DNA of 64,000 nt from NCBI GenBank assembly GCA_016194975.1, contig JACQAM010000012.1, positions 62,001-126,000 of the forward strand, given 5' to 3'. The translations under genes were made by a program, and so were the position numbers. Of the stretch, positions 1-64,000 are shown one piece after another (the first letter of the stretch is position 1; every line of letters begins with the position of its first letter). Origin of the DNA: Bacteroidota bacterium. Lineage in GTDB: Bacteria > Bacteroidota > Bacteroidia > Palsa-965. The notes beneath the pieces were generated by a model. The model ran no database searches, was not told where the DNA came from, and worked only from the letters and a program-made list of their open reading frames with translations.

Positions 1-1431
1 GCAATCGGTGCTGATGCATCCGAGATTATCCATTACAGAAAGACAATATGTTCCAGCAGCTGCGGAAATATTCGCAGTCACCGCACCTGTGCTCCATGAA
101 TAAGCATAAGGTGTTGTTCCACCTGTAACAGTTGAAGTGAGCGCTCCAGTACTACTACTGCAACCTACATTCACGTCGGGAACAGTCACAACAAGTGGTG
201 AAGGAAAATGTAATGTCACCTGATCTGTTGCTGCGGAACATCCGCCACCCGCACCAGTTGAAGTGAGTGTGAGTGTAACTGCTCCCGAAGCGATCTCCGC
301 TGCAGTTGGAGTATATCCGACAGTGAGTGAAGTATTGTTTGGAACAAATGTTCCTGCACCACCGGTCCAGATTCCACCTGTTGCATTCGTTACTGTTCCG
401 CTAAGAACTGCAGAAGGAGTTGTTGGACACAAGGTCTGATCCGCACCTGCATTCACAGTCGGAGGAGGAACTGCTGTAACAGGAACACTGATGTGTAAAG
501 CAGGACAGTGAAGTGAATCATAAAGAATATCTCTTATTTCAAGACTGTATGTTCCTCCAAGTGTCGCGTTGTATGTTGTAGAAGTTCCAACTGTAATGAG
601 TGAAGTATTTCTCCATGTGTAAGAGTATGGAGATTGTCCGCCGGAAACTGATCCGGTAAGAAGCACGCCCGGTCCATTGGTACAGAAGGTAGCCGAACTC
701 GGAGTTACACTTCCTGCGAGAGTGCTCATATTATAGATGCGCACAACTCCGCACGTCGCTACATATCCGCAAAGTGTCGCGATCGGTGTTCCGCATATTC
801 TGTAATCAATGAATGCCGGTGCACCAACTGCAGGAGTGTACAACACCGTATCACATTGACTGATGCAACTGAGATAACTATTGTATTGTCCTGGCGCGCC
901 CGGAAAAATGGATTGCCATGTGATCGAACTTTCTACAAGTCCGAGTACATGTATTGGCAGATTGCAACCGATGCGCGTTGTATCATTATGCGGGAACAGT
1001 GGTTTTGGAATCGATTTGATGTAATATGTATTTGTATTGTTTCCCGGTTTACAAAAAGTAATGTGATGCGGACCAACTCCTGTTATACAAACAGGCGAAC
1101 CAACTGCAACCGGTGGACCGCAATTGATCTGGTAATACATGGATCCGGAAGGAATGGCTTGTGATGGATCGTGAATAATATCGAATCCCATTTCAACCAT
1201 CGCGGCACCGGTGTCGAGCGTTACATCGAATGAAGTGCAATTGTCTCCTCCTGTTGCGGTGCAGCAATGTCCGTTCCGGGAATGAGTTGGAGATGTCCAC
1301 CATCCGTTCGGCTGACCCGTCAGGTCAACGTTGAAGAATGGAACCGAAGGATCGCAGGATGCATTCTGTGCTTTGAGATCAAATTCGCTTACTACTAGAA
1401 GCAGGAGAGAAAGAAATAAAAATTTTCGCAT
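1..1431 (-). CDS. Large secreted T9SS-type adhesin with SprB-like repeats (partial, N-terminal 477 residues)
   Basis: The frame is open from an ATG at 1431 to the left edge, so the C-terminus lies outside the window. Residues 1-22 form a Sec signal peptide: a basic start, a Leu/Val-rich core, and cleavage probably after KAQ. A first domain of about 220 residues is rich in paired Cys, Gly and Pro. After it come repeats of the type G-x-x-PYSYTW ... GTYSLEIRD and GGTTPYAYSWSTG ... GTYCLSVMDNLGC, which match the SprB-repeat/PKD-like beta-sandwich units of gliding-motility adhesins. Between them lies a unit with TVNAGADQTLCP, also typical of these proteins. Family knowledge suggests export by T9SS and attachment at the cell surface, but the sorting domain itself cannot be seen. 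Exact function is unknown. Confidence 0.85.
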   Translation of the reverse strand, partial: MRKFLFLSLLLLVVSEFDLKAQNASCDPSVPFFNVDLTGQPNGWWTSPTHSRNGHCCTATGGDNCTSFDVTLDTGAAMVEMGFDIIHDPSQAIPSGSMYYQINCGPPVAVGSPVCITGVGPHHITFCKPGNNTNTYYIKSIPKPLFPHNDTTRIGCNLPIHVLGLVESSITWQSIFPGAPGQYNSYLSCISQCDTVLYTPAVGAPAFIDYRICGTPIATLCGYVATCGVVRIYNMSTLAGSVTPSSATFCTNGPGVLLTGSVSGGQSPYSYTWRNTSLITVGTSTTYNATLGGTYSLEIRDILYDSLHCPALHISVPVTAVPPPTVNAGADQTLCPTTPSAVLSGTVTNATGGIWTGGAGTFVPNNTSLTVGYTPTAAEIASGAVTLTLTSTGAGGGCSAATDQVTLHFPSPLVVTVPDVNVGCSSSTGALTSTVTGGTTPYAYSWSTGAVTANISAAAGTYCLSVMDNLGCISTDC

Positions 1432-1597
1432 GTGATGTGTTATTAAGACAGGGCAAAGAAAGTCAGCACTGCATTTACACCACATGATCGTGGTTGCTGC
1501 GAACAGTGATTAATGTCACGTTTGGATAAAAGGAAGGGAAAATAAAACAGGACGAAAATTTATCCGCCGTGTTTTATTGATAATTGTCAGTTAATGA

Positions 1598-1672
1598 TCA
1601 GCGACTCACTTGAACTTTTCCAGTCTTCGAAGTTTTTCCATCACTGATTCTGTAGAAATAAATTCCAGGAGA
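1598..1672 (-). pseudogene. T9SS type A sorting-domain tail, gene remnant
   Basis: Just downstream of the methyltransferase stop codon, in a different frame, about 24 codons read SPGIYFYRISDGKTSKTGK followed by VQVSR and a stop. The pattern P-x-GIYFY(R/K)I ... G-K is the last strand pair of T9SS type A C-terminal signals. No signal peptide or cargo domain is attached: upstream the frame runs inside the methyltransferase gene, where it has no protein-like character. I read it as the leftover 3' end of a T9SS cargo gene cut off by a rearrangement. It could be chance, but the match to a short, strongly conserved tail makes that less likely. Confidence 0.5.
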
Positions 1673-1682
1673 ACGTACTCTT

Positions 1683-2708
1683 CTATTTCCCCAGCAAATA
1701 ATGCCCCACGAACCATTCTTCTCCATTCTTATAGCCCCACAATTCTGCGCACGACATGTAGAACACGCGCCAGTACACCCACCATTTTTTTGCATTTTCA
1801 TTTCCGTAGGTTTTCCCGAATAACGGAAGAATGGAATTTTTATTCCGGTCCATATTTTCCAGCCACGCCTCGGAAGTTTTTGAATAATGCATCCCGGAAA
1901 CGCGCCAGTGTTTTTTCACTTTCAGATCTTCATTCCAGTAATAGAGATAATGATCGGAAGGCATCATTCCGCCCGTGAAAAAATAGCGCGACATCCAATC
2001 CGATTCATCTTTCGATTCAAAAAAATATAAATATTCGCGGTGAACAAAAATGTGAACGAATAATTTAGCATCGTCTTTCATCCAGTCGGAAATTTTTTTC
2101 AAAAGCATTCTGTGATTGCGCATGTGCTCGAACATTTCAACGGAAACAACGCGATCGAATTTTTTATCCGTGCTGAACGCATTCATGTCGGCGGTGATGA
2201 TCTCAATATTTTTTATTCCTCTTTCTTTCGCCGCGGAATCAATGAATTCTTTCTGTGTACGTGAATTGGAAACCGCGATGATCTTTGCATTCGGAAAATA
2301 TTTTCCCATCCACAACGTGAGTGATCCCCATCCGCAACCAAGTTCGAGAATTTCCATTCCGTCTTTAAGCTCCGCCCGCTCACAGGTGAGTGCGAGCATA
2401 TCGGCCTCCGCCTGCGCGAGCGAAGTGATACCGGGTTTATAAAATGCGCTGCTGTATTTTAAATTCGGCCCGAGGCAATATTGGTAAAATTCAGTTGGCA
2501 CTTCGTAATGCTGTTCATTCGCAGCTTTTGTTTCAATGGCAATGGGAGAATTTCTGCAGAGCTCGATCAGTGAATTGAAATGTTTTTGCTGCTCATCGGG
2601 CGAAGATCTTTTTTCTTCGCGCAAGCGTTGTTTTAATAATTTTCTGATCCCGGCGCGAATGGCGGAGTCGGGGAGGAGATTTTTTTCGAGAAGGGAATCG
2701 ATATTCAC
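1683..2708 (-). CDS. Cyclopropane-fatty-acyl-phospholipid synthase-like SAM methyltransferase
   Basis: A 341-residue class I SAM-dependent methyltransferase of the CFA-synthase/coclaurine N-methyltransferase-like group. NEQHYEVPTEFYQ (residues 64-76) takes the place of the family HYDxGNxFY motif, KYSSAFY follows at 84-90, and SAM motif I is LELGCGWGSL at 121-130. VSVEMFEHM corresponds to the family segment with the active-site Glu and His. It lacks the N-terminal domain of E. coli-type Cfa. The family transfers a methylene or methyl group from SAM to an unsaturated acyl chain or a small amine. It is the last gene of a minus-strand set with a desaturase and a DUF1295 protein, which favours a lipid substrate (inference). 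The spacer upstream (2709-2868) holds dispersed repeats. Confidence 0.8.
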   Translation of the reverse strand: MNIDSLLEKNLLPDSAIRAGIRKLLKQRLREEKRSSPDEQQKHFNSLIELCRNSPIAIETKAANEQHYEVPTEFYQYCLGPNLKYSSAFYKPGITSLAQAEADMLALTCERAELKDGMEILELGCGWGSLTLWMGKYFPNAKIIAVSNSRTQKEFIDSAAKERGIKNIEIITADMNAFSTDKKFDRVVSVEMFEHMRNHRMLLKKISDWMKDDAKLFVHIFVHREYLYFFESKDESDWMSRYFFTGGMMPSDHYLYYWNEDLKVKKHWRVSGMHYSKTSEAWLENMDRNKNSILPLFGKTYGNENAKKWWVYWRVFYMSCAELWGYKNGEEWFVGHYLLGK

Positions 2709-2714
2709 CAGGGA

Positions 2715-2873
2715 GGATTACAGATTTGTATGGAGATTACAGATTACAGATTGAGACTGATTTACAAATGAGTCAGTGAAAACCTGTGCAATCAGTGGCA
2801 AGATTACTGTAGTATTAATAAATACTCTCGACAGGAAATTTGCCACTGATTTCACGGATCAGCACGGATTACT
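2715..2873. repeat. Intergenic repeat patch of the 'caCnGATT' family
   Basis: The spacer between the methyltransferase and DUF1295 genes is made largely of short related words: GGAGATTACAGATTACAGAT near 2734, GCAATCAGTGGCAAGATTAC near 2790, and TGCCACTGATTTCACGGATC near 2842 followed by AGCACGGATTAC. The core (A/C)C(A/G/T)GATT recurs about every 11-12 bases. Related blocks occur at 11660-11697, 15632-15668, 30245-30290 and 55835-55945. No coding content was found. Confidence 0.6.
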
Positions 2874-3660
2874 TTTTCTTAGGAGGTAATGGAACAAACA
2901 CACTTACTCTTCGTTGGTAATCGCGGTAGAGATCTCCTCTCGATCGCACCGACTGTTCTTCGGTCATTGGAATTCCGGTGACTTTCCAGATGAGCATGAA
3001 GATCGTGAGCGGACAAACAAAAGAGATCCATCCCCAATTGCTCGAAAGTGCGAGAATAAAAACGGAGACCCATATCATGAACTGGAAAAAATAATTCGGA
3101 TGACGCGACCATCCCCACAATCCTGCTTCACACACTTTTCCTTTATTGGCCGGATCTTTTTTGAAATTTTTCAATTGCCAGTCAGAAACACCTTCACCGA
3201 TTATCGAGAGCAGCCACATTCCTGCGCCGGTCATTTCAGGAATGGAAAGGTGATCTGTTTTATTCAAAGCGATGATGAAGAAAGGTGTAGCAAGAAAAAT
3301 ATTCGACAACGCCTGCGCCTGGAAAAAAAAGAAAAAAGTACGATCCGGTTTTGGCCCCCATTCTTTTCTCAATTGCGCATAGCGGCCTTCTTCATGATCA
3401 AGATGAGAACCCACGCGAATGAGAAGATAAATTCCCAAACGCAAACTCCACAATGCCGCGAGAATGCAAACTACTTCTTTGCGCGGCGCATATCCATCGG
3501 CCATGAAATAAATCACCGCAGCAATGATCGTGAAATTGAATGCCCAGAAAATATCAACGACTCCGGCATTCTGAATTCTATAAGCCCATATCCAGATGAT
3601 GATCATCACGATGGAGCAGCAGGCGAATGAGACGAGGGGAATTTCGATGAAGGGATTCAT
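2869..3660 (-). CDS. DUF1295 (steroid 5-alpha-reductase-like) membrane protein
   Basis: A 263-residue integral membrane protein with about six to seven hydrophobic segments. The late segment WGWSRHPNYFFQFMIW (about residues 181-196) carries the G-x-x-x-HPNYF motif shared by DUF1295, steroid 5-alpha-reductase C-terminal domains and isoprenylcysteine methyltransferases, thought to contact the cofactor. DUF1295 proteins often sit beside CFA-synthase-like genes in bacteria. That context is preserved here: desaturase upstream by 90 bp, CFA-like methyltransferase downstream by 160 bp. A reductase acting on a modified acyl chain or isoprenoid is the likely role (inference); substrate unknown. The protein ends in a lysine-rich tail. 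The ATG at 3660 is the first in-frame start before the hydrophobic segments. Confidence 0.8.
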   Translation of the reverse strand: MNPFIEIPLVSFACCSIVMIIIWIWAYRIQNAGVVDIFWAFNFTIIAAVIYFMADGYAPRKEVVCILAALWSLRLGIYLLIRVGSHLDHEEGRYAQLRKEWGPKPDRTFFFFFQAQALSNIFLATPFFIIALNKTDHLSIPEMTGAGMWLLSIIGEGVSDWQLKNFKKDPANKGKVCEAGLWGWSRHPNYFFQFMIWVSVFILALSSNWGWISFVCPLTIFMLIWKVTGIPMTEEQSVRSRGDLYRDYQRRVSVFVPLPPKKK

Positions 3661-3750
3661 TTTTTTGTTGGCGATTTTTTGGTTGCTCGTTGGTGGTTTT
3701 GCAAGCTGATGCTACCATCAACTACCAACAAAACCGATGACCAACTTTTT

Positions 3751-4479
3751 TCACTGTCTTCGAAGTTGAATAATATGTAACCAGTGAAATACTTTCATAA
3801 CAGGATACGTCGGATCGAACTCAAACCATTTTTTTGCGAAGTTGGGATTGTTCGGACTTTTATGGTGATTGTTCTGCATTAATTCACCCATTAAAAATAA
3901 TTCCACAGGAATCGTATTCTTGGAATGATCTTTATTGTTGAAATTCTGGTAACCGTATTTGTGTCCGCACCAGTTGACAATGGCTCCCTGTATCGGCCCA
4001 ATGAGAAAATGAATCGGAAGCAACGCATACATCCACCAGTGTGTTGCAAAGAAAAAATAGAAAACGAAATAAGCAGCGCCGAAAAAAATACGCACCAGCC
4101 AACTGTCGCTTATCTTGTCGAGCAAAGGCCAGGTTGGATAATGAATGAGGAATTCCGGTTCGGGTTCTGTTTTGTATTTCACGAAATCCTGGTAAATGCG
4201 TTTGGTTTTCATCATGAGCCCCCAAACATCTTTGATAAAATGCGGCGAGTGCGGATCTTTATCCGTATCGCTGTATGCGTGGTGCATGCGGTGCATGATG
4301 GCGTACGCACGCGGATTCAGAAAGGAAGAACCCTGCGTGAGGAAAGTGAAAAAATAAAAAGTACGTTCCCATCCTTTCGACATCGTGAACATTTTGTGCG
4401 AACAATAGCGATGCAGAAAAAAAGTCTGGCAGAAAAGTGAGAGAAACCAGTGGCAGAGAAAGAAGATGAGTATGATCAT
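3751..4479 (-). CDS. Acyl-CoA/acyl-lipid delta-9-type fatty acid desaturase
   Basis: A 242-residue integral membrane di-iron desaturase. The three histidine clusters are visible: FFLHRYCSHKMF (HxxxxH), IMHRMHHAYSDTDKDPHSPH (HxxHH followed by the DPHSP signature) and MQNNHHKSPN. Hydrophobic stretches near the N-terminus and in the middle give the usual four-helix membrane layout, and the length is that of the bacterial short form. The family uses oxygen and reduced electron carriers to introduce a cis double bond, usually at C9. It is first in the minus-strand set with DUF1295 and the CFA-like methyltransferase, so it may supply the double bond those enzymes act on (inference). Confidence 0.88.
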   Translation of the reverse strand: MIILIFFLCHWFLSLFCQTFFLHRYCSHKMFTMSKGWERTFYFFTFLTQGSSFLNPRAYAIMHRMHHAYSDTDKDPHSPHFIKDVWGLMMKTKRIYQDFVKYKTEPEPEFLIHYPTWPLLDKISDSWLVRIFFGAAYFVFYFFFATHWWMYALLPIHFLIGPIQGAIVNWCGHKYGYQNFNNKDHSKNTIPVELFLMGELMQNNHHKSPNNPNFAKKWFEFDPTYPVMKVFHWLHIIQLRRQ

Positions 4480-4527
4480 TTCTGCTACAATATACGGGGT
4501 ATTTTGCAGTGCGGATTTGGGTTTTGA

Positions 4528-4562
4528 GTTATGAGTTTATTTTGACCCATAACTCATAACCA
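4528..4562. repeat. Short inverted repeat in a divergent promoter region
   Basis: Between the desaturase and stress-protein starts the words GAGTTATGAG and CTCATAAC are arranged as an inverted repeat with a T-rich loop (about 4532-4562). The same word family (atgagttatg / cataactcat) recurs at 33885, 56490 and 61067, so this is probably a dispersed spacer repeat and not an operator. Confidence 0.45.
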
Positions 4563-4600
4563 TTTCCTTATTTTTACAGAAATCTGTCATAAACCCGCAA

Positions 4601-5485
4601 ATGGATTACACAAAACTCAAAGGAAGGCCACCTTTCCCGATCGAAACAATAGGAGTCGCCGTCGCTTTCTCGCCCCGCCTCGAAGATCTGCTCGGAGAAT
4701 CGTATCGTCTGGCCACTGCCTTCAACGCGCAACTGATCGTTTTTCATATTGGGGAACGGAATCGGAGCAAAGAAGCGAAACTCGATGAAGCATTCCGTAA
4801 TCTCGGCATAGATGAGAAAAAAACAAGAGTGATCTGGAACAACGGAAACCCCGTGACCACACTTCTTGAATTATGTAAACTCAATGCTGTAGACCTTTTA
4901 GTAGTAGGTGCGTTGCGCAAAGAAAATGTATTGCGCTTCTATCTCGGATCTGTCGCAAGAAAAATTTCGCGCCGCGCAAAATGTTCGGTGTTGCTGCTTA
5001 CCGCGCCGGCAAAAAACGGATCGAAGTTCCGCAAACTGATGGTGAACGGACTTGAAAATCCCAAAACGGAACATACGATCCGCACTGCGTTGTATTTCGC
5101 AAAACAAACAGGCGGAAAAGAATTGATCGTTGCCATGGAATCGCAACAGGCGGAATTCGCGATGAGTGTTGCCACAGATACGACGGCGATCGAAGCGTCG
5201 CGCATCAAAAAAGAATTCGGCGAACACGAACGCAACAAGATCCATCAGCTCGTTCACGAACTTTCCAAAGATGATCAGATCAACATCACCGATAAACCGC
5301 TGAACGGAAAACCCGGATTCGCCATAAGGCAATATGCGGAATCAAAAAAAGCTGACCTGCTTGTGCTGAATTCTCCCGATCAGAAATATGGATTGATGGA
5401 TCGCATCTTTACTCACGATATGGAATATGTCCTGGAAAATCTTCCGGGCAACGTACTCATCGTTCACTCGAGGATCAGTCACTGA
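4601..5485 (+). CDS. Tandem universal stress protein (two Usp domains)
   Basis: A 294-residue cytosolic protein made of two UspA-like alpha/beta domains (about residues 10-145 and 150-290). Each starts with a beta strand (IGVAVAFSP; KLMVNGLEN) and ends with the conserved DLLV(V/L) ... GS ... VL(L/I)V core: DLLVVGALRKENVLRFYLGS then SVLLLTAP in domain 1, ADLLVLNSP then NVLIVHS in domain 2. The ATP-loop glycines are only partly present, so nucleotide binding is uncertain. Its stop overlaps the start of the antiporter gene by one base (TGATG), indicating translational coupling. A regulatory Usp partner for a CPA2 transporter is a known arrangement, and control of ion or pH homeostasis is the likely role (inference). 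Confidence 0.85.
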   Translation: MDYTKLKGRPPFPIETIGVAVAFSPRLEDLLGESYRLATAFNAQLIVFHIGERNRSKEAKLDEAFRNLGIDEKKTRVIWNNGNPVTTLLELCKLNAVDLLVVGALRKENVLRFYLGSVARKISRRAKCSVLLLTAPAKNGSKFRKLMVNGLENPKTEHTIRTALYFAKQTGGKELIVAMESQQAEFAMSVATDTTAIEASRIKKEFGEHERNKIHQLVHELSKDDQINITDKPLNGKPGFAIRQYAESKKADLLVLNSPDQKYGLMDRIFTHDMEYVLENLPGNVLIVHSRISH

Positions 5486-6750
5486 TGATCGCAAAACTGG
5501 AACATAACGATCTTGTCATCCTGTTGCTCGCCATCAGTACGATGCTCGTGCTTTCGAGAATAATTTCGGAGCTCGGCAAAAAACTGAAACTGCCGGTGGT
5601 GATGGGAGAATTATTTGTCGGCATCCTGCTTGGCCCGACTGTGCTGCAAAGATTATGTCCCAATCTTTTCAATTATCTTTTTCCGCTTACAACAAACCAG
5701 CATGTTTCGATCGCGCTCGATGGAATTTTTAGTTTGTCGGTGATCATGCTGTTGTTCGTCGCCGGAATGGAAGTGCAGTTGCCGATGGTATTGCGGCAAG
5801 GGAAGACGGCGGTTTTTACTGCGGTCGGAAGTATGATCATACCATTCTTCACGGGCTTCGCCATCGCATGGTATTATCCGCAATTTTTCGGTGTGATCGG
5901 TGATGAAAAAAATCGTTTGCTGTTCTCACTTTTTCTTGGAACAGCGCTTTCCATTTCCGCATTGCCGGTGATCGCGAGAATTCTCATGGACATGAATTTA
6001 TTTAAGACGAATGTGGGAATGATCATCATTGCATCGGCGATGTTCAATGATCTTGTCGGATGGTTATTCTTCTCGTTCATTCTTTCCATGAGCGGACATA
6101 ATCACAATACACTGAGTCTTGGCTCCACGATCTTTTACATTATTGCATTCGGTGCGTTCATGCTCTTCATCGGGCGAAAAATAATTGACCGCATCATGCC
6201 GTGGATACAGACGAAACTTTCCTGGCCGGGCGGAGTGCTCGCGATGAGTCTTGGTTTGTGTTTGCTTTGCTCGGCATTCACCGAAAGCATAAACATTCAC
6301 GCGATACTCGGCGCATTCATTGCCGGAATTGCGATCGGCGATTCTGTTCACCTCAAGCAACAGGCGCGCGATATCATTCTGCAGTTTGTCACGAATTTTT
6401 TCGCGCCGCTGTTTTTTGTTTCGATCGGATTGAAGGTGGACTTCATTGGTAATTTTGACTGGAAGATCGTGGCGGTCGTTCTTGTGCTTGCTTGTGCGGG
6501 AAAACTTATTGGCGCGACAACGGGCGCAAAACTCGGCGGACTTTCAACGAGAAATTCACTCGCCGTCGCTTTCGGATTGAACGCCAGCGGATCGATGGGG
6601 ATCATTCTCGGAACACTTGCATTGGATGCACAGATCATTTCACTCCCGGTTTTCGTCGCGATCGTTTTCATGGCTATTGTTACGAGTTTGATGAGCGGAC
6701 CTCTCATGAGAATGTTTGTCGAAGGAAAAGATGAACTGAAATTGCACTGA
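5485..6750 (+). CDS. Monovalent cation:proton antiporter, CPA2 family (Na+/H+ exchanger domain)
   Basis: A 421-residue polytopic inner-membrane protein with about 12 hydrophobic helices, the size of a single Na_H_Exchanger domain with no KTN or TrkA_C tail. Family features seen: the PVVMGELFVGILLGPTVL stretch in helix 2, LLLFVAGMEVQ in helix 3, SALPVIARIL and DLVGW (the conserved Asp segment) in helix 6, and NIHAILGAFIAGIAIGD later. It exchanges Na+ or K+ for protons. The start ATG lies within the stop of the upstream Usp gene, so the two are co-translated and probably work together. The Usp domain protein may take the place of the missing cytosolic regulatory domain (inference). Confidence 0.88.
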   Translation: MIAKLEHNDLVILLLAISTMLVLSRIISELGKKLKLPVVMGELFVGILLGPTVLQRLCPNLFNYLFPLTTNQHVSIALDGIFSLSVIMLLFVAGMEVQLPMVLRQGKTAVFTAVGSMIIPFFTGFAIAWYYPQFFGVIGDEKNRLLFSLFLGTALSISALPVIARILMDMNLFKTNVGMIIIASAMFNDLVGWLFFSFILSMSGHNHNTLSLGSTIFYIIAFGAFMLFIGRKIIDRIMPWIQTKLSWPGGVLAMSLGLCLLCSAFTESINIHAILGAFIAGIAIGDSVHLKQQARDIILQFVTNFFAPLFFVSIGLKVDFIGNFDWKIVAVVLVLACAGKLIGATTGAKLGGLSTRNSLAVAFGLNASGSMGIILGTLALDAQIISLPVFVAIVFMAIVTSLMSGPLMRMFVEGKDELKLH

Positions 6751-6868
6751 GGTTTTCCCTGTTTTTATTTCCTGTTTTTTTCTGCGATCCTTCAGGAAGA
6801 TTTTTTTAAAACCAGTTTTCAAAATACTAAAAAGTATAGCAATAAGAAGCTAACTTTTACAGTACGTT

Positions 6869-7912
6869 TTAAAATTTCACGTACATCTTTCCATCCGCTT
6901 CAATTACCAGTTTCGATTCGGGAAAATCATTTGTAGAGAGCGCGATCATTTCATTGATCACTGAATTTGCCGGATCAGGAACCGGCCCTCCTTCACCCTC
7001 CTGCTTCGTTGCAATTATTTTTCCGCCGAGAAATTTTCCATGCCGGTCCACTTTCACCATTACGATTGGAGCATGGCCGCATTTCCCTTTTAAATTAAAA
7101 CGATTGTAGGTGCAGAAATTTCCGCAACTGTAAGCAATGAAACGATCTTTGTAAACTTCCGCACCGCGCGTTACATGCGGACCGCTTCCGAAAACAAGAT
7201 CAGCACCGGCGTCTATCACACCGTGCGCGAACGCATACACATCACCGCGGTCTTCACCAAGAAAAATTTCGTGCGCACGCAACACGTGATCGCGGCTTTC
7301 TCCTTCAGCGCCACCGTGAAAAGAAACAATGACGATATCGGCGCGTGAGTCGAGATAAGCAACTATTTTTTTTGCGCTGTCAAGATCATTGATGTCCATC
7401 GTTCCTGTGTTGGGTGCAAATGCACAGAAACCATATTTAATGCCGCCTTTTTCAAAAATCACATACGGCTTCGAAACAAGCCCCGCATAATAAATTCCTG
7501 CACTGTCGAGCGCGCGCATGGTTCCTTTTCTTCCTTCTTCACCGAAATCTCCAACGTGATTATTCGCCACACTCACCAGATCAAACCCTGCATCAGCAAG
7601 ATATTTTGCATAATGTTCCGGTTGACGGAATGCATAACAGATCTTGGGATTGCTGCAACTCTTCACCGTTCCGCCGCTGTCGAGAAAAGTTCCTTCGCTG
7701 TTTCCGAATGTAAGATCGGCGCTGCGCAGAATATCTTTCACCGGGCTCAGCAGATCACGTCCGTCATTCGGAGCAAGATATTCTTTGCCGGGATAATTTG
7801 TTCCCTGCATGATGTCGCCAACCGCTGCAATCGTGATCGTGTCTTTCTGTTGTGCAGTGAGTGAAAAAGAAATGGAAGAAATAAGTGCGAGAGAAAAAAA
7901 TATTTTTTTCAT
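6869..7912 (-). CDS. CapA family metallophosphatase-fold protein
   Basis: A 347-residue protein with a signal peptide (residues 1-20, cleavage after SLTA) and a PGA_cap/CapA calcineurin-like domain. Metal and active-site segments seen: AAVGDIMQG (29-37), GNSEGTF (70-76), VANNHVGDFGEEG (115-127), a later SFHGGAEGE, and GSGPHVTRG. The family takes its name from poly-gamma-glutamate synthesis protein CapA/PgsA. Most members outside Bacillus have no proven substrate, so I do not claim capsule synthesis. The gene start overlaps the stop of the upstream M23 peptidase gene (TGATG), so the two are translationally coupled, pointing to a cell-envelope role. Confidence 0.82.
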   Translation of the reverse strand: MKKIFFSLALISSISFSLTAQQKDTITIAAVGDIMQGTNYPGKEYLAPNDGRDLLSPVKDILRSADLTFGNSEGTFLDSGGTVKSCSNPKICYAFRQPEHYAKYLADAGFDLVSVANNHVGDFGEEGRKGTMRALDSAGIYYAGLVSKPYVIFEKGGIKYGFCAFAPNTGTMDINDLDSAKKIVAYLDSRADIVIVSFHGGAEGESRDHVLRAHEIFLGEDRGDVYAFAHGVIDAGADLVFGSGPHVTRGAEVYKDRFIAYSCGNFCTYNRFNLKGKCGHAPIVMVKVDRHGKFLGGKIIATKQEGEGGPVPDPANSVINEMIALSTNDFPESKLVIEADGKMYVKF

Positions 7913-8883
7913 CAGTCGAAAGTTTGTGAAGTTTCGGAAGAAAGTTTGATGATGAGTGCGTACTGCTCGGGCGTGAGATCTTCCATGTAATAATTCACCG
8001 GGTTCATCAGTTCGCCATTCTTATGCACTTCGTAATGACAATGCGGCGCTGTCGATAATCCTGTTGTTCCTACATAACCGATCACCTGTCCGCGTTTTAC
8101 TTTTTGTCCCGGAACAACAATGAAACGCACCATGTGCCCGTAAAGTGTTTCGTAACCATAACCGTGATCGATCACCACATGATTTCCATAACCCTGCGAT
8201 TTATCATCAGCAACCGTCACTGTTCCGTTGGCAGTCGCAAAAATTTCTGTTCCCTGCGGCGCTGCAAAATCCATTCCCGGATGAAACTCCGGCGTTTTAT
8301 AAATAGGATGAATTCTCCAGCCGAATCCGCCGGGTGCATGCTTCAGATCTTTATTCGAGATCGGCATGATGCATGGAATGCATGCGAGCATATTTTCTTT
8401 TCCTTTGGCAAGTTTGATCACTTCATCATACGATTTCGATTGGATGTACATTTCTTTTTCCAGCCGATCTACTTTCTGCGTGAGCGAAACCATCATCGTT
8501 GAATATTCAAATCCTTCAAGCGACTTGTAACGATCCACCGTTCCGAAACCGGCTTTGCGCAATGCGTCGGGAATAGAATCCGTTTCAAGAATAGCGCGGT
8601 AAATATTATTATCGCGTCCTGAAAGATCCTGCATCACGAGATTCATCTGGTCCACTTTTCTATTCAGCAGATCGTATTGCAATTTCGCTGTTTCCAGTTC
8701 GCGCCTCATTTGTTTTTCTTTCGGCGAATCGAAATAACGAAATGAGATTACAACCGAAACCGCGCCGATCACTGAAGCCGTGAACAAAAAAGAAATTACA
8801 CGGAAAATCCTTGTCACGATGGGCGTAACAGCTTTCTCGTAACTGAGCGTTTTTGTATTGTATTTATAACGGATCTTCGACAA
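7912..8883 (-). CDS. M23 family metallopeptidase, membrane-anchored with coiled coil
   Basis: A 323-residue protein. A basic cytosolic start of about 25 residues is followed by one transmembrane helix (VISFLFTASVIGAVSVVISF region), a coiled-coil segment (about residues 55-160, with ETAKLQYDLLNRKVDQM) and a C-terminal LytM/M23 domain. The zinc ligands are present: HPGMDF (HxxxD), an internal LYGHM, and PHCHYEVH (HxH). The family cleaves peptidoglycan peptide bonds, and the intact motif suggests an active enzyme. The layout resembles Bacteroidota M23 proteins usually encoded just upstream of alaS. Here too the gene is divergent from alaS across about 155 bp. The CapA-type gene is coupled downstream. 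Confidence 0.88.
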   Translation of the reverse strand: MSKIRYKYNTKTLSYEKAVTPIVTRIFRVISFLFTASVIGAVSVVISFRYFDSPKEKQMRRELETAKLQYDLLNRKVDQMNLVMQDLSGRDNNIYRAILETDSIPDALRKAGFGTVDRYKSLEGFEYSTMMVSLTQKVDRLEKEMYIQSKSYDEVIKLAKGKENMLACIPCIMPISNKDLKHAPGGFGWRIHPIYKTPEFHPGMDFAAPQGTEIFATANGTVTVADDKSQGYGNHVVIDHGYGYETLYGHMVRFIVVPGQKVKRGQVIGYVGTTGLSTAPHCHYEVHKNGELMNPVNYYMEDLTPEQYALIIKLSSETSQTFD

Positions 8884-9011
8884 GAGTACGAATTACTTAT
8901 TCCGCTAATATACGAACCGATACGCCTTTAACGGATCATTTCTCCAATGAAATTAACTCGTTTTATCATTTGCATTTTTGCGCTGTAAGTAATTCATTCC
9001 GTCATAAAGAT

Positions 9012-9019
9012 TAACTTTG
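9012..9019 (+). promoter_or_regulatory. Bacteroidota -7 element for alaS
   Basis: TAACTTTG matches the primary-sigma -7 consensus TAnnTTTG of Bacteroidota and lies 18 bases before the ATG at 9038. No good -33 TTTG is visible at the usual spacing, so the promoter call rests on the -7 box and its position. A start at the TTG inside this box would put the promoter inside the gene, which supports the ATG at 9038. Confidence 0.45.
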
Positions 9020-9037
9020 TTGCCACTAAAAATCAGG

Positions 9038-11653
9038 ATGAACGCTAAAGAGATCCGTCGCACTTTTCTTGAATTTTTCCGCTCGAAAGGACATGAAATT
9101 GTTCCATCTGCACCCATGGTGATCAAGAATGATCCTACGCTCATGTTCACCAATGCGGGAATGAATCAATTCAAAGAATGGTTCCTCGGAAATTCTCCTG
9201 CAAAATTCAAACGCGTTGCCGACACGCAGAAATGTTTGCGCGTTTCCGGAAAGCATAATGATCTCGAAGAAGTAGGTGTCGATACGTATCATCACACGAT
9301 GTTCGAAATGCTCGGCAACTGGAGCTTTGGAGATTATTTCAAAAAAGAAGCGATCGACTGGAGCTGGGAATTACTCACGGAAGTTTATGAATTGCCCACG
9401 GATAGATTATATGCAACTGTTTTCGAAGGGAATTCTGCAGAGAAATTAGCATTCGACCAGGAAGCTTTTGATCAATGGAAAAAATATTTACCGGAAGAAA
9501 GAATTCTGCGCGGAAATAAAAAAGATAATTTCTGGGAGATGGGCGATACCGGCCCGTGCGGCCCCTGTTCAGAAATTCATTTTGATTCGCGCAATGAGGA
9601 AGAACGGAAAAAAATAAATGGCGCAACATTGGTGAATCATGATCATCCGCAAGTGATCGAGATCTGGAACAATGTGTTTATGGAATTCAATCGCAAGGCC
9701 GATGGTTCACTTGAAAAACTTCCCGCGCAGCACGTGGACACGGGCATGGGCTTCGAGCGCCTCGTGCGCGTTATGCAGGGAAAACAATCGAATTATGATA
9801 CGGATGTTTTTCTTCCGATCATCAATCAAATTGAAAAACTTACTTCAAGAAAATATTCAGGAACAAATTCCAAACAGGATATTGCAATAAGAGTTTTATC
9901 CGATCACATTCGCGCAATTTCATTTGCGATTGCGGATGGACAACTTCCTTCGAACACAGGAGCAGGTTATGTGATTCGAAGAATTTTGCGTCGTGCGGTG
10001 CGATATTATTATTCTTTTCTCGGAACCAAAGAACCATTGCTCTGCAGATTGGTTGACACGCTTGCAGGTGAAATGGGCGAATTTTTTCCTGAGTTGAATA
10101 AGCAAAAAACGCTGATCACTTCGGTGATTGAAGAAGAGGAAAGATCTTTTTTGAGAACGTTGGCGAGTGGAATAAACCGGTTTGAAGATTACACAAAGAA
10201 AAATTCCGGAAAAACAATCGATGGTTTTTTTGCATTTGAACTTTTTGACACCTATGGATTTCCTATCGATCTCACTCAACTTCTCGCCCGTGAACTGAAA
10301 GTGAGTGTGGATATGGATGGATTCAACAAACATCTGAAAGCGCAGAAAGAACGTTCCCGTTCCGCAACAGCAATTGATACGGACGATTGGGTGGAATTGA
10401 TCAAAGATGCAAAAACAGAATTCGTCGGATATCAAAAAACAGAAAGCGAATCGAAAATTGTCCGTTACCGAAAAGTAAAAGCAAAAGGAAAAGATTTTTT
10501 TCAATTGGTTCTTGACAAAACCCCATTCTATGCTGAAAGCGGCGGACAAGTTGGAGACACCGGTTTTCTTGAATCTGCCAATGAGAAAATCAAGATCACC
10601 GATACAAAAAAAGAAAATGGAGTCGTCATTCATTTTGCAGATCGGCTCCCCGAAGATGTGACCAAAATTTTTCATGCGTGCGTGGATGCTGCGAAAAGAA
10701 AATTCACCGAGAACAATCACAGTGCGACACATTTGCTTCATGCCGCGTTGAGAAAAATTCTCGGAACGCATGTCGAACAAAAAGGATCGCTCGTCAATGA
10801 AGAATATCTCCGTTTCGATTTTTCACATTACCAGAAAGTGAGCGAAGGAGAAATTGCTGAGATCGAACGCGTGGTGAATGAAAAGATCCGTGAAAATATT
10901 TCTTCCAGCATTAAAGAAATGCCGATCGATGAAGCTCGTAAGCTCGGCGCAATGGCGTTGTTCGGGGAGAAATACGGCGATGTAGTACGTGTGGTGACAT
11001 TCGACAAAAACTATTCCATCGAATTGTGCGGCGGAACACACGTGCCTGCAACAGGACAGATCGGGCTGTTCAGGATCACCAGTGAAAGTGCGATCGCTGC
11101 CGGTGTTCGCCGGATGGAAGCGATCACTTCTGCAAAAGCAGAACATTTCATTGATGAAAAAATTCAAACGCTGAACGGTATCGCAGAATTGCTGAAGCAT
11201 CCGAAAGATGTATTGAAAAGTGTACAGCAATTGTTCGAGGAAAAATCTTTTCTTGAAAAACAGGTCGAATTTTTTCTTCGTGAAAAAGCAAAAGGAATAA
11301 AATCGGAACTCATTGCTAAAGTTGAGAAAGTGAATGGCGTTAATTTCATTGCAGCAAAAATTGAATTGAATTCTGCAGATGCCATCAAGGATCTTGCTTA
11401 CGGCATTGATGAAAAAGTAGAAAATTTATTTTTAGTGCTCGGCGCCGAAATAAATGAAAAAGCATCGCTCACCATCATGATTTCGAAAAACCTCGTGAAA
11501 GAAAAAAATCTTGATGCAGGAAAAATTATCCGCGAACTCGCCAAAGAAATCCAGGGCGGCGGAGGCGGACAACCTTTCTTTGCGACGAGTGGAGGAAGTA
11601 ATGTTGGTGGAATTCCGAAAGCATTGGAGAAAGCAAGAACATTTGTGCAATAA
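9038..11653 (+). CDS. alaS: Alanyl-tRNA synthetase
   Basis: 871 residues from ATG 9038 ([14 protein letters not shown]), the usual family start and length. Class II catalytic core at the N-terminus: [13 protein letters not shown] (motif 1 region), [17 protein letters not shown] (motif 2) and [18 protein letters not shown] (motif 3 region). The editing domain carries [12 protein letters not shown] (HxxxH zinc motif) and later [11 protein letters not shown] (CxxxH). The C-Ala domain ends with the [14 protein letters not shown] stretch near the C-terminus. The enzyme charges tRNA-Ala and hydrolyses mischarged Ser/Gly. All catalytic and editing motifs look intact. An open 286-codon frame on the opposite strand (9920-10780) is a shadow. 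Confidence 0.98.
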
Positions 11654-11659
11654 ATCATT

Positions 11660-11697
11660 CAGTGAAAATCAGCGCAATCAGCGGCAAAATTCTCTTT
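11660..11697. repeat. Dispersed 'CaCnGATT' repeat immediately upstream of the thiolase start
   Basis: Read on the minus strand this block is TTTTGCCGCTGATTGCGCTG followed by ATTTTCACTGAAT. It is the same periodic unit as at 15632-15668 and 55835-55945. It ends one or two bases before the thiolase ATG at 11699, so it forms the whole leader of that gene. Confidence 0.6.
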
Positions 11698-11698
11698 T

Positions 11699-12904
11699 AT
11701 GAAACCAGCATATCTCATCAACGGCGTCCGTACTCCCATCGGAAATTTCGGCGGAACACTTTCCACCATTCGTCCTGACGACATGGCCGCGTTTGTCATT
11801 GGAGAATTGATGAAAAAAAATCCTTCCGTTGATCCGGCAATGATCGGTGATGTCATTCTCGGCTGTGCGAACCAGGCCGGCGAAGACAATCGAAACGTAG
11901 CACGTATGGCTCTTCTTCTTGCCGGACTTCCCAATTCTGTTCCCGGTGAAACGGTGAATCGTCTTTGTGCGTCCGGACTTTCTGCAGCGATCTCGGGTGC
12001 GCGCGCCATCGCATGCGGAGATGCTGAACTTATTATTGCGGGCGGAGTTGAAAATATGACGCGTGGCCCGTGGGTGATCTCGAAAACTTCCACTCCATTC
12101 GGAAGAGATGCGCAACTATTCGATTCAAGTTTCGGATGGCGTTTCATTAATCCGAAAATGAAAGAAAAATACGGAACCGATTCGATGGGAGAAACGGCAG
12201 AGAATCTTGCGGGAAGAGATAAAGTTTCAAGAGAAGACCAGGATAAATTTTCAGCGTGGTCACAGCAAAAAGCTGCGGCAGCAATTACAAGCGGCAGGTT
12301 TAAAAAAGAAATAATTCCTGTTTCCATTCCTCAGAAAAAAGGGGATGCAATTATTTTTGACAAAGATGAATTTGGAAAACCATCCACCACACCCGAAGGA
12401 CTTTCGAAACTAAAACCTTCATTTAAAAAAGACGGAACGGTAACAGCGGGAAATTCATCCGGGCTGAATGACGGCGCCGCAGCATTATTGCTTGCATCGG
12501 AAGACGCTGTGAAAAAAAATAATTTAAAACCATTGGCAAGAATTGTTTCGATGGGCGTGATCGGTGTAGAGCCGCGCATAATGGGAATTGGCCCGGTAGA
12601 AGCAAGCAACATTGCGCTGAAAAAAGCCGGATTGAAATGGAATGATATCGACATCATAGAACTCAACGAAGCTTTCGCAGCGCAGTCGCTTGCGTGCACG
12701 CGCTCGTGGGGACTCGCAGATAATGACGCACGCGTGAATCCGAATGGTGGCGCTATCGCACTCGGGCATCCGCTTGGAATGAGTGGTGCACGTATCCTGA
12801 ATTCTGCAGCGATAGAATTGCAGGAAAAAAATAAAAAATATGCACTCGTCACTATGTGCATTGGTGTTGGGCAGGGATATGCTGTAGTGATTGAAAGAGC
12901 TTGA
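11699..12904 (+). CDS. Acetyl-CoA C-acyltransferase (thiolase, PcaF/FadA type)
   Basis: A 401-residue degradative thiolase of normal length. The nucleophile is Cys90 in VNRLCASGLSA, the His is in GHPLGMSGAR and the second Cys in TMCIGVGQG; NEAFAAQ is also present. The SAGDGAAALLLAS-like segment appears here as GNSSGLNDGAAALLLAS. The enzyme cleaves 3-oxoacyl-CoA with CoA to acetyl-CoA plus a shortened acyl-CoA (beta-oxidation or the last step of aromatic degradation). The PaaY-like hexapeptide protein further downstream would fit a phenylacetate-type pathway, but no other paa genes are near, so the substrate is open. Only 45 bp separate it from alaS, and that gap is occupied by a dispersed repeat. 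Confidence 0.92.
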   Translation: MKPAYLINGVRTPIGNFGGTLSTIRPDDMAAFVIGELMKKNPSVDPAMIGDVILGCANQAGEDNRNVARMALLLAGLPNSVPGETVNRLCASGLSAAISGARAIACGDAELIIAGGVENMTRGPWVISKTSTPFGRDAQLFDSSFGWRFINPKMKEKYGTDSMGETAENLAGRDKVSREDQDKFSAWSQQKAAAAITSGRFKKEIIPVSIPQKKGDAIIFDKDEFGKPSTTPEGLSKLKPSFKKDGTVTAGNSSGLNDGAAALLLASEDAVKKNNLKPLARIVSMGVIGVEPRIMGIGPVEASNIALKKAGLKWNDIDIIELNEAFAAQSLACTRSWGLADNDARVNPNGGAIALGHPLGMSGARILNSAAIELQEKNKKYALVTMCIGVGQGYAVVIERA

Positions 12905-13030
12905 ATTTCGGAAAACGTGTTGCTCTAAAGATAAATTTGCTGTGCTGCGAAGAATATTAATTCGCAAATCCATTTTACATTTCCTATCTTTAGTAAGTTT
13001 CATAACAAAAAATATCCCCACCCCGCGATC

Positions 13031-14113
13031 ATGAACTTTAATAAAATATTTCTTTCGCTTATTCCCGCATTGTTCCTGCAACAATTTCTCACCGCGCAGG
13101 TTCTTTGTGTAGAATGTTTCCGGCAGAATGATTCCATCAGCGACAATGTGACGAACATGATCATCAATGGAGGATTCGAGCAAAGTACGTGTAGTTCCGG
13201 CTCCTATTACTGTCCGCAATCATCAGGATATACATGCGATATCGCCAACTGGACCTGCACCGGAGGTGGTACTTCGACGTATGCAGCATTGTATGATAAT
13301 TCTATAATGGCTGTTGTGCAGGGAACTTATTCCTGTTACATGGGAAATTATTTCTGCAACGCATGTTCGGCAACTGCAGGTGATACTTCCTGCATCGCAT
13401 ATACTTCCTGTGCTGCAAGCGGAATTCCTTCCGGTTATCCGAACAACACGGCAGCTTACGGTGGAGCCACTGGCGTTAGTTTATCCCAGACTGTAAATAA
13501 TCTTGTTATCGGAGATTGTTACGTACTCGAATTCTGGACCGGCGGAGAAGATTTTTTTACGAATCGCGGAATTTTTGCCGTGGATCTTGGTTATGGAAAT
13601 ATTTTATTTCCGTGTTACCCAACTGATCCCTCTGTTGCATTTGTTGGTTCGCGATATGTTGTTCAATTCCGCGCAACGGCAGCTTCACAAACTGTAAAGT
13701 TCACTAACTGGGGTCACATCTGTGGCTCGTGTACAGAGGTGGTGCTTGATGATGTAAAACTTTATCCCATGTCGCAACTGGATAGTTCAGTCACTGCATG
13801 CGATTCATCGTGTTTAACCATCATTCCACCACCACCACCACCACCTGTTATCTGTGATGCAAGCACGGTGATCATTCCGAATATTTTTACGCCGAACGGC
13901 GATGGAGTGAATGACAGTCTTGTGATCAATTCAAAGTGTGAAATAAAACTGACGATCTATGATCGCTGGGGAATGAAACTTTATTCCACTTCCGGCGAAC
14001 ATGTTTCGTGGGACGGCAAGTATAAAAATTCTCCGGTCACTGATGGTGTTTACTATTACATTGCAGAGATCGATGGAAAACAGCGGAACGGATTCCTTCA
14101 CATTATCCGATGA
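13031..14113 (+). CDS. Secreted T9SS cargo protein with gliding-motility-type C-terminal domain
   Basis: 360 residues. The signal peptide is residues 1-23 (cleavage after LTAQ). The N-terminal part contains NGGFEQSTC ... IANWTC ... NNLVIGDCYVLEFWTGG, a jelly-roll arrangement like DUF642/carbohydrate-binding modules, with many Cys. A PPPPPPP linker (about residues 264-273) leads to the C-terminal domain: IPNIFTPNGDGVNDSL, then TIYDRWGMKLYST, then TDGVYYYIAEIDGKQRNGFLHI. This is the type B T9SS sorting domain (gliding motility-associated C-terminal domain), so the protein should be exported by T9SS and released or bound with SprF-type help. No SprF/PorP gene is adjacent. Ligand unknown. Confidence 0.88.
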   Translation: MNFNKIFLSLIPALFLQQFLTAQVLCVECFRQNDSISDNVTNMIINGGFEQSTCSSGSYYCPQSSGYTCDIANWTCTGGGTSTYAALYDNSIMAVVQGTYSCYMGNYFCNACSATAGDTSCIAYTSCAASGIPSGYPNNTAAYGGATGVSLSQTVNNLVIGDCYVLEFWTGGEDFFTNRGIFAVDLGYGNILFPCYPTDPSVAFVGSRYVVQFRATAASQTVKFTNWGHICGSCTEVVLDDVKLYPMSQLDSSVTACDSSCLTIIPPPPPPPVICDASTVIIPNIFTPNGDGVNDSLVINSKCEIKLTIYDRWGMKLYSTSGEHVSWDGKYKNSPVTDGVYYYIAEIDGKQRNGFLHIIR

Positions 14114-14176
14114 GCAACAGAAAGCTATCGTTGAAAGTATTTCCCGTTTTCAATTCACAATTTGTATTTTCGGTAC

Positions 14177-14770
14177 ATGATCTATGAATTCAATGGTTAT
14201 CGCCCGGTAGTTCACGAATCTTCTTTCGTTCATCCGCAGGCAGTCGTTACAGGAAATGTGATCATCGGAAAAAATGTTTACATCGGCCCCGGTGCAGCTT
14301 TGCGTGGCGACTGGGGAGAAATTATTATTGAAGACGGTTGCAACGTGCAGGAGAATTGCACGATCCACATGTTTCCGGGAACAACTGTTTTGCTGAAAGA
14401 AGGAGCGCACATCGGGCACGGCGCGATCATTCACGGCGCGACGATCGGAAAAAATTGTCTCGTGGGAATGAATGCTGTGTTGCTCGATAACGTGGTGCTC
14501 GGCGACGAATGTATTGTGGGTGCGCTTGCACTCGTGGCTTCCGATGCTGAATTTCCGAATCGAAAACTCATTGTAGGAAATCCTGCTTCTGCGATCAAAG
14601 ATGTTTCGGAAAAAATGATTGCGTGGAAAACAAGAGGAACTGAATTGTACCAGCAGCTTCCGGCAGAATGTAAAGCAATGCTCCGGGAATGTAAACCGCT
14701 TAATGAAATACCGAAGGATCGTCCGAAGCAGCAGGATATTTATAAAACGTGGAGCGAGAATAAAAAATGA
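14177..14770 (+). CDS. Gamma-carbonic-anhydrase-like hexapeptide-repeat protein (PaaY/CaiE group)
   Basis: 197 residues from ATG 14177 (MIYEFNGYRPVV). It is a left-handed beta-helix: repeated [LIV]-G-x-x-x-x units such as VTGNVIIGKNVYIGPGAALRGDWG, AHIGHGAIIHGATIGKNCLVGM and VVLGDECIVGA. Metal-ligand histidines are placed as in gamma-carbonic anhydrases (H in CTIHMFPG, HIGHG, IIHGA). The C-terminal helix extension (from about residue 150) is of the PaaY/CaiE type. PaaY is a thioesterase-like accessory of phenylacetate degradation; CaiE belongs to carnitine metabolism; others are carbonic anhydrases. The nearby thiolase makes an acyl-CoA role possible (inference). Confidence 0.8.
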   Translation: MIYEFNGYRPVVHESSFVHPQAVVTGNVIIGKNVYIGPGAALRGDWGEIIIEDGCNVQENCTIHMFPGTTVLLKEGAHIGHGAIIHGATIGKNCLVGMNAVLLDNVVLGDECIVGALALVASDAEFPNRKLIVGNPASAIKDVSEKMIAWKTRGTELYQQLPAECKAMLRECKPLNEIPKDRPKQQDIYKTWSENKK

Positions 14771-14791
14771 ATCCGGAGTTCCAATCGGCAA

Positions 14792-14820
14792 TTTGACATT
14801 GGCAATTCCATATAACTTTG
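14792..14820 (+). promoter_or_regulatory. Bacteroidota-type promoter for the DUF2304 gene
   Basis: A TTTG box (14792-14795) and a TAACTTTG box (14813-14820) are 17 bases apart, close to the consensus TTTG-N19-TAnnTTTG. The ATG at 14831 follows 10 bases after the -7 box, giving a very short leader. Confidence 0.5.
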
Positions 14821-14830
14821 TTACTGACAA

Positions 14831-15172
14831 ATGGAACGCATCCAGATCATAGCCATTGCAGCAAGTGTTTGTTTTCTTGCATTCATTGCGAGTCTCATCA
14901 TTCGCGGAAAATTACGCGAAGAATATGCGATCATCTGGATCATCTGTTCCGTACTGCTCATTGCATTTTCATTCTGGAGAAAAGGGCTCGACGTGGTGGC
15001 GCATCTTGTTGGTGTTTTCGATCCGCCGAATCTTATTTTCACCGGTGCGCTCTTCGCCGTTTTCATTTACCTGTTGCATCTCTCTGTTGTGGTTTCCAAG
15101 CTCCAGGAACAGAACAAAACATTGGCACAGGATATTGCATTGATGAAAGAGAAATTAAAAAAATCAGAATGA
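14831..15172 (+). CDS. DUF2304 membrane protein
   Basis: 113 residues with three hydrophobic helices: residues 5-25, 33-50 and 66-90. They are followed by a charged helical tail (LQEQNKTLAQDIALMKEKLKK). The R-G-K-L-R-E-E-Y-A-I-I-W-I segment after the first helix is the mark of DUF2304, small membrane proteins often found near glycosyltransferases or lipid-carrier enzymes, with no assigned biochemical role. The stop overlaps the start of the next gene (ATGA at 15169-15172), so the two are translationally coupled. Confidence 0.75.
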   Translation: MERIQIIAIAASVCFLAFIASLIIRGKLREEYAIIWIICSVLLIAFSFWRKGLDVVAHLVGVFDPPNLIFTGALFAVFIYLLHLSVVVSKLQEQNKTLAQDIALMKEKLKKSE

Positions 15173-15561
15173 ATTCTTCCCCCGAAAAAGAAGCGGAAGT
15201 GATCGGGAAATATCTGCTGGGAGGAAAAATGCCAAACGCCCAATCCATTTTTCTTTACACTGATGCAATGAAGAAAAAAAATATTGTAGCGGAAGGAAAA
15301 GATGAACGGCTAATGAATTTTATGCTCGATTTCCGATGGACCGCCGGAATGATCGACAGTGCGCTTGCATTCGGAAAAAGAAGATCGGCGGTGAGAAAAA
15401 AAATAATGGTGATGTCGGCCATTCTTGAAACACAGCCGGAATATGCCGGCCTGTTCCTCCCGAAGAAAAGATCATGGATTTACAATATTTATATTTTCTG
15501 GGTAGGATTCCGTGCGGTGATGAAAATTATTTTCGGAAAAATTCTCATCGCCTTCATCTGA
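15169..15561 (+). CDS. Hypothetical protein coupled to the DUF2304 gene
   Basis: 130 residues. A longer open frame starts far upstream (14818), but its first part only shadows the DUF2304 gene. The ATG at 15169 overlaps the DUF2304 stop by four bases (ATGA) and is the likely start. The protein is soluble and mixed-charge at first (EKEAEVIGKYLLGG), basic in the middle (FGKRRSAVRKKIM), and ends in an amphipathic or hydrophobic segment (WIYNIYIFWVGFRAVMKII) that may touch the membrane. No family recognised. Coupling suggests a joint role with the DUF2304 protein. Confidence 0.6.
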   Translation: MNSSPEKEAEVIGKYLLGGKMPNAQSIFLYTDAMKKKNIVAEGKDERLMNFMLDFRWTAGMIDSALAFGKRRSAVRKKIMVMSAILETQPEYAGLFLPKKRSWIYNIYIFWVGFRAVMKIIFGKILIAFI

Positions 15562-15631
15562 ATTCAATCACACTTCATCATTCATTTCACTTTGCCATTC
15601 TCAGGGTAGAGATCGGTAGTCAGGAAAAAAA

Positions 15632-15668
15632 TATTACCACTGATTGCGCAGATTTTCACAGATTTACT
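15632..15668. repeat. Dispersed 'CaCnGATT' repeat
   Basis: The core reads ACCACTGATTGCGCAGATTT followed by TCACAGATTTACT, the same periodic unit as at 2838, 11660 and 55900. It lies in the 245-bp spacer between convergent genes; the rest of that spacer holds the terminator at 15745-15795 and no gene. Confidence 0.6.
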
Positions 15669-15744
15669 ATTTGAAAGACGGCCTGCTGCTTCCCCGCCTG
15701 TACTTCGTTTCGTCGGGCAAGCTTCTTCTTTATATACTTTATGG

Positions 15745-15795
15745 AAAAAACACCGGCGATGGTCCTAAACCTGTCAGAAAATTTCCATCGCCGGT
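15745..15795 (-). terminator. Rho-independent terminator of the metal-efflux operon
   Basis: On the minus strand an 11-bp perfect stem, ACCGGCGATGG with CCATCGCCGGT (arms 15785-15795 and 15752-15762), encloses a 22-base loop. It is followed after two bases by a run of six T (15745-15750). It lies just after the stop of the DUF2490 gene, so it closes the minus-strand operon that begins near 22564. Confidence 0.75.
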
Positions 15796-15806
15796 TCACA
15801 ACTGTA

Positions 15807-16550
15807 CTAAAGCGTAAAACCATAACCTAAACCCAGTACATAATTGTGATTTGCATTGTTAACATTCGTGTGCTGCTCCACGAGGTAATAGAGTTCAAAT
15901 TCATTCCGCTTGTCGAGATGATAATAGATCCCGGCAAAATAACGCATGCGGTTGAAATGAGGCGTTGCATCCGGTTGCGGCGTATTCATGTGCCAGTAAT
16001 ATTCTTCCGCAAGATAGGCCGACCAGTAAAAATTAAGATCATAGCGCAACGTCACTTTATTTCTCAGGTACCAGTCCGGTACTCCTCCATTCGTGCTTGT
16101 ATAAAGATCTTTCACTTGTCCCATGAGCATCTGCCGGTCATGCACGTGGATCGGCCCTACTTTAAATGAATAATTTACCGCGAAATAATATTGATGCCTG
16201 TTGCTCCACAGTTCCGTCATACTTTTTTGCTGCAGCTTCCGGATGTAAACATAATCGAGTAAAAAACTGAAATGCGTTTTCGGTATTTTATATTCCACAC
16301 CGAAATCCTCGAAGTAATAGGTCAATCGTGTCATATTATTCGTGATCCTTCCTTCGTGACTGAAACGGGCGGTAAAATTCCGCTGTAACTTATGTTCTGC
16401 ATTGATGTTTTCCCATAATTGAGCGTCATTGGCAAATGGTTTTTCATCCGCTTGTGCAAGCGCACGCGACGTGAAGAACAAACATAAAAGCGGAAAAAAT
16501 ATTTTCACCCCGCTAATGTGTTCACAGAATTTTTTCGGGCAGTTAATCAT
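15807..16550 (-). CDS. DUF2490 family outer-membrane protein
   Basis: 247 residues. A long signal region with its hydrophobic core at residues 17-32 ends ALAQ at 33; a GTG at codon 15 would give a more normal signal peptide. The mature part alternates aromatic and polar residues in many short strands (HFSFLLDYVYI, RYFAGIYYHLDKRNEFELYYLVEQ) and ends with a strand-like LGLGYGFTL, as expected for a beta-barrel. Position as last gene of the CzcCBA operon, 27 bp after the pump gene and before a terminator, suggests co-expression with metal efflux. Its job there is unknown. Confidence 0.75.
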   Translation of the reverse strand: MINCPKKFCEHISGVKIFFPLLCLFFTSRALAQADEKPFANDAQLWENINAEHKLQRNFTARFSHEGRITNNMTRLTYYFEDFGVEYKIPKTHFSFLLDYVYIRKLQQKSMTELWSNRHQYYFAVNYSFKVGPIHVHDRQMLMGQVKDLYTSTNGGVPDWYLRNKVTLRYDLNFYWSAYLAEEYYWHMNTPQPDATPHFNRMRYFAGIYYHLDKRNEFELYYLVEQHTNVNNANHNYVLGLGYGFTL

Positions 16551-16577
16551 CGGGCAGATTTTATTTTATTAAGTGCT

Positions 16578-19500
16578 TTATAATCCAAGCTCAGAATGTT
16601 TGCGCTTGTAAGCTTTCTCAAAAATAATAGGAAGAACGAGAAGTGTCAAAATAGTTGCACTTACAAGACCACCAATAATGACAATTGCCAGCGGTTTTTG
16701 CGTTTCAGAACCAATGCCTGTGGAAATAGCCGCGGGAAATAACCCGATAGCGGCCATCATTGCAGTCATCACCACCGGGCGCACACGCGAAGCAACGCCT
16801 GCAGTGATCGCATCTTTGAGCGACATTTTCTCCGAAAGATTTTTCTTGAACACAGAAATAAGTATGACGCCATTCTGCACACAAACACCGAAGAGCGCAA
16901 TGAACCCGATGCCTGCAGAGATCCCGAAGATCGTATTGGTGATGAGCAGCGCCATGATCCCGCCAATGAGCGAAAAAGGAACCGTAATGATAACGATCAC
17001 TGCATCTTTAATATTCGCAAATGCAATGAAGAGAATGACGAAAATAATGATGAGCGATATCGGCACAACCTGTCCCAATCTTTTTGTAGCGCGCACCTGG
17101 TTCTCATATTCACCCGCCCATTCGAGATGATAACCTTCCGGCAATAATGGTTTTATTTTTTTGTCAATGGAATCCTGCGCTTCCTTGATCGCACTGCCAA
17201 GGTCTCTGTCGCGCACTGTAAATTTTACTCCGCCAAACCGCGTGTTGTTGTCGCGGCTGATGCGTATGTCGCCAATACGTTTCTCGATATTTGCGATCGC
17301 TTTCAGCGGAATTTTATTTCCGTTGATTGTAGGTACGAGCAGGTTCCCGATGTCTTCTTCGTTCGTGCGGAATTCGGGTTTGTAACGCAAGCGAATATCA
17401 AAATGTTTATCGTCATCATAAAGTTGTGTCGCAGCTTTTCCTCCGATCGCCATTTCAATTACGGTCTGGCAATCTCCGGTACTCACACCGTATGCTTTCA
17501 TTCTTGCTTTATCCGTAGAGATCGTTAACTCCGGCTGACCGATGGTTTTCAATAATCCGACGTCATCAATTCCGCGCACACTGTTCATGATCGGGATGAT
17601 CTGCCGGCCGAGTGAATCGATCATTTTCAGATTGGGCCCATAAACTTTAACAGCAATATCTGCATTCATTCCTGCCACTGCTTCATGAACATTGTCGATG
17701 ATCGGTTGCGAATAGTTGAAGATGACGCCTGGAATCTGTCTCAGTTTTTTATCCATTTCGTCAATGAGATCGTCTTGCGAGATCTGGCGCGTCCATTCTT
17801 CTTTCGGTTTCAGATTCACCTGGCACTGGATGCTGTAAAATCCATCGGGATCTGTTCCGTCAGCGGGCCTTCCTGTTTGTGATAATACGCCATCCACTTC
17901 AGGAAACTGCATGAGTATGTGCCGCATTTTATCGGCGATCTTTCTCGACTCCGTAATGTTCACGCTCAATGGCAAACTCGATTCAACCCACAAAGCACCT
18001 TCATTCAACTCCGGTAAAAATTCTGTGCCGAGAAATCTAAAAGAATAAATACTGACAGCAAGAATTGAAAAAGCAAGGACAAGACTGAGATTTTTTCTCC
18101 TGAATGCGGCCTCGAACATTTTAATGAAAACACGTGTGACGAAATTCGTGAATGGATTTTTCTTTTCCCTCACATTTTTCTTCAGCAGGATGCTCGTCAT
18201 CACGGGCACGAGCGTGAGCGTGAAGATGAGCGCACCCAGCAGCGCAAACCCGAGCGTGAACGCGAGCGGCGAAAACATTTTTCCTTCCACTTTCTGAAAA
18301 GAAAAAATCGGGATGAGCGCTGTAAGAATAATGATCTTTGAAAACAGGATGGCGCGGCCCATTTCTGCTCCTGTTTTTTTGATCATCCCGAGCTTCGCTA
18401 ATTTGTTGAAGACAACCATCCCCCTCTCGTGGGCTTTGTGGTCTAATGCCACAAAGACTCCTTCAACCATTACCACTGCCCCGTCGATAATGATGCCGAA
18501 GTCTATTGCACCCATCGAGAGGAGGTTGGCTGTCATGCCCATAAGGCGTAAACAAATGAAAGCGAAAAGCAAAGCCATGGGAACGATCATTGCAACAGTT
18601 ACCGTCGTTCGCCAATCGGCCATGAAAATAAAAACCACTAATGTGACGAGAATAATTCCTTCGAAAAGATTGTGAAGCACCGTGTGTGTGCAGAAACCAA
18701 TGAGCCGGTCGCGATCATAGAACGGAACTATCTTCACATCAGCAGGAAGAAGTCCGTTGTTGAGTTTCTCGATTTTGTCTTTTAAATTGTGCAGGAACTC
18801 TCCGGGATTTTCTCCTTTGCGCATGATCACCACTCCTTCCACCACATCGGTGTCGTGATCGAGTGCAACTGATCCAAGGCGTGGAAGTGCCGATTCAATA
18901 ACAGTTGCAACATTTTTTACAAGTATGGGCGTACCATTTTCGCTTTTGATAATAATATCTTCAATATCATTTTTATTTTTCAGCAAACCGAGTCCACGCA
19001 CCACGAAGGCCTGTTCATTCTGTTCAATGATATCGCCACCCACATTGATATTACTTTTTCCAACTGCGTCGTAAACATCAAGCGGTGCGAGATCATATTT
19101 CGTGAGCAAATGTGGGTCAACTTGTATCTCGTAAGTTTTTATATCGCCGCCAAACGTAACGATATCTGCAACGCCGGAAACCTGGCGAAGCGTACGATCG
19201 ATCTGCCAGTTCTGGATTGTAGTGAGATCTTTTATTGTGCGTTGTTTGCTTTGAACGGTGTAACGGAAAACTTCTCCGGTAGGCCCACCGGGAGGAAGAA
19301 CTTCCGGTTTTATTTCATCAGGCAGATCCACATCGTGAATAAGATTGTTCACTTGCTGCCGCGCAAATGGATCGTCGATGCCGTCATCGAAAATGATGAT
19401 CACGTCAGAAAGTCCGTACATAGAAATGGAACGCACGATCGTTTTCTTCTGCACAGAATTCATCGCGATCTCGATGGGGATCGTTACGAATTTTTCGATT

Positions 19501-19688
19501 TCGGTGCAGCTTCTTCCGGGCCACAGTGTAATGATCTCGATCTGTGTATTGGTCACATCTGGAAAAGCTTCGACCGGTGTATTGAAATAACTGATCACAC
19601 CGATCACAGCGGTCAACACAGTAATGAAAAGAATAAAAAGTTTATTCTTCAGCGAAAAAGCAATAATGCTTTTCATGAAATTATTCAT
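16578..19688 (-). CDS. czcA: Heavy-metal efflux RND pump, CzcA/CusA family
   Basis: 1036 residues, full length for an HME-RND inner-membrane pump: 12 transmembrane helices and two large periplasmic loops. Helix 4 carries DFGIIIDGAVVMVE (Asp396, Asp402, Glu409), the proton-relay signature of the Co/Zn/Ni (CzcA-like) branch rather than the Cu/Ag CusA branch. PPGGPTGEVFRYTV near residue 132 and FLGTEFLPELNEGALWVE after helix 7 are also typical. The proton-driven trimer exports divalent metal ions through a CzcB adaptor and CzcC channel, both encoded directly upstream in the same operon. The metal is inferred from the motif only. Confidence 0.93.
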   Translation of the reverse strand: MNNFMKSIIAFSLKNKLFILFITVLTAVIGVISYFNTPVEAFPDVTNTQIEIITLWPGRSCTEIEKFVTIPIEIAMNSVQKKTIVRSISMYGLSDVIIIFDDGIDDPFARQQVNNLIHDVDLPDEIKPEVLPPGGPTGEVFRYTVQSKQRTIKDLTTIQNWQIDRTLRQVSGVADIVTFGGDIKTYEIQVDPHLLTKYDLAPLDVYDAVGKSNINVGGDIIEQNEQAFVVRGLGLLKNKNDIEDIIIKSENGTPILVKNVATVIESALPRLGSVALDHDTDVVEGVVIMRKGENPGEFLHNLKDKIEKLNNGLLPADVKIVPFYDRDRLIGFCTHTVLHNLFEGIILVTLVVFIFMADWRTTVTVAMIVPMALLFAFICLRLMGMTANLLSMGAIDFGIIIDGAVVMVEGVFVALDHKAHERGMVVFNKLAKLGMIKKTGAEMGRAILFSKIIILTALIPIFSFQKVEGKMFSPLAFTLGFALLGALIFTLTLVPVMTSILLKKNVREKKNPFTNFVTRVFIKMFEAAFRRKNLSLVLAFSILAVSIYSFRFLGTEFLPELNEGALWVESSLPLSVNITESRKIADKMRHILMQFPEVDGVLSQTGRPADGTDPDGFYSIQCQVNLKPKEEWTRQISQDDLIDEMDKKLRQIPGVIFNYSQPIIDNVHEAVAGMNADIAVKVYGPNLKMIDSLGRQIIPIMNSVRGIDDVGLLKTIGQPELTISTDKARMKAYGVSTGDCQTVIEMAIGGKAATQLYDDDKHFDIRLRYKPEFRTNEEDIGNLLVPTINGNKIPLKAIANIEKRIGDIRISRDNNTRFGGVKFTVRDRDLGSAIKEAQDSIDKKIKPLLPEGYHLEWAGEYENQVRATKRLGQVVPISLIIIFVILFIAFANIKDAVIVIITVPFSLIGGIMALLITNTIFGISAGIGFIALFGVCVQNGVILISVFKKNLSEKMSLKDAITAGVASRVRPVVMTAMMAAIGLFPAAISTGIGSETQKPLAIVIIGGLVSATILTLLVLPIIFEKAYKRKHSELGL

Positions 19689-19703
19689 ACCTGCTGATCT
19701 TTT

Positions 19704-20807
19704 TTAATTCGTATTGTTAGCGGCGAGCAAACTTCCTTCGGTGATCACTATATCACCATTCTGCAAACCGCTTTTGATAAATGTTTTTTTTCCGGCGTTC
19801 GCTCCTGTAACAACCAGTCTTTTTTCAAAAAGATTTGTTGTTTTTCTCACCATCACATACGTCTTGTTATTATCGAACAAAACGGATGAGGAAGGAACAG
19901 CGATCACCACTTCAGGAGTGCCTATATGTACTTTCACCACTGCGAACATTCCTGGTTTTAAAAGTGCATCAGGATTATCCATTTCTATCCGGATCTTCAT
20001 CGTTTTAGTATCCGGATCAAGAAGATTTCCGACGAGTCCTATTTTACCTTTGAAAATTTTTCCTTCGTATGCCAGTGTGGTCACCTCCACTTCATCGCCC
20101 ACATTTATTTTTGCAAGATCACTTTCGTAAACATCAGCAAGAACCCAAACAGTGTTGAGCGATGATACGGTGAAAATATTTGTTCCGTTGTCGGAACGAA
20201 TCTCCATTTCTTCATTCACATTTTTTTCCACCACGTATCCATCGATAGGCGCATACACATTATAAAGTCCGTCGGCATTCGAAGTGCTGGCGCCGTAAAC
20301 AGCAAGCGCCTGGAGCAACCTGTTCGATTCGGATTGCGTTCTTGAATATTCATTTTTAGAAGCAAGCAATTGTGTTTCTGAATTCACATTGGTATTGTAA
20401 AGTTCCTGCGCGATGTCGAGATTCTTTTTTGCAACGGCCTGGTTGTTGAGCGCAACAGAATACTGGCTCTGCAGATCGCTGATGTCGGTACTGCGAATGG
20501 TAGCAAGCAACTGTCCTTTGCGAACCTGATCGCCGAGCGAAACATTCACACGAATTACATTTCCGCCAACGAGCGGGTAAACTTTTCCCACTTTACTTTC
20601 ATCGAAAGAAATTTTTCCGGTGAGCGTGAGATCTTCATCCGCCTTGACTGTTTTAGCAGTATCGGTGGCAATGTTATGGAGCTGCGCATTGGAGAGCGAA
20701 ATGATCCCCGGTGGATTGCTTACTGTAGTTTCTTCATTCTTTTTCGGTTCACACGAAACAAGAAGAACTAAAGTGGCAGCGATGAAACAATGTGTTCTCA
20801 TTTTCAT
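19704..20807 (-). CDS. czcB: RND efflux periplasmic adaptor, CzcB/CusB type
   Basis: 367 residues. The N-terminus is a lipoprotein signal with lipobox LVSC (Cys19). It has a lipoyl/barrel-sandwich half (GGNVIRVNVSLGDQVRKGQLLATI), a helical hairpin (about residues 110-170), the second lipoyl half (IDGYVVEKNVNEEMEIRSDNG), then beta-barrel and membrane-proximal domains. It links the inner-membrane pump to the outer-membrane channel. No His/Met-rich metal-binding N-terminal segment of the CzcB/CusB sort is evident, so it may not bind metal itself. It lies 15 bp upstream of czcA and 9 bp downstream of the TolC-like gene. Confidence 0.9.
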   Translation of the reverse strand: MKMRTHCFIAATLVLLVSCEPKKNEETTVSNPPGIISLSNAQLHNIATDTAKTVKADEDLTLTGKISFDESKVGKVYPLVGGNVIRVNVSLGDQVRKGQLLATIRSTDISDLQSQYSVALNNQAVAKKNLDIAQELYNTNVNSETQLLASKNEYSRTQSESNRLLQALAVYGASTSNADGLYNVYAPIDGYVVEKNVNEEMEIRSDNGTNIFTVSSLNTVWVLADVYESDLAKINVGDEVEVTTLAYEGKIFKGKIGLVGNLLDPDTKTMKIRIEMDNPDALLKPGMFAVVKVHIGTPEVVIAVPSSSVLFDNNKTYVMVRKTTNLFEKRLVVTGANAGKKTFIKSGLQNGDIVITEGSLLAANNTN

Positions 20808-20816
20808 TTTTGTTTT

Positions 20817-22142
20817 TCAACGGATGACCGTTGTTCCTGTGACGTAATTCAATTGTTGGGCAGCACGGAAATAATCTGAATCAAGCGTGATCAATCCACG
20901 CCGTGCTTCTTCGTAAGTTCTCACCTGGTCAAGAAACTCGATGAGACTGATGGTTCTTTGAGAATAATTACTGACTGCGTTTTTAAATAGCAGATCGATG
21001 TCGGCAGAATAACTTCCCGGATCTTTTCCATGCGCGGATATCACGCCCGGTTGCGCATTCACACTGTCGCGCACTTCGCGTATGCGAACGAATTGCCCGT
21101 ATGCCGACACCACTTCTGATTGCGCATTAAGTTGCTGAAGCGAATCGTCGTACTCGGATTGTACCAATGCAAATCCTGCTGCGCGAATATTTCCCTGGTT
21201 ACGATTGAAGATCGGAATATCCATTCCTGCATTCACCGTCCATAACTTATTCACATAACTGCTGCGGCGGTCATACTCTGTTCCCATCACCAGATCAGGA
21301 ACACCCTGCGAGCGTTGCAATTTCAGGTTGCGTTCATTCCACATTACATCTGCTGCTGCCAACTGAACATCGGGACGTTTCATCGAACTCTGAATGAGTG
21401 AATCGAGCACCGGAATATTTCCCGCAGGCATTGGAACCTCATCAATCTTCAGCCACGGATTTCCATGATAGCCGAGCAACACACGCAATTGCGCTTCCAT
21501 TTCTTCAATGAAATTCAGGTTGGCTAATTTATCGCTGATCGTAGATTGTTTTTCTGCTTTTAACCGAATGACATCGTTGCCTGCAGCAGCGCCGAGTTTC
21601 AATTCCTGTTGTGCTGCCGCGATCACCTGGTCGAGTGCGCCGAGTTCCTCAGTAAAAACAAGATCGGTTTGCTGCGCTTCGTAAAGATCAGCGAGGTCAC
21701 TGTACAATTCGAATTTGAGCGCGCGCGCAAGATCATCGAAAGCAAGTTGATTTCGTTGCACATCAATTTCAGCAAGACGTACTGCGTTGATGTGTTTTCC
21801 TGCAATGGAAAAAAGCTGGTGAATTTGCACATCAACCTGGCCTGATGAAGGATTATTATCGAGCCACGTTCCTGATGTAGGATCATATAAGGACTGTGTG
21901 TAAACAATATTCGGATTGTACCATGCTTTCGCCTGCGTCACTTCCGATTTCGCAATGTCAATATTATAACGTGCAGAAATCAGCATGAGACTCTGGCTCA
22001 CGAGGCGCTGCTCCGCAACAGTAACATCAAGCAAAACTGTATCGGTCTGGCCTGAATTTGCGTAACTGAAATCGATTGCGCTGGTACGTGCAGAAAAAAT
22101 TTCCGGGAGCAACAGCGCCATCATTAATAGAAGGCGATTCAT
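20817..22142 (-). CDS. czcC: TolC-family outer-membrane efflux channel, CzcC type
   Basis: 441 residues with a signal peptide (cleavage near residue 22) and two OEP repeats, each an alpha-helical barrel hairpin plus beta strands. Typical segments are AKAWYNPNIVYTQ and WNERNLKLQRSQGVPDLVMG ahead of strand regions, and long heptad helices (LADLYEAQQTDLVFTEELGALDQVIAAAQ). It forms the trimeric outer-membrane exit duct for the CzcBA pump encoded downstream. The gene order C-B-A is standard for Bacteroidota metal-efflux operons. Confidence 0.9.
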   Translation of the reverse strand: MNRLLLMMALLLPEIFSARTSAIDFSYANSGQTDTVLLDVTVAEQRLVSQSLMLISARYNIDIAKSEVTQAKAWYNPNIVYTQSLYDPTSGTWLDNNPSSGQVDVQIHQLFSIAGKHINAVRLAEIDVQRNQLAFDDLARALKFELYSDLADLYEAQQTDLVFTEELGALDQVIAAAQQELKLGAAAGNDVIRLKAEKQSTISDKLANLNFIEEMEAQLRVLLGYHGNPWLKIDEVPMPAGNIPVLDSLIQSSMKRPDVQLAAADVMWNERNLKLQRSQGVPDLVMGTEYDRRSSYVNKLWTVNAGMDIPIFNRNQGNIRAAGFALVQSEYDDSLQQLNAQSEVVSAYGQFVRIREVRDSVNAQPGVISAHGKDPGSYSADIDLLFKNAVSNYSQRTISLIEFLDQVRTYEEARRGLITLDSDYFRAAQQLNYVTGTTVIR

Positions 22143-22204
22143 GGATGTAAAAAAGATTGATGAATGTTCGGGACAGCGTAACTTTTGTTACGAAAAACAC
22201 ATCA

Positions 22205-22564
22205 TCAGATCCGGAAGACCCGGAGTTTGGAGAGAAAATTATCGCGCCGTACTGAGATGACAGCGGGAGTGAAAAAAAGCGCGGAAGAAAAAAGTATCAG
22301 AGTAAAAGCGAAAAGAACGATCGCAGCGGGAAGAAGGCGAAGAAGTGTTTCAGAAAAATCATCTCCGTCGTTGTCCTCTGCATAGATCGCATCATCATCA
22401 TCGGTCGCATCGGAAGTTACCTGGTCATCGGAAGCGGGCTGAATAATAGAAGAGTGAAATCTTTTGTCGAGCACATTTTGCTTATGCAGAAAAATACCAC
22501 CGCACGTAATGAGCGTGATCACAAAAAGCAGCGCATATTTTCTGAACGTTTTCAAGCGAAACAA
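22205..22564 (-). CDS. Small acidic-linker membrane protein heading the czc operon
   Basis: Up to 119 residues. Two hydrophobic helices (about residues 10-26 and 78-100) flank an extracytoplasmic linker very rich in Asp/Glu (SDATDDDDAIYAEDNDGDD), ending in a basic tail. Start codons available are TTG at 22564 or TTG at 22555. A -7-like TACTTTTG (22562-22569) overlaps the first, so 22555 is more plausible. It lies 62 bp upstream of czcC in the same direction. Similar small proteins often precede czc/cus genes in Bacteroidota. A metal-binding or sensing role for the acidic loop is inference only; no named family recognised. Confidence 0.6.
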   Translation of the reverse strand: MFRLKTFRKYALLFVITLITCGGIFLHKQNVLDKRFHSSIIQPASDDQVTSDATDDDDAIYAEDNDGDDFSETLLRLLPAAIVLFAFTLILFSSALFFTPAVISVRRDNFLSKLRVFRI

Positions 22565-22614
22565 AAGTAATATACAATCTGAAAGAAATAACGCAACTTA
22601 TAGAAATTTAACAG

Positions 22615-23610
22615 CTAATCGTCGTGCCCTTTGGGTTTCAATTTTCCGTTTTTCCATAGGTATTCTTCTGCTTCCTGCGCCTTTTTGGTGGAATCAGTCA
22701 CGTCTTTGTCTTCGAGTTTATCAAGATCAGGTTGCCCGGCATTTACCCATGCCGTGTACCACAAACTTCCAAGCATTAGAATGGATGATCTCATTTTTCT
22801 TTCGACCATTCCGTTCAACGCATTGCTGTACGCCGTGGTATATTCGACAGAATAAGTTCTCACCGTAGTATTTCCTTTATTTTCGAAAGAATATTTCCTG
22901 TCGGCGGGGATCGTTGCATTCAACTGCGCTTCAATTTTCAGAACAGAATCCACTTCCTCATGACTTGTTTTTACAGATTCCCATGCCCTGTTGATCGGTG
23001 ATTCCACATATTGCGCGCGCCCGACAAAAAAATCATAATCACCACCGAGTAATTCCGGAACGCGCGATTCCCAGAATGCATGAATGCCCACCTGGTTCGT
23101 GAGTTGCCCGTTATAATTTTCAGTGGTGTGCAGCGGAACATTTGAATCAGCAACGTAATGTCCGAGTTCGGCAGAAATCCGGAGGATCTTGTCCACGTCT
23201 CCATCACGGAATGCCTGCGTCAAACGATAAGTCATCACATCGATCCACCACGGAACAATTCCATAGGCGTTGAGCGTGTCTTCTGAATATTTCGCCACCG
23301 CATTTTTCCAGAATTTCGGAACACTGTCGAAACAATGCGGACCATAATGATCGATGTCGATGTAATGACGCGGCGCTTCTTCCGCAACAGAATAACGGCG
23401 CATGTCGGGATCTACAGCGTGATCAGTGATGTACTCAATATGTTTTTTGTAAAACCCGAACATCTCCGGCGGGAGTGTGAATACCGCCATACGGTTTATT
23501 TTTTTGTGGCCGTAAAATCCCCACGACTCCGCTTGCTGCGACGGGGCAAAAAACATCACAAAAAAAACGGCGATGAAAAGAGGAAATATTTTTTTCAGAA
23601 TTTTTCGCAT
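22615..23610 (-). CDS. Zinc-dependent phospholipase C family protein (S1/P1-nuclease fold)
   Basis: 331 residues with a signal peptide (residues 1-28) whose cleavage would leave a Trp near the new N-terminus (AESWGFYGHKKINRMAV). This fits the S1/P1 nuclease and bacterial phospholipase C fold, where the N-terminal Trp and nearby His bind zinc. Further ligand-like segments are YITDHAVDPDMRR, RHYIDIDHYG, ISAELGHYVADSNVPLHTT (HxxxD ... H) and GIHAFWESRVPEL (HxxxE), so the tri-zinc site appears complete. Secreted phosphodiesterase activity on lipids or nucleic acids is expected; substrate unknown. It is separate from the metal operon, whose first gene starts 50 bp downstream in the same direction. 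Confidence 0.8.
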   Translation of the reverse strand: MRKILKKIFPLFIAVFFVMFFAPSQQAESWGFYGHKKINRMAVFTLPPEMFGFYKKHIEYITDHAVDPDMRRYSVAEEAPRHYIDIDHYGPHCFDSVPKFWKNAVAKYSEDTLNAYGIVPWWIDVMTYRLTQAFRDGDVDKILRISAELGHYVADSNVPLHTTENYNGQLTNQVGIHAFWESRVPELLGGDYDFFVGRAQYVESPINRAWESVKTSHEEVDSVLKIEAQLNATIPADRKYSFENKGNTTVRTYSVEYTTAYSNALNGMVERKMRSSILMLGSLWYTAWVNAGQPDLDKLEDKDVTDSTKKAQEAEEYLWKNGKLKPKGHDD

Positions 23611-23754
23611 GAACCAGTTTTACGAAATACTAATTGATACGAAACTACGAAATGCGGATTAATTCTAAACTTAAGATTCGGAAATACGTTTAGAAACTGT
23701 TTAAGATACCTTTTCCGTTCATTTCGTATTGAGTAACTTTTAGTAGAGTTTTCG

Positions 23755-23772
23755 TCCCGATAGCTATCGGGA
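23755..23772. repeat. 18-bp perfect palindrome
   Basis: TCCCGATAGCTATCGGGA is a perfect palindrome placed 13 bases after the comB stop. It is followed by no T-run on the comB strand, so it is not a standard terminator. Its form suggests a dispersed genomic palindrome. The surrounding 174-bp spacer has no other clear feature. Confidence 0.7.
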
Positions 23773-23784
23773 TTCCTACTCCTA

Positions 23785-24510
23785 TCACATTCTCACCAGC
23801 GCTCCATTTTCCAGTACAGGGATCACCGTTGTAAGATCAGGTTGGAGACAGTAACGCACATCATCTTTCAGATTCAGGCGATGCAGGCGCTCTTTATGCG
23901 AAGCGCGCACAAGAAACATACGCTGATCTTTTTCGGAAATTCTATACAGATGCTGCAGCGCAAGCCCCGCATCACCGAGTTTGAAATCAGGATTTCTTTT
24001 TACAAGCGCAGCGGTCATTGCGCCGGCGAAAAGAGAATCTTCGAGATTGAATTTATTTTTCCAGCCCGAACAGAGCAGTAACACATTTCTCTTTTGCGAA
24101 ACGAGCCAGTCTGCAAGTGCAGAGATATTGGTGAATGCACCGATCACCACTTTGTAAGCATCTTTCGCCGCTTCTATCGCCTGGGTTCCGTTGGTTGTAG
24201 TAAGCGCAATTGTTTTTCCGGAAATATTCTCGCCCATATAATCGAAAGGAGAATTACCGAAATCAAATCCATCTACTTTCACCGCATTCCGTTCTGCTCC
24301 GGCGAGAATTCCTTTTTCTTTCCAGACGCGCGCTTCATCGACTGTTGCAACCGGGATTATTTTTTCGGCGCCATAATGAAAAGCAGTGCAGATGGCAGAA
24401 GTAGCGCGCAGCACATCTATGATCACCACTATACTTTCAGCATCCCTGTAAACAGGATATAAAAAAGGAGAGAAACAGGCGTCGACCTTTAGATCGGGAG
24501 AATCGGTCAT
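23785..24510 (-). CDS. comB: 2-phosphosulfolactate phosphatase family protein (ComB)
   Basis: 241 residues, family length. Conserved segments: VVIIDVLRATSAICTAFHYGAEKIIPV (residues 28-54), GAERNAVKVDGFDFGNSPFDY, ALTTTNGTQAI and LLCSGWKNKFNLEDSLFAGAM. In methanogens ComB removes phosphate from 2-phosphosulfolactate on the way to coenzyme M. The many bacterial members, including those of Bacteroidota, lack the rest of that pathway here and may act on another phosphoester. Mg2+-dependent and cytosolic. The function in this organism is therefore open. Confidence 0.88.
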   Translation of the reverse strand: MTDSPDLKVDACFSPFLYPVYRDAESIVVIIDVLRATSAICTAFHYGAEKIIPVATVDEARVWKEKGILAGAERNAVKVDGFDFGNSPFDYMGENISGKTIALTTTNGTQAIEAAKDAYKVVIGAFTNISALADWLVSQKRNVLLLCSGWKNKFNLEDSLFAGAMTAALVKRNPDFKLGDAGLALQHLYRISEKDQRMFLVRASHKERLHRLNLKDDVRYCLQPDLTTVIPVLENGALVRM

Positions 24511-24560
24511 GAATTAATATTTCATTGGAGGATCGCGAAAAAATCTTCGCGTTCCTTCGA

Positions 24561-25688
24561 CTATTTTTTATAGAAAGGCAATTTCACGATCTGCGCTTTC
24601 AGGTTTTTATCGCGAACGCGGACAAAAATTTCATTTCCTGTTTTCGCCAGTTCTGTTTTCACATACCCCATTCCAATACCTTTCTGCAAAGAAGGAGATT
24701 GTGTTCCCGAAGTGACTTTACCTATTTTGTTTCCGTTTGCATCCACGATCTCATAATCATGACGCGGAATGCCACGCTCAATCATTTCGAATGCAATAAG
24801 TTTTCTTGAAACTCCTTTTTCTTTTTGCTCGAGCAATATTTTTTTGTCGGTGAATTCTTTGTTGAATTTGGTTACCCAACCCAAACCTGCTTCGATAGGT
24901 GAAGTGGTATCGTCAATATCATTTCCGTAAAGACAGAATCCCATTTCAAGACGGAGTGTATCGCGTGCACCGAGTCCGATGGGTTTGATCCCGAATTCTT
25001 CTCCTGCTTTGAAAATTTTATCCCAGATGTCATTCGCAATTTCATTGTCAAAATAAATTTCGAATCCACCGGCACCTGTGTAACCTGTATTGGAAACAAG
25101 AATATTATCGTGCCCGGCAAATTTTCCCTGCCCGCCTTCGGCGTTCGGGCGGGCCTTTTTGAAATGGTAATAGGGAATTTCAGAAAGATTAATGTCAGTA
25201 AGTTTCTGCAGCGTTTTCATTGCATCAGGACCCTGCACCGCGAGAAGAGAAGTGCGTTCCGAAATATTTTTCATTTCCACACCGAAAGAATTATGATCAC
25301 TGATCCAGTTCCAGTCTTTCTCAATATTGGAAGCATTCACCACGAGCAAATAAGTTTTTTCGTCGAGACGATAAACGAGCAGATCATCTACAATTCCACC
25401 TTTGCCGTTGGGAAGACAGGAATACTGCACACGGCCGTCATACAATTGAGCAGCGTCATTACTCGTAACACTCTGGATAAGATCGAGCGCTTTTTCTCCT
25501 TTGAGAATGAATTCTCCCATGTGAGAAACATCGAACACGCCGACCGAATTCCTGACTGCAAGATGTTCTTCATTCAAACCGGAATAAGAAACCGGCATGT
25601 TATATCCCGCGAAGGGAACCATTTTTGCGCCGAGAGAAATGTGTTTAGAGGCGAGCGCTGTGTTGCGGAGTGCAGTGGTTGTTTCCAT
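24561..25688 (-). CDS. gcvT: Aminomethyltransferase, glycine cleavage system T protein
   Basis: 375 residues from ATG 25688 ([12 protein letters not shown]); an earlier ATG at 25727 adds 13 residues foreign to the family. THF-binding and catalytic segments are [25 protein letters not shown] (with the catalytic-loop Asp), [21 protein letters not shown] and [21 protein letters not shown]. The enzyme moves the aminomethyl unit from H protein to THF, releasing ammonia. Residues about 178-187 ([10 protein letters not shown]) are an insertion encoded by a GC-rich palindrome (25130-25154) between two conserved strands. No gcvH or gcvP is nearby. Confidence 0.93.
25130..25154. repeat. GC-rich palindrome inserted in frame in gcvT
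   Basis: GCCCGCC (25130-25136) and GGCGGGC (25148-25154) form a 7-bp stem with an 11-base loop. The GC content is far above the flanking coding sequence. It encodes the ARPNAEGGQ segment, which sits between conserved YYHF and AGHDN parts of GcvT, where I recall other members as having a short turn. Confidence 0.6.
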
Positions 25689-25751
25689 TTTTTTTCTATT
25701 CAGCAAATATAGAGTAAGAAGCAGCAAATTTTACGTAGTGATAAGGCGGAT

Positions 25752-26840
25752 TCATCGCAAAAGTTCACAGAAATAATTAACATATTTTTCTTTCCACGCA
25801 TTCACCGAGTAACGATCCTCCACTGTTTTCGCCGCCTTCTCTCCCATTTTCCGTCTTAGATCTTCCGATGAAATGAGTTTTTCGATTTTCTCCAGCCACT
25901 CGTCGCCCGTGCGTGCGAGAAAACCATTTTCACCGTCATTGATAATTTCTACATTCACTCCCACCGCCGACATGATCGCAGGAATTCCCAGCGCCATATA
26001 AGTAAGTCCTTTCAATCCGCATTTTCCTTTTGTCCATTCGTTATCGGGCAAAGGCATAATGCCGATGTCGATCTCCGCCAATTCATTCACTTCCGATTTC
26101 GCATTCCACGCAATTCCTTTTATTCCGAGTTCTTCATTACGGTAAGTGGGATCGCCGATGACTTTGAATCCAACGTGATCTCCATATTTTTCTTTCAGCT
26201 TTTTCAGGAAAGGAACTGCGAACTCGAAATGTTTGATCGTGGTGATGCTTCCGCTCCAGCCAATGATTATTTTTTCATTGTTGTTATGATGCTTCACCGG
26301 TTGAAATTTTGAAGTGTCAACAGTCGTCGGAATTACAACCACGTTAGGATTTGTTTTTTTTGCGAAGGCAGCAAGATATTCGTTACCGGCAAAAACAAGA
26401 TCGCTCATACCAATGATGTCGCCGGTTTTCTCCGGGTTCTTCAGCCAGCTGAAAATGCGGTTCGCTTCAGAAACATCCAAGTGCCAGATCGCATCATCGA
26501 AGTCGAAAATTATTTTTGCGCCTGAATCGCTGAACATTTTTTCAAAACGGGTAGAGCCGGTCATGAGTGCTTCACGGAAAATGAAAATGATACTGAAATT
26601 TTTTGCTCGTGCTGCATCTTTTTTCCTTTTTCTCACGGAACGCAACTGGATGAGCGCTTTCTTAAAATATTTTCCCCGCGCGTAAAGAATTTTATCTGCC
26701 TCTTCGTCCACGATATAAGAGATCTCGCATTCGAAGCCGGCATTTTCCAGGGGAGCGAGATACTGCTCAAAACGGAACCGCTGTCCCGGTGCGCGATCGG
26801 GACGATGAGATGCAATGAAAAGTATTTTTTTCTTTTTCAT
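25752..26840 (-). CDS. Glycosyltransferase, GT4/group 1-like
   Basis: 362 residues, two Rossmann-like halves (GT-B). The N-terminal half begins KILFIASHRPDRAPGQRFRFEQY and includes IIFDFDDAIW; the C-terminal half has IGWSGSITTIKHF (nucleotide-sugar-binding start), DIGIMPLPDNEWTKGKCGLK and YMALGIPAIMSAVGVNVEII, with the acidic and Gly/Ala-rich donor-site pattern of family GT4. It probably adds a sugar to a surface polysaccharide or lipid. Its start overlaps the stop of the upstream methyltransferase by four bases (ATGA). The divergent dehydratase gene supports a polysaccharide role. Sugar specificity unknown. Confidence 0.82.
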   Translation of the reverse strand: MKKKKILFIASHRPDRAPGQRFRFEQYLAPLENAGFECEISYIVDEEADKILYARGKYFKKALIQLRSVRKRKKDAARAKNFSIIFIFREALMTGSTRFEKMFSDSGAKIIFDFDDAIWHLDVSEANRIFSWLKNPEKTGDIIGMSDLVFAGNEYLAAFAKKTNPNVVVIPTTVDTSKFQPVKHHNNNEKIIIGWSGSITTIKHFEFAVPFLKKLKEKYGDHVGFKVIGDPTYRNEELGIKGIAWNAKSEVNELAEIDIGIMPLPDNEWTKGKCGLKGLTYMALGIPAIMSAVGVNVEIINDGENGFLARTGDEWLEKIEKLISSEDLRRKMGEKAAKTVEDRYSVNAWKEKYVNYFCELLR

Positions 26841-27739
26841 TTTTCAGCGATGACGTGCCAATAAGGGGCGTGATCAGAAAAAACAATATTCTTCATTCCT
26901 GTTTTAAGGATCATTTGTTCAATTTCTTTTTTTGAAAATCTTTTTTCCAATGGCGTTCCGAAACGGTCAAGCGAATCATTGCGAATGATGCGCATTGATT
27001 TATCAGTGTAATAGGACAACGGGATTTTTTTCCAGAATTTTTTTTCAGGGTAAAAGAAACGAAACATTCTTGCAAGCAGAACGAAGGGCATGTAAACAAG
27101 AAAGGCAATAAGATCACAGAAAAAGAATTTCATTCCTGTTGGCATGGAAGAAATTATTCTCCTGAAAAAAGAGGAGATGTGAAAAAGTATGCGGAAAAGA
27201 ATTCCGCGGTTGTCGAGCGCATAATAAATGTACAGGAGCAGGTGTCCTCCCGGCTTTACCATTTCTGCTGCTTCGTTTATCGCTCCTGCGGTATCCGGAA
27301 GATGATGCACCACACCCAGACTCATCACGAGATCGAATGAGTTTTTTTCGAAAGGAATATCACCGAAGCCGGCCTGCGTGATGCGGATATTTTTATTTTC
27401 AGAAGTGAATTGCTTTGCAGCAAACACTGCATCCCCCGGATCTATCGCTTCTACAAATTTCACTTCAGGAGAAATATATTTCGACCATCTTCCCGAACCG
27501 CAACCAATATCAAGAATGATCTTTTCTTTGCCGAGCAACTTTTTTTTCACAATATCAAAATACTGATCGCCGGCAATTTTCAGTTCTTCATTGCTGAATG
27601 AAGAGAAACGATTCCATTCTTCTCCGAATGATCGTACTGTTCTCCGGTCTGCATTCATCATGGACTCCGCAACAAACGAAGCGATCTTCATTTCTCCATT
27701 TCCAACCCAGCGGAGCGGTTCCTTCTTATAAGCGATCAT
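26837..27739 (-). CDS. Class I SAM-dependent methyltransferase, surface-polysaccharide context
   Basis: 300 residues. The SAM fold includes IILDIGCGSGRWSKYI (motif I, about residues 74-89), VEAIDPGDAV (motif II) and FDLVMSLGVVHHLPDT (motif IV/post region). A hydrophobic stretch with basic ends (FFFCDLIAFLVYMPFVLLARMF, about residues 205-226) could lie against a membrane. The substrate is unknown; a sugar or lipid-linked glycan is inferred from coupling to the glycosyltransferase gene and the divergent nucleotide-sugar dehydratase. Confidence 0.8.
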   Translation of the reverse strand: MIAYKKEPLRWVGNGEMKIASFVAESMMNADRRTVRSFGEEWNRFSSFSNEELKIAGDQYFDIVKKKLLGKEKIILDIGCGSGRWSKYISPEVKFVEAIDPGDAVFAAKQFTSENKNIRITQAGFGDIPFEKNSFDLVMSLGVVHHLPDTAGAINEAAEMVKPGGHLLLYIYYALDNRGILFRILFHISSFFRRIISSMPTGMKFFFCDLIAFLVYMPFVLLARMFRFFYPEKKFWKKIPLSYYTDKSMRIIRNDSLDRFGTPLEKRFSKKEIEQMILKTGMKNIVFSDHAPYWHVIAEK

Positions 27740-27850
27740 CAGGGGAATATTGCGCAGATGTAAATATAAGAAACAAGCGAAGGATGTGAGATGGTGCAGT
27801 GGCGCGCTTCCAAAACATTATCCGGTTTCAAAACTGTAACTTTACGATCC

Positions 27851-29725
27851 ATGGCAAAACTCAACGAAGGATATACTCCGCGCTGGATCATTCTCACGAT
27901 CGATCTTTCGATGGTAGCTGTTTGCATTTTCATTGCGTACCTGCTTCGTTTCGATTTCGCCATTCCGCCCGACCAGGTAGCTACACTTCCAAAAGTTTTT
28001 TCTTTTATTCTTGGCGTACGGCTCATTTCTTTTCTCGTTGCGCGCATACCGTGGGCCATCGTGCGCTACATGAGCCAGCGCGATGCGATACGCATACTGA
28101 TAGCGCTCGCTTCCGGATCTGCATTTTTTTTCATTGCCAACCAGGTGAGCGTTCGTTTCATCAGTGACACGTATGTTGTTCCGCATACGATCATTGTGAT
28201 TGAATTTCTTGCCACTACTTTTTCAATGGTGAGTTCGAGAATTATTTACAAAGTGATGCGAACGGAAATGAAAGATCCTTCGCGTGAAAAAAGAAGTGTG
28301 CTCATTTTCGGCGCGGGCGAATCGGGACTCATTACCAAGCGTACACTCGATCGTGATGCCGGAACAAAATATAAAGTACTTGCTTTCATTGACGATGACA
28401 AAGCGAAACATGGAAGAAAATTAGAAGGCGTAACGATCATGAGTCCCGATAAACTTCCGGAGTTGCTGAAGAAAAATGATATTGCGCACGTGATCATTTC
28501 CGTGCAGCAGATCTCGCCGGTTCGCAAACAGGAAGTGGTGGATCTTTGTCTTGCGAATAATGCACGTGTGCTGAATGTTCCTCCGGTGAGTACATGGATC
28601 AATGGTGAATTGAGTTTCCGCCAGATCCGTAAAGTGCGTATCGAAGAATTGCTCGAACGCGATCCGATAAAACTTGACGAAGAAAATATAAATGCGCAGT
28701 TGAAAGGAAAAAATATTCTCGTGACCGGAGCAGCAGGTTCCATTGGCAGTGAACTCGCCCGACAGATCGCAAAATTCTCCCCGGGAAAGCTGATCCTGCT
28801 CGACAATGCAGAATCGCCGCTGCATGAACTGGAGCTGGAAATGAAAGATGCTGAGCTGGAAAACAAAACGGAAGTGGTAATCGGCGATGTGCGCAATAAA
28901 GAGCGGATGGAAAATGTTTTCCGCACTTTCAAACCGGAAATTGTTTTTCACGCGGCCGCGTATAAGCACGTGCCCATGATGGAAAATAATCCGTCGGAAT
29001 CCATTCTTACCAACGTGCTCGGAACAAAAACGGTAGCTGATCTCGCTGTAGAATTTCACGCAAAAAAATTCGTGCTGGTTTCTACCGACAAAGCAGTCAA
29101 CCCGACGAACGTGATGGGCGCATCGAAACGTATTGCAGAAATTTATGTGCAGTCGCTCAACAATCACATTTCAGGAACACGATTCATTACGACGCGCTTC
29201 GGAAATGTACTCGGATCGCAGGGATCTGTTATTCCGCGATTCCGCCAGCAAATTGAGAACGGCGGACCCGTTACGATCACTGATCCCGATATCACACGTT
29301 ATTTCATGACCATTCCTGAAGCGTGCCGTCTCGTTCTCGAAGCAGGATGTATGGGCAAAGGCGGAGAAATTTTCATTTTCGATATGGGAAAATCGGTGAA
29401 GATCATCGACCTCGCAAAAAAAATGATCCAGCTTTCGGGATTAACACTCGGAAAAGATATCGAGATTGCGGTGAGCGGACTGAGGCCGGGAGAAAAACTT
29501 TACGAAGAATTGCTGAACAATAAAGAGAATACATTGCCCACGCATCATGAAAAAATAATGATCGCCAAAGTGCGGGCGTATGAATTTGATGAAATGGAAA
29601 AAAATGTCGGCGAACTGATCGCATTATTTCATTCGCAGAATAATCTTGACATCGTCGGGAAGATGAAACAAATGGTGCCGGAATACAAGAGTAATAATTC
29701 GGTGTATGAAAAACTGGATCGGTGA
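27851..29725 (+). CDS. Membrane-bound nucleotide-sugar 4,6-dehydratase (FlaA1/CapD/WbpM family)
   Basis: 624 residues from ATG 27851 (MAKLNEGYTPRW); an ATG-like start at 27791 precedes the -7-like TAACTTTA at 27837 and is less likely. Four N-terminal helices (about residues 12-120) are followed by a CoA-binding-like Rossmann domain (LIFGAGESGLITKRTL). The dehydratase domain has GAAGSIGSELARQI (NAD loop), HAAAYKHVPMMENNP, and STDKAVNPTNVMGASKR carrying the catalytic residues of long-form enzymes. It converts UDP-GlcNAc or a similar sugar to the 4-keto-6-deoxy form, a first step to modified sugars of O-antigen or capsule. It is divergent from the methyltransferase/glycosyltransferase pair. Confidence 0.9.
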   Translation: MAKLNEGYTPRWIILTIDLSMVAVCIFIAYLLRFDFAIPPDQVATLPKVFSFILGVRLISFLVARIPWAIVRYMSQRDAIRILIALASGSAFFFIANQVSVRFISDTYVVPHTIIVIEFLATTFSMVSSRIIYKVMRTEMKDPSREKRSVLIFGAGESGLITKRTLDRDAGTKYKVLAFIDDDKAKHGRKLEGVTIMSPDKLPELLKKNDIAHVIISVQQISPVRKQEVVDLCLANNARVLNVPPVSTWINGELSFRQIRKVRIEELLERDPIKLDEENINAQLKGKNILVTGAAGSIGSELARQIAKFSPGKLILLDNAESPLHELELEMKDAELENKTEVVIGDVRNKERMENVFRTFKPEIVFHAAAYKHVPMMENNPSESILTNVLGTKTVADLAVEFHAKKFVLVSTDKAVNPTNVMGASKRIAEIYVQSLNNHISGTRFITTRFGNVLGSQGSVIPRFRQQIENGGPVTITDPDITRYFMTIPEACRLVLEAGCMGKGGEIFIFDMGKSVKIIDLAKKMIQLSGLTLGKDIEIAVSGLRPGEKLYEELLNNKENTLPTHHEKIMIAKVRAYEFDEMEKNVGELIALFHSQNNLDIVGKMKQMVPEYKSNNSVYEKLDR

Positions 29726-29731
29726 GTACGG

Positions 29732-29795
29732 AGAGCTGAGAGCTAAGAACTGAGATCTGAGAACTAAGAACTAAGAGCTTAGAACTGAAAACTTT
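29732..29795. repeat. Imperfect tandem 'gaactaa' word repeat
   Basis: The spacer between the dehydratase and thioesterase genes is about nine copies of a 7-8 base word (gagagct, aagaact, gagatct, gaacttag). The complementary word (agttctaagttc) fills the mqnA-EI24 spacer at 37581-37628. Low-complexity spacer repeat of unknown role. Confidence 0.65.
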
Positions 29796-29801
29796 TATTT
29801 C

Positions 29802-30215
29802 ATGACACACATCACACCTATACAGATCCGTTTCAAAGACATCGATGCGCTCGGGCACGTGAACAACGCCAATCATTTCACTTATTTTGAAACTGCGCGG
29901 ATAAAATTTTTCAACGACCTTATCGGAGAAGAAATTGACTGGAGAAAAGCGGGAATGATCCTCGCCAGCACTTCCATCAATTACCGGAAACCAATCCTGA
30001 TCACGGATGAGATCTTTGTTCTTACAGAATTTGTAAAAGCAGGAAGAACAAGTTTCGAACTTGCTTACCGCATCGTGAAAAAAATAAATGAAAAAGAAGT
30101 GTTGCTCGCCGACGGAACATCGGTGATGGTGTGCTTCAGTTACGAAATGAAGAAAGCTGTGGAAATTCCTGAGAACTGGAAAAAGAAAATGGAAACAGCG
30201 GGTAGAAAGCAGTAG
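29802..30215 (+). CDS. Acyl-CoA thioesterase, 4-hydroxybenzoyl-CoA thioesterase/YbgC-like hot-dog protein
   Basis: 137 residues, single hot-dog domain. The N-terminal segment IRFKDIDALGHVNNANHFTYFE (residues 8-29) holds the catalytic Asp and the GHVNN helix start of the 4HBT class. The later strands ILASTSINYRKPILITDEIFV and LLADGTSVMVCF complete the fold. It hydrolyses acyl-CoA thioesters; chain length cannot be told. It stands alone in the plus direction, after a word-repeat spacer. Confidence 0.88.
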   Translation: MTHITPIQIRFKDIDALGHVNNANHFTYFETARIKFFNDLIGEEIDWRKAGMILASTSINYRKPILITDEIFVLTEFVKAGRTSFELAYRIVKKINEKEVLLADGTSVMVCFSYEMKKAVEIPENWKKKMETAGRKQ

Positions 30216-30310
30216 CGGCAGTTGTCAGTTGTCAGCGACAGTAAAAGATCTGTGATCAGTATATCCGTGTTGATCCGTAATCCATACCCCGCGCAGTGGC
30301 ATGTGCGTGG

Positions 30311-30757
30311 TCACTGAGTTTCCGTATCACGTGTCCAGATGTCCGTTCTTCCGAAGAGAGAGAATCCGAGATAACCGCGCAGTTCCATTGTATTTTTATC
30401 CTGCAGCGTGCACGTAAGCGAATAATTATTTCCTGATTTCGGATCGTAAACAATTCCACCGCTCCAGTTCTGGTCATCGGCATCCCAGGTAAGATATTTC
30501 AGGATCAACAGCCCCATTACAGGACGCGTTTTCAAAGCGTCATCAGGATTGTGTTTATCTAATTTCGGTTTTCCTGTTTCAGGATCGATCGGCGTTTTGA
30601 GCCATTGAATGGAGCCGAAATATTTTCCGCTAGCTGCATAGATTTTAATCTTGGCATCTTTCTCCTGGTTGTACCACATCCCGGTGATATCGTCCTGCAC
30701 ATAAGAGACGGAATTCATTCCGATCATCATGATGAAAATTACGAGAGCGCGTGTCAT
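30311..30757 (-). CDS. DUF2147 domain-containing exported protein
   Basis: 148 residues with a signal peptide (residues 1-20). The DUF2147 pattern is clear: DITGMWYNQEKDAKIKIY at the N-terminus, then GLLILKYLTWDADDQNWSGGIVYDPKSGNNYSLTCTL and MELRGYLGFSLFGRTDIWTR at the end. The fold is a small beta-barrel of unknown ligand, periplasmic in known cases. The downstream spacer (30216-30310) carries a short 'caCnGATT' repeat. Confidence 0.88.
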   Translation of the reverse strand: MTRALVIFIMMIGMNSVSYVQDDITGMWYNQEKDAKIKIYAASGKYFGSIQWLKTPIDPETGKPKLDKHNPDDALKTRPVMGLLILKYLTWDADDQNWSGGIVYDPKSGNNYSLTCTLQDKNTMELRGYLGFSLFGRTDIWTRDTETQ

Positions 30758-30793
30758 ATTATTTTTTTTTGAGTTTATTTTTTCAGAACGAAA

Positions 30794-31903
30794 TTACATT
30801 AATTGTGCTTTTGCCGCCCTGCGAGCCCTTACTTTTTCAACCGGCCTTACTACACCGAAATACAGCAGCACGGCGGCCGCTATAGAACACAATGCAGTTA
30901 CTATGCCAAACCAGTTCATTTGCGCGGAATGTTCGGGCGTAAAAAAATATCTTCTCCACATGAACATGATGACATGATGACAAACATAGATTGGAAAAGA
31001 AAGTTCACCAATGAAACGATCGATGCTAAAACTTTTTGAATAAATAAAAATGAACGGAAGCAAAATAAGGAAGAGCGAATAAAAATACCAGCAGCGTTTT
31101 TCAAGCGGGATGAAACTGAAATGCGGGTAATAAATGATGCAGAATAAAATAATGAGCCAGCCGGCGAACCCGATGCCGGAACTGATTTTTTTTTCTTTCA
31201 GCAAAACGCTTGCTTTGTATGCAAGACTACCTGCCAGAAAAAAAGCGATCTCATTCGGGAAAAAGCGATACGTCCACGGATCATAATTGAGATTCTTTGC
31301 ATAAAGAAAATAGCGCAGTGTAAGAGCAGCCAACACCAGTAAAAATTGCAAGAACCATTTTGTACGCACGAGAAACGGTGCAAATAAATAAAAAGAAAAT
31401 TCAATTCCTACCGACCATATCTGCGGTATCAGAAGATATTGCCCCGACAACGGATTCGAATTGTAGGGCGTTGTTGTGAATGCGAGTGTCCCGGTTTCCT
31501 TTTTTACGCCGGTAAATAACAGCCAATCGCTGCCGAAGAGAAAAATATTTGCGAGGATCATGAGGATGATGGAGCTCCATGCAAGATGGCTCCATTGCGA
31601 AGTCCAGTACCACAGGTAAAAAGAATCGTTGTAAAATATTTTTCCGAGAATGCAAACGGCGAGCACCAGCAGCAAACAGGCCCAGTACAATGGAAAGATC
31701 CGGAGAAAACGATTCGTGATGAAAAGACGGTATGACCCTGTCCGGTATTTTTCATTCAGGATCATCGCCATGTAAAATCCGGAGATGATGTAGAATGTTT
31801 CCACCGAAACCATTCCACCGGTCATGTAATTATCATGCTTACCGATCCCGTAAGAATGATACAAAACAACAGCAAGAGCTAATAAAGTGCGGATGACTCC
31901 CAT
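30794..31903 (-). CDS. Acyltransferase 3 family membrane protein (OafA/YrhL-like)
   Basis: 369 residues from ATG 31903 (MGVIRTLLALAVVLYHSYG). Upstream in-frame codons translate a tandem repeat (31915-31990) and are not part of the gene. About ten transmembrane helices. The conserved His lies in VVLYHSYG, and an Arg-containing NRFLRIFPLYWACLL segment follows, as in AT3 enzymes that O-acetylate surface polysaccharides, lipids or peptidoglycan. LSFPIYVCHHVIMFM near the C-terminus is also typical. Probably acts on a cell-surface glycan; the acceptor is unknown. Confidence 0.88.
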   Translation of the reverse strand: MGVIRTLLALAVVLYHSYGIGKHDNYMTGGMVSVETFYIISGFYMAMILNEKYRTGSYRLFITNRFLRIFPLYWACLLLVLAVCILGKIFYNDSFYLWYWTSQWSHLAWSSIILMILANIFLFGSDWLLFTGVKKETGTLAFTTTPYNSNPLSGQYLLIPQIWSVGIEFSFYLFAPFLVRTKWFLQFLLVLAALTLRYFLYAKNLNYDPWTYRFFPNEIAFFLAGSLAYKASVLLKEKKISSGIGFAGWLIILFCIIYYPHFSFIPLEKRCWYFYSLFLILLPFIFIYSKSFSIDRFIGELSFPIYVCHHVIMFMWRRYFFTPEHSAQMNWFGIVTALCSIAAAVLLYFGVVRPVEKVRARRAAKAQLM

Positions 31904-31914
31904 TTTACTAATTA

Positions 31915-32096
31915 ATAATGTGCTAATGAATAATGCATAATGAATAATGCATAATGAATAATGCATAATGAATAATGCATAATGAGTGAATTACTTCTGA
32001 AAAGGTGACAGTTTTTTTACCAGCAGGAAATCTTAATCTATACTGCCACTCAATTATTCATTAGCACATTATTAATTATGCATTATCACATTATTC
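31915..32096. repeat. Tandem 14-bp repeat with an inverted partner block
   Basis: 31926-31985 contains about four copies of ATAATGCATAATGA. At 32049-32096 the same words appear in reverse orientation (ATTATTCATTAG, ATTATGCATTATC, ATTATTCATTA), separated by about 60 bases of plain sequence. Together they could form a long imperfect stem between the acyltransferase start and the miaE stop. No gene lies in this 194-bp interval. Confidence 0.7.
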
Positions 32097-32097
32097 A

Positions 32098-32682
32098 TTA
32101 ACCGTGAATGCGTTCCGATTTTCCATAACTGGCAATAACTTTTGCTTCGTAGTCAAGAAATTCTTTCCAGCGTTTATCAACGTCCACTCCGTCGCCGTAT
32201 TTTTTTGCAAATGAAATGAACGTAGTGTAATGCCCGGCTTCGCTCACCATGAGATCGTAATAAAATTTTGCGAGTGTTTTGTCTTTTATATTTTCGGAAA
32301 GTACACGAAACCGTTCACAGCTCCTGGCTTCGATCATTGCGGAGAAAAGTAATTTATCGACGAGAATTTCGTGGTAAGAACGGCCGGCAACTTTTGTGAA
32401 TTTCAGAAGTTCATTCACATAATCATCTTTGCGTTCGTTCCCGAGTTTTTCCCCGCGCGCGAGTATGAGCGCATGTACTTGCGAAAAATGTTCGAGTTCT
32501 TCGCGTGCAATTTTTACCATTTCTGCAACGAGATCGGGATACACCGGGTAATGTACGATGAGTGAGATCGCATTCGAAGCTGCTTTCTGTTCGCAGTAAG
32601 CATGATCCGTAAGAATCTCACCGATGTTGCTTTCTACAATATTCACCCAGTGGGGATCGGTTGGAAGCCGGAGTCCGAGCAT
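32098..32682 (-). CDS. miaE: tRNA-(ms2io6A)-hydroxylase MiaE
   Basis: 194 residues from ATG 32682 (MLGLRLPTDPHWVNIVESN), matching the family start. A longer reading from ATG 32700 adds six residues encoded by the end of a mobile element. Ferritin-like di-iron helices: LTDHAYCEQKAASNAIS, MVKIAREELEHFSQVHAL (ExxH), IEARSCERFRVLSE and LMVSEAGHYTTFI (ExxH). MiaE hydroxylates the isopentenyl group of 2-methylthio-N6-isopentenyladenosine at tRNA position 37. The miniature element begins 12 bases upstream of the start, so the original promoter has probably been displaced or supplied by the element. Confidence 0.92.
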   Translation of the reverse strand: MLGLRLPTDPHWVNIVESNIGEILTDHAYCEQKAASNAISLIVHYPVYPDLVAEMVKIAREELEHFSQVHALILARGEKLGNERKDDYVNELLKFTKVAGRSYHEILVDKLLFSAMIEARSCERFRVLSENIKDKTLAKFYYDLMVSEAGHYTTFISFAKKYGDGVDVDKRWKEFLDYEAKVIASYGKSERIHG

Positions 32683-32694
32683 GCACAAAGTTAA

Positions 32695-32817
32695 GGGCAT
32701 CTCTAATAACTTCGAACTGCTGCGTTGGGCTACGTCCTCAAAATCCTCATTTACGAATAGTAAATTCCGGTTTTTCGGGCTTGCCCGCCTTGCATTTCTG
32801 TGTTTTTAGAGATGCCC
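32695..32817. mobile_element. 123-bp miniature inverted-repeat element, copy 1
   Basis: The terminal inverted repeats are GGGCATCTCTAA (32695-32706) and TTAGAGATGCCC (32806-32817), perfect over 12 bp. A 4-bp direct duplication TTAA flanks them (32691-32694 and 32818-32821). It has no coding capacity. A second copy at 61115-61220 is nearly identical but lacks 17 internal bases. End structure and duplication suggest mobilisation by an IS5-like transposase acting in trans (inference; none is in the window). It lies directly upstream of miaE. Confidence 0.88.
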
Positions 32818-32846
32818 TTAATGAAGGAAAATAGAGTACACCGCAT

Positions 32847-33122
32847 TCACATTTCGCGATCCATTACCGGCAACTCTTTTTCCATCCGGTGCATTACTGT
32901 TTCAGAAATACCGGAATAGCGATACGAAAGATTTTTTCTGCATTCGCTCCGCAGCAATTCCATATCGCCATCGTGTGTGCCTGTGAAATGTTTTAGATTC
33001 TTGTTTACGAATTTCCCATACTCAAATTCCACATTGCATTCTTCAAGAATTCTTTCCGTGTTGAAAATAATTTCCGGTACATCGCAGATCTGTTCCGCCC
33101 TGTAGAATTCCACTTTACTGTC
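32847..33122 (-). pseudogene. Fragment of a DnaE-type DNA polymerase III alpha subunit
   Basis: About 90 codons, opening just after a stop near 33123. The translation carries EFYRAEQICDVPEII, NTERILEECNVEFEYG, NKNLKHFTG, LLRSECRKNLSYRYS and RMEKELPVMD. This order matches the stretch between the PHP domain and the catalytic palm of DnaE (F-x-S-xx-E-M ... P-E-A-x-x-NT-xx-IAE-C ... YLRxLxxxGLxxRY ... ERLxxELxVI), closest in feel to error-prone DnaE2 forms with their NKN segment. Both the PHP half and the catalytic residues are missing, so it is a remnant. It lies beside a miniature element, in a decayed spacer. Confidence 0.55.
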
Positions 33123-33246
33123 CTATCTTGAATTTGTATGGATTTTATTTGTTGCCTATATGCAGGGCTTAATTCATTGAACATTTCAATGGGTTTGTCA
33201 CTTCTGCTGCCTTCCAACCAAAAAATTTCAAATCTCGAATTTCAAA

Positions 33247-33804
33247 TCAGAAGTCGAGCCGCCTCGCCATGATAAATCTATCCCTGTAATATTTCATCTT
33301 GTCATATTCATCAATCACCACACCGCGGTCAGTAGCATGAATAAGTTTAATGTGTCCGTCATTATTTTCAATCACAAGTGAAACGTGGCCTACTTTCGGA
33401 TTCTTTGAATTTCTTCCTTTGAAAAACATCAGATCGCCGGGACGCACATCAGCAATGTTGATCTTTTTTCCGAGTGTGCTCAATCCTGCAGAAGAGCAGG
33501 GAATATTCACGCCGTATTTTTTATAGCAATAAGAAACAAAATGAGAGCAGTCGAAAGATTTATTTTGTCCGTTGCTTCCGTATTTGTAATGATAGCCGAC
33601 AAAATTTTTCGAATAAGCGATCACGCTGTCCACGAGTACGAGGCGGTTCATGGAATCATCTTCCATTTTGCAGGCGAGATTTCTTGCAGTAGAATCTGTA
33701 ACACCGGCTGTATCATTCACAGGAGAGTGAACGTACGCAACAGATTTTTTTGTTCCCGCAATGAAGGAGAACAGAAAAATGAAGAGTGCAGCGAGGATTC
33801 TCAT
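33247..33804 (-). CDS. NlpC/P60 family cell-wall hydrolase
   Basis: 185 residues from ATG 33804 (MRILAALFIFLFSF, a signal peptide); earlier in-frame codons up to 33966 have no signal-like or family character. The C-terminal half is an NlpC/P60 (C40) domain with SFDCSHFVSYCYKKYG (catalytic Cys), RPGDLMFFKG, KVGHVSLVI (catalytic His) and IHATDRGVV (third polar residue, His). The family cleaves gamma-D-Glu to diamino-acid bonds in peptidoglycan. Exported single-domain enzyme, likely periplasmic or surface-bound. Confidence 0.88.
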   Translation of the reverse strand: MRILAALFIFLFSFIAGTKKSVAYVHSPVNDTAGVTDSTARNLACKMEDDSMNRLVLVDSVIAYSKNFVGYHYKYGSNGQNKSFDCSHFVSYCYKKYGVNIPCSSAGLSTLGKKINIADVRPGDLMFFKGRNSKNPKVGHVSLVIENNDGHIKLIHATDRGVVIDEYDKMKYYRDRFIMARRLDF

Positions 33805-34022
33805 TGAAGGCGCGAAGGTATTAAAAGCAGGCGTTGACAGAGGTAAAATGTGAATGAAATATGGTAAAAGTTCATAAAATTGGTTGTGAGTTATGAGTTT
33901 TGGGTAATGTGTCATTGGTATTTGGGTATGCAGACTTGTCTTTTGCAGTTGCTTTCCTATCTTCACTTAGCAAATTCAGAAAAAAAATTCTCTAAACTCC
34001 GCTCTCCTCACTCCTGACTACA

Positions 34023-34358
34023 ATGCCCTACCGTGAACGCGACATAGAAAAATTATACTACAGCATCGGCGAAGTTTCGAAGATGTTCAACGTGAATGCG
34101 TCACTCATCCGTTTCTGGGAAAAAGAATTCGATCTCATTCGCCCGAAGAAAAATACAAAGGGAGACCGCATGTTCACGAAAACCGATCTTGAAAATCTGC
34201 GCGCTATTTATCATCTCGTGAAAGAACGCGGCTATACGCTGCAGGGCGCGAATGAAAAACTCAAAGGAGGCAAAGATGAAACGTTCAATGCCGTGGAAAT
34301 GGTGAAATCACTTGAGGAAGTGAAGAGTTTTTTATTGGAGATCAAGAAAGAATTGTAG
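34023..34358 (+). CDS. MerR family transcriptional regulator
   Basis: 111 residues. The winged helix-turn-helix lies at residues 10-80: LYYSIGEVSKMFNVNASLIRFWEKEFDLIRPKKN, then GDRMFTKTDLENLRAIYHLVKERGYTLQGANEKLK. It ends with a short coiled coil (VEMVKSLEEVKSFLLEIKKEL) for dimerisation and has no ligand-binding domain or Cys metal site. This short form is common and usually single-copy in Bacteroidota. It would bind DNA as a dimer; target unknown. It is divergent from the NlpC/P60 gene across about 218 bp of spacer that contains only 'gagttatgag' words. Confidence 0.88.
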   Translation: MPYRERDIEKLYYSIGEVSKMFNVNASLIRFWEKEFDLIRPKKNTKGDRMFTKTDLENLRAIYHLVKERGYTLQGANEKLKGGKDETFNAVEMVKSLEEVKSFLLEIKKEL

Positions 34359-34373
34359 GGTTTTACACTTTAC

Positions 34374-34589
34374 ATTTTGGATTATTGATTTTTCAGGAGC
34401 GCAACTTCCGCTCATTTAATTTTCTCCTGTCCGGCTGTGGCGCATTACACGCCCGCTCTTGTCCTCGACTCGCGCTCGGACTGACAAGCGGCCGGGGTAA
34501 AAGCGTCACATCCGGGCTAAAAAATTTCTGTCCGGCTCTTCAAATTCCCAATGGGAAACCTTTCAAATCCAAAATGAAAAATCAATAAT
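34374..34589. repeat. 216-bp segment with inverted ends and a structured GC-rich centre
   Basis: ATTATTGATTTTTCA (34381-34395) and its exact complement TGAAAAATCAATAAT (34575-34589) bound the segment, and CATTTTGGAT (34374-34383) is matched by ATCCAAAATG (34567-34576). The ends are thus permuted copies of one short word. The centre is GC-rich and contains a hairpin built from CCGCTcttGTC and GACAAGCGG (about 34451-34492). No convincing gene: a 67-codon frame lies inside but shows no protein-like pattern. Its right end reaches the stop codon of the next gene. Confidence 0.5.
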
Positions 34590-35080
34590 TAAAAAGTAAC
34601 TTTCTCCGTCGCCTTATCGCTCTTCCTCGTTTTCGGTTTATTCCAGTTTTTCTTCTGCACGATCTTTTTCCCTGCGGAATCGTAAGAAATTATTTTCTCT
34701 ATTCTTTTTTTTGTTCCTCCCCATCCGAGATCCCTTGTTTTGTCCCGCTCAATTTTTGTTTTTTTCTTCCCGTTTCCGAAATAAATTGTTTTTGTCCGAT
34801 CGGTAGAAACACCATCACTCACACAATTCGAACTCCGGTAAATCTTTTTCGAAACAATTTTTCCCGCTGAATCATAAACCAAATGCTTGCTGCATCTCCC
34901 GAGTACACCATAACGGCTAATGCTGAAATTGAAATAACTGAAATAAACTTCCCTCTGATAAAAAACACTGTCATACGTTTCAGTTTTTGACCGCCGCAAT
35001 TTTACCAATGGCAAAGAGTAACAGGAATAAAAGAGTGCTGTGACTATGAATAAGAAAAAATATTTCACAAAAAATTTCAT
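34589..35080 (-). CDS. Hypothetical lipoprotein
   Basis: 163 residues. A hydrophobic N-terminus (FVKYFFLFIVTALF) ends in YSC, a probable lipobox with Cys20. The rest is rich in Lys, Arg, Ser and Tyr, with two similar motifs, LVYDSAGKIVSKKIYRSSN and ISYDSAGKKIVQKKNWNKP. These resemble the single turns of RHS/YD-like or DUF-type tracking proteins (YDxxGK). No named family recognised. Downstream of the PorE-like gene in the same direction, but a terminator lies between, so it is probably expressed on its own. Confidence 0.65.
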   Translation of the reverse strand: MKFFVKYFFLFIVTALFYSCYSLPLVKLRRSKTETYDSVFYQREVYFSYFNFSISRYGVLGRCSKHLVYDSAGKIVSKKIYRSSNCVSDGVSTDRTKTIYFGNGKKKTKIERDKTRDLGWGGTKKRIEKIISYDSAGKKIVQKKNWNKPKTRKSDKATEKVTF

Positions 35081-35093
35081 TCACAAAAAATTA

Positions 35094-35127
35094 AATTCAA
35101 AAAAAGAACCGCCTTGCAGCAGTTCTC
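35094..35127 (-). terminator. Rho-independent terminator of the PorE-like gene
   Basis: On the minus strand AGAACTGC and GCGGTTCT form an 8-bp stem with one G-T pair and a short loop, followed at once by a run of seven T. It lies 23 bases after the PorE-like stop codon. Confidence 0.7.
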
Positions 35128-35149
35128 CCCATTGATTTTTTCTAAAATA

Positions 35150-36784
35150 TTATTGCTTGTAAAGAATGAAATGTTTCACCAGTTCAAAAGTGGAACCCGA
35201 TTTATCAGCCGGCAACAGAACACTTTCCTTGATGGGTTTCATTCCCGGTGCTTCTATCCTGATCTCGTAAGTTTTATCTCCCTCGAGTGAAACCTGGTAA
35301 TTTCCCTGATCGCTGGAAGTAACACTCGTCACTTTAGTTCCGCTTGCATCGTAAATATCGAGCGTAGCAGAAACTGGTTTTCCATCAGCATTGAAGAGTG
35401 ATCCTGTAAGCAGCGACATGTATGGGCCCGTGTGTGGTTTCGGTAGTAAGTTTGTCATATCCACCATCCAGATATCTCTTTCACCGAGCCCGCCATCGCG
35501 ATCGCTGTCTATGTAAGCTGTTTTTCCATCGGAAGAAAGCAGGAACATTCTTTCATTACCAACCGTGTTGATCGGGTAACCGAGATTCACCGGTTCTGTC
35601 CACGTTCCGTTTTCATTTCGCGTCATGAAAATATCATAACCACCCATACTGTTGTGTCCGCTCGAACAGAAGTAGAGAGTTTTTCCATCGGGCGCCGGAA
35701 AAATTCCGCCTTCATCATATTCTGTATTGATGACCGGCCCCAGATTTACCGGATCATTCCAAGTTGTTTTATCTTTTTTCGTACACATCCAGATATCAGA
35801 ATGGCCGTACCCTTTTTGTCCTTTCCACGGAAGATCGAGTCCGCGTTCACTCATGAAATAAAGTGTATTTCCATCGGGAGAAAGTGCGGCGCCATCTTCA
35901 AAATAACTCGTGTTAATCCCTTTGCCCATATTTTTCGGTGTGCCCCATTTTCCGGAAGAAGATTTTTTTGAAACATAAATATCACCAGCGCCTGTACCGC
36001 CTTCCTGTGCGTTGTTCTCATAAATGAACATTTGTTTTCCATCGGGAGAAATCGAACAATTAGCATCGTGTCCTTCTGTATTCACAGCACCGCGAACAAG
36101 ATCTGCTTCCCCCCATGTTCCTTTCACAGAATCCCAGGAAGAATAATAAATGTCTTCGAAATATCCTCCATCGCCTTCATTATCCTGGTTCGCATTTTTT
36201 CCATCGGGCCTGCGCGAAGTGAAGATCATCGTTTTCATATCGGAAGTAATGGAAGGACGCTTGTCGTCATAAGGGCTATTTACCGCTGCGCCGAGATTGG
36301 TAACGGTAACAGGTTTTGGAGAAGCCATAAATGCTTTTGCGGTCTGGCATTGCGCAAAATAATATTCCACTTCTTTCGACATCACAGGATCAGCAGTGTT
36401 CACGATTCTGGCTGCAGAATATTCCGTCATCGCATCATCGAGTTTTCCTTTCTGCTGGTAACATCTTCCAATGAGAAAACGAAGTTGGGGCGTTGCATTT
36501 TCATTGATGGCTTTTGCCTGCGTGAATTGCTCCATCGCTTTGTCGGGTTCCTGCATATTGAAATAACATTCGCCGATGTGTGTGATGATCACTGCATCAT
36601 TCGGTTTATTTGCCAGCACCTCTTTGTAAAGATTCACCGCTTTCACATAATCGCCGCCGTTGAATGCCTGCTGCGCATTGAAGAGTTTCAATTCATCGCC
36701 GCTTTTGTCAACGATGCTTTGTGAAAATAAGTTGTTGGTGAGAAAAAAAAACAGGAGGCCTGCAAGGGAGATTGCTCGTTTCAT
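35150..36784 (-). CDS. PorE-like TPR/PD40 protein lacking an OmpA domain
   Basis: 544 residues with a signal peptide (residues 1-21). TPR helices (about 25-140, with VKAVNLYKEVLANKPNDA and DKAMEQFTQAKAIN) are followed by a PD40/WD40-like propeller with repeated xxSPDGKTLYFxS-type blades (NCSISPDGKQMFIYENN, AALSPDGNTLYFMSERG, GGIFPAPDGKTLYFCSSG). It ends with a carboxypeptidase-regulatory-like domain (LLTGSLFNADGKPVSATLDIYD). This is the order seen in T9SS protein PorE and relatives, but the protein stops where those continue into an OmpA peptidoglycan-binding domain. It may scaffold the T9SS or another envelope complex (inference). Confidence 0.8.
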   Translation of the reverse strand: MKRAISLAGLLFFFLTNNLFSQSIVDKSGDELKLFNAQQAFNGGDYVKAVNLYKEVLANKPNDAVIITHIGECYFNMQEPDKAMEQFTQAKAINENATPQLRFLIGRCYQQKGKLDDAMTEYSAARIVNTADPVMSKEVEYYFAQCQTAKAFMASPKPVTVTNLGAAVNSPYDDKRPSITSDMKTMIFTSRRPDGKNANQDNEGDGGYFEDIYYSSWDSVKGTWGEADLVRGAVNTEGHDANCSISPDGKQMFIYENNAQEGGTGAGDIYVSKKSSSGKWGTPKNMGKGINTSYFEDGAALSPDGNTLYFMSERGLDLPWKGQKGYGHSDIWMCTKKDKTTWNDPVNLGPVINTEYDEGGIFPAPDGKTLYFCSSGHNSMGGYDIFMTRNENGTWTEPVNLGYPINTVGNERMFLLSSDGKTAYIDSDRDGGLGERDIWMVDMTNLLPKPHTGPYMSLLTGSLFNADGKPVSATLDIYDASGTKVTSVTSSDQGNYQVSLEGDKTYEIRIEAPGMKPIKESVLLPADKSGSTFELVKHFILYKQ

Positions 36785-36835
36785 ATGGATTTTTCAGATA
36801 GGATAACAAATATAATGAACTGACGGGAACCGCAA

Positions 36836-37579
36836 TTATGGGCGATGGTTGCTTACTTTTTCGAGAAAAAGCTGCATGCCGGAAAATGCGCGTTCATCCA
36901 TTCTTAATCTTAGGGTCGACCCGAGGTATTTTTCCACATCAAAGAAGGGGAAATTCTTTTTTTCACTTTCAATTACTGTGCCCATATCATTCAATCCGCG
37001 TTCAAAGGCAGAAGAAAGTTGAAGAATGAATTCTTCGGGCAATATTTTATTGCTCACCCAGCACGCAAACACGAATGGAAGCCCGGTCATTTTTTTCCAT
37101 TGGGCAGAAAGGTCATATTCATGCTGATATTTTCCATTCATTTCAAAAGTCCGGTCACCGATCACTACACCCGCCTGCGTGCCCGCGATCTGTTTTTCAT
37201 AACCGGACTGTGCATTTTTCCATTCGGGGTTTATCTTCCAGAATTCGCCGGCAAGAATTTTTGTAAGCAATACCGAAGTTTTACTCTGGTAATCGAGCAG
37301 CACTGTTTTTATTTTTTCAAGCGGAACATCACTGTACAATTTCACAGAATCCACTTCACCGTCGCCGGCAATGCAGAAACCGGGAATGAGGTGCGCCTCT
37401 TTCATTGACGGAATTACTGCGACGGGTATCAATCCGAGATCTACTTCTCCTTCGAGGAGTTTTCTCGCACATTCGGAAGGAATGTCAACGCTGAGTTCAA
37501 CATTTTTCAAAGCCGCAAGTTTCAGTCCGTGCAGAAATGGTTTTGTGTTGAGATAAGAAACAGCGGAAATGCGGACCAT
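36836..37579 (-). CDS. mqnA: Chorismate dehydratase, menaquinone (futalosine) pathway
   Basis: 247 residues, the normal length. The N-terminus VRISAVSYLNTKPFLHGL and the segments VDLGLIPVAVIPSM, IKTVLLDYQSKTSVLLTKIL, AGVVIGDRTFE, YDLSAQWKKMTGLPFVFACWVSN follow the MqnA pattern of the periplasmic-binding-protein fold (SxxNxxP near the start; DLxxxWxxxTGLPFVFAxW). The enzyme dehydrates chorismate to 3-[(1-carboxyvinyl)oxy]benzoate, the first step of the futalosine route. Other mqn genes are not in the window. Presence implies menaquinone made by this route rather than by Men enzymes. Confidence 0.93.
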   Translation of the reverse strand: MVRISAVSYLNTKPFLHGLKLAALKNVELSVDIPSECARKLLEGEVDLGLIPVAVIPSMKEAHLIPGFCIAGDGEVDSVKLYSDVPLEKIKTVLLDYQSKTSVLLTKILAGEFWKINPEWKNAQSGYEKQIAGTQAGVVIGDRTFEMNGKYQHEYDLSAQWKKMTGLPFVFACWVSNKILPEEFILQLSSAFERGLNDMGTVIESEKKNFPFFDVEKYLGSTLRLRMDERAFSGMQLFLEKVSNHRP

Positions 37580-37580
37580 T

Positions 37581-37628
37581 TAGTTCTAAGTTCTGATTTC
37601 TAAGTTCAAAGTTCTAAGTTCTAAAATT
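37581..37628. repeat. Imperfect tandem 'agttctaag' word repeat
   Basis: About five copies of an AGTTCTAAG-like word, complementary to the repeat at 29732-29795. Fills most of the spacer upstream of mqnA. Confidence 0.65.
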
Positions 37629-37660
37629 GAAAGACAAAGTTACTGGAAGAAGAGTCACCA

Positions 37661-38446
37661 TTATTTTTTCTGATCCATTGCTTCGACCGTTGCCAGCGTA
37701 GCAGCTGCAGATGCGATTACCGGTGCAATCACAATTCCTGCGTAGGGAATATCAAGCATCAAGGCAAAGATCAAACCATTTCCGATTGCAATTCCTTTTC
37801 GTTTGCGAATGAAAGATGCACTCTGCGACACCGACATTCTTTTTCTTTCACACGTATAATCCATCATATTGAATCCAAGAAAATACCAACTGATAATATA
37901 AATGAAAGGAACGGTGAGCCAGCCGATGACCGGGATCCAGCCAATGATCAAAGCGAGCAGCATCAATAACAATTCAAGAAAAATATTCCGCAGTACCACC
38001 ATCATTCCACGGAAAATATCTTTCATGAATTGTCCGAATGCGAACGGGTATTTATTTCCGTTTTTCAATTCTTCCACTTTTGCGGAAAGCAACGCCATCA
38101 TCGGAGAACAAAAAAGGAGAACGAGGTAGCGTAATATTTTCAGAAAAAAAGCGAGCAGGTAAAGATGAAGTACAAATCCGGCAACGAAACGGAATAATTT
38201 TATCAGCAACAACAGCACCACATCCACCCAGGCATAACCGGTATTAAGTTCGGGCGTGAGATAATCACCCACTTTGTTTACGAGCATTTCACTGAATGAA
38301 TAGATGGACCATGCACCTGCAAGATGAAGCAACACGATCAGAAAAACCGGATAAAGAAAATATCCCCACAACTTGTTTTTAGCAATGAAAATCACCGCTT
38401 CGAAATGCGAAGAAATTCCTTTGCCGAGATCAGACCAGAATGCCAT
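37661..38446 (-). CDS. EI24/CysZ-like membrane protein
   Basis: 261 residues from ATG 38446 (MAFWSDLGKGISSHFEAVIFI); an earlier in-frame ATG at 38491 lies in a word-repeat spacer. Four to six transmembrane helices with the EI24 domain pattern: LWGYFLYPVFLIVLL, FLKILRYLVLLFCSPMMALLSAKVEE, LELLLMLLALIIGWIPVIGWLT and WYFLGFNMMDYTCERKRM. CysZ, in the same family, is a sulfate transporter in Proteobacteria. No cysteine-pathway gene is adjacent here, so sulfate uptake is only one possibility. Confidence 0.82.
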   Translation of the reverse strand: MAFWSDLGKGISSHFEAVIFIAKNKLWGYFLYPVFLIVLLHLAGAWSIYSFSEMLVNKVGDYLTPELNTGYAWVDVVLLLLIKLFRFVAGFVLHLYLLAFFLKILRYLVLLFCSPMMALLSAKVEELKNGNKYPFAFGQFMKDIFRGMMVVLRNIFLELLLMLLALIIGWIPVIGWLTVPFIYIISWYFLGFNMMDYTCERKRMSVSQSASFIRKRKGIAIGNGLIFALMLDIPYAGIVIAPVIASAAATLATVEAMDQKK

Positions 38447-38540
38447 TGAGTAATGAGTAAGATTTGGTTTTAGAAGGAGATTAGTTTTCAAAAGTAGTAA
38501 CTACTCATTACCAATACTCAATACTCAGTACATTCGTAAC

Positions 38541-39125
38541 GTGTTATCCTCACTTAACAACTTCGATCATCATCTTTTCCTGGCCATTCATCATTTTCGC
38601 TGCGGAATTCTTGACTGGCTCATGCCGTGGGTGTCGAACCGGTGGATATGGATCCCGTTGTATGCGATCCTGTTTTTCATTCTGTGGAAACGTTTCGGGA
38701 AACAAATGCTCCTGATTGCGGCCACGATCACATTGCTGGTTCTTGCAAGCGACCAGACCGCAAATTTTCTAAAGGATCATGTGAAGCGCGCGCGTCCGTG
38801 CGCCGATCCTGCGTTCGCGCATGAGCAGATCTACACGCCGCTCGGGTGCGGGGGTGAATATGGTTTTGTGTCGGGACATGCTGCGAACAGCGCCGCCATT
38901 GCCGTTTTTCTTTTTCTGCTCTCGGGAAATTTTTCGGGATTCGCACCGGCGCGCAATCGTAAATGGTGGCTTCTTCTTTTTCCATGGGCGCTGCTCATTT
39001 GCTGGAGCAGAATTTATCTGGGCGTTCATTTTCCATTTGATGTGCTCTGCGGAATGTTTGTTGGAATTTCCTGTGGAATAATATTTTTTGTGTTCTACAA
39101 AAAATTAGTTCCTGTTTTGCGATAG
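38541..39125 (+). CDS. PAP2 family membrane phosphatase
   Basis: 194 residues from a GTG start (no ATG near the N-terminus). Five to six helices. The three phosphatase motifs are KDHVKRARP (KxxxxxxRP, about residues 78-86), VSGHAAN (replacing PSGH, residues about 113-119) and SRIYLGVHFPFDV (SRxxxxxHxxxD). The family removes phosphate from undecaprenyl pyrophosphate, phosphatidic acid or similar lipid phosphates. Given the envelope setting, recycling of the undecaprenyl carrier is a likely role but not shown. Confidence 0.88.
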   Translation: MLSSLNNFDHHLFLAIHHFRCGILDWLMPWVSNRWIWIPLYAILFFILWKRFGKQMLLIAATITLLVLASDQTANFLKDHVKRARPCADPAFAHEQIYTPLGCGGEYGFVSGHAANSAAIAVFLFLLSGNFSGFAPARNRKWWLLLFPWALLICWSRIYLGVHFPFDVLCGMFVGISCGIIFFVFYKKLVPVLR

Positions 39126-39198
39126 CTTCTAAATTCAATCTCATTATTTTTTTGACCCTCACATCTCAAGTCTCACGTCTCAAGTCTATCTTTACACG

Positions 39199-39579
39199 AT
39201 GTTTCAAACCATAGCATTGATCTTTCTCGGTGGTGGAATCGGCAGTCTTGCACGTTTCGGTGTTTCACTCGGGACAAGGGTATTTACCGAAGGAAAATTT
39301 CCATTGGCTACCTTGCTTGCGAATGTGCTGAGTTGCCTTGTAATGGGAATTGCTCTCGCCCTCTTTTCAGAAAAACTGAAGGATTCGAATATTTTCGCTT
39401 TTATCGTCGTGGGTTTCTGCGGCGGCTTCAGTACTTTTTCCACGTTCAGTGCAGAAACGATCCGGCTCATGCGTGATGGTTATTTTCTATTGGGAGTTTT
39501 AAATGTTATCGTGAGTGTTGTGATGTGCCTGCTTGTTTTATACTATCTGCTGCCCGAAGACAAAAAATTAATTCCATAG
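39199..39579 (+). CDS. crcB: Fluoride channel Fluc/CrcB
   Basis: 126 residues, four helices. Signature segments are GGGIGSLARFGVS (residues 11-23), FPLATLLANVLSCLVMG (the conserved polar N in helix 2) and VGFCGGFSTFSTFSAE (residues 71-86, with the Phe and Ser/Thr track residues and central sodium-site segment). Forms an antiparallel dimer that lets F- leave the cell. No fluoride riboswitch is visible in the 73 bp upstream, which hold 'tctcaagtct' word repeats. Confidence 0.95.
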   Translation: MFQTIALIFLGGGIGSLARFGVSLGTRVFTEGKFPLATLLANVLSCLVMGIALALFSEKLKDSNIFAFIVVGFCGGFSTFSTFSAETIRLMRDGYFLLGVLNVIVSVVMCLLVLYYLLPEDKKLIP

Positions 39580-39615
39580 AATTTTCACCGGCAATTTTTC
39601 CAAAGAAAAATCAAA

Positions 39616-41274
39616 ATGAAATACGCCATCACTTTTATTTTCACGCTTTCACTCACCGCTTTTCTTTTATCGCAGAATGGCCCGAAGAAACCCGCTGTGA
39701 ATATTATTCCGGCAAAACCAAAACTCGTTGTTGGAATTATCATTGACCAGATGCGTTTCGATTATGTGTATCGCTTCTGGGATAAATACGGTAATGACGG
39801 ATTCAAGCGTCTCGTGAATGAAGGATATAATTGCCGCGATGTAAATTATAATTATGTTCCCACCTTCACCGGGCCCGGGCATTCTTCTGTTTATTCCGGA
39901 ACAACTCCATCCATCAGCGGAATTATTTCTAATTCCTGGTACGATCGTGAATCGGGGAAAGAAGTTTATTGCGTGGAAGATCACAATGTAAAAAGCGTAG
40001 GAGCAGAATCGCCGGAAGGAGAAAGTTCACCTCATCGTTTACTGGTAACCACCATTGGAGATCAGCTTCGTCTTTCCAATAACAAACAATCGAAAGTGAT
40101 CGGCATTGCTTTGAAAGACCGTGGTGCAATACTTCCGGCAGGTCACACAGCAAATGCTGCTTATTGGTACGACGGCGTGTCCGGCAAATGGATCACCAGT
40201 ACTTATTACATGAATGAACTGCCTTCGTGGGTTGATACGTTCAACACAAAAAAATTGCCTCAAAAATATCTTTCACAATCCTGGACCACCATTCTTCCTG
40301 CCGATCAATACAAAGAAAGTCTTCCCGACGACAATAAATACGAAGGGCTTTTTTCCGGTGAAACAAAACCTGTTTTTCCGCATGATCTCGCCTCTCTTCA
40401 GGCGGCCAACGGAGGGCTGGGGCTCATTCGCACCACGCCATTCGGAAATTCATTGACAGAAGATTTTGCCGAAGCTACGCTCACCGGTGAACAACTCGGC
40501 AAAGGAAATGTCACTGATTTTCTCTGCGTGAGTTTTTCTTCCACCGATTACATCGGCCACATGTACGGCCCGCAGAGCATGGAGATCGAAGACTGTTACA
40601 TTCGCCTCGACAAAGAGCTTGCCGATCTTTTTCATTTCATCGATTCTTATATCGGAAAAAATAATGCACTTGTTTTTCTCACCGCCGATCATGGCGCAGT
40701 GGAAACGCCGCAATACCTGAAGGATAATAATATTCCTGCGGGATATTTCAACGACAGCAAAGCGGTCGATTCATTGAAGAAAACGTTAAGAAATGTTTAC
40801 GGCGATTCATTGGTACTTTCATTCGGCAATGAGCAGGTATTTCTCGATCGCAAAACAATGGACGCAAAAAAACTGGATCATACCGCAGTGGAAAGATTCG
40901 TCGCCGATTTCCTGATGGGATTCAAAGGTGTGCAGTCCACGATGACGAGAACAGATCTGATTTCGGAGCAGTACACCGATGTTCCGAAGAAATTAATTCA
41001 GAATGGATTTAATGCACAGCGTTCGGGCGATGTTTGTGTTATATTACAACCCGGATGGTTTGGTGAATGGCCGAAACATACGGGTACTACACATGGCGCG
41101 CCCTGGAGTTATGACACGCATGTGCCGCTTTTCTGGTGGGGATGGAAAGTGAAGAACGGAAATTCGGATGATGCGCATAACATTACCGATGTAGCGCCTA
41201 CTGTTTGCATGGCGCTGAATATTCAGTTTCCCGACGGATGTACCGGCGTTCCGATAACAGGAATTATGAAATAA
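39616..41274 (+). CDS. pafA: Alkaline phosphatase PafA family
   Basis: 552 residues with a signal peptide (residues 1-19). Alkaline-phosphatase superfamily: VVGIIIDQMRFDY starts the metal site, VPTFTGPGHSSVYSG (81-95) holds the Thr nucleophile, GIALKDRGAILPAGH gives the Lys and Arg that mark PafA monoesterases, FSSTDYIGHMYGP and FLTADHGAVETP supply Asp and His ligands, and GTTHGAPWSYDTHVPLFWWG the last His. It is a periplasmic or surface enzyme that frees phosphate from organic esters and is known to be phosphate-insensitive in Bacteroidota. Confidence 0.92.
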   Translation: MKYAITFIFTLSLTAFLLSQNGPKKPAVNIIPAKPKLVVGIIIDQMRFDYVYRFWDKYGNDGFKRLVNEGYNCRDVNYNYVPTFTGPGHSSVYSGTTPSISGIISNSWYDRESGKEVYCVEDHNVKSVGAESPEGESSPHRLLVTTIGDQLRLSNNKQSKVIGIALKDRGAILPAGHTANAAYWYDGVSGKWITSTYYMNELPSWVDTFNTKKLPQKYLSQSWTTILPADQYKESLPDDNKYEGLFSGETKPVFPHDLASLQAANGGLGLIRTTPFGNSLTEDFAEATLTGEQLGKGNVTDFLCVSFSSTDYIGHMYGPQSMEIEDCYIRLDKELADLFHFIDSYIGKNNALVFLTADHGAVETPQYLKDNNIPAGYFNDSKAVDSLKKTLRNVYGDSLVLSFGNEQVFLDRKTMDAKKLDHTAVERFVADFLMGFKGVQSTMTRTDLISEQYTDVPKKLIQNGFNAQRSGDVCVILQPGWFGEWPKHTGTTHGAPWSYDTHVPLFWWGWKVKNGNSDDAHNITDVAPTVCMALNIQFPDGCTGVPITGIMK

Positions 41275-41390
41275 AAACTCCATTCATTCACCTGAACGAT
41301 CTTATTATTTCAAAAAGGACCGCGGGAAGAAATGTGGATAAGATTGATGTTGATGAATTGCAACGCATTCAACGCAGAAATCTGAAATGA
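41275..41390 (+). pseudogene. C-terminal tail of an MNT-type nucleotidyltransferase, remnant
   Basis: Right after the pafA stop, in another frame, about 37 codons read TPFIHLNDLIISKRTAGRN then VDKIDVDELQRIQRRNLK and a stop. The pattern (I/F)IHxNDLIxxKxxxGRxxDxxDVxxL is the C-terminal helix pair of small nucleotidyltransferases of the MNT/DUF6036 kind, often parts of toxin-antitoxin or abortive-infection pairs. The catalytic GS...D-x-D core is absent. The frame overlaps the end of pafA, so I read it as a leftover from an insertion or deletion. Confidence 0.5.
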
Positions 41391-41409
41391 GAATTGATTT
41401 TAAAATAAA

Positions 41410-41790
41410 ATGAAGGCCCATCACACCGAAAAGCACCGACTCACCACACTCCAGAAACAAATTCTTCTCTGGTTGAAGAATGAAGGCGGAGGAGTGTTGC
41501 GCGTCGACCGGCTTTTTACGGCAATGGTCAATAATCATCAAACTCCGGGAACCAATTTTTCCCTGCTGGCAGAAAGATTATATGATGCTGTAGATGATCT
41601 CGCCCGGAGAAATTATGTGGAAGTGAGAAAAGAAAGTGAAACCAAAAGAAAACAAGCGCTTTCCATTTATGATTTCGGAGCGCCGGGAAAGAATTTTTCG
41701 CACGAAGGTGAAATTTTCATCTGGTCAACCGGCGAATGCCCTGTAGTTGCACTTGCTGATGAGGGTGTAAGGCATGCAGCAGCGATTTAG
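41410..41790 (+). CDS. Hypothetical protein whose end is formed by a miniature element
   Basis: 126 residues. LTTLQKQILLWLKNEGG and LAERLYDAVDDLARRNYVEVRKES suggest a winged-helix-like N-terminal half; the second half (DFGAPGKNFSHEGEIFIW, GECPVVALADEGVR) is unrecognised. The last base of the TAG stop (41790) is the first base of the miniature element. Without the insertion the frame would read one further codon (tac) and then TAA, so only one residue was lost. It could be a small regulator; possibly itself a partial gene. Confidence 0.5.
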   Translation: MKAHHTEKHRLTTLQKQILLWLKNEGGGVLRVDRLFTAMVNNHQTPGTNFSLLAERLYDAVDDLARRNYVEVRKESETKRKQALSIYDFGAPGKNFSHEGEIFIWSTGECPVVALADEGVRHAAAI

Positions 41791-41952
41791 AGGCTGTTTA
41801 AAATTCATTTTTTGGAATTGTTATGATGCCATTTTTGTTCAGCCGAGACGCATTTTGCAGGCCATAGTGGAGCGACTACGGCCAAGAAATGCAACGAAGG
41901 ATGAATAAAAATGGCGGATAACAAAACAGAAGGATGAAATTTAAACAGCCTC
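41790..41952. mobile_element. 163-bp miniature inverted-repeat element (GAGGCTGTTTAAA ends)
   Basis: Ends GAGGCTGTTTAAA (from 41790) and TTTAAACAGCCTC (to 41952) are inverted copies that continue with small mismatches. A 3-bp duplication TTA flanks them (41787-41789 and 41953-41955). It has no transposase gene; internal frames are not protein-like. It is non-autonomous, probably moved by an IS element elsewhere in the genome. It separates the hypothetical gene from the AAA ATPase gene and fills most of the 240-bp spacer. Confidence 0.85.
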
Positions 41953-42030
41953 TTACTAAAGAATAGTTTTTTTCTGCGCCGCGCTTTTACTAAATTCATC
42001 TCCCCAAATCAATAAGAAATATTTTCCCAC

Positions 42031-44664
42031 GTGAAGCAATATAAATTCAAAGACCTCCGCACTTTCTCCTCCGATGAATGGATGGCGAATTCCACGAAAA
42101 AGTACCGTCGGATATTCGATAAAGCGGAAACTACTTACGTGCGCTGTGAACTCTCGTTCTACAATAAATTATTCGATGAAGAGGACTGGAGCTGCACGGT
42201 CGTTCTTAAATGTTTCGATGTGACAGGCGGACAAAAAAAAGAACTCTGTTCGCTCGATACGAAACGTGATGTGAAAAAAGATGAGAACATCGTGTACATG
42301 CGCGATGGCTGGGGCAATGCAACAGAAGGCGCATACTGGAGAAAAGGCGAATTTGTGTGGGAAGCATACATCGAAAACGAATTAGTGGGCGCTGCAAAGT
42401 TTGTGATCAATGATGTGGCAAAGGTTGTGTTGGGAAACAACCCATACTTCGATGTCGAGTATATAAAATTATATACCGGCGACAAGAACGCGTGGGAGAT
42501 CAAGGACAGGAAATACCTGGTAAAAATAAATCGCAACACCACTCCGAATGTGTGGGTTGAATTTAAAATGAAAAATAAAGTGAATGTGGACTGGCAGTAC
42601 GAGATATTCTTCAATTTTCTCGATGATGCGTACCAGTTGAAAGGGCAGGTGATGAGCGAAGGAAAAATTGAAGCCGCCAAACTCGATTACACATATAACA
42701 TCAATGTAGGATGGGGACACGAGAAACCAGGAGAATGGAAAGACGATAAGTATGAAGTAGAAGTTGTGTTCATGGATACGCTCATCGCTATGGTGAGTTT
42801 CGAATGCGGTGATGCAGATGAAGAAGGAATTCCGCAACTCATTCTCGGTGGAACGCGTCTCGAAGTTGCAGCAGGCGAACAGAACACGCAGAATAAAACA
42901 AGCGAGCAGAAAGTGGAAGATGAATCCATGGAACAACTGCTTGCGAAACTGGATTCACTCACCGGTTTGACCGAAGTGAAAAAAGCAATTCGCGATCACA
43001 TCAGTTATCTCAACTTCATCAAACTCCGCCAGGAAAAAGGTTTTGAAGAAAGCGGAAAATTAAGTTTGCATTCTGTTTTTACCGGGAATCCCGGTACGGG
43101 AAAAACAACAGTGGTGAACATGCTCGGAAAAATTTATAAGAAAATGGGATTGCTCACTAAAGGCCATGTGCAGGAAGTGGATCGCGCCGATCTCGTGGGT
43201 GAATACATCGGGCAAACCGCCCCTAAAGTGCGTAAAGCAATAGAGCAGGCGAGAGGAGGAATTCTTTTTATTGATGAAGCGTACTCACTCGCGCGCCAGG
43301 GCGATGATGCAAAAGATTTCGGAAAAGAAGTAATTGAAATTCTCTTGAAAGAAATGTCGGATGGAAAAGGAGACATCGCCATCATGGCGGCCGGCTACCC
43401 GAAAGAAATGGATGTGTTCATCGATTCTAATCCGGGTTTGAAATCTCGCTTTTCTCATTACTATAATTTCGAAGATTACCTACCGGAAGAATTGATCGAG
43501 ATCGCATTGCAGTCGGCAGAAAAAAAAGGAGTTACTCTTACTGATGAAGCGAAAAAATTTCTCGAAGAACAATTCGTGGAATTGTACCGCACGCGCGACA
43601 ACGCTTTCGGAAATGCGAGAATGGCGATCGGCGTTATCGAAGAATCGAAAATGGATATGGGTTTGCGATTGATGCAGGCCGGCGATCTTTCTCAATTGAG
43701 CAAAGAACAATTATCCATGATCGAACTTTCCGATGTGGAAAAAGCTTTCGGCGGGCGCACACGCAAGCGCGCCGATATCGGCATCAATGAAAAATTATTG
43801 CGTGAGTCACTTGAGGAATTGAATGCACTCGTGGGAATGGAAAATATAAAAACGGAAATAAATGAACTGGTGAAACTCGTTCGTTTTTACCGCGAGACCG
43901 GAAAAGATGTGATGAATCGTTTTTCACTGCACGCAGTTTTCACCGGAAATCCGGGAACAGGAAAAACTACACTCGCACGCATCATTGCAAAACTTTATAA
44001 AGGACTCGGACTTCTTGAGAAAGGACATCTCGTGGAAACAGATCGCCAGGGATTGGTTGCCGGCTACATCGGGCAAACGGCGATCAAAACGCAGGAACGT
44101 GTGGATGCTGCAATCGGCGGTGTGCTTTTCATTGACGAAGCGTATGCATTGGGCGAAGGCGGATCGGGAGATTTCGGAAAAGAAGCAGTGGAAGTTGTTT
44201 TAAAAAGAATGGAAGATCAGCGCGGACAATTTGCAGTGATCGTTGCCGGTTACCCGGAGAACATGTACAAATTCATGGAAACGAATCCCGGTTTGAGATC
44301 GCGCTTCGATCGCACTTACGAATTCAAGGATTATTCGCCCGAAGAATTGTATGTGATCTCGAAATCTTTATTGGCACAGGAAAAACTGCAGGCCACTCCC
44401 GAAGCGGACGATCATCTGAAAAAATATTTCGAATTGCTCTATACCAAACGCGATAAATTTTTCGGCAATGCACGCACCATTCGCCAGGTGATAGGCGAGG
44501 CGGTGAAGAATCAGCATTTGAGAATGGCTTCCATGGATGCGAGTGCGCGCACGCCCGTTACGCTCGGTACGCTCACGATAGACGATGTGAAAGAATTTGA
44601 ATTGAAAGACGATGGAGGCGGAAGGCCGCAACTCGGATTCCGTTTCGGAACGGCAGGCGCGTGA
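42031..44664 (+). CDS. Double CbxX/SpoVK-type AAA+ ATPase with a duplicated N-terminal beta domain
   Basis: 877 residues from a GTG start. Residues 35-128 and 174-263 look like two copies of one beta-rich domain, each ending with a GWG ... W-(R/K)-x-x-x-(F/Y)-x-(W/V)-E-(A/V) ... pattern (RDGWGNATEGAYWRKGEFVW; NVGWGHEKPGEWKDDKYEVE). Then come two CbbX-like AAA+ modules: Walker A GNPGTGKT at 352-359 and 639-646, Walker B ILFIDEA at 411-417 and VLFIDEA at 698-704, SRF arginine-finger segments at 472 and 757, and pore-like YIGQTA loops at 393 and 679. Both sites look active. CbbX proteins remodel Rubisco; EccA serves type VII secretion; this one has no such neighbour. A protein-remodelling role is inferred; the target is unknown. 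Confidence 0.85.
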   Translation: MKQYKFKDLRTFSSDEWMANSTKKYRRIFDKAETTYVRCELSFYNKLFDEEDWSCTVVLKCFDVTGGQKKELCSLDTKRDVKKDENIVYMRDGWGNATEGAYWRKGEFVWEAYIENELVGAAKFVINDVAKVVLGNNPYFDVEYIKLYTGDKNAWEIKDRKYLVKINRNTTPNVWVEFKMKNKVNVDWQYEIFFNFLDDAYQLKGQVMSEGKIEAAKLDYTYNINVGWGHEKPGEWKDDKYEVEVVFMDTLIAMVSFECGDADEEGIPQLILGGTRLEVAAGEQNTQNKTSEQKVEDESMEQLLAKLDSLTGLTEVKKAIRDHISYLNFIKLRQEKGFEESGKLSLHSVFTGNPGTGKTTVVNMLGKIYKKMGLLTKGHVQEVDRADLVGEYIGQTAPKVRKAIEQARGGILFIDEAYSLARQGDDAKDFGKEVIEILLKEMSDGKGDIAIMAAGYPKEMDVFIDSNPGLKSRFSHYYNFEDYLPEELIEIALQSAEKKGVTLTDEAKKFLEEQFVELYRTRDNAFGNARMAIGVIEESKMDMGLRLMQAGDLSQLSKEQLSMIELSDVEKAFGGRTRKRADIGINEKLLRESLEELNALVGMENIKTEINELVKLVRFYRETGKDVMNRFSLHAVFTGNPGTGKTTLARIIAKLYKGLGLLEKGHLVETDRQGLVAGYIGQTAIKTQERVDAAIGGVLFIDEAYALGEGGSGDFGKEAVEVVLKRMEDQRGQFAVIVAGYPENMYKFMETNPGLRSRFDRTYEFKDYSPEELYVISKSLLAQEKLQATPEADDHLKKYFELLYTKRDKFFGNARTIRQVIGEAVKNQHLRMASMDASARTPVTLGTLTIDDVKEFELKDDGGGRPQLGFRFGTAGA

Positions 44665-44684
44665 TGTTTTTTCGGACATAAATT

Positions 44685-44712
44685 TTGTAGTTGTATTATA
44701 TCACAACCACAA
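44685..44712. terminator. Possible bidirectional terminator between convergent genes
   Basis: TTGTAGTTGT (44685-44694) and ACAACCACAA (44703-44712) are inverted with one mismatch around an AT-rich 8-base loop, midway between the stops of the AAA ATPase and the MORN/TonB gene. The stem is AT-rich and T-runs are weak, so the call is tentative. Confidence 0.35.
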
Positions 44713-44730
44713 TATTCTCTCCTGGCTCAA

Positions 44731-46476
44731 TCACTGCATCACGAATCTCAGCGGTTGTATCATTTGAACCCGCACCGCTCTTCCGTTCATTTTTCCCGGC
44801 TCCCATTTTGGCATCAATGAAAATACGCGCATCGCTTCTTTGTCGAACCCGGAAGTGCCGCTGCTTTTTTTGATAGCTACATTCGAAACACTTCCGTCTT
44901 TTTCGATCACAAATCCAACGTAAACAGTTCCCATTTTTCCGCTTTCTTTTTCTATTTCGGGATACTTGACGGTCCTTGAGAGATAGTGCTGCAATGAATC
45001 CTCTCCGCCGGGAAATTCTGGCATCTGTTCTGCGAATGAGAAAATTTCTTCCTGGTTATTTATTGTCTCTACCGGGACATCAACATTACCATCGGATATT
45101 TCTGCTGTACGGGTCACATCATCAAGTTCTTTTATCGTAAAATCTTTTTGCGGAGTGGAAGTAAAAATAATTCCGTAGCTGTTAGTTGCGTTCGAGTGAC
45201 AGAGATTGAAATTCAGCGGCAGATATTTTTTTACCTGGTCAATGTATGCAGCGTTAGCCGGATCTATTTTCGTGCCGGCATCACTCAGCACAACAAATGC
45301 TGAAGACGGATTGTTTCCATTGCAAGTTGCCTGCAGCACTTTTATTCCGGATTTATTGTAAATGGTAAAAGTTCCCATCGCTACGCCATCCACGTAATCA
45401 ATATCACTTTTCATTTTTCCATTCGGGTAATAAAAAATTTCTTCTCCTTCTTTCCGGTCACTGCGGTCGGTATTCCATTTATGAATAATGTGCCCCACAG
45501 AATCTTTCTGCATGCAAAGTAGTAGTTGTGTGTTGGTGGATGAACGCGCACATTTCTCTTTCAGTTTTCCATCCGGGTAATAAGCGTAACTCGAATCAAG
45601 AATTCCATACGTCCACCACGATCTGCTTTTCGACGGATAAAAATGTTCTTCTTTTCCATTCTTGTGCCCGGCGGAATAATTGATCACTGCAGAGATATTT
45701 TTTCCGTTGTAATAAGTCGTCGTTCCGTCGAGCAAGCCATTCGAATAATTCTCGGTGTAAAGCAAATTCCCGTCTACGTCCCACCGGGCAAGAGCTCCGT
45801 CATTCTTCCCGTTCTTGAAATTTTGTTCTGCTATTTTTTTCCCGTGCAGGTATTCCGTTTTCTTCCCGTTCAGTTTTCCTGCAGAATAAAAAGCATCAGA
45901 AGACGCCGCGGTGTCATTGAGATTCTGAATATCTCCCGTGTCATAAATTTTTTCTTCTCCGTCTTTCATCCCATTCTTGTAATTCGTCACCGAACAAACG
46001 TTGCCGTCTTTTGTATAGTAAGTCCGCACATCAGTTCCGTCACTTCTCACGAGGATGTAAGATTGTATTCTTTCGTTCTCGAAAAATTCTTCTTCCACAC
46101 CAACTGGTTTTCCATTCGCATCGTAATGTGCAATGCTCTGTTTCTTCCCGTCATCATAATAACCGATCCATTCACCGGTCATTTTTCCATTCGCGTACGT
46201 TCCGGTTGTTTTCACCTGCTTCGTGTCGTTGTAATATTCCACGTAGGCACCGTTCAGAATTCCTGCTGAGAAATTTTCTGTTAGCAGTAAAGATTCGCTC
46301 GTGGAGTAACAATTCCATTCCCCGTCGCGGTAATGTTCTTTCACATCGCCGGTTTCTCTCACATTCTTGCTGTTGCCATAATAAATATTCACTCTTCCGT
46401 TTTTCTTATCCATGTATTCCTGTGCATGAACAGTGAAGAGGCAGAACGAAAATGAAAAAAGAAAAATGAATTTCAT
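44731..46476 (-). CDS. YwqK/MORN-repeat protein with C-terminal TonB domain
   Basis: 581 residues from ATG 46476 (MKFIFLFSFSFCLFTVHAQ, signal peptide). Residues 20-400 are about a dozen MORN/YwqK-like repeats of the form YxNGKxxGxxxxYxxxGK (TTGTYANGKMTGEWIGYYDD, NFKNGKNDGALARWDVDG, NYSNGLLDGTTTYYNGK). The last 100 residues are a TonB C-terminal domain: MPEFPGGEDSLQHYLSR, KYPEIEKESGKMGTVYVGFVIEKDG and DKEAMRVFSLMPKWEPGKMNG. The TonB domain lacks its own membrane anchor and proline linker, so the protein is exported, with the TonB-fold part likely binding in the periplasm or outer membrane. Function unknown. Confidence 0.85.
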   Translation of the reverse strand: MKFIFLFSFSFCLFTVHAQEYMDKKNGRVNIYYGNSKNVRETGDVKEHYRDGEWNCYSTSESLLLTENFSAGILNGAYVEYYNDTKQVKTTGTYANGKMTGEWIGYYDDGKKQSIAHYDANGKPVGVEEEFFENERIQSYILVRSDGTDVRTYYTKDGNVCSVTNYKNGMKDGEEKIYDTGDIQNLNDTAASSDAFYSAGKLNGKKTEYLHGKKIAEQNFKNGKNDGALARWDVDGNLLYTENYSNGLLDGTTTYYNGKNISAVINYSAGHKNGKEEHFYPSKSRSWWTYGILDSSYAYYPDGKLKEKCARSSTNTQLLLCMQKDSVGHIIHKWNTDRSDRKEGEEIFYYPNGKMKSDIDYVDGVAMGTFTIYNKSGIKVLQATCNGNNPSSAFVVLSDAGTKIDPANAAYIDQVKKYLPLNFNLCHSNATNSYGIIFTSTPQKDFTIKELDDVTRTAEISDGNVDVPVETINNQEEIFSFAEQMPEFPGGEDSLQHYLSRTVKYPEIEKESGKMGTVYVGFVIEKDGSVSNVAIKKSSGTSGFDKEAMRVFSLMPKWEPGKMNGRAVRVQMIQPLRFVMQ

Positions 46477-46818
46477 AAGTAGGAGTTTGATCCGGAACAA
46501 AGTTAGAAAACTACTGTTACTGTTTCGGTAATGCAAATAAACAGCCGATGTTCTGATCCTGAAAAATAATTTTAAAGAAAACAGTAATTGGCCGTTTATG
46601 CGGGGTCAATGGTCAGGGGCCATTTGGCAATGGTCATTTGTGATAATATTTTATCAAACCTCTAATGACAATTGGCCAATGACTTCCCCTTTTTTGAGGA
46701 TGACCGGTCTTATTTCCATTTGAGCATGGTGAAAAATAGCTGCCGAATTGATGCACAATAATTTTCAGAAATAACAACAATGCCGGCGCACATGTTACCT
46801 TTGTCAGTTATTTTTCCA
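46477..46818. other. 342-bp intergenic region with inverted words and a divergent promoter area
   Basis: No gene seen. 46610-46680 holds repeated words 'caatggtca' and 'catttggc' in one direction, then 'taatgaca' and 'ttggccaatgac' in the other, around a small perfect hairpin TGATAA-TATT-TTATCA (46641-46656). Near the right end TACCTTTG (46796-46803) is a good Bacteroidota -7 element for the DUF5916 gene that starts at 46819. Confidence 0.5.
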
Positions 46819-49257
46819 ATGAAAAAAGTTGTTCCGATAATTATTTTTCTGTGCATAAGCGTACTCGCGCACGCGCAGGAAAATATTTGCCGGAGCATGA
46901 ATGCACTTCGTGTTACAACGGCTCCCGTTATCGACGGAGTTCCGGATGATTCCTGCTGGAAAAATGCAGAGATCGCTGCTGACTTTGTTCAGTTTCAACC
47001 TCACCCCGATACTTCTTCGCGCGAAAAAACAGAAGTGAAGATCGTTTACAACAATGACGGAATTTATGTGCTTGCGCGCATGTACGATCATTCGCCCGAC
47101 AGTATTCTCCATCAGCTTGGGCCGCGGGATGAATTTCAGAATAATGCAGATGCGTTTGCAATTTTTCTTGACACTTACCACGATGGAAGAAATGCATTTT
47201 TTTTCGGTGTGACTGCTGCCGGTGTGCAAACCGATGCGCGTTACACCGTTGATAAAGGAGATCTGAGTTTGAATGCGGTGTGGTACAGTAAAGCGGTGAT
47301 CAATAAAGAAGGATGGTGTGTGGAAATGAAAATTCCTTTTCAGGCCATTCGTTTTCCGAATAAGGAGGTGCAGGAATGGGGATTGAATTTCGAACGCGTC
47401 ATTCGGCGTTATCGTGAAATTTCTTACTGGAATCGTGTCGATCCGAATACGCTGGGCGTTATCAACCAGTGCGGCGTTTTGAAAGGGCTGGAAAATATTA
47501 TTTCTCCCGTTCGCCTTGCTTTGCTTCCTTACGTTTCGGGTTACGTTGAAAATTATAACGGGAGCACCGGTTTTTCTGCCAATGGAGGAATGGATATTAA
47601 ATATGGGATTAACGAAAGTTTTACGCTCGACATGACGCTCATTCCCGATTTCGGACAAACGCTGAGCGATAATCTTGTGCTGAATCTTTCTCCGGTGGAA
47701 GTGAAATTCGATGAGCGCAGATATTTTTTTACGGAAGGGACAGAACTCTTCAATAAGAACGATCTTTTTTATTCGAGAAGAATAGGAGGGAAGCCGGTGA
47801 ATTACAATTCTGTTTCTTCTCAATTGGATTCGAATGAAGTGATCAGCGATAATCCTTCCGATACACGCTTGTACAATGCGGTGAAAATTTCCGGCCGCAC
47901 TCCATCGAAACTCGGCGTTGGATTTTTAAATGCGATCTCTGCACCTTCGTTCGCAACCGTGACCGATACTCTTGAACATACTTCACGCAGAATTGAAACG
48001 AATCCGCTCACGAATTATAATGTGCTGGTCATTGATAAAATTCTGAAGAACAATTCCTATATCGGTTTTCTCAACACGGGCGTGCTGCGCGAAGGTAACG
48101 CGCGCGATGCGGATGTGAGCAGCGTGCAGTTCCGCGCGGGCGACAAAAAAAATAAATATGCGATAGAAGGTTTTGGTGACATGAGCAATATTTTTATTTC
48201 CGGAAATTCTGCCAGCACCGGTTATCGTTACAACATCACGGCCGGAAAAGTTTCCGGAAAATATACAGCAATGGCGCGTTACAAAGTAGTATCCGATAAA
48301 TTCGATCCGAATGATCTGGGTTACCTTGATCGTAACAACGTGGTTGATTACGGAATTTCGCAGTCGTATAATATTTTCAAACCATTCGGGCATTTTATTT
48401 TCATGCTGAATAATGTGGATCTTGATCTCGGCAGTCTATTCATTCCGCGCCATTATACTTTTTTTACTATAACCGGAAAACACATTTTTACTTTCCGGAA
48501 TTGGTTTACATGCGGTGTGAACTGGCTGGCTGATCCAATAATTTCCTACGATTATTTTGAAACGCGTGTGCCGGGACGTTATCTCATTTATCCGAAAAAT
48601 TATCAGCTCGGTGGATTTATCTCTTCCGATTACCGGAAAAAATTTGCGCTTGATGGCGGTATCAATTACCGCATATTTTTAGAACGGAATCGCACGATCT
48701 TCAATTACAATCTTGCGCCACGCTGGAGAGTGAACGATAAATTATTCATTGTTTACAAGTGGGAACAGGAACTGAAGCATGACAACGTTGGTTACGTGGC
48801 TTATCGTAACGATTCACTTTTTTTCGGTGTGCGCGATCTGAACACGATAACGAACACGGTGACGCTGAATTATATTTTCACCAATAAAATGGGACTGACC
48901 TTGCGTGTGCGTCATTATTGGTCGCAGGCCGATTACAAATCTTATTTTTTACTGAACGATGCGGGAAAAGTGGAAGACGCTTATTACAATGGAAATTCCG
49001 ATGTAAGTTTCAATGCATTCAACATCGACATGATCTTTACGTGGCAATTTCTTCCCGGTAGCGAGGTAAGCGTGGTGTGGAAGAATGCGATACTTACACA
49101 GGATAATTTACTAAAGGCAAATTATATTGAGGACTCAAAATATATTTTCAATTCGCCGCAGAATAATTCTTTCTCGGCAAAAGTGATCTGGTACATTGAT
49201 GCCGGAAAGTGGTTTGCAAAAGATTCTTCTTTCCGGAGAAGAGATCAGAAATTTTGA
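46819..49257 (+). CDS. DUF5916 protein with N-terminal CBM9-like domain
   Basis: 812 residues from ATG 46819 (MKKVVPIIIFLCISVLAHAQ, signal peptide); an earlier ATG at 46780 precedes the -7 box. Residues about 30-200 are a carbohydrate-binding family 9-like domain: APVIDGVPDDSCWKNAEIAADFVQFQP, then KIVYNNDGIYVLARMYD, then FAIFLDTYHDGRNAFFFGV. The remainder is the DUF5916 beta-barrel-like domain (SPVEVKFDERRYFFTEG, LFYSRRIGG, YAIEGFGDMSNIF), with many alternating strands to the C-terminus. Widespread in Bacteroidota, probably outer-membrane; ligand unknown. A 339-codon frame on the opposite strand is a shadow. Confidence 0.88.
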   Translation: MKKVVPIIIFLCISVLAHAQENICRSMNALRVTTAPVIDGVPDDSCWKNAEIAADFVQFQPHPDTSSREKTEVKIVYNNDGIYVLARMYDHSPDSILHQLGPRDEFQNNADAFAIFLDTYHDGRNAFFFGVTAAGVQTDARYTVDKGDLSLNAVWYSKAVINKEGWCVEMKIPFQAIRFPNKEVQEWGLNFERVIRRYREISYWNRVDPNTLGVINQCGVLKGLENIISPVRLALLPYVSGYVENYNGSTGFSANGGMDIKYGINESFTLDMTLIPDFGQTLSDNLVLNLSPVEVKFDERRYFFTEGTELFNKNDLFYSRRIGGKPVNYNSVSSQLDSNEVISDNPSDTRLYNAVKISGRTPSKLGVGFLNAISAPSFATVTDTLEHTSRRIETNPLTNYNVLVIDKILKNNSYIGFLNTGVLREGNARDADVSSVQFRAGDKKNKYAIEGFGDMSNIFISGNSASTGYRYNITAGKVSGKYTAMARYKVVSDKFDPNDLGYLDRNNVVDYGISQSYNIFKPFGHFIFMLNNVDLDLGSLFIPRHYTFFTITGKHIFTFRNWFTCGVNWLADPIISYDYFETRVPGRYLIYPKNYQLGGFISSDYRKKFALDGGINYRIFLERNRTIFNYNLAPRWRVNDKLFIVYKWEQELKHDNVGYVAYRNDSLFFGVRDLNTITNTVTLNYIFTNKMGLTLRVRHYWSQADYKSYFLLNDAGKVEDAYYNGNSDVSFNAFNIDMIFTWQFLPGSEVSVVWKNAILTQDNLLKANYIEDSKYIFNSPQNNSFSAKVIWYIDAGKWFAKDSSFRRRDQKF

Positions 49258-49313
49258 TTTAGGGGGGAAAGTTGTAAATTAGATTCTGAAATTGTTTATC
49301 AAAAACCCTCCTC

Positions 49314-50141
49314 ATGAAAAAAATATTATCAATTCTCCTGATGCTTGTCGCGGCAAAATTGTGTGCGCAGGATACGATCGTGAAAAAAAACGGAGATAGG
49401 ATCAATGCAAATATTATTGAGGTGAGCGAGACCGCTGTGAAATATTACAGAACGGGAATGCCCGATAGCCCGGTTTTCATTCTTAAAACAGCGGAGATAT
49501 CGAGGATTATTTACCGGAATGGAGATGTAGAGAATCTCGACAATGCTACTATCGGAAATTCGACGGAATTCAACGGGATTAAACACCGGAATAATGCGTC
49601 GTTCAATGCGCTTGATCTGACCCTCGGAATTATTACTTTCAATTATGAATTCAATATCATTCGGGATAAGTTCTCCGTTATGATCCCGCTTTCGAGTGGT
49701 ATATATACGATTACGCAGCAGATTCCAGAAAATAAAGATTATGAACTTTATTATAACAAGCATAAAAGTTTTTCTACCGGGTTAAATTTTCTTTTTTATC
49801 CTTATGGTCAGAACAGGATATTCAATTATTACTGCGGATTATCTGTTCAGTATGGAGGAGTGCTTTACCACGAAGCGGTTTATTCAGGTGGAGGTTACTA
49901 TAATTACAACTATTATTTTGTGAATTACGTGAATTACGAAGAGTATTTCTTAGAATCTGGCCTTGTAAACGGGGTTCTTATCAATATAAACGAGCGTATG
50001 TGTTTTTCCACGTCAGTTACTTTCGGAATAAAATATATTACTGATGAAAAAAGTACTGACTACTCTATGGTACAAGCAGGAATAAATATCGGTTATCGTC
50101 TTGGTAAATCTCCTTATCATTCACAACCGGAGAAAAACTAA
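49314..50141 (+). CDS. Putative outer-membrane protein of unknown function
   Basis: 275 residues with a signal peptide (residues 1-18, cleavage after LCA). The mature start, DTIVKKNGDRINANIIEVSE, followed by VKYYR and ISRIIYRNGDVE, is a recurrent Bacteroidota N-terminal motif of small exported proteins that precedes a beta-barrel. The C-terminal two thirds show alternating hydrophobic strands (YNYNYYFVNYVNYEEYFLES, YSMVQAGINIGYRLG). No named family beyond this motif. It lies 56 bp after the DUF5916 gene in the same direction, possibly one transcript. Confidence 0.7.
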   Translation: MKKILSILLMLVAAKLCAQDTIVKKNGDRINANIIEVSETAVKYYRTGMPDSPVFILKTAEISRIIYRNGDVENLDNATIGNSTEFNGIKHRNNASFNALDLTLGIITFNYEFNIIRDKFSVMIPLSSGIYTITQQIPENKDYELYYNKHKSFSTGLNFLFYPYGQNRIFNYYCGLSVQYGGVLYHEAVYSGGGYYNYNYYFVNYVNYEEYFLESGLVNGVLININERMCFSTSVTFGIKYITDEKSTDYSMVQAGINIGYRLGKSPYHSQPEKN

Positions 50142-50167
50142 TTATTACCAGGGCTGAACAAGAGAGT

Positions 50168-52759
50168 TCAGTTCCCTAAATTATTCATCATCTGAATTTT
50201 TATTCTCTTCCGCAATTCTTCCTCCGAAAACGTGGTGTGAATTTCCACTCTCTTTGGTTCTCCGGGCAAAACATCAAAACCATTATTGTCAATCACGATT
50301 GCAGAAGAATCAAAAGTGAGATAAACATTTTTAGCTACGGAGTTGGCAGTGAATTCCAAATATTGTTTTCCGTTTTCTGTTTTCAGCGCCCATGCCAGGC
50401 CCGGATCTTTTGCAAGGCGAAGGCTTTTGTCTGCGGCAACAAAATAAATTGCGGAACAGATCGTATCCGTATTATTCCTGCAGGTAACCTCGAGATAAGC
50501 ATTGGACAGATCGAGTTTAGCAGTAAGATAACTCATGGGATAATACTTGACCTGCTTGCTGCTGTGGTTAATGAATTCCTCCTGCCACTCTTCCGGCTGC
50601 TCAAGTAATTTTCCATCCAGCGATTTCCATTCGCAGCGGATCATGGTTGCTTTATCTTCTTCCTCATCGCTCACCATATTTACGCAGAGTGAATCTCCTT
50701 TTTTGCAGATGATCACGCTTTCCGGCGCATACAATTCTTTCAACTTGTAATCAATAATTTTTTTCTCCCCATAATAATCTATCGAAGACCACGTGATTCC
50801 CGGCCAGCAATCATTGTATTGCCAGAATAAAGTTCCCATGCAATAAGGCAGGACCGCACGATGATCATTTATTGCACGCGTCATCGCATCGGCCTGCATG
50901 ACCTGCGAAACATAAATATAATCTTCAAAATTTTTGGGAACAGGATAAGCAAGCTGCATGTACCAATCGATAGTTGCAGCGCCTTTTTCATTTTTCTGGT
51001 GAGCGCAGGTATCGAATTCATTTTCTAAATAGTTTTTTCCGCCGTTGAATAATTTGAAAGTAGAAAGTGCCGGCATTCCCTGGAATCCGTATTCGGTCAT
51101 GAATCTTCCTACGTGCGAATCGTAAGCGGAAAATGGTTTCATTCCCCACCACACGCCCCAGTAATGCACGTCTCCTTTTTTGTATGCTTCATCATGTCCC
51201 CAGCCGAATTCAGGAGAACCGGGGAGGTAAGGAAAATTATCCGAGGTCTCGCGGCCGAGCATCACCTTAAGCAAACCGATTGAGTCATTGAAAAGTTCCC
51301 TGTAATTTTTTTCAATCGTCTTTTTTTCCGCAGAAGTAAAATCTTTTTGCCAGTCCCAGTTCATCCACCCTTCCATGTTTTCATTATTGCCGCACCACAA
51401 AGAAAGACAAGGGTGATTTGCGAGCCGCGAAATATTATCGGCCGCTTCATCTCTCACTACGTTGTAAAAGTGAAGTGAGCCCGGATACATGCCGCACGCA
51501 AATGGAAAATCCTGCCACACCATGATGCCCAGTGAATCGCACAGATCATAAAATACATCCTGCTCATAAATTCCTCCGCCCCAAACGCGCAGCATATTCA
51601 TGTTTGAATTTTTTGCGGTTTTCAGCAGGTAAGAATATTTTGTTCTCGTTACGCGTGGAATAAAATTATCGCAGGGGATCCAGTTCGCTCCCTTGATGAA
51701 AATGGGAACACCATTGAGCAGAAAACGGAAATCATCCTGGAAATTTTCATTCTTCGTAACAAGTTCAATTGTGCGTACGCCGAATGTTTCATTGTATTCA
51801 TCTTCGTGTTTTCCCGAAGTAAGTTTGATCTTCATTTTATACATTTTCGGTTTTCCTTTTCCGTTGCACCACCACAAACGCGGATGATGAATTGTGAAAT
51901 GGCCTTCAATGATGGTTCTTCCGGAAACCAGTTCATCAATAATTTCATTGGTTTCATACGTTGTCGAATCATCTGCGATCGATAATGAGAATCTGTTGTT
52001 TCTGAATTTTTCGAGGACAATAGAATATTTTATGGACGCCGAATCGCCGTCGATCCAGTCAGTGGAGAAATCTGCATCGCGGATAAAATTATGCGACCAG
52101 CCAAGCAGTTTCACATTTTTCCAGATGCCGCAGGTTACTAATCGTGGGCCGAAATCCCATCCAAACTGGTACTGTGCTTTTCGTATGTACACGCGGTCGC
52201 CTCCTGGAAGATGATCAACATCAGAAAGCGATTTGTTTTTTGCGATGAGTTCAGAAGCGGGATGAAAAATAATTTTCAGGATATTATTTTTCTTTTTCAA
52301 AATGTGATTTACATTTTTGGAATAGGACAAAAACATATCCTCGGCGGTGAAGAGCAATGAATCGTTAAGATAAACATCAGCATACGTATCGAGCCCTTCG
52401 AAATCGAGTTCTTTGTTTTTCTGTTTCCACAATTCTTTATCGCAATCAAAAGCGGTTTTGTATTCCCATGTTTTTGTTTCCACCCATTGCACTTTATTTT
52501 CATTGTCGCCGATGAAAGGATCGGGAATTTTTCCATTGGCAAGAAGATCGGTGTGAACAGTGCCGGGAACTGTCGCGGGCATCCAGTTGTTTTTTTGTGC
52601 TTCGGAAAATTTCCAGTTGGAGTTGAGCGATTGGGTGGTGCATTGAGCGAAGATGGTTGCAGAATAGAAAAAAAATAAATTAACCGCTAAGGCGCTGAGG
52701 CGCAAAGAAAATTTCTGAGAACTTCGTCTCTCTCTGTTCAAATAAGAAATCAGTTTCAT
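50168..52759 (-). CDS. Beta-mannosidase, glycoside hydrolase family 2
   Basis: 863 residues with an unusual signal region (residues about 18-39) partly encoded by a dispersed repeat. GH2 layout: sugar-binding jelly roll (SNWKFSEAQ ... MPATVPGTVHTDLL), immunoglobulin-like domain, TIM barrel. The acid/base Glu is in SLWCGNNENMEGW, a hallmark of beta-mannosidases; the nucleophile Glu is in MTEYGFQGMPAL; WGGGIYEQDVFYDLCDSLGI and DFPFACGMYPG are also typical. It removes terminal beta-mannose, such as the Man-beta-1,4-GlcNAc of N-glycan cores. It shares an operon with CutC and a GH20 enzyme: its start overlaps the cutC stop by four bases. Confidence 0.93.
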   Translation of the reverse strand: MKLISYLNRERRSSQKFSLRLSALAVNLFFFYSATIFAQCTTQSLNSNWKFSEAQKNNWMPATVPGTVHTDLLANGKIPDPFIGDNENKVQWVETKTWEYKTAFDCDKELWKQKNKELDFEGLDTYADVYLNDSLLFTAEDMFLSYSKNVNHILKKKNNILKIIFHPASELIAKNKSLSDVDHLPGGDRVYIRKAQYQFGWDFGPRLVTCGIWKNVKLLGWSHNFIRDADFSTDWIDGDSASIKYSIVLEKFRNNRFSLSIADDSTTYETNEIIDELVSGRTIIEGHFTIHHPRLWWCNGKGKPKMYKMKIKLTSGKHEDEYNETFGVRTIELVTKNENFQDDFRFLLNGVPIFIKGANWIPCDNFIPRVTRTKYSYLLKTAKNSNMNMLRVWGGGIYEQDVFYDLCDSLGIMVWQDFPFACGMYPGSLHFYNVVRDEAADNISRLANHPCLSLWCGNNENMEGWMNWDWQKDFTSAEKKTIEKNYRELFNDSIGLLKVMLGRETSDNFPYLPGSPEFGWGHDEAYKKGDVHYWGVWWGMKPFSAYDSHVGRFMTEYGFQGMPALSTFKLFNGGKNYLENEFDTCAHQKNEKGAATIDWYMQLAYPVPKNFEDYIYVSQVMQADAMTRAINDHRAVLPYCMGTLFWQYNDCWPGITWSSIDYYGEKKIIDYKLKELYAPESVIICKKGDSLCVNMVSDEEEDKATMIRCEWKSLDGKLLEQPEEWQEEFINHSSKQVKYYPMSYLTAKLDLSNAYLEVTCRNNTDTICSAIYFVAADKSLRLAKDPGLAWALKTENGKQYLEFTANSVAKNVYLTFDSSAIVIDNNGFDVLPGEPKRVEIHTTFSEEELRKRIKIQMMNNLGN
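52677..52708. repeat. Dispersed 'accgctaaggcgc' repeat within the GH2 coding start
   Basis: TTAACCGCTAAGGCGCTGAG followed by GCGCAAAGAAAA is a short GC-periodic unit of a type I recall as intergenic in many environmental genomes. Here it lies inside the GH2 reading frame and encodes FSLRLSALAVNL, part of the hydrophobic signal region. Confidence 0.5.
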
Positions 52760-53487
52760 CCCAACGCACGTTTTAATCCGGCAATGATATTTCTATCGGG
52801 CAACACATCTTTTCCAAAGTCAAACGGAATTCCATTACTTGAAATTGCTTTTGCGGAAGAATGAAATTCGCTGCATCCTGTTTCTTCTGCAATTTGTCTT
52901 GCGTTTTCTGCATTGATTCCACCTCCCGGCATGAGAATTATTTTTTCTTCAGAAAATAAATTCAGTTCTGCAATTATTCCCGCTCCTTCGAGTGCATTTA
53001 TTTTTCCGCCTGAAGTGAGTACGCGCTGAATTCCGCATTGAATTAAAATTTCAAGCGCTTCTTTTTTATTTTCTGCGAGATCGAACGCACGGTGAAATGT
53101 TATTTCCATTGCGGAAGCAGTTTCTTTCAAGCGCTGAATATTTTCTTCTGCAATTTTATTTTCTCCGATGAGGCAACCGAAGACAACTCCTGAAGCACCG
53201 AGTTCTTTGCAAAGCGCAATATCATTCGACATCGTTTGAATTTCTATCGGGGAATAAATGAAATTTCCCCCGCGCGGGCGTATCATCACGTGTACCGGCA
53301 CGCCTGCAAACTTGCACACGTGCGCGATGGTTCCGAAAGATGGAGTGAGTCCGCCTTCGAGGTAACTGCTGCAGAGTTCAACGCGGTCGGCGCCCGCATC
53401 TGCTGCGATCATTGCTCCTTCGACGCTGAAGACTGCTATTTCCAATATTTTTTTCAATGAACTTCTATTTCTGAAACGAATAACCAT
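52756..53487 (-). CDS. cutC: CutC family protein
   Basis: 243 residues from ATG 53487, or 233 from TTG 53457. The TTG overlaps the GH20 stop by four bases and gives the family-like start MKKILEIAVFSVEGAM. CutC TIM-barrel segments are GADRVELCSSYLEGGLTPSFG, VHVMIRPRGGNFIYS, GVVFGCL, EITFHRAFDLAENKKEALE, RVLTSGGKINALEG and IILMPGGGINAEN. The family name comes from E. coli copper tolerance, but its enzyme activity is unsettled. Placement between a hexosaminidase and a beta-mannosidase in one coupled operon suggests a role in glycan catabolism here (inference). Confidence 0.88.
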   Translation of the reverse strand: MVIRFRNRSSLKKILEIAVFSVEGAMIAADAGADRVELCSSYLEGGLTPSFGTIAHVCKFAGVPVHVMIRPRGGNFIYSPIEIQTMSNDIALCKELGASGVVFGCLIGENKIAEENIQRLKETASAMEITFHRAFDLAENKKEALEILIQCGIQRVLTSGGKINALEGAGIIAELNLFSEEKIILMPGGGINAENARQIAEETGCSEFHSSAKAISSNGIPFDFGKDVLPDRNIIAGLKRALG

Positions 53488-55802
53488 GCTGCCATTCCTT
53501 CGCCGGGATTTCCGGGAGGAATTTTCAGTTGAGGATAAACGATAATGTGAATGAATCTTGCCTTGGCGTAATTCATCTCGTTATTATCATTTGGGTCAAC
53601 CACCGTTATTACATTACTCCATCCGTGTGTATTCTGCTTATCTCCGCCTTCTGATTCAAGATGGCCCCATAACGGAAGATTGGCTGGAGAATAATTTTTA
53701 CCGTCTGTAGAAATTTCAATTTGATATTTGACCGGGGCATGGATCCAACTTCCATGATCAACAAGATAATCGAAACCGATTTCCGAAATAGAATCTTCTG
53801 TTTTTCCAAGATCAATGATGAGATCAAGTGTATCTTTTAAAAATCCCAGCCATTCATTTCCTCTCCACGGATTCGTTTGTCCTTCTATTCCATCAATGAG
53901 TGAAAATGCTCCGCCTGTATTGTAACTTTTGTTCGGCGGCTTGCGGAGTGAAATTGGTTTTCCTGTTGCAAGATTGTAATTGAAAACCCAGGTGTTTTCA
54001 TTCCCCAATTGTTTTCCATCGATAAAAAGTGCAGCGTGTACGGTCAGTGGTTTGTTGATCGTTATCGGAAAATCATAAACGTAATGTCGTGCAGAATCTC
54101 CTTCATTGAACCAATACATGATCTTCGCATTTTTTTTGTTCGTGTTCAACCCGAGTGAAATTCCACTGAATGAATTGGAAGTGATCTTTGCCTGTAGATC
54201 GAAAATACTTTTTGCATAATTGATATTCAGTTTGTCGAGCAAATGAAAATGCTGAATGACCCGTTCTTCGAAATGAGAATAATTTTTTTCCTGGGGAATG
54301 GTCCACGCCACTTCCGCGAGTGCGCATATACGCGGGAACACCATGTACTGCACGTACGGCCACGTGCCTATGTATTCCGTCCAGACATTTGCCTGCACAC
54401 CCATGATGTATTTTTTTTCATCTGCATTCAATGAAGCGGGAACAGGATCGTAACTGTAAACTTTGTCGAGCGGAAGATACCCGCCGATCGCAAGTGGTTC
54501 ATTGTTATTCTGCGATTGATAATGATCGAAGTAACACCATCCGCCGGGCGACATCACCACATTATGTTTTGCTTTTGCTGCAGCAATTCCTCCGTCTTCA
54601 CCACGCCACGACATTACTGCGGCGCCATCGGCCAATCCGCCTTCGAGAATTTCATCCCAGCCAATTGCATTCTTGTGATACTTCTGAAGAATGGCAACCA
54701 CTTTTTTCGTGAACCAGCTCTGCAATTCATTTTCATCTTTCAGTTTATTATCTGCAATTAATTTCTGGCAATACGGATCGGCTTTCCATCTTGCTTTCGG
54801 GCATTCATCGCCACCAATGTGAATGTATTGCCCGGGAAATAATTCGCTCACTTCCTTCACCACTTCATCAATGAACTCAAATGTTTTTTCATTCGGGCAC
54901 ATCACATCATCAAACACGCCCCACGTTTTTGAAACTTCGAAGGGCCCGCCGGTGCAACTCAATTCAGGATATGCTGCAAGAGCCGCAAGCGAATGCCCGG
55001 GCATTTCAATTTCGGGAACGATGGTAATGTGAAGTGACTGCGCATATTTTACAATTTCCCGAATATCATCCTGCGTGTAAAATCCACCGTAGTGTAGGGT
55101 GTCGTACTGTGGAGGGTCGTTCGCGCCTTCGTGGCCAATGAGTGTTCCGCTTCTCCACGCGCCAACAGAAGTAAGTTCCGGATATTTTTTTATTTCAATT
55201 CTCCAGCCCTGGTCGTCGGTGAGATGCCAGTGAAAAACATTCAGCTTGTACATGGCCATCCAGCGTAAATATTCTTTTATTTTTTCTTTATCGTAAAAAT
55301 GCCGCGACACATCGAGATGCATTCCTCTCCAGGGGAAACGCGGTTGATCGACGATGGAACACGATGGAATGTGATAGCCAACGGGGCCAAGATCAGTATT
55401 CGGATTCAGGATCAATTGAAACAAACTCTGCAGCGCATAAAAAATTCCTGCATGTCCGCCGTAAATATTTATTTCATTACGATTGATAAAAAGATCATAA
55501 CCTTCATCGGGAATGTCGGTGCTGTCTTCGGAAATATAAATGAAACCGGAAGAAACTTTTTTATTCGAATACTTCAGATCGACGCCATAAATATTTTTTA
55601 CTTCATCGCGGAAAGCATCGATCTCGTTGCGATAGAATTTATTGTCGGTAACGATAACGGTTGAATTGGACAAAGAAAATTCTCCGTTGAAAGGTAAAAG
55701 TGTATAAGGCCGTGGAATAACGGGATAACGATCGGCATCGTATTGCGCGAAAAGAGAGGTGGAGCAAAAAACGAAAATGAAAAGCGGGAATAATTTTCTC
55801 AC
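53454..55802 (-). CDS. Beta-N-acetylhexosaminidase, glycoside hydrolase family 20
   Basis: 782 residues with a signal peptide (residues 1-19). GH20b N-terminal domain (VIPRPYTLLPFNGEFSL ... DEGYDLFINRNEINIYG), then the catalytic barrel: RGMHLDVSRHF, NVFHWHLTDDQGWRIEI, IVPEIEMPGHSLAALAAYPEL, and HIGGDECPKARW with the Asp-Glu pair for substrate-assisted catalysis. A chitobiase-C-like domain follows the barrel, and the end (about 640-782) is an F5/8 type C-like beta-sandwich (GWSNVITVVD, ARFIHIIVYPQ). It releases terminal GlcNAc/GalNAc. First gene of the operon with cutC and the GH2 beta-mannosidase. Confidence 0.94.
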   Translation of the reverse strand: MRKLFPLFIFVFCSTSLFAQYDADRYPVIPRPYTLLPFNGEFSLSNSTVIVTDNKFYRNEIDAFRDEVKNIYGVDLKYSNKKVSSGFIYISEDSTDIPDEGYDLFINRNEINIYGGHAGIFYALQSLFQLILNPNTDLGPVGYHIPSCSIVDQPRFPWRGMHLDVSRHFYDKEKIKEYLRWMAMYKLNVFHWHLTDDQGWRIEIKKYPELTSVGAWRSGTLIGHEGANDPPQYDTLHYGGFYTQDDIREIVKYAQSLHITIVPEIEMPGHSLAALAAYPELSCTGGPFEVSKTWGVFDDVMCPNEKTFEFIDEVVKEVSELFPGQYIHIGGDECPKARWKADPYCQKLIADNKLKDENELQSWFTKKVVAILQKYHKNAIGWDEILEGGLADGAAVMSWRGEDGGIAAAKAKHNVVMSPGGWCYFDHYQSQNNNEPLAIGGYLPLDKVYSYDPVPASLNADEKKYIMGVQANVWTEYIGTWPYVQYMVFPRICALAEVAWTIPQEKNYSHFEERVIQHFHLLDKLNINYAKSIFDLQAKITSNSFSGISLGLNTNKKNAKIMYWFNEGDSARHYVYDFPITINKPLTVHAALFIDGKQLGNENTWVFNYNLATGKPISLRKPPNKSYNTGGAFSLIDGIEGQTNPWRGNEWLGFLKDTLDLIIDLGKTEDSISEIGFDYLVDHGSWIHAPVKYQIEISTDGKNYSPANLPLWGHLESEGGDKQNTHGWSNVITVVDPNDNNEMNYAKARFIHIIVYPQLKIPPGNPGEGMAAWLFVSEIEVH

Positions 55803-56005
55803 GAACTAAAGTTAATTCTTTACCGAATTAAACAGTGATAATCTATGAAAATCAGTGGCAAATTATTCTCCTGCAAAAACCGGCCTATTTCTATGTTGAC
55901 AAAAATCGCCACGGATTACATTGATTTTCACAGATTGATTTTTCCAATACAAGGAACATAACCAACATAACCAACACCAGCAACGTAACGAACCCAACAA
56001 ACCAA
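55803..56005. other. 203-bp spacer built of repeats
   Basis: 55835-55945 carries two blocks of the 'CaCnGATT' family: GAAAATCAGTGGCAAATT in one direction, then GCCACGGATTACATTGATTT and TCACAGATTGATT in the other. 55953-56004 follows with 'aaccaacataaccaacacc' tandem words. No gene seen; the GH20 promoter should lie at the left end. Confidence 0.55.
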
Positions 56006-56473
56006 TCACACCTCTTCAAACGGCTCCACGATCAACCCTTCCATGGCAGGACTGAGTTCTATTTTCCCGGTAGAAAAATTCAGCAGCACGGCATCATTGC
56101 GATACATATTTTCTCCATCGTCCACCAATTCTATTTTAACGAGTTTTTTTCCAATGGCAGGTTTCCATAATTCATCAGGAGAAAAATCTTCGGAACGCTG
56201 ATCGATCTGTCCGCCATAATCTTTTAGCAGAAGAAATTTTGTTTTCTCAGCATCGAAATCTTCCAATAAAAAAATTCCGGGATCATCATCCTGTGTTCCT
56301 GAAAAAACAAGACGCGTTCTGTCGGAAAAAATAAGTTCCAGTTTATCGAGGAATTCAAAAATATCGCCGGGTTTTGTTTTATTCTGCCAGAAATGATAAT
56401 GAACGGCCGAGAGCGTTTTGCCTTCACTCTTTTTCAACGTTATTAATTCTTCAGGAGAAAAATACTCAGCCAT
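56006..56473 (-). CDS. Hypothetical cytosolic protein
   Basis: 155 residues, acidic, no signal peptide or membrane helix. It begins MAEYFSPEELITLKKSEGKTL and contains LELIFSDRTRLVFSGTQDDDPGIFL and DAVLLNFSTGKIELSPAMEG, suggesting a small alpha/beta fold with several strands. No family recognised. Single gene with flanking word repeats ('taatgagttatggg') upstream, so it is probably transcribed alone. Confidence 0.6.
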   Translation of the reverse strand: MAEYFSPEELITLKKSEGKTLSAVHYHFWQNKTKPGDIFEFLDKLELIFSDRTRLVFSGTQDDDPGIFLLEDFDAEKTKFLLLKDYGGQIDQRSEDFSPDELWKPAIGKKLVKIELVDDGENMYRNDAVLLNFSTGKIELSPAMEGLIVEPFEEV

Positions 56474-56577
56474 AATGCGAAGGTAATGAGTAATGAGTTA
56501 TGGGTTGGGAGTACGGAGTATGGAGTAAGGGCTACGGAGCAGTTCTTAAAACAATGAGTTTTAAAACCCGAAAGCCA

Positions 56578-57753
56578 TTACTGAATAAATCCCATCTTCT
56601 TCGCAATGTCTTTCGGGAGCGCAGCTTTATTGATAAGGATGCTTGTCGTTTTAAATTCGAAGTAAGCTTCCGATGCATAAAAATATCCGGAGAGATCGTT
56701 ATTCTCGGCGCCCCAGGAATTTTTTACGATGTAATATTTTTTCCCGGTCTGGTCTTTCACCATTCCGGAAATCTGCATTCCATGATCGTCCTGCGTGCTT
56801 AAATTATCGAACGCATCCTGGCGCATTTGCTGTGTGATCACTTTGTCTTTGCAGGGTTTCAGAAAAATAGAATCTTTTTCTTCTTTCGGGATTTTATCCC
56901 AATCTGTTTCAGGAACAATAGCGAGCCCGCTGCGATACGCGAAAAAATTCTCACTCACATCAGCGCCCCACGCCACCGTGAATCCATTCATCACAGCATT
57001 CGTTGCCACTGCATTCATTTCTTCCATCGGAATATTATAAAGCATTCCCCAACTCCAGTTATCGGGAATCTCCAATGGAAATTGCGAATAAAAAGGATGA
57101 TGCGTAAAAGAAGTGATCGCCACATAATCGGATGGTTTGAATCCGAGAAAAGTGGCATAGGAATTCGGAGTGTATGTTTTTCCGTCGACCACAAAATTCG
57201 CAGGAGGTGCTCCGAGGTACGCATCGAGTGCGGCCGTGAAAGCAGCCAGCCAGTTCGGAGAAAGTTTTCCTTCGCTCAGTTTCAGTTGTGCATCGAGAAT
57301 TGCCTTGAGCACATCATCCATTTCTCCGTGGCGGATCTTGTCTTCTCCATTTGGCAAACCGGAATAAACAGACTGCGGAACAATTCCATAAGTTGCAGAA
57401 AGATTGATCACATCATGTGGTTCTCCTCCCGGGCCGAAATTTGTTTTGCCCATCATGCGCATATATTTTTTTGCTTTTTCGATGTATCCTGCGCGCACGA
57501 TCCACATTTCAGAAATATCGATGTTGCCTTTTCCCATTCGCATGAATTCCGATTCGAGAAATGATTCGGTGGAAAAACACCAGCAGGTGCCGGAGTGAAA
57601 CTGATCTTTAACGCTTGTGCATTTTTCTTCGGCCACTTTTGTAAAGCGAAGTTTGCTTCCTTTTTTATTCGTGGCAGCACTGTCCTGTGCGAAGGAAGAA
57701 AAATAAAAGAGTGTTGCGGGAACGAGAAGAAGAGTTTTCAGAATATTTTTCAT
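56578..57753 (-). CDS. C1B peptidase-like (bleomycin hydrolase/aminopeptidase C type), exported
   Basis: 391 residues with a signal peptide (residues 1-22), unusual because classical aminopeptidase C is cytosolic. Papain-fold catalytic residues: VKDQFHSGTCWCFSTESFLESE with the Cys nucleophile in TCWCF, TQDDHGMQISGM with the His, and YYIVKNSWGAEN with the Asn. SEMWIVRAGYIEKAKKYMRM is the helix after the active site. The C-terminus is longer than the self-blocking tail of bleomycin hydrolases, and aminopeptidase activity is not certain. Secreted members are common in Bacteroidota. Confidence 0.88.
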   Translation of the reverse strand: MKNILKTLLLVPATLFYFSSFAQDSAATNKKGSKLRFTKVAEEKCTSVKDQFHSGTCWCFSTESFLESEFMRMGKGNIDISEMWIVRAGYIEKAKKYMRMMGKTNFGPGGEPHDVINLSATYGIVPQSVYSGLPNGEDKIRHGEMDDVLKAILDAQLKLSEGKLSPNWLAAFTAALDAYLGAPPANFVVDGKTYTPNSYATFLGFKPSDYVAITSFTHHPFYSQFPLEIPDNWSWGMLYNIPMEEMNAVATNAVMNGFTVAWGADVSENFFAYRSGLAIVPETDWDKIPKEEKDSIFLKPCKDKVITQQMRQDAFDNLSTQDDHGMQISGMVKDQTGKKYYIVKNSWGAENNDLSGYFYASEAYFEFKTTSILINKAALPKDIAKKMGFIQ

Positions 57754-57915
57754 GAGTGAAGAATTGGTAAAAGCGTACCGAAGATAAGAAAGGTTTGGCA
57801 GCAGAAAATTACGCGGTTAAGAGCGGTTATTAGTATTGACCGGCGGTATTACTTTCGGTTTACAGTTTACGGTTTGAATTTTTTCTTAATGATGAATTAT
57901 CAGAACCGAAAACAT

Positions 57916-60900
57916 TTATTTCACTCCCAATTTCCTTTTCACATCTGCGCGCATGTAGGGAGCAATTTTTTCCCAGGGAATAAAGATCATCAACGCTTCC
58001 TGGTTGTGCGTAAATCCGGGCGGATACAATTCAATTCCTTTTTCACAAATGAGAAAACTGCTTTGCAGGATCTTCGGGAACATATACGGATTGGTGCATT
58101 CTCCTTTTACATCAAGATTATTCTGCAGGTAATCCATCACGGTTTGAATAATGAAATTTTTCCATTCTGTTCCCGTGAAAAGCGAATCGAGCAATAGTGG
58201 ATGAGGCCCGTCGCTGAACAACATGGTGTTGAACATGAAATCGCATTCGGGAAGGTGGTCATGGAAGAAAGGTGGATAGGAATAATTACTTCGTGCTACA
58301 GAGATCACAGAATCGGTGCAGTATCGGACAAAATGTGCATGCGAGGAATATTCGTAATCAGGCATCCAGTTGTAGAAGAAATAAACTTTTTTAAAATTTT
58401 TCTCGCAGAATTCGCATTTGTAATAACTGTAATTAAGAGTGGTGTCCTGGTGAAATCTTTTCGGAAAAAGAATGGAATCATAAAGTACAGCGTGCGTCCA
58501 TGCGGGAAGAGAGTCGTACGTCATTCCGCTGAAATAATCAATGGCAGGAAGGTGCTGATCCGTGATAAATTTGTTTGAATAAAGATCGGTGGTAAAATTT
58601 CCGGAAGCCCGGCGGAGCACCTCGTTGTAAGCGAGTGAATCGGGAATGATCATTCCCACTGTAGCATCGAAAGTAAAATGCGATTTTTCATTATAGAAAA
58701 CAAAATAATGGAGATTGGCCGCTTTATCTCCTCCTTTACGCGCGTACGCGTGATAATCGGCCATGCCCATCGCTTTCCACATTGTATCGGTAAGGAATTT
58801 TCCGTTTTTGTCAATGAGCCCGATATTTCCTGTGCATGTTTTCACGGCAAAATAATTTCCATCGTCATCAAGTTCGTGAATCCGGTTGAATCCGCCCGTT
58901 ACAAATTTTTTCTGCGTTGCATTGAAAACCCTTTCACCGTCGGGCATTATGCACAGTGCATCTTCTGACCCGATGTAGGTGATAAAATTAGGATGCTGTC
59001 CATAAGGAATGACTACATCGCCGGTTCTTATGTCGAGGAGCTGAACATTATTTGTGCGTTTATGAAAAGCAGATTCTTTCCTGTTGGGCCTGAGTTCTAC
59101 TTCGAGAAGATGATCCACGTAATACCTGGTTATAATATAATTCCAGGTCGTATCGACGAGCAATTTTCCATCACTGTCAATGATTCCCTGTTTTTCATGT
59201 TTGAAAGAAGTGATCTGGAAAAGCGGTTCTTCGGAATCTTTCCTGTAAATCACTTGCGCACTTCTGATCTTCCCGATAGGGATTATTTTTTTTCCATCGC
59301 TGCGAATAATTCCTGCACCTGGACGGTAATAGTGATACACCCTGAAATAATTCATTCCGGTTTCGTGCGTAAGGAGTTCACAATTGTAGAGTGAAGTGAA
59401 ACTGAATTTTCCATCGCGGAGATAATAATATTCCGAATCATTATCGAAATTCCTGTTGATGAGATCAGCCCGACGGAATCCGGCCAGCGCTGAGCCGTCG
59501 GAATTTCTTGAAACAATATTCATGGGACGAACGATCATGGCCGTTGCATGAAGCAAGCTATCCCAGGTGAATGAATTTGATTTGTAAAAACTGTTGTAGG
59601 GAATGTAGCAGAGTTTCTGGTTGCGGTTATGGATAAGAGTTGTGTCGAGAAAAAGAACGGCTCCATCGCTTGCTACTTGTTTGGAAAAATAATTTCCTGC
59701 CGGCGCTCTGCTCACTACACGGGCATCATCATTCTTTGAGTACACCATGACCAATGTGCTGTCTTTTGCATCCTGCGGATGTTCCGATCCCGATGGAAAA
59801 GTAAGCACCATGCCTTCATTCTCATTGGTGAAAATAATATCGTCGGATTCCTTATTGTAATACGTATAACGGAAAGGAACTATTTCCTGTCCCGATGAAG
59901 TTAGGACGCCGAACAGATTATTTTTTCTTGCAACGAAAACGATGAGCGGTGAACCGTTCGAAGAATCGGAAGTAACGGTATAAGAATTTACCTGATCGAG
60001 ATAAGAATAAACCGGTTGAAGGATCCATTTCCTTTTATCACAATCGAAAATTCCGGTGGCACTGTCCGTTTGAAATTCCAGGATGTTACCATCAGAACCG
60101 TATCCGCTGCCCCCAAAAGCATATTTATAAATGAACGGAACGATCGTATCGCCGGTTGCAGAAATTATTCCCCAGTGTTTCTTGTTCATCCCGACGATGT
60201 AACCGGAGTTGTTCACGTCCGGGCCTTGGGGTAATCCATAATCAAATTCATCGATGTAAAAATAAGTCATGCTCCGGTCGGCCGTGAAACGATAGATGAT
60301 CCGGCCGGTTGTGTCACAATACAACACGTGATGTTTTTGTTCGAGACGGGTGAAACTGTATTCCTCCTCTGAAAAACTGACGCTGCTGTATTTAGGTTTG
60401 AAAAGAACATTTCCTTTATTGTCCATCATGCCGTATTTCTGTCTCCAGATGAAATCGAAATCTTTTGTGAATGAGAAACGGTGATCCGCGATATAACGCG
60501 GTTCCGAATGCATCTTCTGGCGAATGCGAATGGAATCGCGGTGAATGTCTGTCCTGAAATTTTTTCTCCATTTGTAACGGACAATTATAGTTCCGTCTTC
60601 ATAAATGGAAGCATCGCGGTATTTTACGGGAACGATCATTTTCCCTGTTGAATCCATCACTCCCCATTTCTTATCAGAATTTTTTACCATGAATTCATAA
60701 CCGTCATCGGTGTGCTCCTGGTAGATCGATTCATAAATAACGGGAATGATGAGATTTCCTTTATTGTCGTAAACCCCCACTTTAGAAACGGCTTCCACGC
60801 GGAAATATTTATCAGACAAGGCGGCGATATTTTCGAAAGTTGGTTGTATCACCCAATTCCCGGAAGAATCTTTTACACCCGTTCCGCAATTCTGAAAATC

Positions 60901-61005
60901 GCGCTGAATGTAAAAATGTTTCGACTGGCCGAATGAAAATCCGGAGAACGAAAATAAAAACAGGAAGAGCAGGGAAGGGGAATACTTTCTTGGGGAGAAT
61001 TTCAT
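57916..61005 (-). CDS. Large exported WG-repeat protein
   Basis: 1029 residues with a signal peptide (residues 1-26). At least nine WG (KWG) repeats, each G(V/I/M)xDxxGxxxxPxxYxxI: VGVYDNKGNLIIPVIYESI, KWGVMDSTGKMIVPVKY, KYGMMDNKGNVLFKPKY, HWGIISATGDTIVPFIY, LFGVLTSSGQEIVPFRY, then more widely spaced KQGIIDSDGKLLVD and NIGLIDKNGKFLTD. The last 250 residues are different and contain YYKCEFCEKNFKKVYFF, a CxxC pair. WG repeats are thought to mediate protein contacts; no specific function is known. Most members are shorter, so the length and unique C-terminus are notable. Single gene. Confidence 0.85.
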   Translation of the reverse strand: MKFSPRKYSPSLLFLFLFSFSGFSFGQSKHFYIQRDFQNCGTGVKDSSGNWVIQPTFENIAALSDKYFRVEAVSKVGVYDNKGNLIIPVIYESIYQEHTDDGYEFMVKNSDKKWGVMDSTGKMIVPVKYRDASIYEDGTIIVRYKWRKNFRTDIHRDSIRIRQKMHSEPRYIADHRFSFTKDFDFIWRQKYGMMDNKGNVLFKPKYSSVSFSEEEYSFTRLEQKHHVLYCDTTGRIIYRFTADRSMTYFYIDEFDYGLPQGPDVNNSGYIVGMNKKHWGIISATGDTIVPFIYKYAFGGSGYGSDGNILEFQTDSATGIFDCDKRKWILQPVYSYLDQVNSYTVTSDSSNGSPLIVFVARKNNLFGVLTSSGQEIVPFRYTYYNKESDDIIFTNENEGMVLTFPSGSEHPQDAKDSTLVMVYSKNDDARVVSRAPAGNYFSKQVASDGAVLFLDTTLIHNRNQKLCYIPYNSFYKSNSFTWDSLLHATAMIVRPMNIVSRNSDGSALAGFRRADLINRNFDNDSEYYYLRDGKFSFTSLYNCELLTHETGMNYFRVYHYYRPGAGIIRSDGKKIIPIGKIRSAQVIYRKDSEEPLFQITSFKHEKQGIIDSDGKLLVDTTWNYIITRYYVDHLLEVELRPNRKESAFHKRTNNVQLLDIRTGDVVIPYGQHPNFITYIGSEDALCIMPDGERVFNATQKKFVTGGFNRIHELDDDGNYFAVKTCTGNIGLIDKNGKFLTDTMWKAMGMADYHAYARKGGDKAANLHYFVFYNEKSHFTFDATVGMIIPDSLAYNEVLRRASGNFTTDLYSNKFITDQHLPAIDYFSGMTYDSLPAWTHAVLYDSILFPKRFHQDTTLNYSYYKCEFCEKNFKKVYFFYNWMPDYEYSSHAHFVRYCTDSVISVARSNYSYPPFFHDHLPECDFMFNTMLFSDGPHPLLLDSLFTGTEWKNFIIQTVMDYLQNNLDVKGECTNPYMFPKILQSSFLICEKGIELYPPGFTHNQEALMIFIPWEKIAPYMRADVKRKLGVK

Positions 61006-61114
61006 TTCTAAATTTAATTGAATTGCCGCTTACAGAAGTATAATGCGGGAAATAAAATTAGATACAGGTTATGAGTTATGAGTTATGGGTTTGGAAGAAT
61101 CAATTCTAAATTAC

Positions 61115-61220
61115 GGGCATCTCTAATAACTTCGAACTGCTGCGTTGGGCTACGTCCTCAAAATCCTCATTTACGAATAGTAAATTCCCGCCTTGCATTT
61201 CTGTGTTTTTAGAGATGCCC
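61115..61220. mobile_element. 106-bp miniature inverted-repeat element, copy 2
   Basis: Same family as 32695-32817: ends GGGCATCTCTAA (61115-61126) and TTAGAGATGCCC (61209-61220), flanked by a 4-bp duplication TTAC (61111-61114 and 61221-61224). Apart from a 17-base internal deletion the sequence is almost identical to copy 1, so the copies are recent. It lies in the spacer downstream of the 'asparagine synthetase B'-like gene. Confidence 0.88.
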
Positions 61221-61247
61221 TTACTTACAACTAAAATCCAAAACTCA

Positions 61248-62510
61248 TCACGTCTTCTGATGTTTCTTTTTCGCTGCCGGAAACAAAACATTATTCAGGA
61301 TCAAACGGTATCCTGCTGAATTCGGATAGAGAGACAAATCAGTGGGAGGTTCTTCCACGCGATGCTGGTAATCTTCCGGATCATGCCCGCTGTAATACGT
61401 CCACATCCCTTTTCCGTAATCACCGTGAATGTAGCGTGCTTCGTTGATCGCTTTGTCTTCGCCCATAATGAGCACGCCCGGTTTGATGAGCGCTTTGTCG
61501 AATCCTGTTGTTTGTCCCCAAAAACCTTTAATAAGATTTGCATGATCCTGGCAAAGCATAGTGGGAACAGGATCCCATTTTGCAGAAAATTCGAAGAGCG
61601 AAAAATAATCGTTGCTTTCGTTCACACCTTTCGACTGGCGCGTTTCATAGGTATCGATATCTGAAAATTCATATTCATTCGAATTCATTTTCAAATGAAA
61701 ATTCGTGAAGGCAAAAGTCTTTGAATAATCGAGTTTCGAATTGGCGTTCATATCCATTCCGTCGCCGTCATATTGTTTGTCGCAAATGTCAATTCCTTCT
61801 GCTGCCAGCGCAATGTCATAAGAATCAGTTGCGGAACACATCGCGAACATGAATCCACCTCCTGCCACGAAGTCGCGGATCTTTTTTGCAACGGCAAGTT
61901 TCATCTCCGAAACTTTTTTGAATCCGAGTTTTGCGGCCATCGATTCGTCGGTCGCCACTTGCTGACGGTACCACGGCGCATTGGAGAATCCAGCATAGAA
62001 TCTTCCATACTGCCCGGTGAAATCTTCGTGATGCAGATGGATCCAGTCGTAATGCAACAAAGTATCCTGCATTACTTTTTCATCATAAACTACCTGGTAA
62101 GGAATTTCTGCGTACGTGAGCACAAGCGTTACCGCGTCATCCCAGGGTTGTTTGTCGGGCGGAGAATACACAGCGATCTTCGGTGGTTTTTCAAGTTTCA
62201 CCGCATCCATATTCACTTCAGGAGAAGTAATTTCTTCGAGAATGGAAGTCACTTTTGCATCGGGCAGTGTTTCAAAGCTCACGCCGCGTGCGTTGCATTC
62301 ATTCTCAAAACTTTTTTCATACTTGATGAGAAAACTTCCGTAGCGGTAATTCAGTAACCATTGTTCATCGCCGCCCTGTTCAAGTACCCAATAGGCAATT
62401 CCGTAAGCTTTCAAATGATCCTTCTGCGCGTCATCCATAGGTATGAGCAGGTATGCAGCGCGCACATGCACAAGCGCGAGGGAAAAAAGTAAAACAAAAA
62501 TTCTTTTCAT
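61248..62510 (-). CDS. Exported protein of the family loosely annotated 'asparagine synthetase B'
   Basis: 420 residues with a signal peptide (residues 1-18, AYLLIPM after cleavage). None of the AsnB glutaminase or synthetase motifs (N-terminal Cys, SGGLDS) is present, so that name is misleading. Seen segments are YGIAYWVLEQGGDEQWLLNYR, IAVYSPPDKQPWDDAVTLVLTYAEIPYQVVYD, DWIHLHHEDFTGQYGRFY, FVAGGGFMFAMCSATDSYDIALA, GMWTYYSGHDPEDYQH. The GGGFMFAMCSATDS region resembles the Cys elbow of ThuA/class I glutamine amidotransferase-like folds. Enzyme activity and substrate are unknown; periplasmic location is expected. Confidence 0.7.
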   Translation of the reverse strand: MKRIFVLLFSLALVHVRAAYLLIPMDDAQKDHLKAYGIAYWVLEQGGDEQWLLNYRYGSFLIKYEKSFENECNARGVSFETLPDAKVTSILEEITSPEVNMDAVKLEKPPKIAVYSPPDKQPWDDAVTLVLTYAEIPYQVVYDEKVMQDTLLHYDWIHLHHEDFTGQYGRFYAGFSNAPWYRQQVATDESMAAKLGFKKVSEMKLAVAKKIRDFVAGGGFMFAMCSATDSYDIALAAEGIDICDKQYDGDGMDMNANSKLDYSKTFAFTNFHLKMNSNEYEFSDIDTYETRQSKGVNESNDYFSLFEFSAKWDPVPTMLCQDHANLIKGFWGQTTGFDKALIKPGVLIMGEDKAINEARYIHGDYGKGMWTYYSGHDPEDYQHRVEEPPTDLSLYPNSAGYRLILNNVLFPAAKKKHQKT

Positions 62511-62695
62511 GAATTAAATATAAAGTTACGAAAAAGCATTTGCTTGCATTGTGCGATAATTATGCCATGGTGTTAAATAATTCAAATGCAAATTCGTTCA
62601 GGAATTCAGGCCGCAGTTCGTTTTGCATTTTTGATTTCGACAGCACGTTAAATTCACTTTTTTTATTTTTTTAAATCGTAAGTTCTATTTAAAAG

Positions 62696-62779
62696 ATGAA
62701 AAGTTATTTTCTCCCCGCATTCATTTTGGTTGCGTTGAATTCATTTGCCCGGAAGAAAAATAGCATTGCCAATCAGTAA
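62696..62779 (+). other. 27-codon micro-ORF resembling a lone signal peptide
   Basis: ATG 62696 opens a 27-residue frame starting MKSYFLPAFILVALNSFA and then ARKKNSIANQ before a stop. It looks like a Sec signal peptide with a cleavage site but no mature protein. It may be the 5' remnant of a lost secreted-protein gene or a small membrane peptide. No promoter can be assigned. Confidence 0.3.
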
Positions 62780-62830
62780 TTTTTTTCGAAATAGAAATCT
62801 TTTTCTGTAAATCACTTCACCACTTCCGCT

Positions 62831-62885
62831 GCCCGCCCGTCCGCCCGTGCCGGTACGGACGGGGATGGCCCGGTCGGACGGGCTG
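62831..62885. repeat. GC-rich nested hairpin (REP-like)
   Basis: GCCCGTCCG (62835-62843) pairs with CGGACGGGC (62875-62883). Inside it CCCGT (62844-62848) pairs with ACGGG (62859-62863) and CCG with CGG around a GTA loop. Very GC-rich compared with the AT-rich flanks. It lies in the 493-bp spacer between 62511 and 63003, which otherwise holds the micro-ORF and the promoter area of the zapA locus. Confidence 0.6.
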
Positions 62886-63003
62886 CTAAACCGCTGTTGC
62901 TTCTTTTATTTCATTGGTGCGCAAACAATATTTTGCTGTTAACCATTAACAATCAACCCAAAAGATTATATTTACCTAAGTATTAATTCAAGCCCGTTTT
63001 TAC

Positions 63004-63294
63004 GTGAAGTCGATCATCGCTTTAGCCAAAAGCGTCAAGGCAAAGACTCAAAAAATGCTACATTTGCAGGAAGCCCTGCAGAAGGAAAATTTGCGTCTTC
63101 ACGAGCAGATTACCCGCTTGAAAAACAGGGCTGACGAACTGGAAAAGTTGAATAAGAAAATCGAAGACCAGAATAACGTTCTGAAAATTTCTAAAAACAT
63201 TTCCGGTGATAACGAAAAGAATTCTGCTTTAAAACTCAGGATAAACGAGCTGGTGCGGGAAATAGATAAATGCATCGCTCAACTTAACAGGTGA
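63004..63294 (+). CDS. Small coiled-coil protein upstream of ZapA
   Basis: 96 residues from GTG 63004, or 79 from ATG 63055 (MLHLQEALQKENLRLHEQ). Nearly the whole protein is heptad coiled coil (ALQKENLRLHEQITRLKNRA; LKLRINELVREIDKCIAQLN) with a Gly-Asp break at about residue 69. It lies 24 bp upstream of zapA. A small coiled-coil protein is commonly encoded just before zapA in Bacteroidota; a ZapB-like role in division-ring architecture is plausible (inference). Start choice is uncertain. Confidence 0.7.
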   Translation: MKSIIALAKSVKAKTQKMLHLQEALQKENLRLHEQITRLKNRADELEKLNKKIEDQNNVLKISKNISGDNEKNSALKLRINELVREIDKCIAQLNR

Positions 63295-63318
63295 TTCACC
63301 TGGACCAAACCAAAAAAA

Positions 63319-63615
63319 ATGGGCGAGAAGTCCGTCAAAATAACAATCGCAGGTCGTTCGTACCCGATCAAAATTGATTCGGGAGAAGAAACTGTAGTTC
63401 ACGAAGCTGTAAAACGTGTGAATGAAAAAGTTTCATCTCTCCAGTCGAAATTCCAGGTACAGGATAAACAGGATCTCCTCGCGATGGCGGCTCTTCAATT
63501 CGCAACTCAATATCTCGAAGCGCAATCGAAAATCGTAGATGATCCGGATAAACTTCTCGCCGATCTGGCGGAAGTGGATTCCGCTCTCGACGCGCATCTC
63601 GCACGGTCCAAGTAA
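63319..63615 (+). CDS. zapA: Cell division protein ZapA
   Basis: 98 residues. The N-terminal globular part KSVKITIAGRSYPIKIDSGEE is the ZapA signature; EETVVHEAVKRVNEKVSSLQS and the long helix QDLLAMAALQFATQYLEAQSK form the dimer/tetramer coiled coil. ZapA binds and bundles FtsZ filaments at the division site. It is followed at once by a structured RNA region and then rny, the order usual for Bacteroidota. Confidence 0.93.
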   Translation: MGEKSVKITIAGRSYPIKIDSGEETVVHEAVKRVNEKVSSLQSKFQVQDKQDLLAMAALQFATQYLEAQSKIVDDPDKLLADLAEVDSALDAHLARSK

Positions 63616-63732
63616 TTGAGCGGAACTTCTCTCCGCACATTTCCCTGTTAATGAATTCCCGCACACAGTTCGGATAACTCCGGATGTAAGCGGGATTTTT
63701 GTTGAATTCAATTCATTAACCTTTCCGCTTAA
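63616..63732 (+). ncRNA. ssrS: Probable 6S-like RNA (ssrS) between zapA and rny
   Basis: The 142-bp spacer folds as a long rod. The outer stem is TTGAGCGGAA (63616-63625) with TTCCGCTTAA (63723-63732), one G-U. The middle stem is GTTAATGAATT (63647-63657) with AATTCATTAAC (63710-63720), 11 perfect pairs. The inner stem is CCCGC (63658-63662) with GCGGG (63690-63694), and an apical AGTT/AACT hairpin completes it. Large one-sided bulges separate the stems (21 bases 5', 15 bases 3'). A closing stem, central bubble and terminal arm directly after zapA recall 6S RNA, which inhibits RNA polymerase holoenzyme by promoter mimicry. Ends are approximate and local alternative hairpins exist (GCGGA/TCCGC near 63620-63636). 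Confidence 0.6.
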
Positions 63733-63757
63733 ACGGAAAATAAAACACACCAGAAAA

Positions 63758-64000
63758 ATGTTCAAGGACCCGATCATCATGGCCATTATTGCCGGAGCCG
63801 GTTCTCTTCTTCTCGGGATCATTGTTACTGCCACCATTCTCCGTGGTGCAATAACAAAAAAATCGAAAGAGAAATTAGCCAAGGCAGAAGCCGACGGCGA
63901 AGCTCTGAAGAAAGAGAAACTCCTGCAGGCAAAAGAAAAATTCCTGCAATTGAAACAGGAACACGAAAAATCTGTCAATGAAAGAAATCACGGCGTGCAG
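63758..64000 (+). CDS. rny: Ribonuclease Y (partial, N-terminal 81 residues)
   Basis: The gene runs off the right edge. ATG 63758 starts MFKDPIIMAIIAGAGSLLLG, a single transmembrane helix to about residue 28. It is followed by a charged coiled coil (KEKLAKAEADGEALKKEKLL then QAKEKFLQLKQEHEK), exactly the N-terminal layout of RNase Y. The KH and HD domains that bind and cut mRNA lie outside the window. Position after zapA and the 6S-like RNA supports the call. Confidence 0.85.
   Translation, partial: MFKDPIIMAIIAGAGSLLLGIIVTATILRGAITKKSKEKLAKAEADGEALKKEKLLQAKEKFLQLKQEHEKSVNERNHGVQ

Follow-up and report, generated by a model that had tools for sequence, protein, structure and literature searches.

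An Ig-headed AAA+ protein with two CbxX-type motors from Bacteroidota, and its relatives with three

The stretch of DNA analysed here (64,000 nucleotides, hereafter the window) carries a gene whose product was described, from its letters, as two CbbX-like ATPase modules preceded by a repeated N-terminal domain, raising the question of what kind of machine this is, and of what its head might do. The coding sequence specifies 877 residues with the architecture Ig-Ig-AAA-AAA (Table 1); its GTG start is supported because two homologues of the same genus (L094 and L096) carry GTG at the aligned position, the sole start in the stretch scanned.

Table 1. Positions in the window of the gene and of the features of its product.
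Feature	Position	Strand	Basis
CDS, Ig-Ig-AAA-AAA, 877 aa, GTG start	42031..44664	+	ORF; start codon kept in two same-genus homologues
Ig-like head domain 1, residues 4-128	42040..42414	+	AlphaFold model; shared unit signature in alignment
Acidic loop of head domain 1, residues 46-52 (KLFDEED)	42166..42186	+	70-row alignment; loop between strands 36-45 and 53-63 (model)
Ig-like head domain 2, residues 140-261	42448..42813	+	hhalign and AlphaFold model
Linker between head and motor, low confidence, residues ~275-299	42853..42927	+	pLDDT <50 at 275-296 in the full-length model
AAA+ module 1 (CbxX type), residues ~303-572	42937..43746	+	Pfam AAA and AAA_lid_6
Walker A, module 1, residues 352-359	43084..43107	+	invariant 43/43
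Putative pore loop, module 1, EYIGQT, residues 391-396	43201..43218	+	residue 392 is Y in 33/43, F in 10/43
Walker B, module 1, residues 411-418	43261..43284	+	D415, E416 in 43/43
AAA+ module 2 (CbxX type), residues ~588-856	43792..44598	+	Pfam AAA and AAA_lid_6
Walker A, module 2, residues 639-646	43945..43968	+	invariant 43/43
Putative pore loop, module 2, GYIGQT, residues 678-683	44062..44079	+	at residue 679: Y 27, F 15, H 1 of 43
Walker B, module 2, residues 698-705	44122..44145	+	D702, E703 in 43/43

Two motors behind a duplicated head

Pfam found two stretches each of AAA and AAA_lid_6 in the 877-residue chain, and no peptidase domain. Across 43 aligned full-length homologues, Walker A, the Walker B acids, the arginine finger (the arginine of NPG-x-x-S-R) and the sensor-2 arginine (R530 and R815, an assignment of our own) were invariant in both modules, as was the GY of sensor 1 (G455-Y456 and G740-Y741). 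N467 and N752 were also invariant, each standing six residues before an invariant arginine (R473 and R758). The pore-loop residue was aromatic in every homologue in module 1 and in 42 of 43 in module 2, the exception having histidine; we presume by analogy with CbbX that the EYIGQT of module 1 acts as a pore loop. Since the ATPase residues are invariant and the pore-loop residue is aromatic, both rings look able to hydrolyse ATP and grip a chain, which bears out the description of both modules as active-looking in the earlier note. By sequence, the protein holds two competent AAA+ domains per chain, as do type II AAA+ proteins (only a single chain was modelled). Among solved structures, the best sequence match of module 1 was CbbX (E 3e-53), and the closest solved relatives by sequence were CbbX (3syk, 3zuh) and EccA1 (9lur). 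In the full-length model, helices at residues 300-309 and 314-335 precede the Walker A motif of module 1; they are candidates for the helical hairpin described for the SpoVK/CbbX/EccA clade at that place.

To describe the head we used an alignment of residues 1-290 with 69 homologues, giving 70 rows picked for spread from 91 sequences. Matching a profile of residues 1-150 against one of residues 145-285, hhalign paired residues 13-129 with approximately 150-261 at a probability of 98.2% and an E-value of 5.8e-14; the two halves are therefore divergent copies of one domain, 20% identical, and the N-terminal duplication seen by the earlier note is upheld. An AlphaFold2 model of the head made from this alignment (pLDDT 92.3, pTM 0.85) gave both copies the same Ig-like beta-sandwich. 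The eight modelled strands of copy 1 (4-12, 28-30, 36-45, 53-63, 70-81, 87-95, 106-114 and 117-127) map one-to-one, in order, onto the eight of copy 2 (140-149, 163-167, 173-182, 188-198, 203-213, 221-229, 240-247 and 250-260). The boundaries proposed at the outset, 35-128 and 174-263, stand as domain cores, while the model extends the domains to approximately 4-128 and 140-261.

Residues 1-300 matched nothing in Pfam, NCBIfam or PADLOC, and profile searches of the head against the PDB returned nothing credible by sequence. Scans of individual members yielded weak and scattered matches, the best being to DUF3859 (E 0.0015 in one of 52 units), with one to an RbmA-like FnIII domain (E 0.006, again in one of 52 units only); we accepted neither. 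By structure, Foldseek placed tandem FnIII/Ig-like proteins on top (RbmA, VPS26 and transglutaminase domains), and structural re-alignment gave Z scores of 9-11 over approximately 100 residues against the Ig-like domains of AlkC, GH2 enzymes and Wzt, at 11-13% identity, with the best values within 1 of each other and so tied across unrelated functions. The modelled head is a beta-sandwich within the seven- to nine-strand range of Ig-like domains and matches solved examples of them; the earlier note could not assign the domain, and the model and structural search assign its predicted fold as Ig-like, a common one from which function cannot be read.

Conservation in the head peaks at a loop in copy 1, N-K-L-F-D-E-E-D-W (residues 45-53): all 70 rows agree at positions 45-50 and 53, and at least 90% agree at 51-52. 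A signature of Y, E, N, W-G, G, W and F at fixed places is common to all head units in a 52-unit alignment. The full-length model does not set the placement of the head relative to the motors because its pTM is 0.39.

Comparison with SpoVK, CbbX and EccA

The SpoVK/CbbX/EccA clade was defined in a 2023 preprint, the accessible portion of which describes N-terminal heads that vary, and portrays the studied members as dedicated chaperones whose different heads are thought to recruit clients and which have no peptidase partners (PMC10659427). Both modules here carry the GY of sensor 1 and the second arginine (sensor 2) given in that portion as defining the clade (PMC10659427), together with the arginine finger and AAA_lid_6, and a variable head again stands before a conserved motor; unlike the clade's described members, the chain has two motors and a tandem Ig-like head. 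CbbX, the red-type Rubisco activase, has the same aromatic pore loop but is a single module with no Ig head. EccA, the type VII secretion ATPase, likewise joins a head to a CbxX motor, but its head is TPR and its motor single, whereas the head here is Ig-like in the model. A Streptomyces plasmid protein (L231, 1523-4834, + strand), annotated as a beta-helix head and two CbxX modules, with eccCa and the gene of an S8 peptidase alongside, also places two motors after a beta-rich head. Its twinning arose separately, because its two modules are mutual nearest kin (100/96).

Could the protein nonetheless be a plain orthologue of SpoVK, CbbX or EccA with a known function? Its whole chain scores 522.4 bits against TIGR02881 (SpoVK), above the equivalog cut-off of 422.95. 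Modules 1 and 2 score 270.5 and 264.8 bits; each alone falls under the cut-off, so only the summed score passes it, and neither supplies the one domain above 422.95 bits expected of SpoVK. Against TIGR02880 (CbbX), the whole chain reaches 430.0 bits (226 and 212 per module) and stays under the cut-off of 459.25, and against TIGR03922 (EccA) it reaches 422.9 (220 and 215 per module) and stays under 466.65. No Rubisco large chain was found in the same genome, in a search that was positive in five of 14 control genomes, and the CbbX, SpoVK and EccA rows lie outside the Ig-CbxX modules in the tree described below. SpoVK is, moreover, reported from sporulating Firmicutes alone (PMC10659427). The module scores, the missing Rubisco and the tree already contradict such orthology, and we attach almost no probability to it.

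This has a consequence for annotation: a CbxX tandem clears the SpoVK equivalog cut-off by addition of scores and can be mislabelled as a sporulation protein, and spoVK is counted among sporulation genes in two community metagenomics papers (PMC10504347, PMC13057538). The heads named in the available text of the clade preprint are TPR, beta-helix, beta-prism and SF1 helicase, with Ig not among them (PMC10659427), and a search of the open-access literature, a scope outside which most subscription papers lie, found none that treats a Bacteroidota CbxX protein with an Ig head or twin motors. Judged against that portion of the preprint and that literature, the motor is of a known kind and the Ig-headed twin-motor architecture is what is new; the word 'undescribed' in the earlier note is apt for the Ig-Ig-CbxX-CbxX architecture and not for the motor, which belongs to a described clade.

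Distribution, relatives and ancestry

The gene is present once in its own genome (4.1 Mb, 28 contigs), where the runners-up are ordinary AAA proteins, none with an E-value below 3e-6. Of 148 relatives confirmed by scanning species genomes, the best 80 are 49-61% identical over nearly their whole length, and these 80 come from Bacteroidota groups apart from two Ignavibacteria. Matches occur in 12 of 39 near genomes. The head profile matches 88 of 395 sampled class genomes, 87 of which hold the full-length Ig-Ig-CbxX-CbxX type; the one class match of another type is a 1150-residue variant (G661). Among 395 phylum genomes the same profile matches 27, eight of them being of the Ig-Ig-CbxX-CbxX type by score and length, and a single-unit profile made from 52 units matches 45 of the 395, mostly in frames of ~880 or ~1300 residues. 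One homologue (L090) is broken into frames of 182 and 703 residues, by a frameshift or an assembly error.

The head domain is not private to this protein: single units stand before three CbxX modules, and pairs occur in small signal-like proteins. The 19 other genomes of the phylum scan have the head in different settings. Of 20 stretches examined, 15 encode AAA proteins (Pfam was run on six), most of ~1300 residues with a TPR-like N-terminus, a single Ig unit and at most three CbxX modules. The head unit thus occurs singly in TPR-Ig-CbxX3 proteins from other families of the phylum, and hhalign matched the single Ig of these long proteins to both head copies (E 1.6e-14 for copy 1, 2.6e-13 for copy 2). 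In the long proteins (L138-L152, L168-L204 and L240-L259, ~1300 residues), three complete Walker A motifs are the rule, possibly making a three-tier AAA+ motor; among 14 checked by pattern, nine have all three, and L140 and L146 keep one.

Several proteins depart from this plan. Short forms of ~764-777 residues are encoded beside groESL (L146, 5204-7495, - strand; L186; L196-L198), and the second module of L146 and of L186 has no Walker A motif and falls with module 3 of the long form, which would fit a loss of module 2 and of the TPR part. A 1145-residue protein (L205, 7063-10497, + strand), from the same taxonomic class as the 877-residue protein, combines traits of both architectures: it has two head units, recognised by profile, and three CbxX modules, of which the last has diverged strongly. 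Proteins of 278 residues have two Ig-like units after a signal-like N-terminus (L135, 5475-6308, + strand; L136, 5526-6359, + strand; L154, 40-873, - strand), and the cytosolic head probably has secreted cousins in them.

To place the modules we compared trees. In a tree of 79 AAA-module rows, module 2 of 11 Ig-Ig-CbxX-CbxX proteins joined module 2 of 12 long proteins (100/98), module 1 of both types lay on one side of a branch (100/98), and 14 modules of 12 other CbxX proteins (CbbX, SpoVK-like, EccA, the Streptomyces twin and others, from a hand-picked outside set of 12 plasmid loci) fell together outside (100/96); one branch, that of L205 module 3, was very long. A reduced quick tree of 70 rows drew three rows of the outside set, the two CbbX rows and the SpoVK-like row, over to the side of module 1. 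When the 25 module 1 rows were constrained to stay together, the resulting tree beat that quick tree by 20.4 log units (p-AU 0.83), so the quick search had missed a better tree; the module 2 pairing was present in both the 79-row and the 70-row tree. Because modules 1 and 2 of the long type pair with modules 1 and 2 of the Ig-Ig-CbxX-CbxX type, the simplest account of these sequences, given a hand-picked outside set, is that both types descend from one Ig-CbxX-CbxX ancestor, whose head was doubled in one line while the other gained the TPR part and a third motor. The TPR-Ig-CbxX3 proteins share the Ig unit with the 877-residue protein and differ from it in their TPR-like N-terminus, single Ig unit and usually three motors.

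Gene surroundings and possible roles

A Pfam scan of the ten neighbouring genes agrees with the initial remark that no secretion, Rubisco or sporulation gene lies nearby. We surveyed 80 homologous loci with a called focal gene (81 were given; L089 was missed) and 33 further loci, and found no gene that recurs beside the Ig-Ig-CbxX-CbxX gene beyond close relatives and no neighbour conserved beyond the genus. The best recurring neighbours were an epimerase-like gene (15/80, mostly in one clade) and an ABC-type gene (7/33, in varying places).

Around the long type, loci were picked from match lists, not at random, with genes called by a simple longest-ORF rule. Of a first set of 50, 49 come from one taxonomic family (f60) and one from the class of the 877-residue gene, four are second paralogues, and some stop near contig ends. 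In 27 of the 50, spread over 12 genera, groEL lies immediately upstream on the same strand; four have one gene between, and in the remaining 19 neither arrangement was found. Pfam confirmed both GroEL and GroES at L140. Terminator-like hairpins stand in 24 of the 27 groEL-side intergenic gaps, and GroEL is absent from 25 long-type loci of two other families (f42/f71). A groESL operon is weakened as an explanation by these hairpins, the one-family sampling, the second paralogues, the contig ends and the 25 loci with no GroEL; we found no CIRCE box within the 64-kb window at up to four mismatches. The adjacency is a hint, and about the TPR-Ig-CbxX3 relative only.

We favour, as reasonably probable, the reading of the 877-residue protein as a cytosolic, non-proteolytic, two-ring AAA+ remodelling chaperone of the SpoVK/CbbX/EccA clade whose client is recruited by the head. 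The suggestion of an undescribed remodelling factor thereby remains the best one, with both modules active-looking and the head a duplicated domain outside the families of the libraries searched. The role of the head would be to bind a substrate or a partner. The chain would assemble into a hexamer with two stacked rings, and the Ig head would recruit a specific client or partner, with the invariant acidic loop of domain 1 as the probable contact; ATP hydrolysis would then draw the client into the pore by a tail or a loop and let it go remodelled, not degraded, by analogy with the action of CbbX on Rubisco. The partner need not sit in an operon with the gene, because the gene stands alone among varied neighbours in the 80 and 33 loci. 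In favour of a chaperone, the TPR-Ig-CbxX3 relatives keep the same Ig-motor core and many in one family adjoin groESL. Against it, that neighbourhood belongs to a relative, in one family, and is mostly terminator-separated; the Ig-like fold is common and occurs in proteins that bind carbohydrate, DNA or protein, so that by itself it is no pointer to protein clients.

Other roles have to be weighed against this chaperone. An Ig-CbxX protein might serve a membrane process by holding a client that is exported or sits in the membrane in a competent state, in the way that EccA acts for type VII secretion: an ABC ATPase and an ABC_tran_2 permease lie directly downstream, on the same strand, of TPR-Ig-CbxX3 genes in 16 of 25 loci (f42/f71) and 14 of 49 (f60), and the same Ig unit builds the small proteins with signal-like N-termini. 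No ABC pair or secretion gene recurs, however, beside the Ig-Ig-CbxX-CbxX gene in the 80 and 33 loci, and we regard such an envelope or export helper as unlikely. The head could instead sense a ligand, either a glycan or a nucleic acid, and so switch the motor, in place of acting as a client receptor, and the top structural matches by Z do include the DNA-bound Ig-like domain of AlkC (Z 11.0, 108 residues, rmsd 2.9) as well as GH2 Ig-like domains and the Wzt carbohydrate-binding domain (Z ~10), all of them tied; but ties across unrelated functions, at such low identity and with no sequence match, show a common fold only, which leaves a sensor improbable.

Likeness to the IetA ATPase would suggest an anti-phage or conflict gene. 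The IetA/IteA anti-phage system is defined by a protease partner, yet no protease partner or defence gene recurs beside the gene here and none of the ten neighbours scanned is a protease; the PADLOC matches to IetA over the AAA part are weak (59 bits at best), the NCBIfam match to NF042959 (IteA) is 51.7 bits against a cut-off of 510, and both reflect generic AAA likeness. The gene is, in addition, single-copy and kept at full length across the orders sampled, and we think a defence role very improbable. An unfoldase feeding a separate peptidase would fit the two-ring layout, which resembles that of ClpA/ClpC and Cdc48, but no peptidase neighbours the gene in the loci examined. The clade, in the accessible part of its description, is also free of peptidase association (PMC10659427), and this role seems to us scarcely credible.

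If the chaperone reading is right, the gene would represent a chaperone family, widespread and encoded by single genes, whose motor has two rings, or three in relatives, and which has been overlooked so far, and its client should be findable with a Walker B trap. More tentatively, and as a possibility we would not lean on, Ig-CbxX proteins might together form an undescribed chaperone family of Bacteroidota-type bacteria, hidden under the SpoVK label, in which one branch stacks two rings and another three, the latter engaged in GroESL or ABC-exporter business.

The ground immediately upstream of the gene has features of its own. In six genomes of its own genus, and not further out, the AAA gene has upstream of it (in one of them not adjacent) a gene for 126 residues (41410-41790, + strand, in the window), which has no Pfam match and looks helix-turn-helix-like by eye. 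Directly upstream of the AAA gene lies a 174-base intergenic repeat (41789-41962, + strand) with matching inverted ends, GAGGCTGTTTAAA and TTTAAACAGCCTC; it is MITE-like and has 72 matching stretches genome-wide, ~24 of which are long copies.
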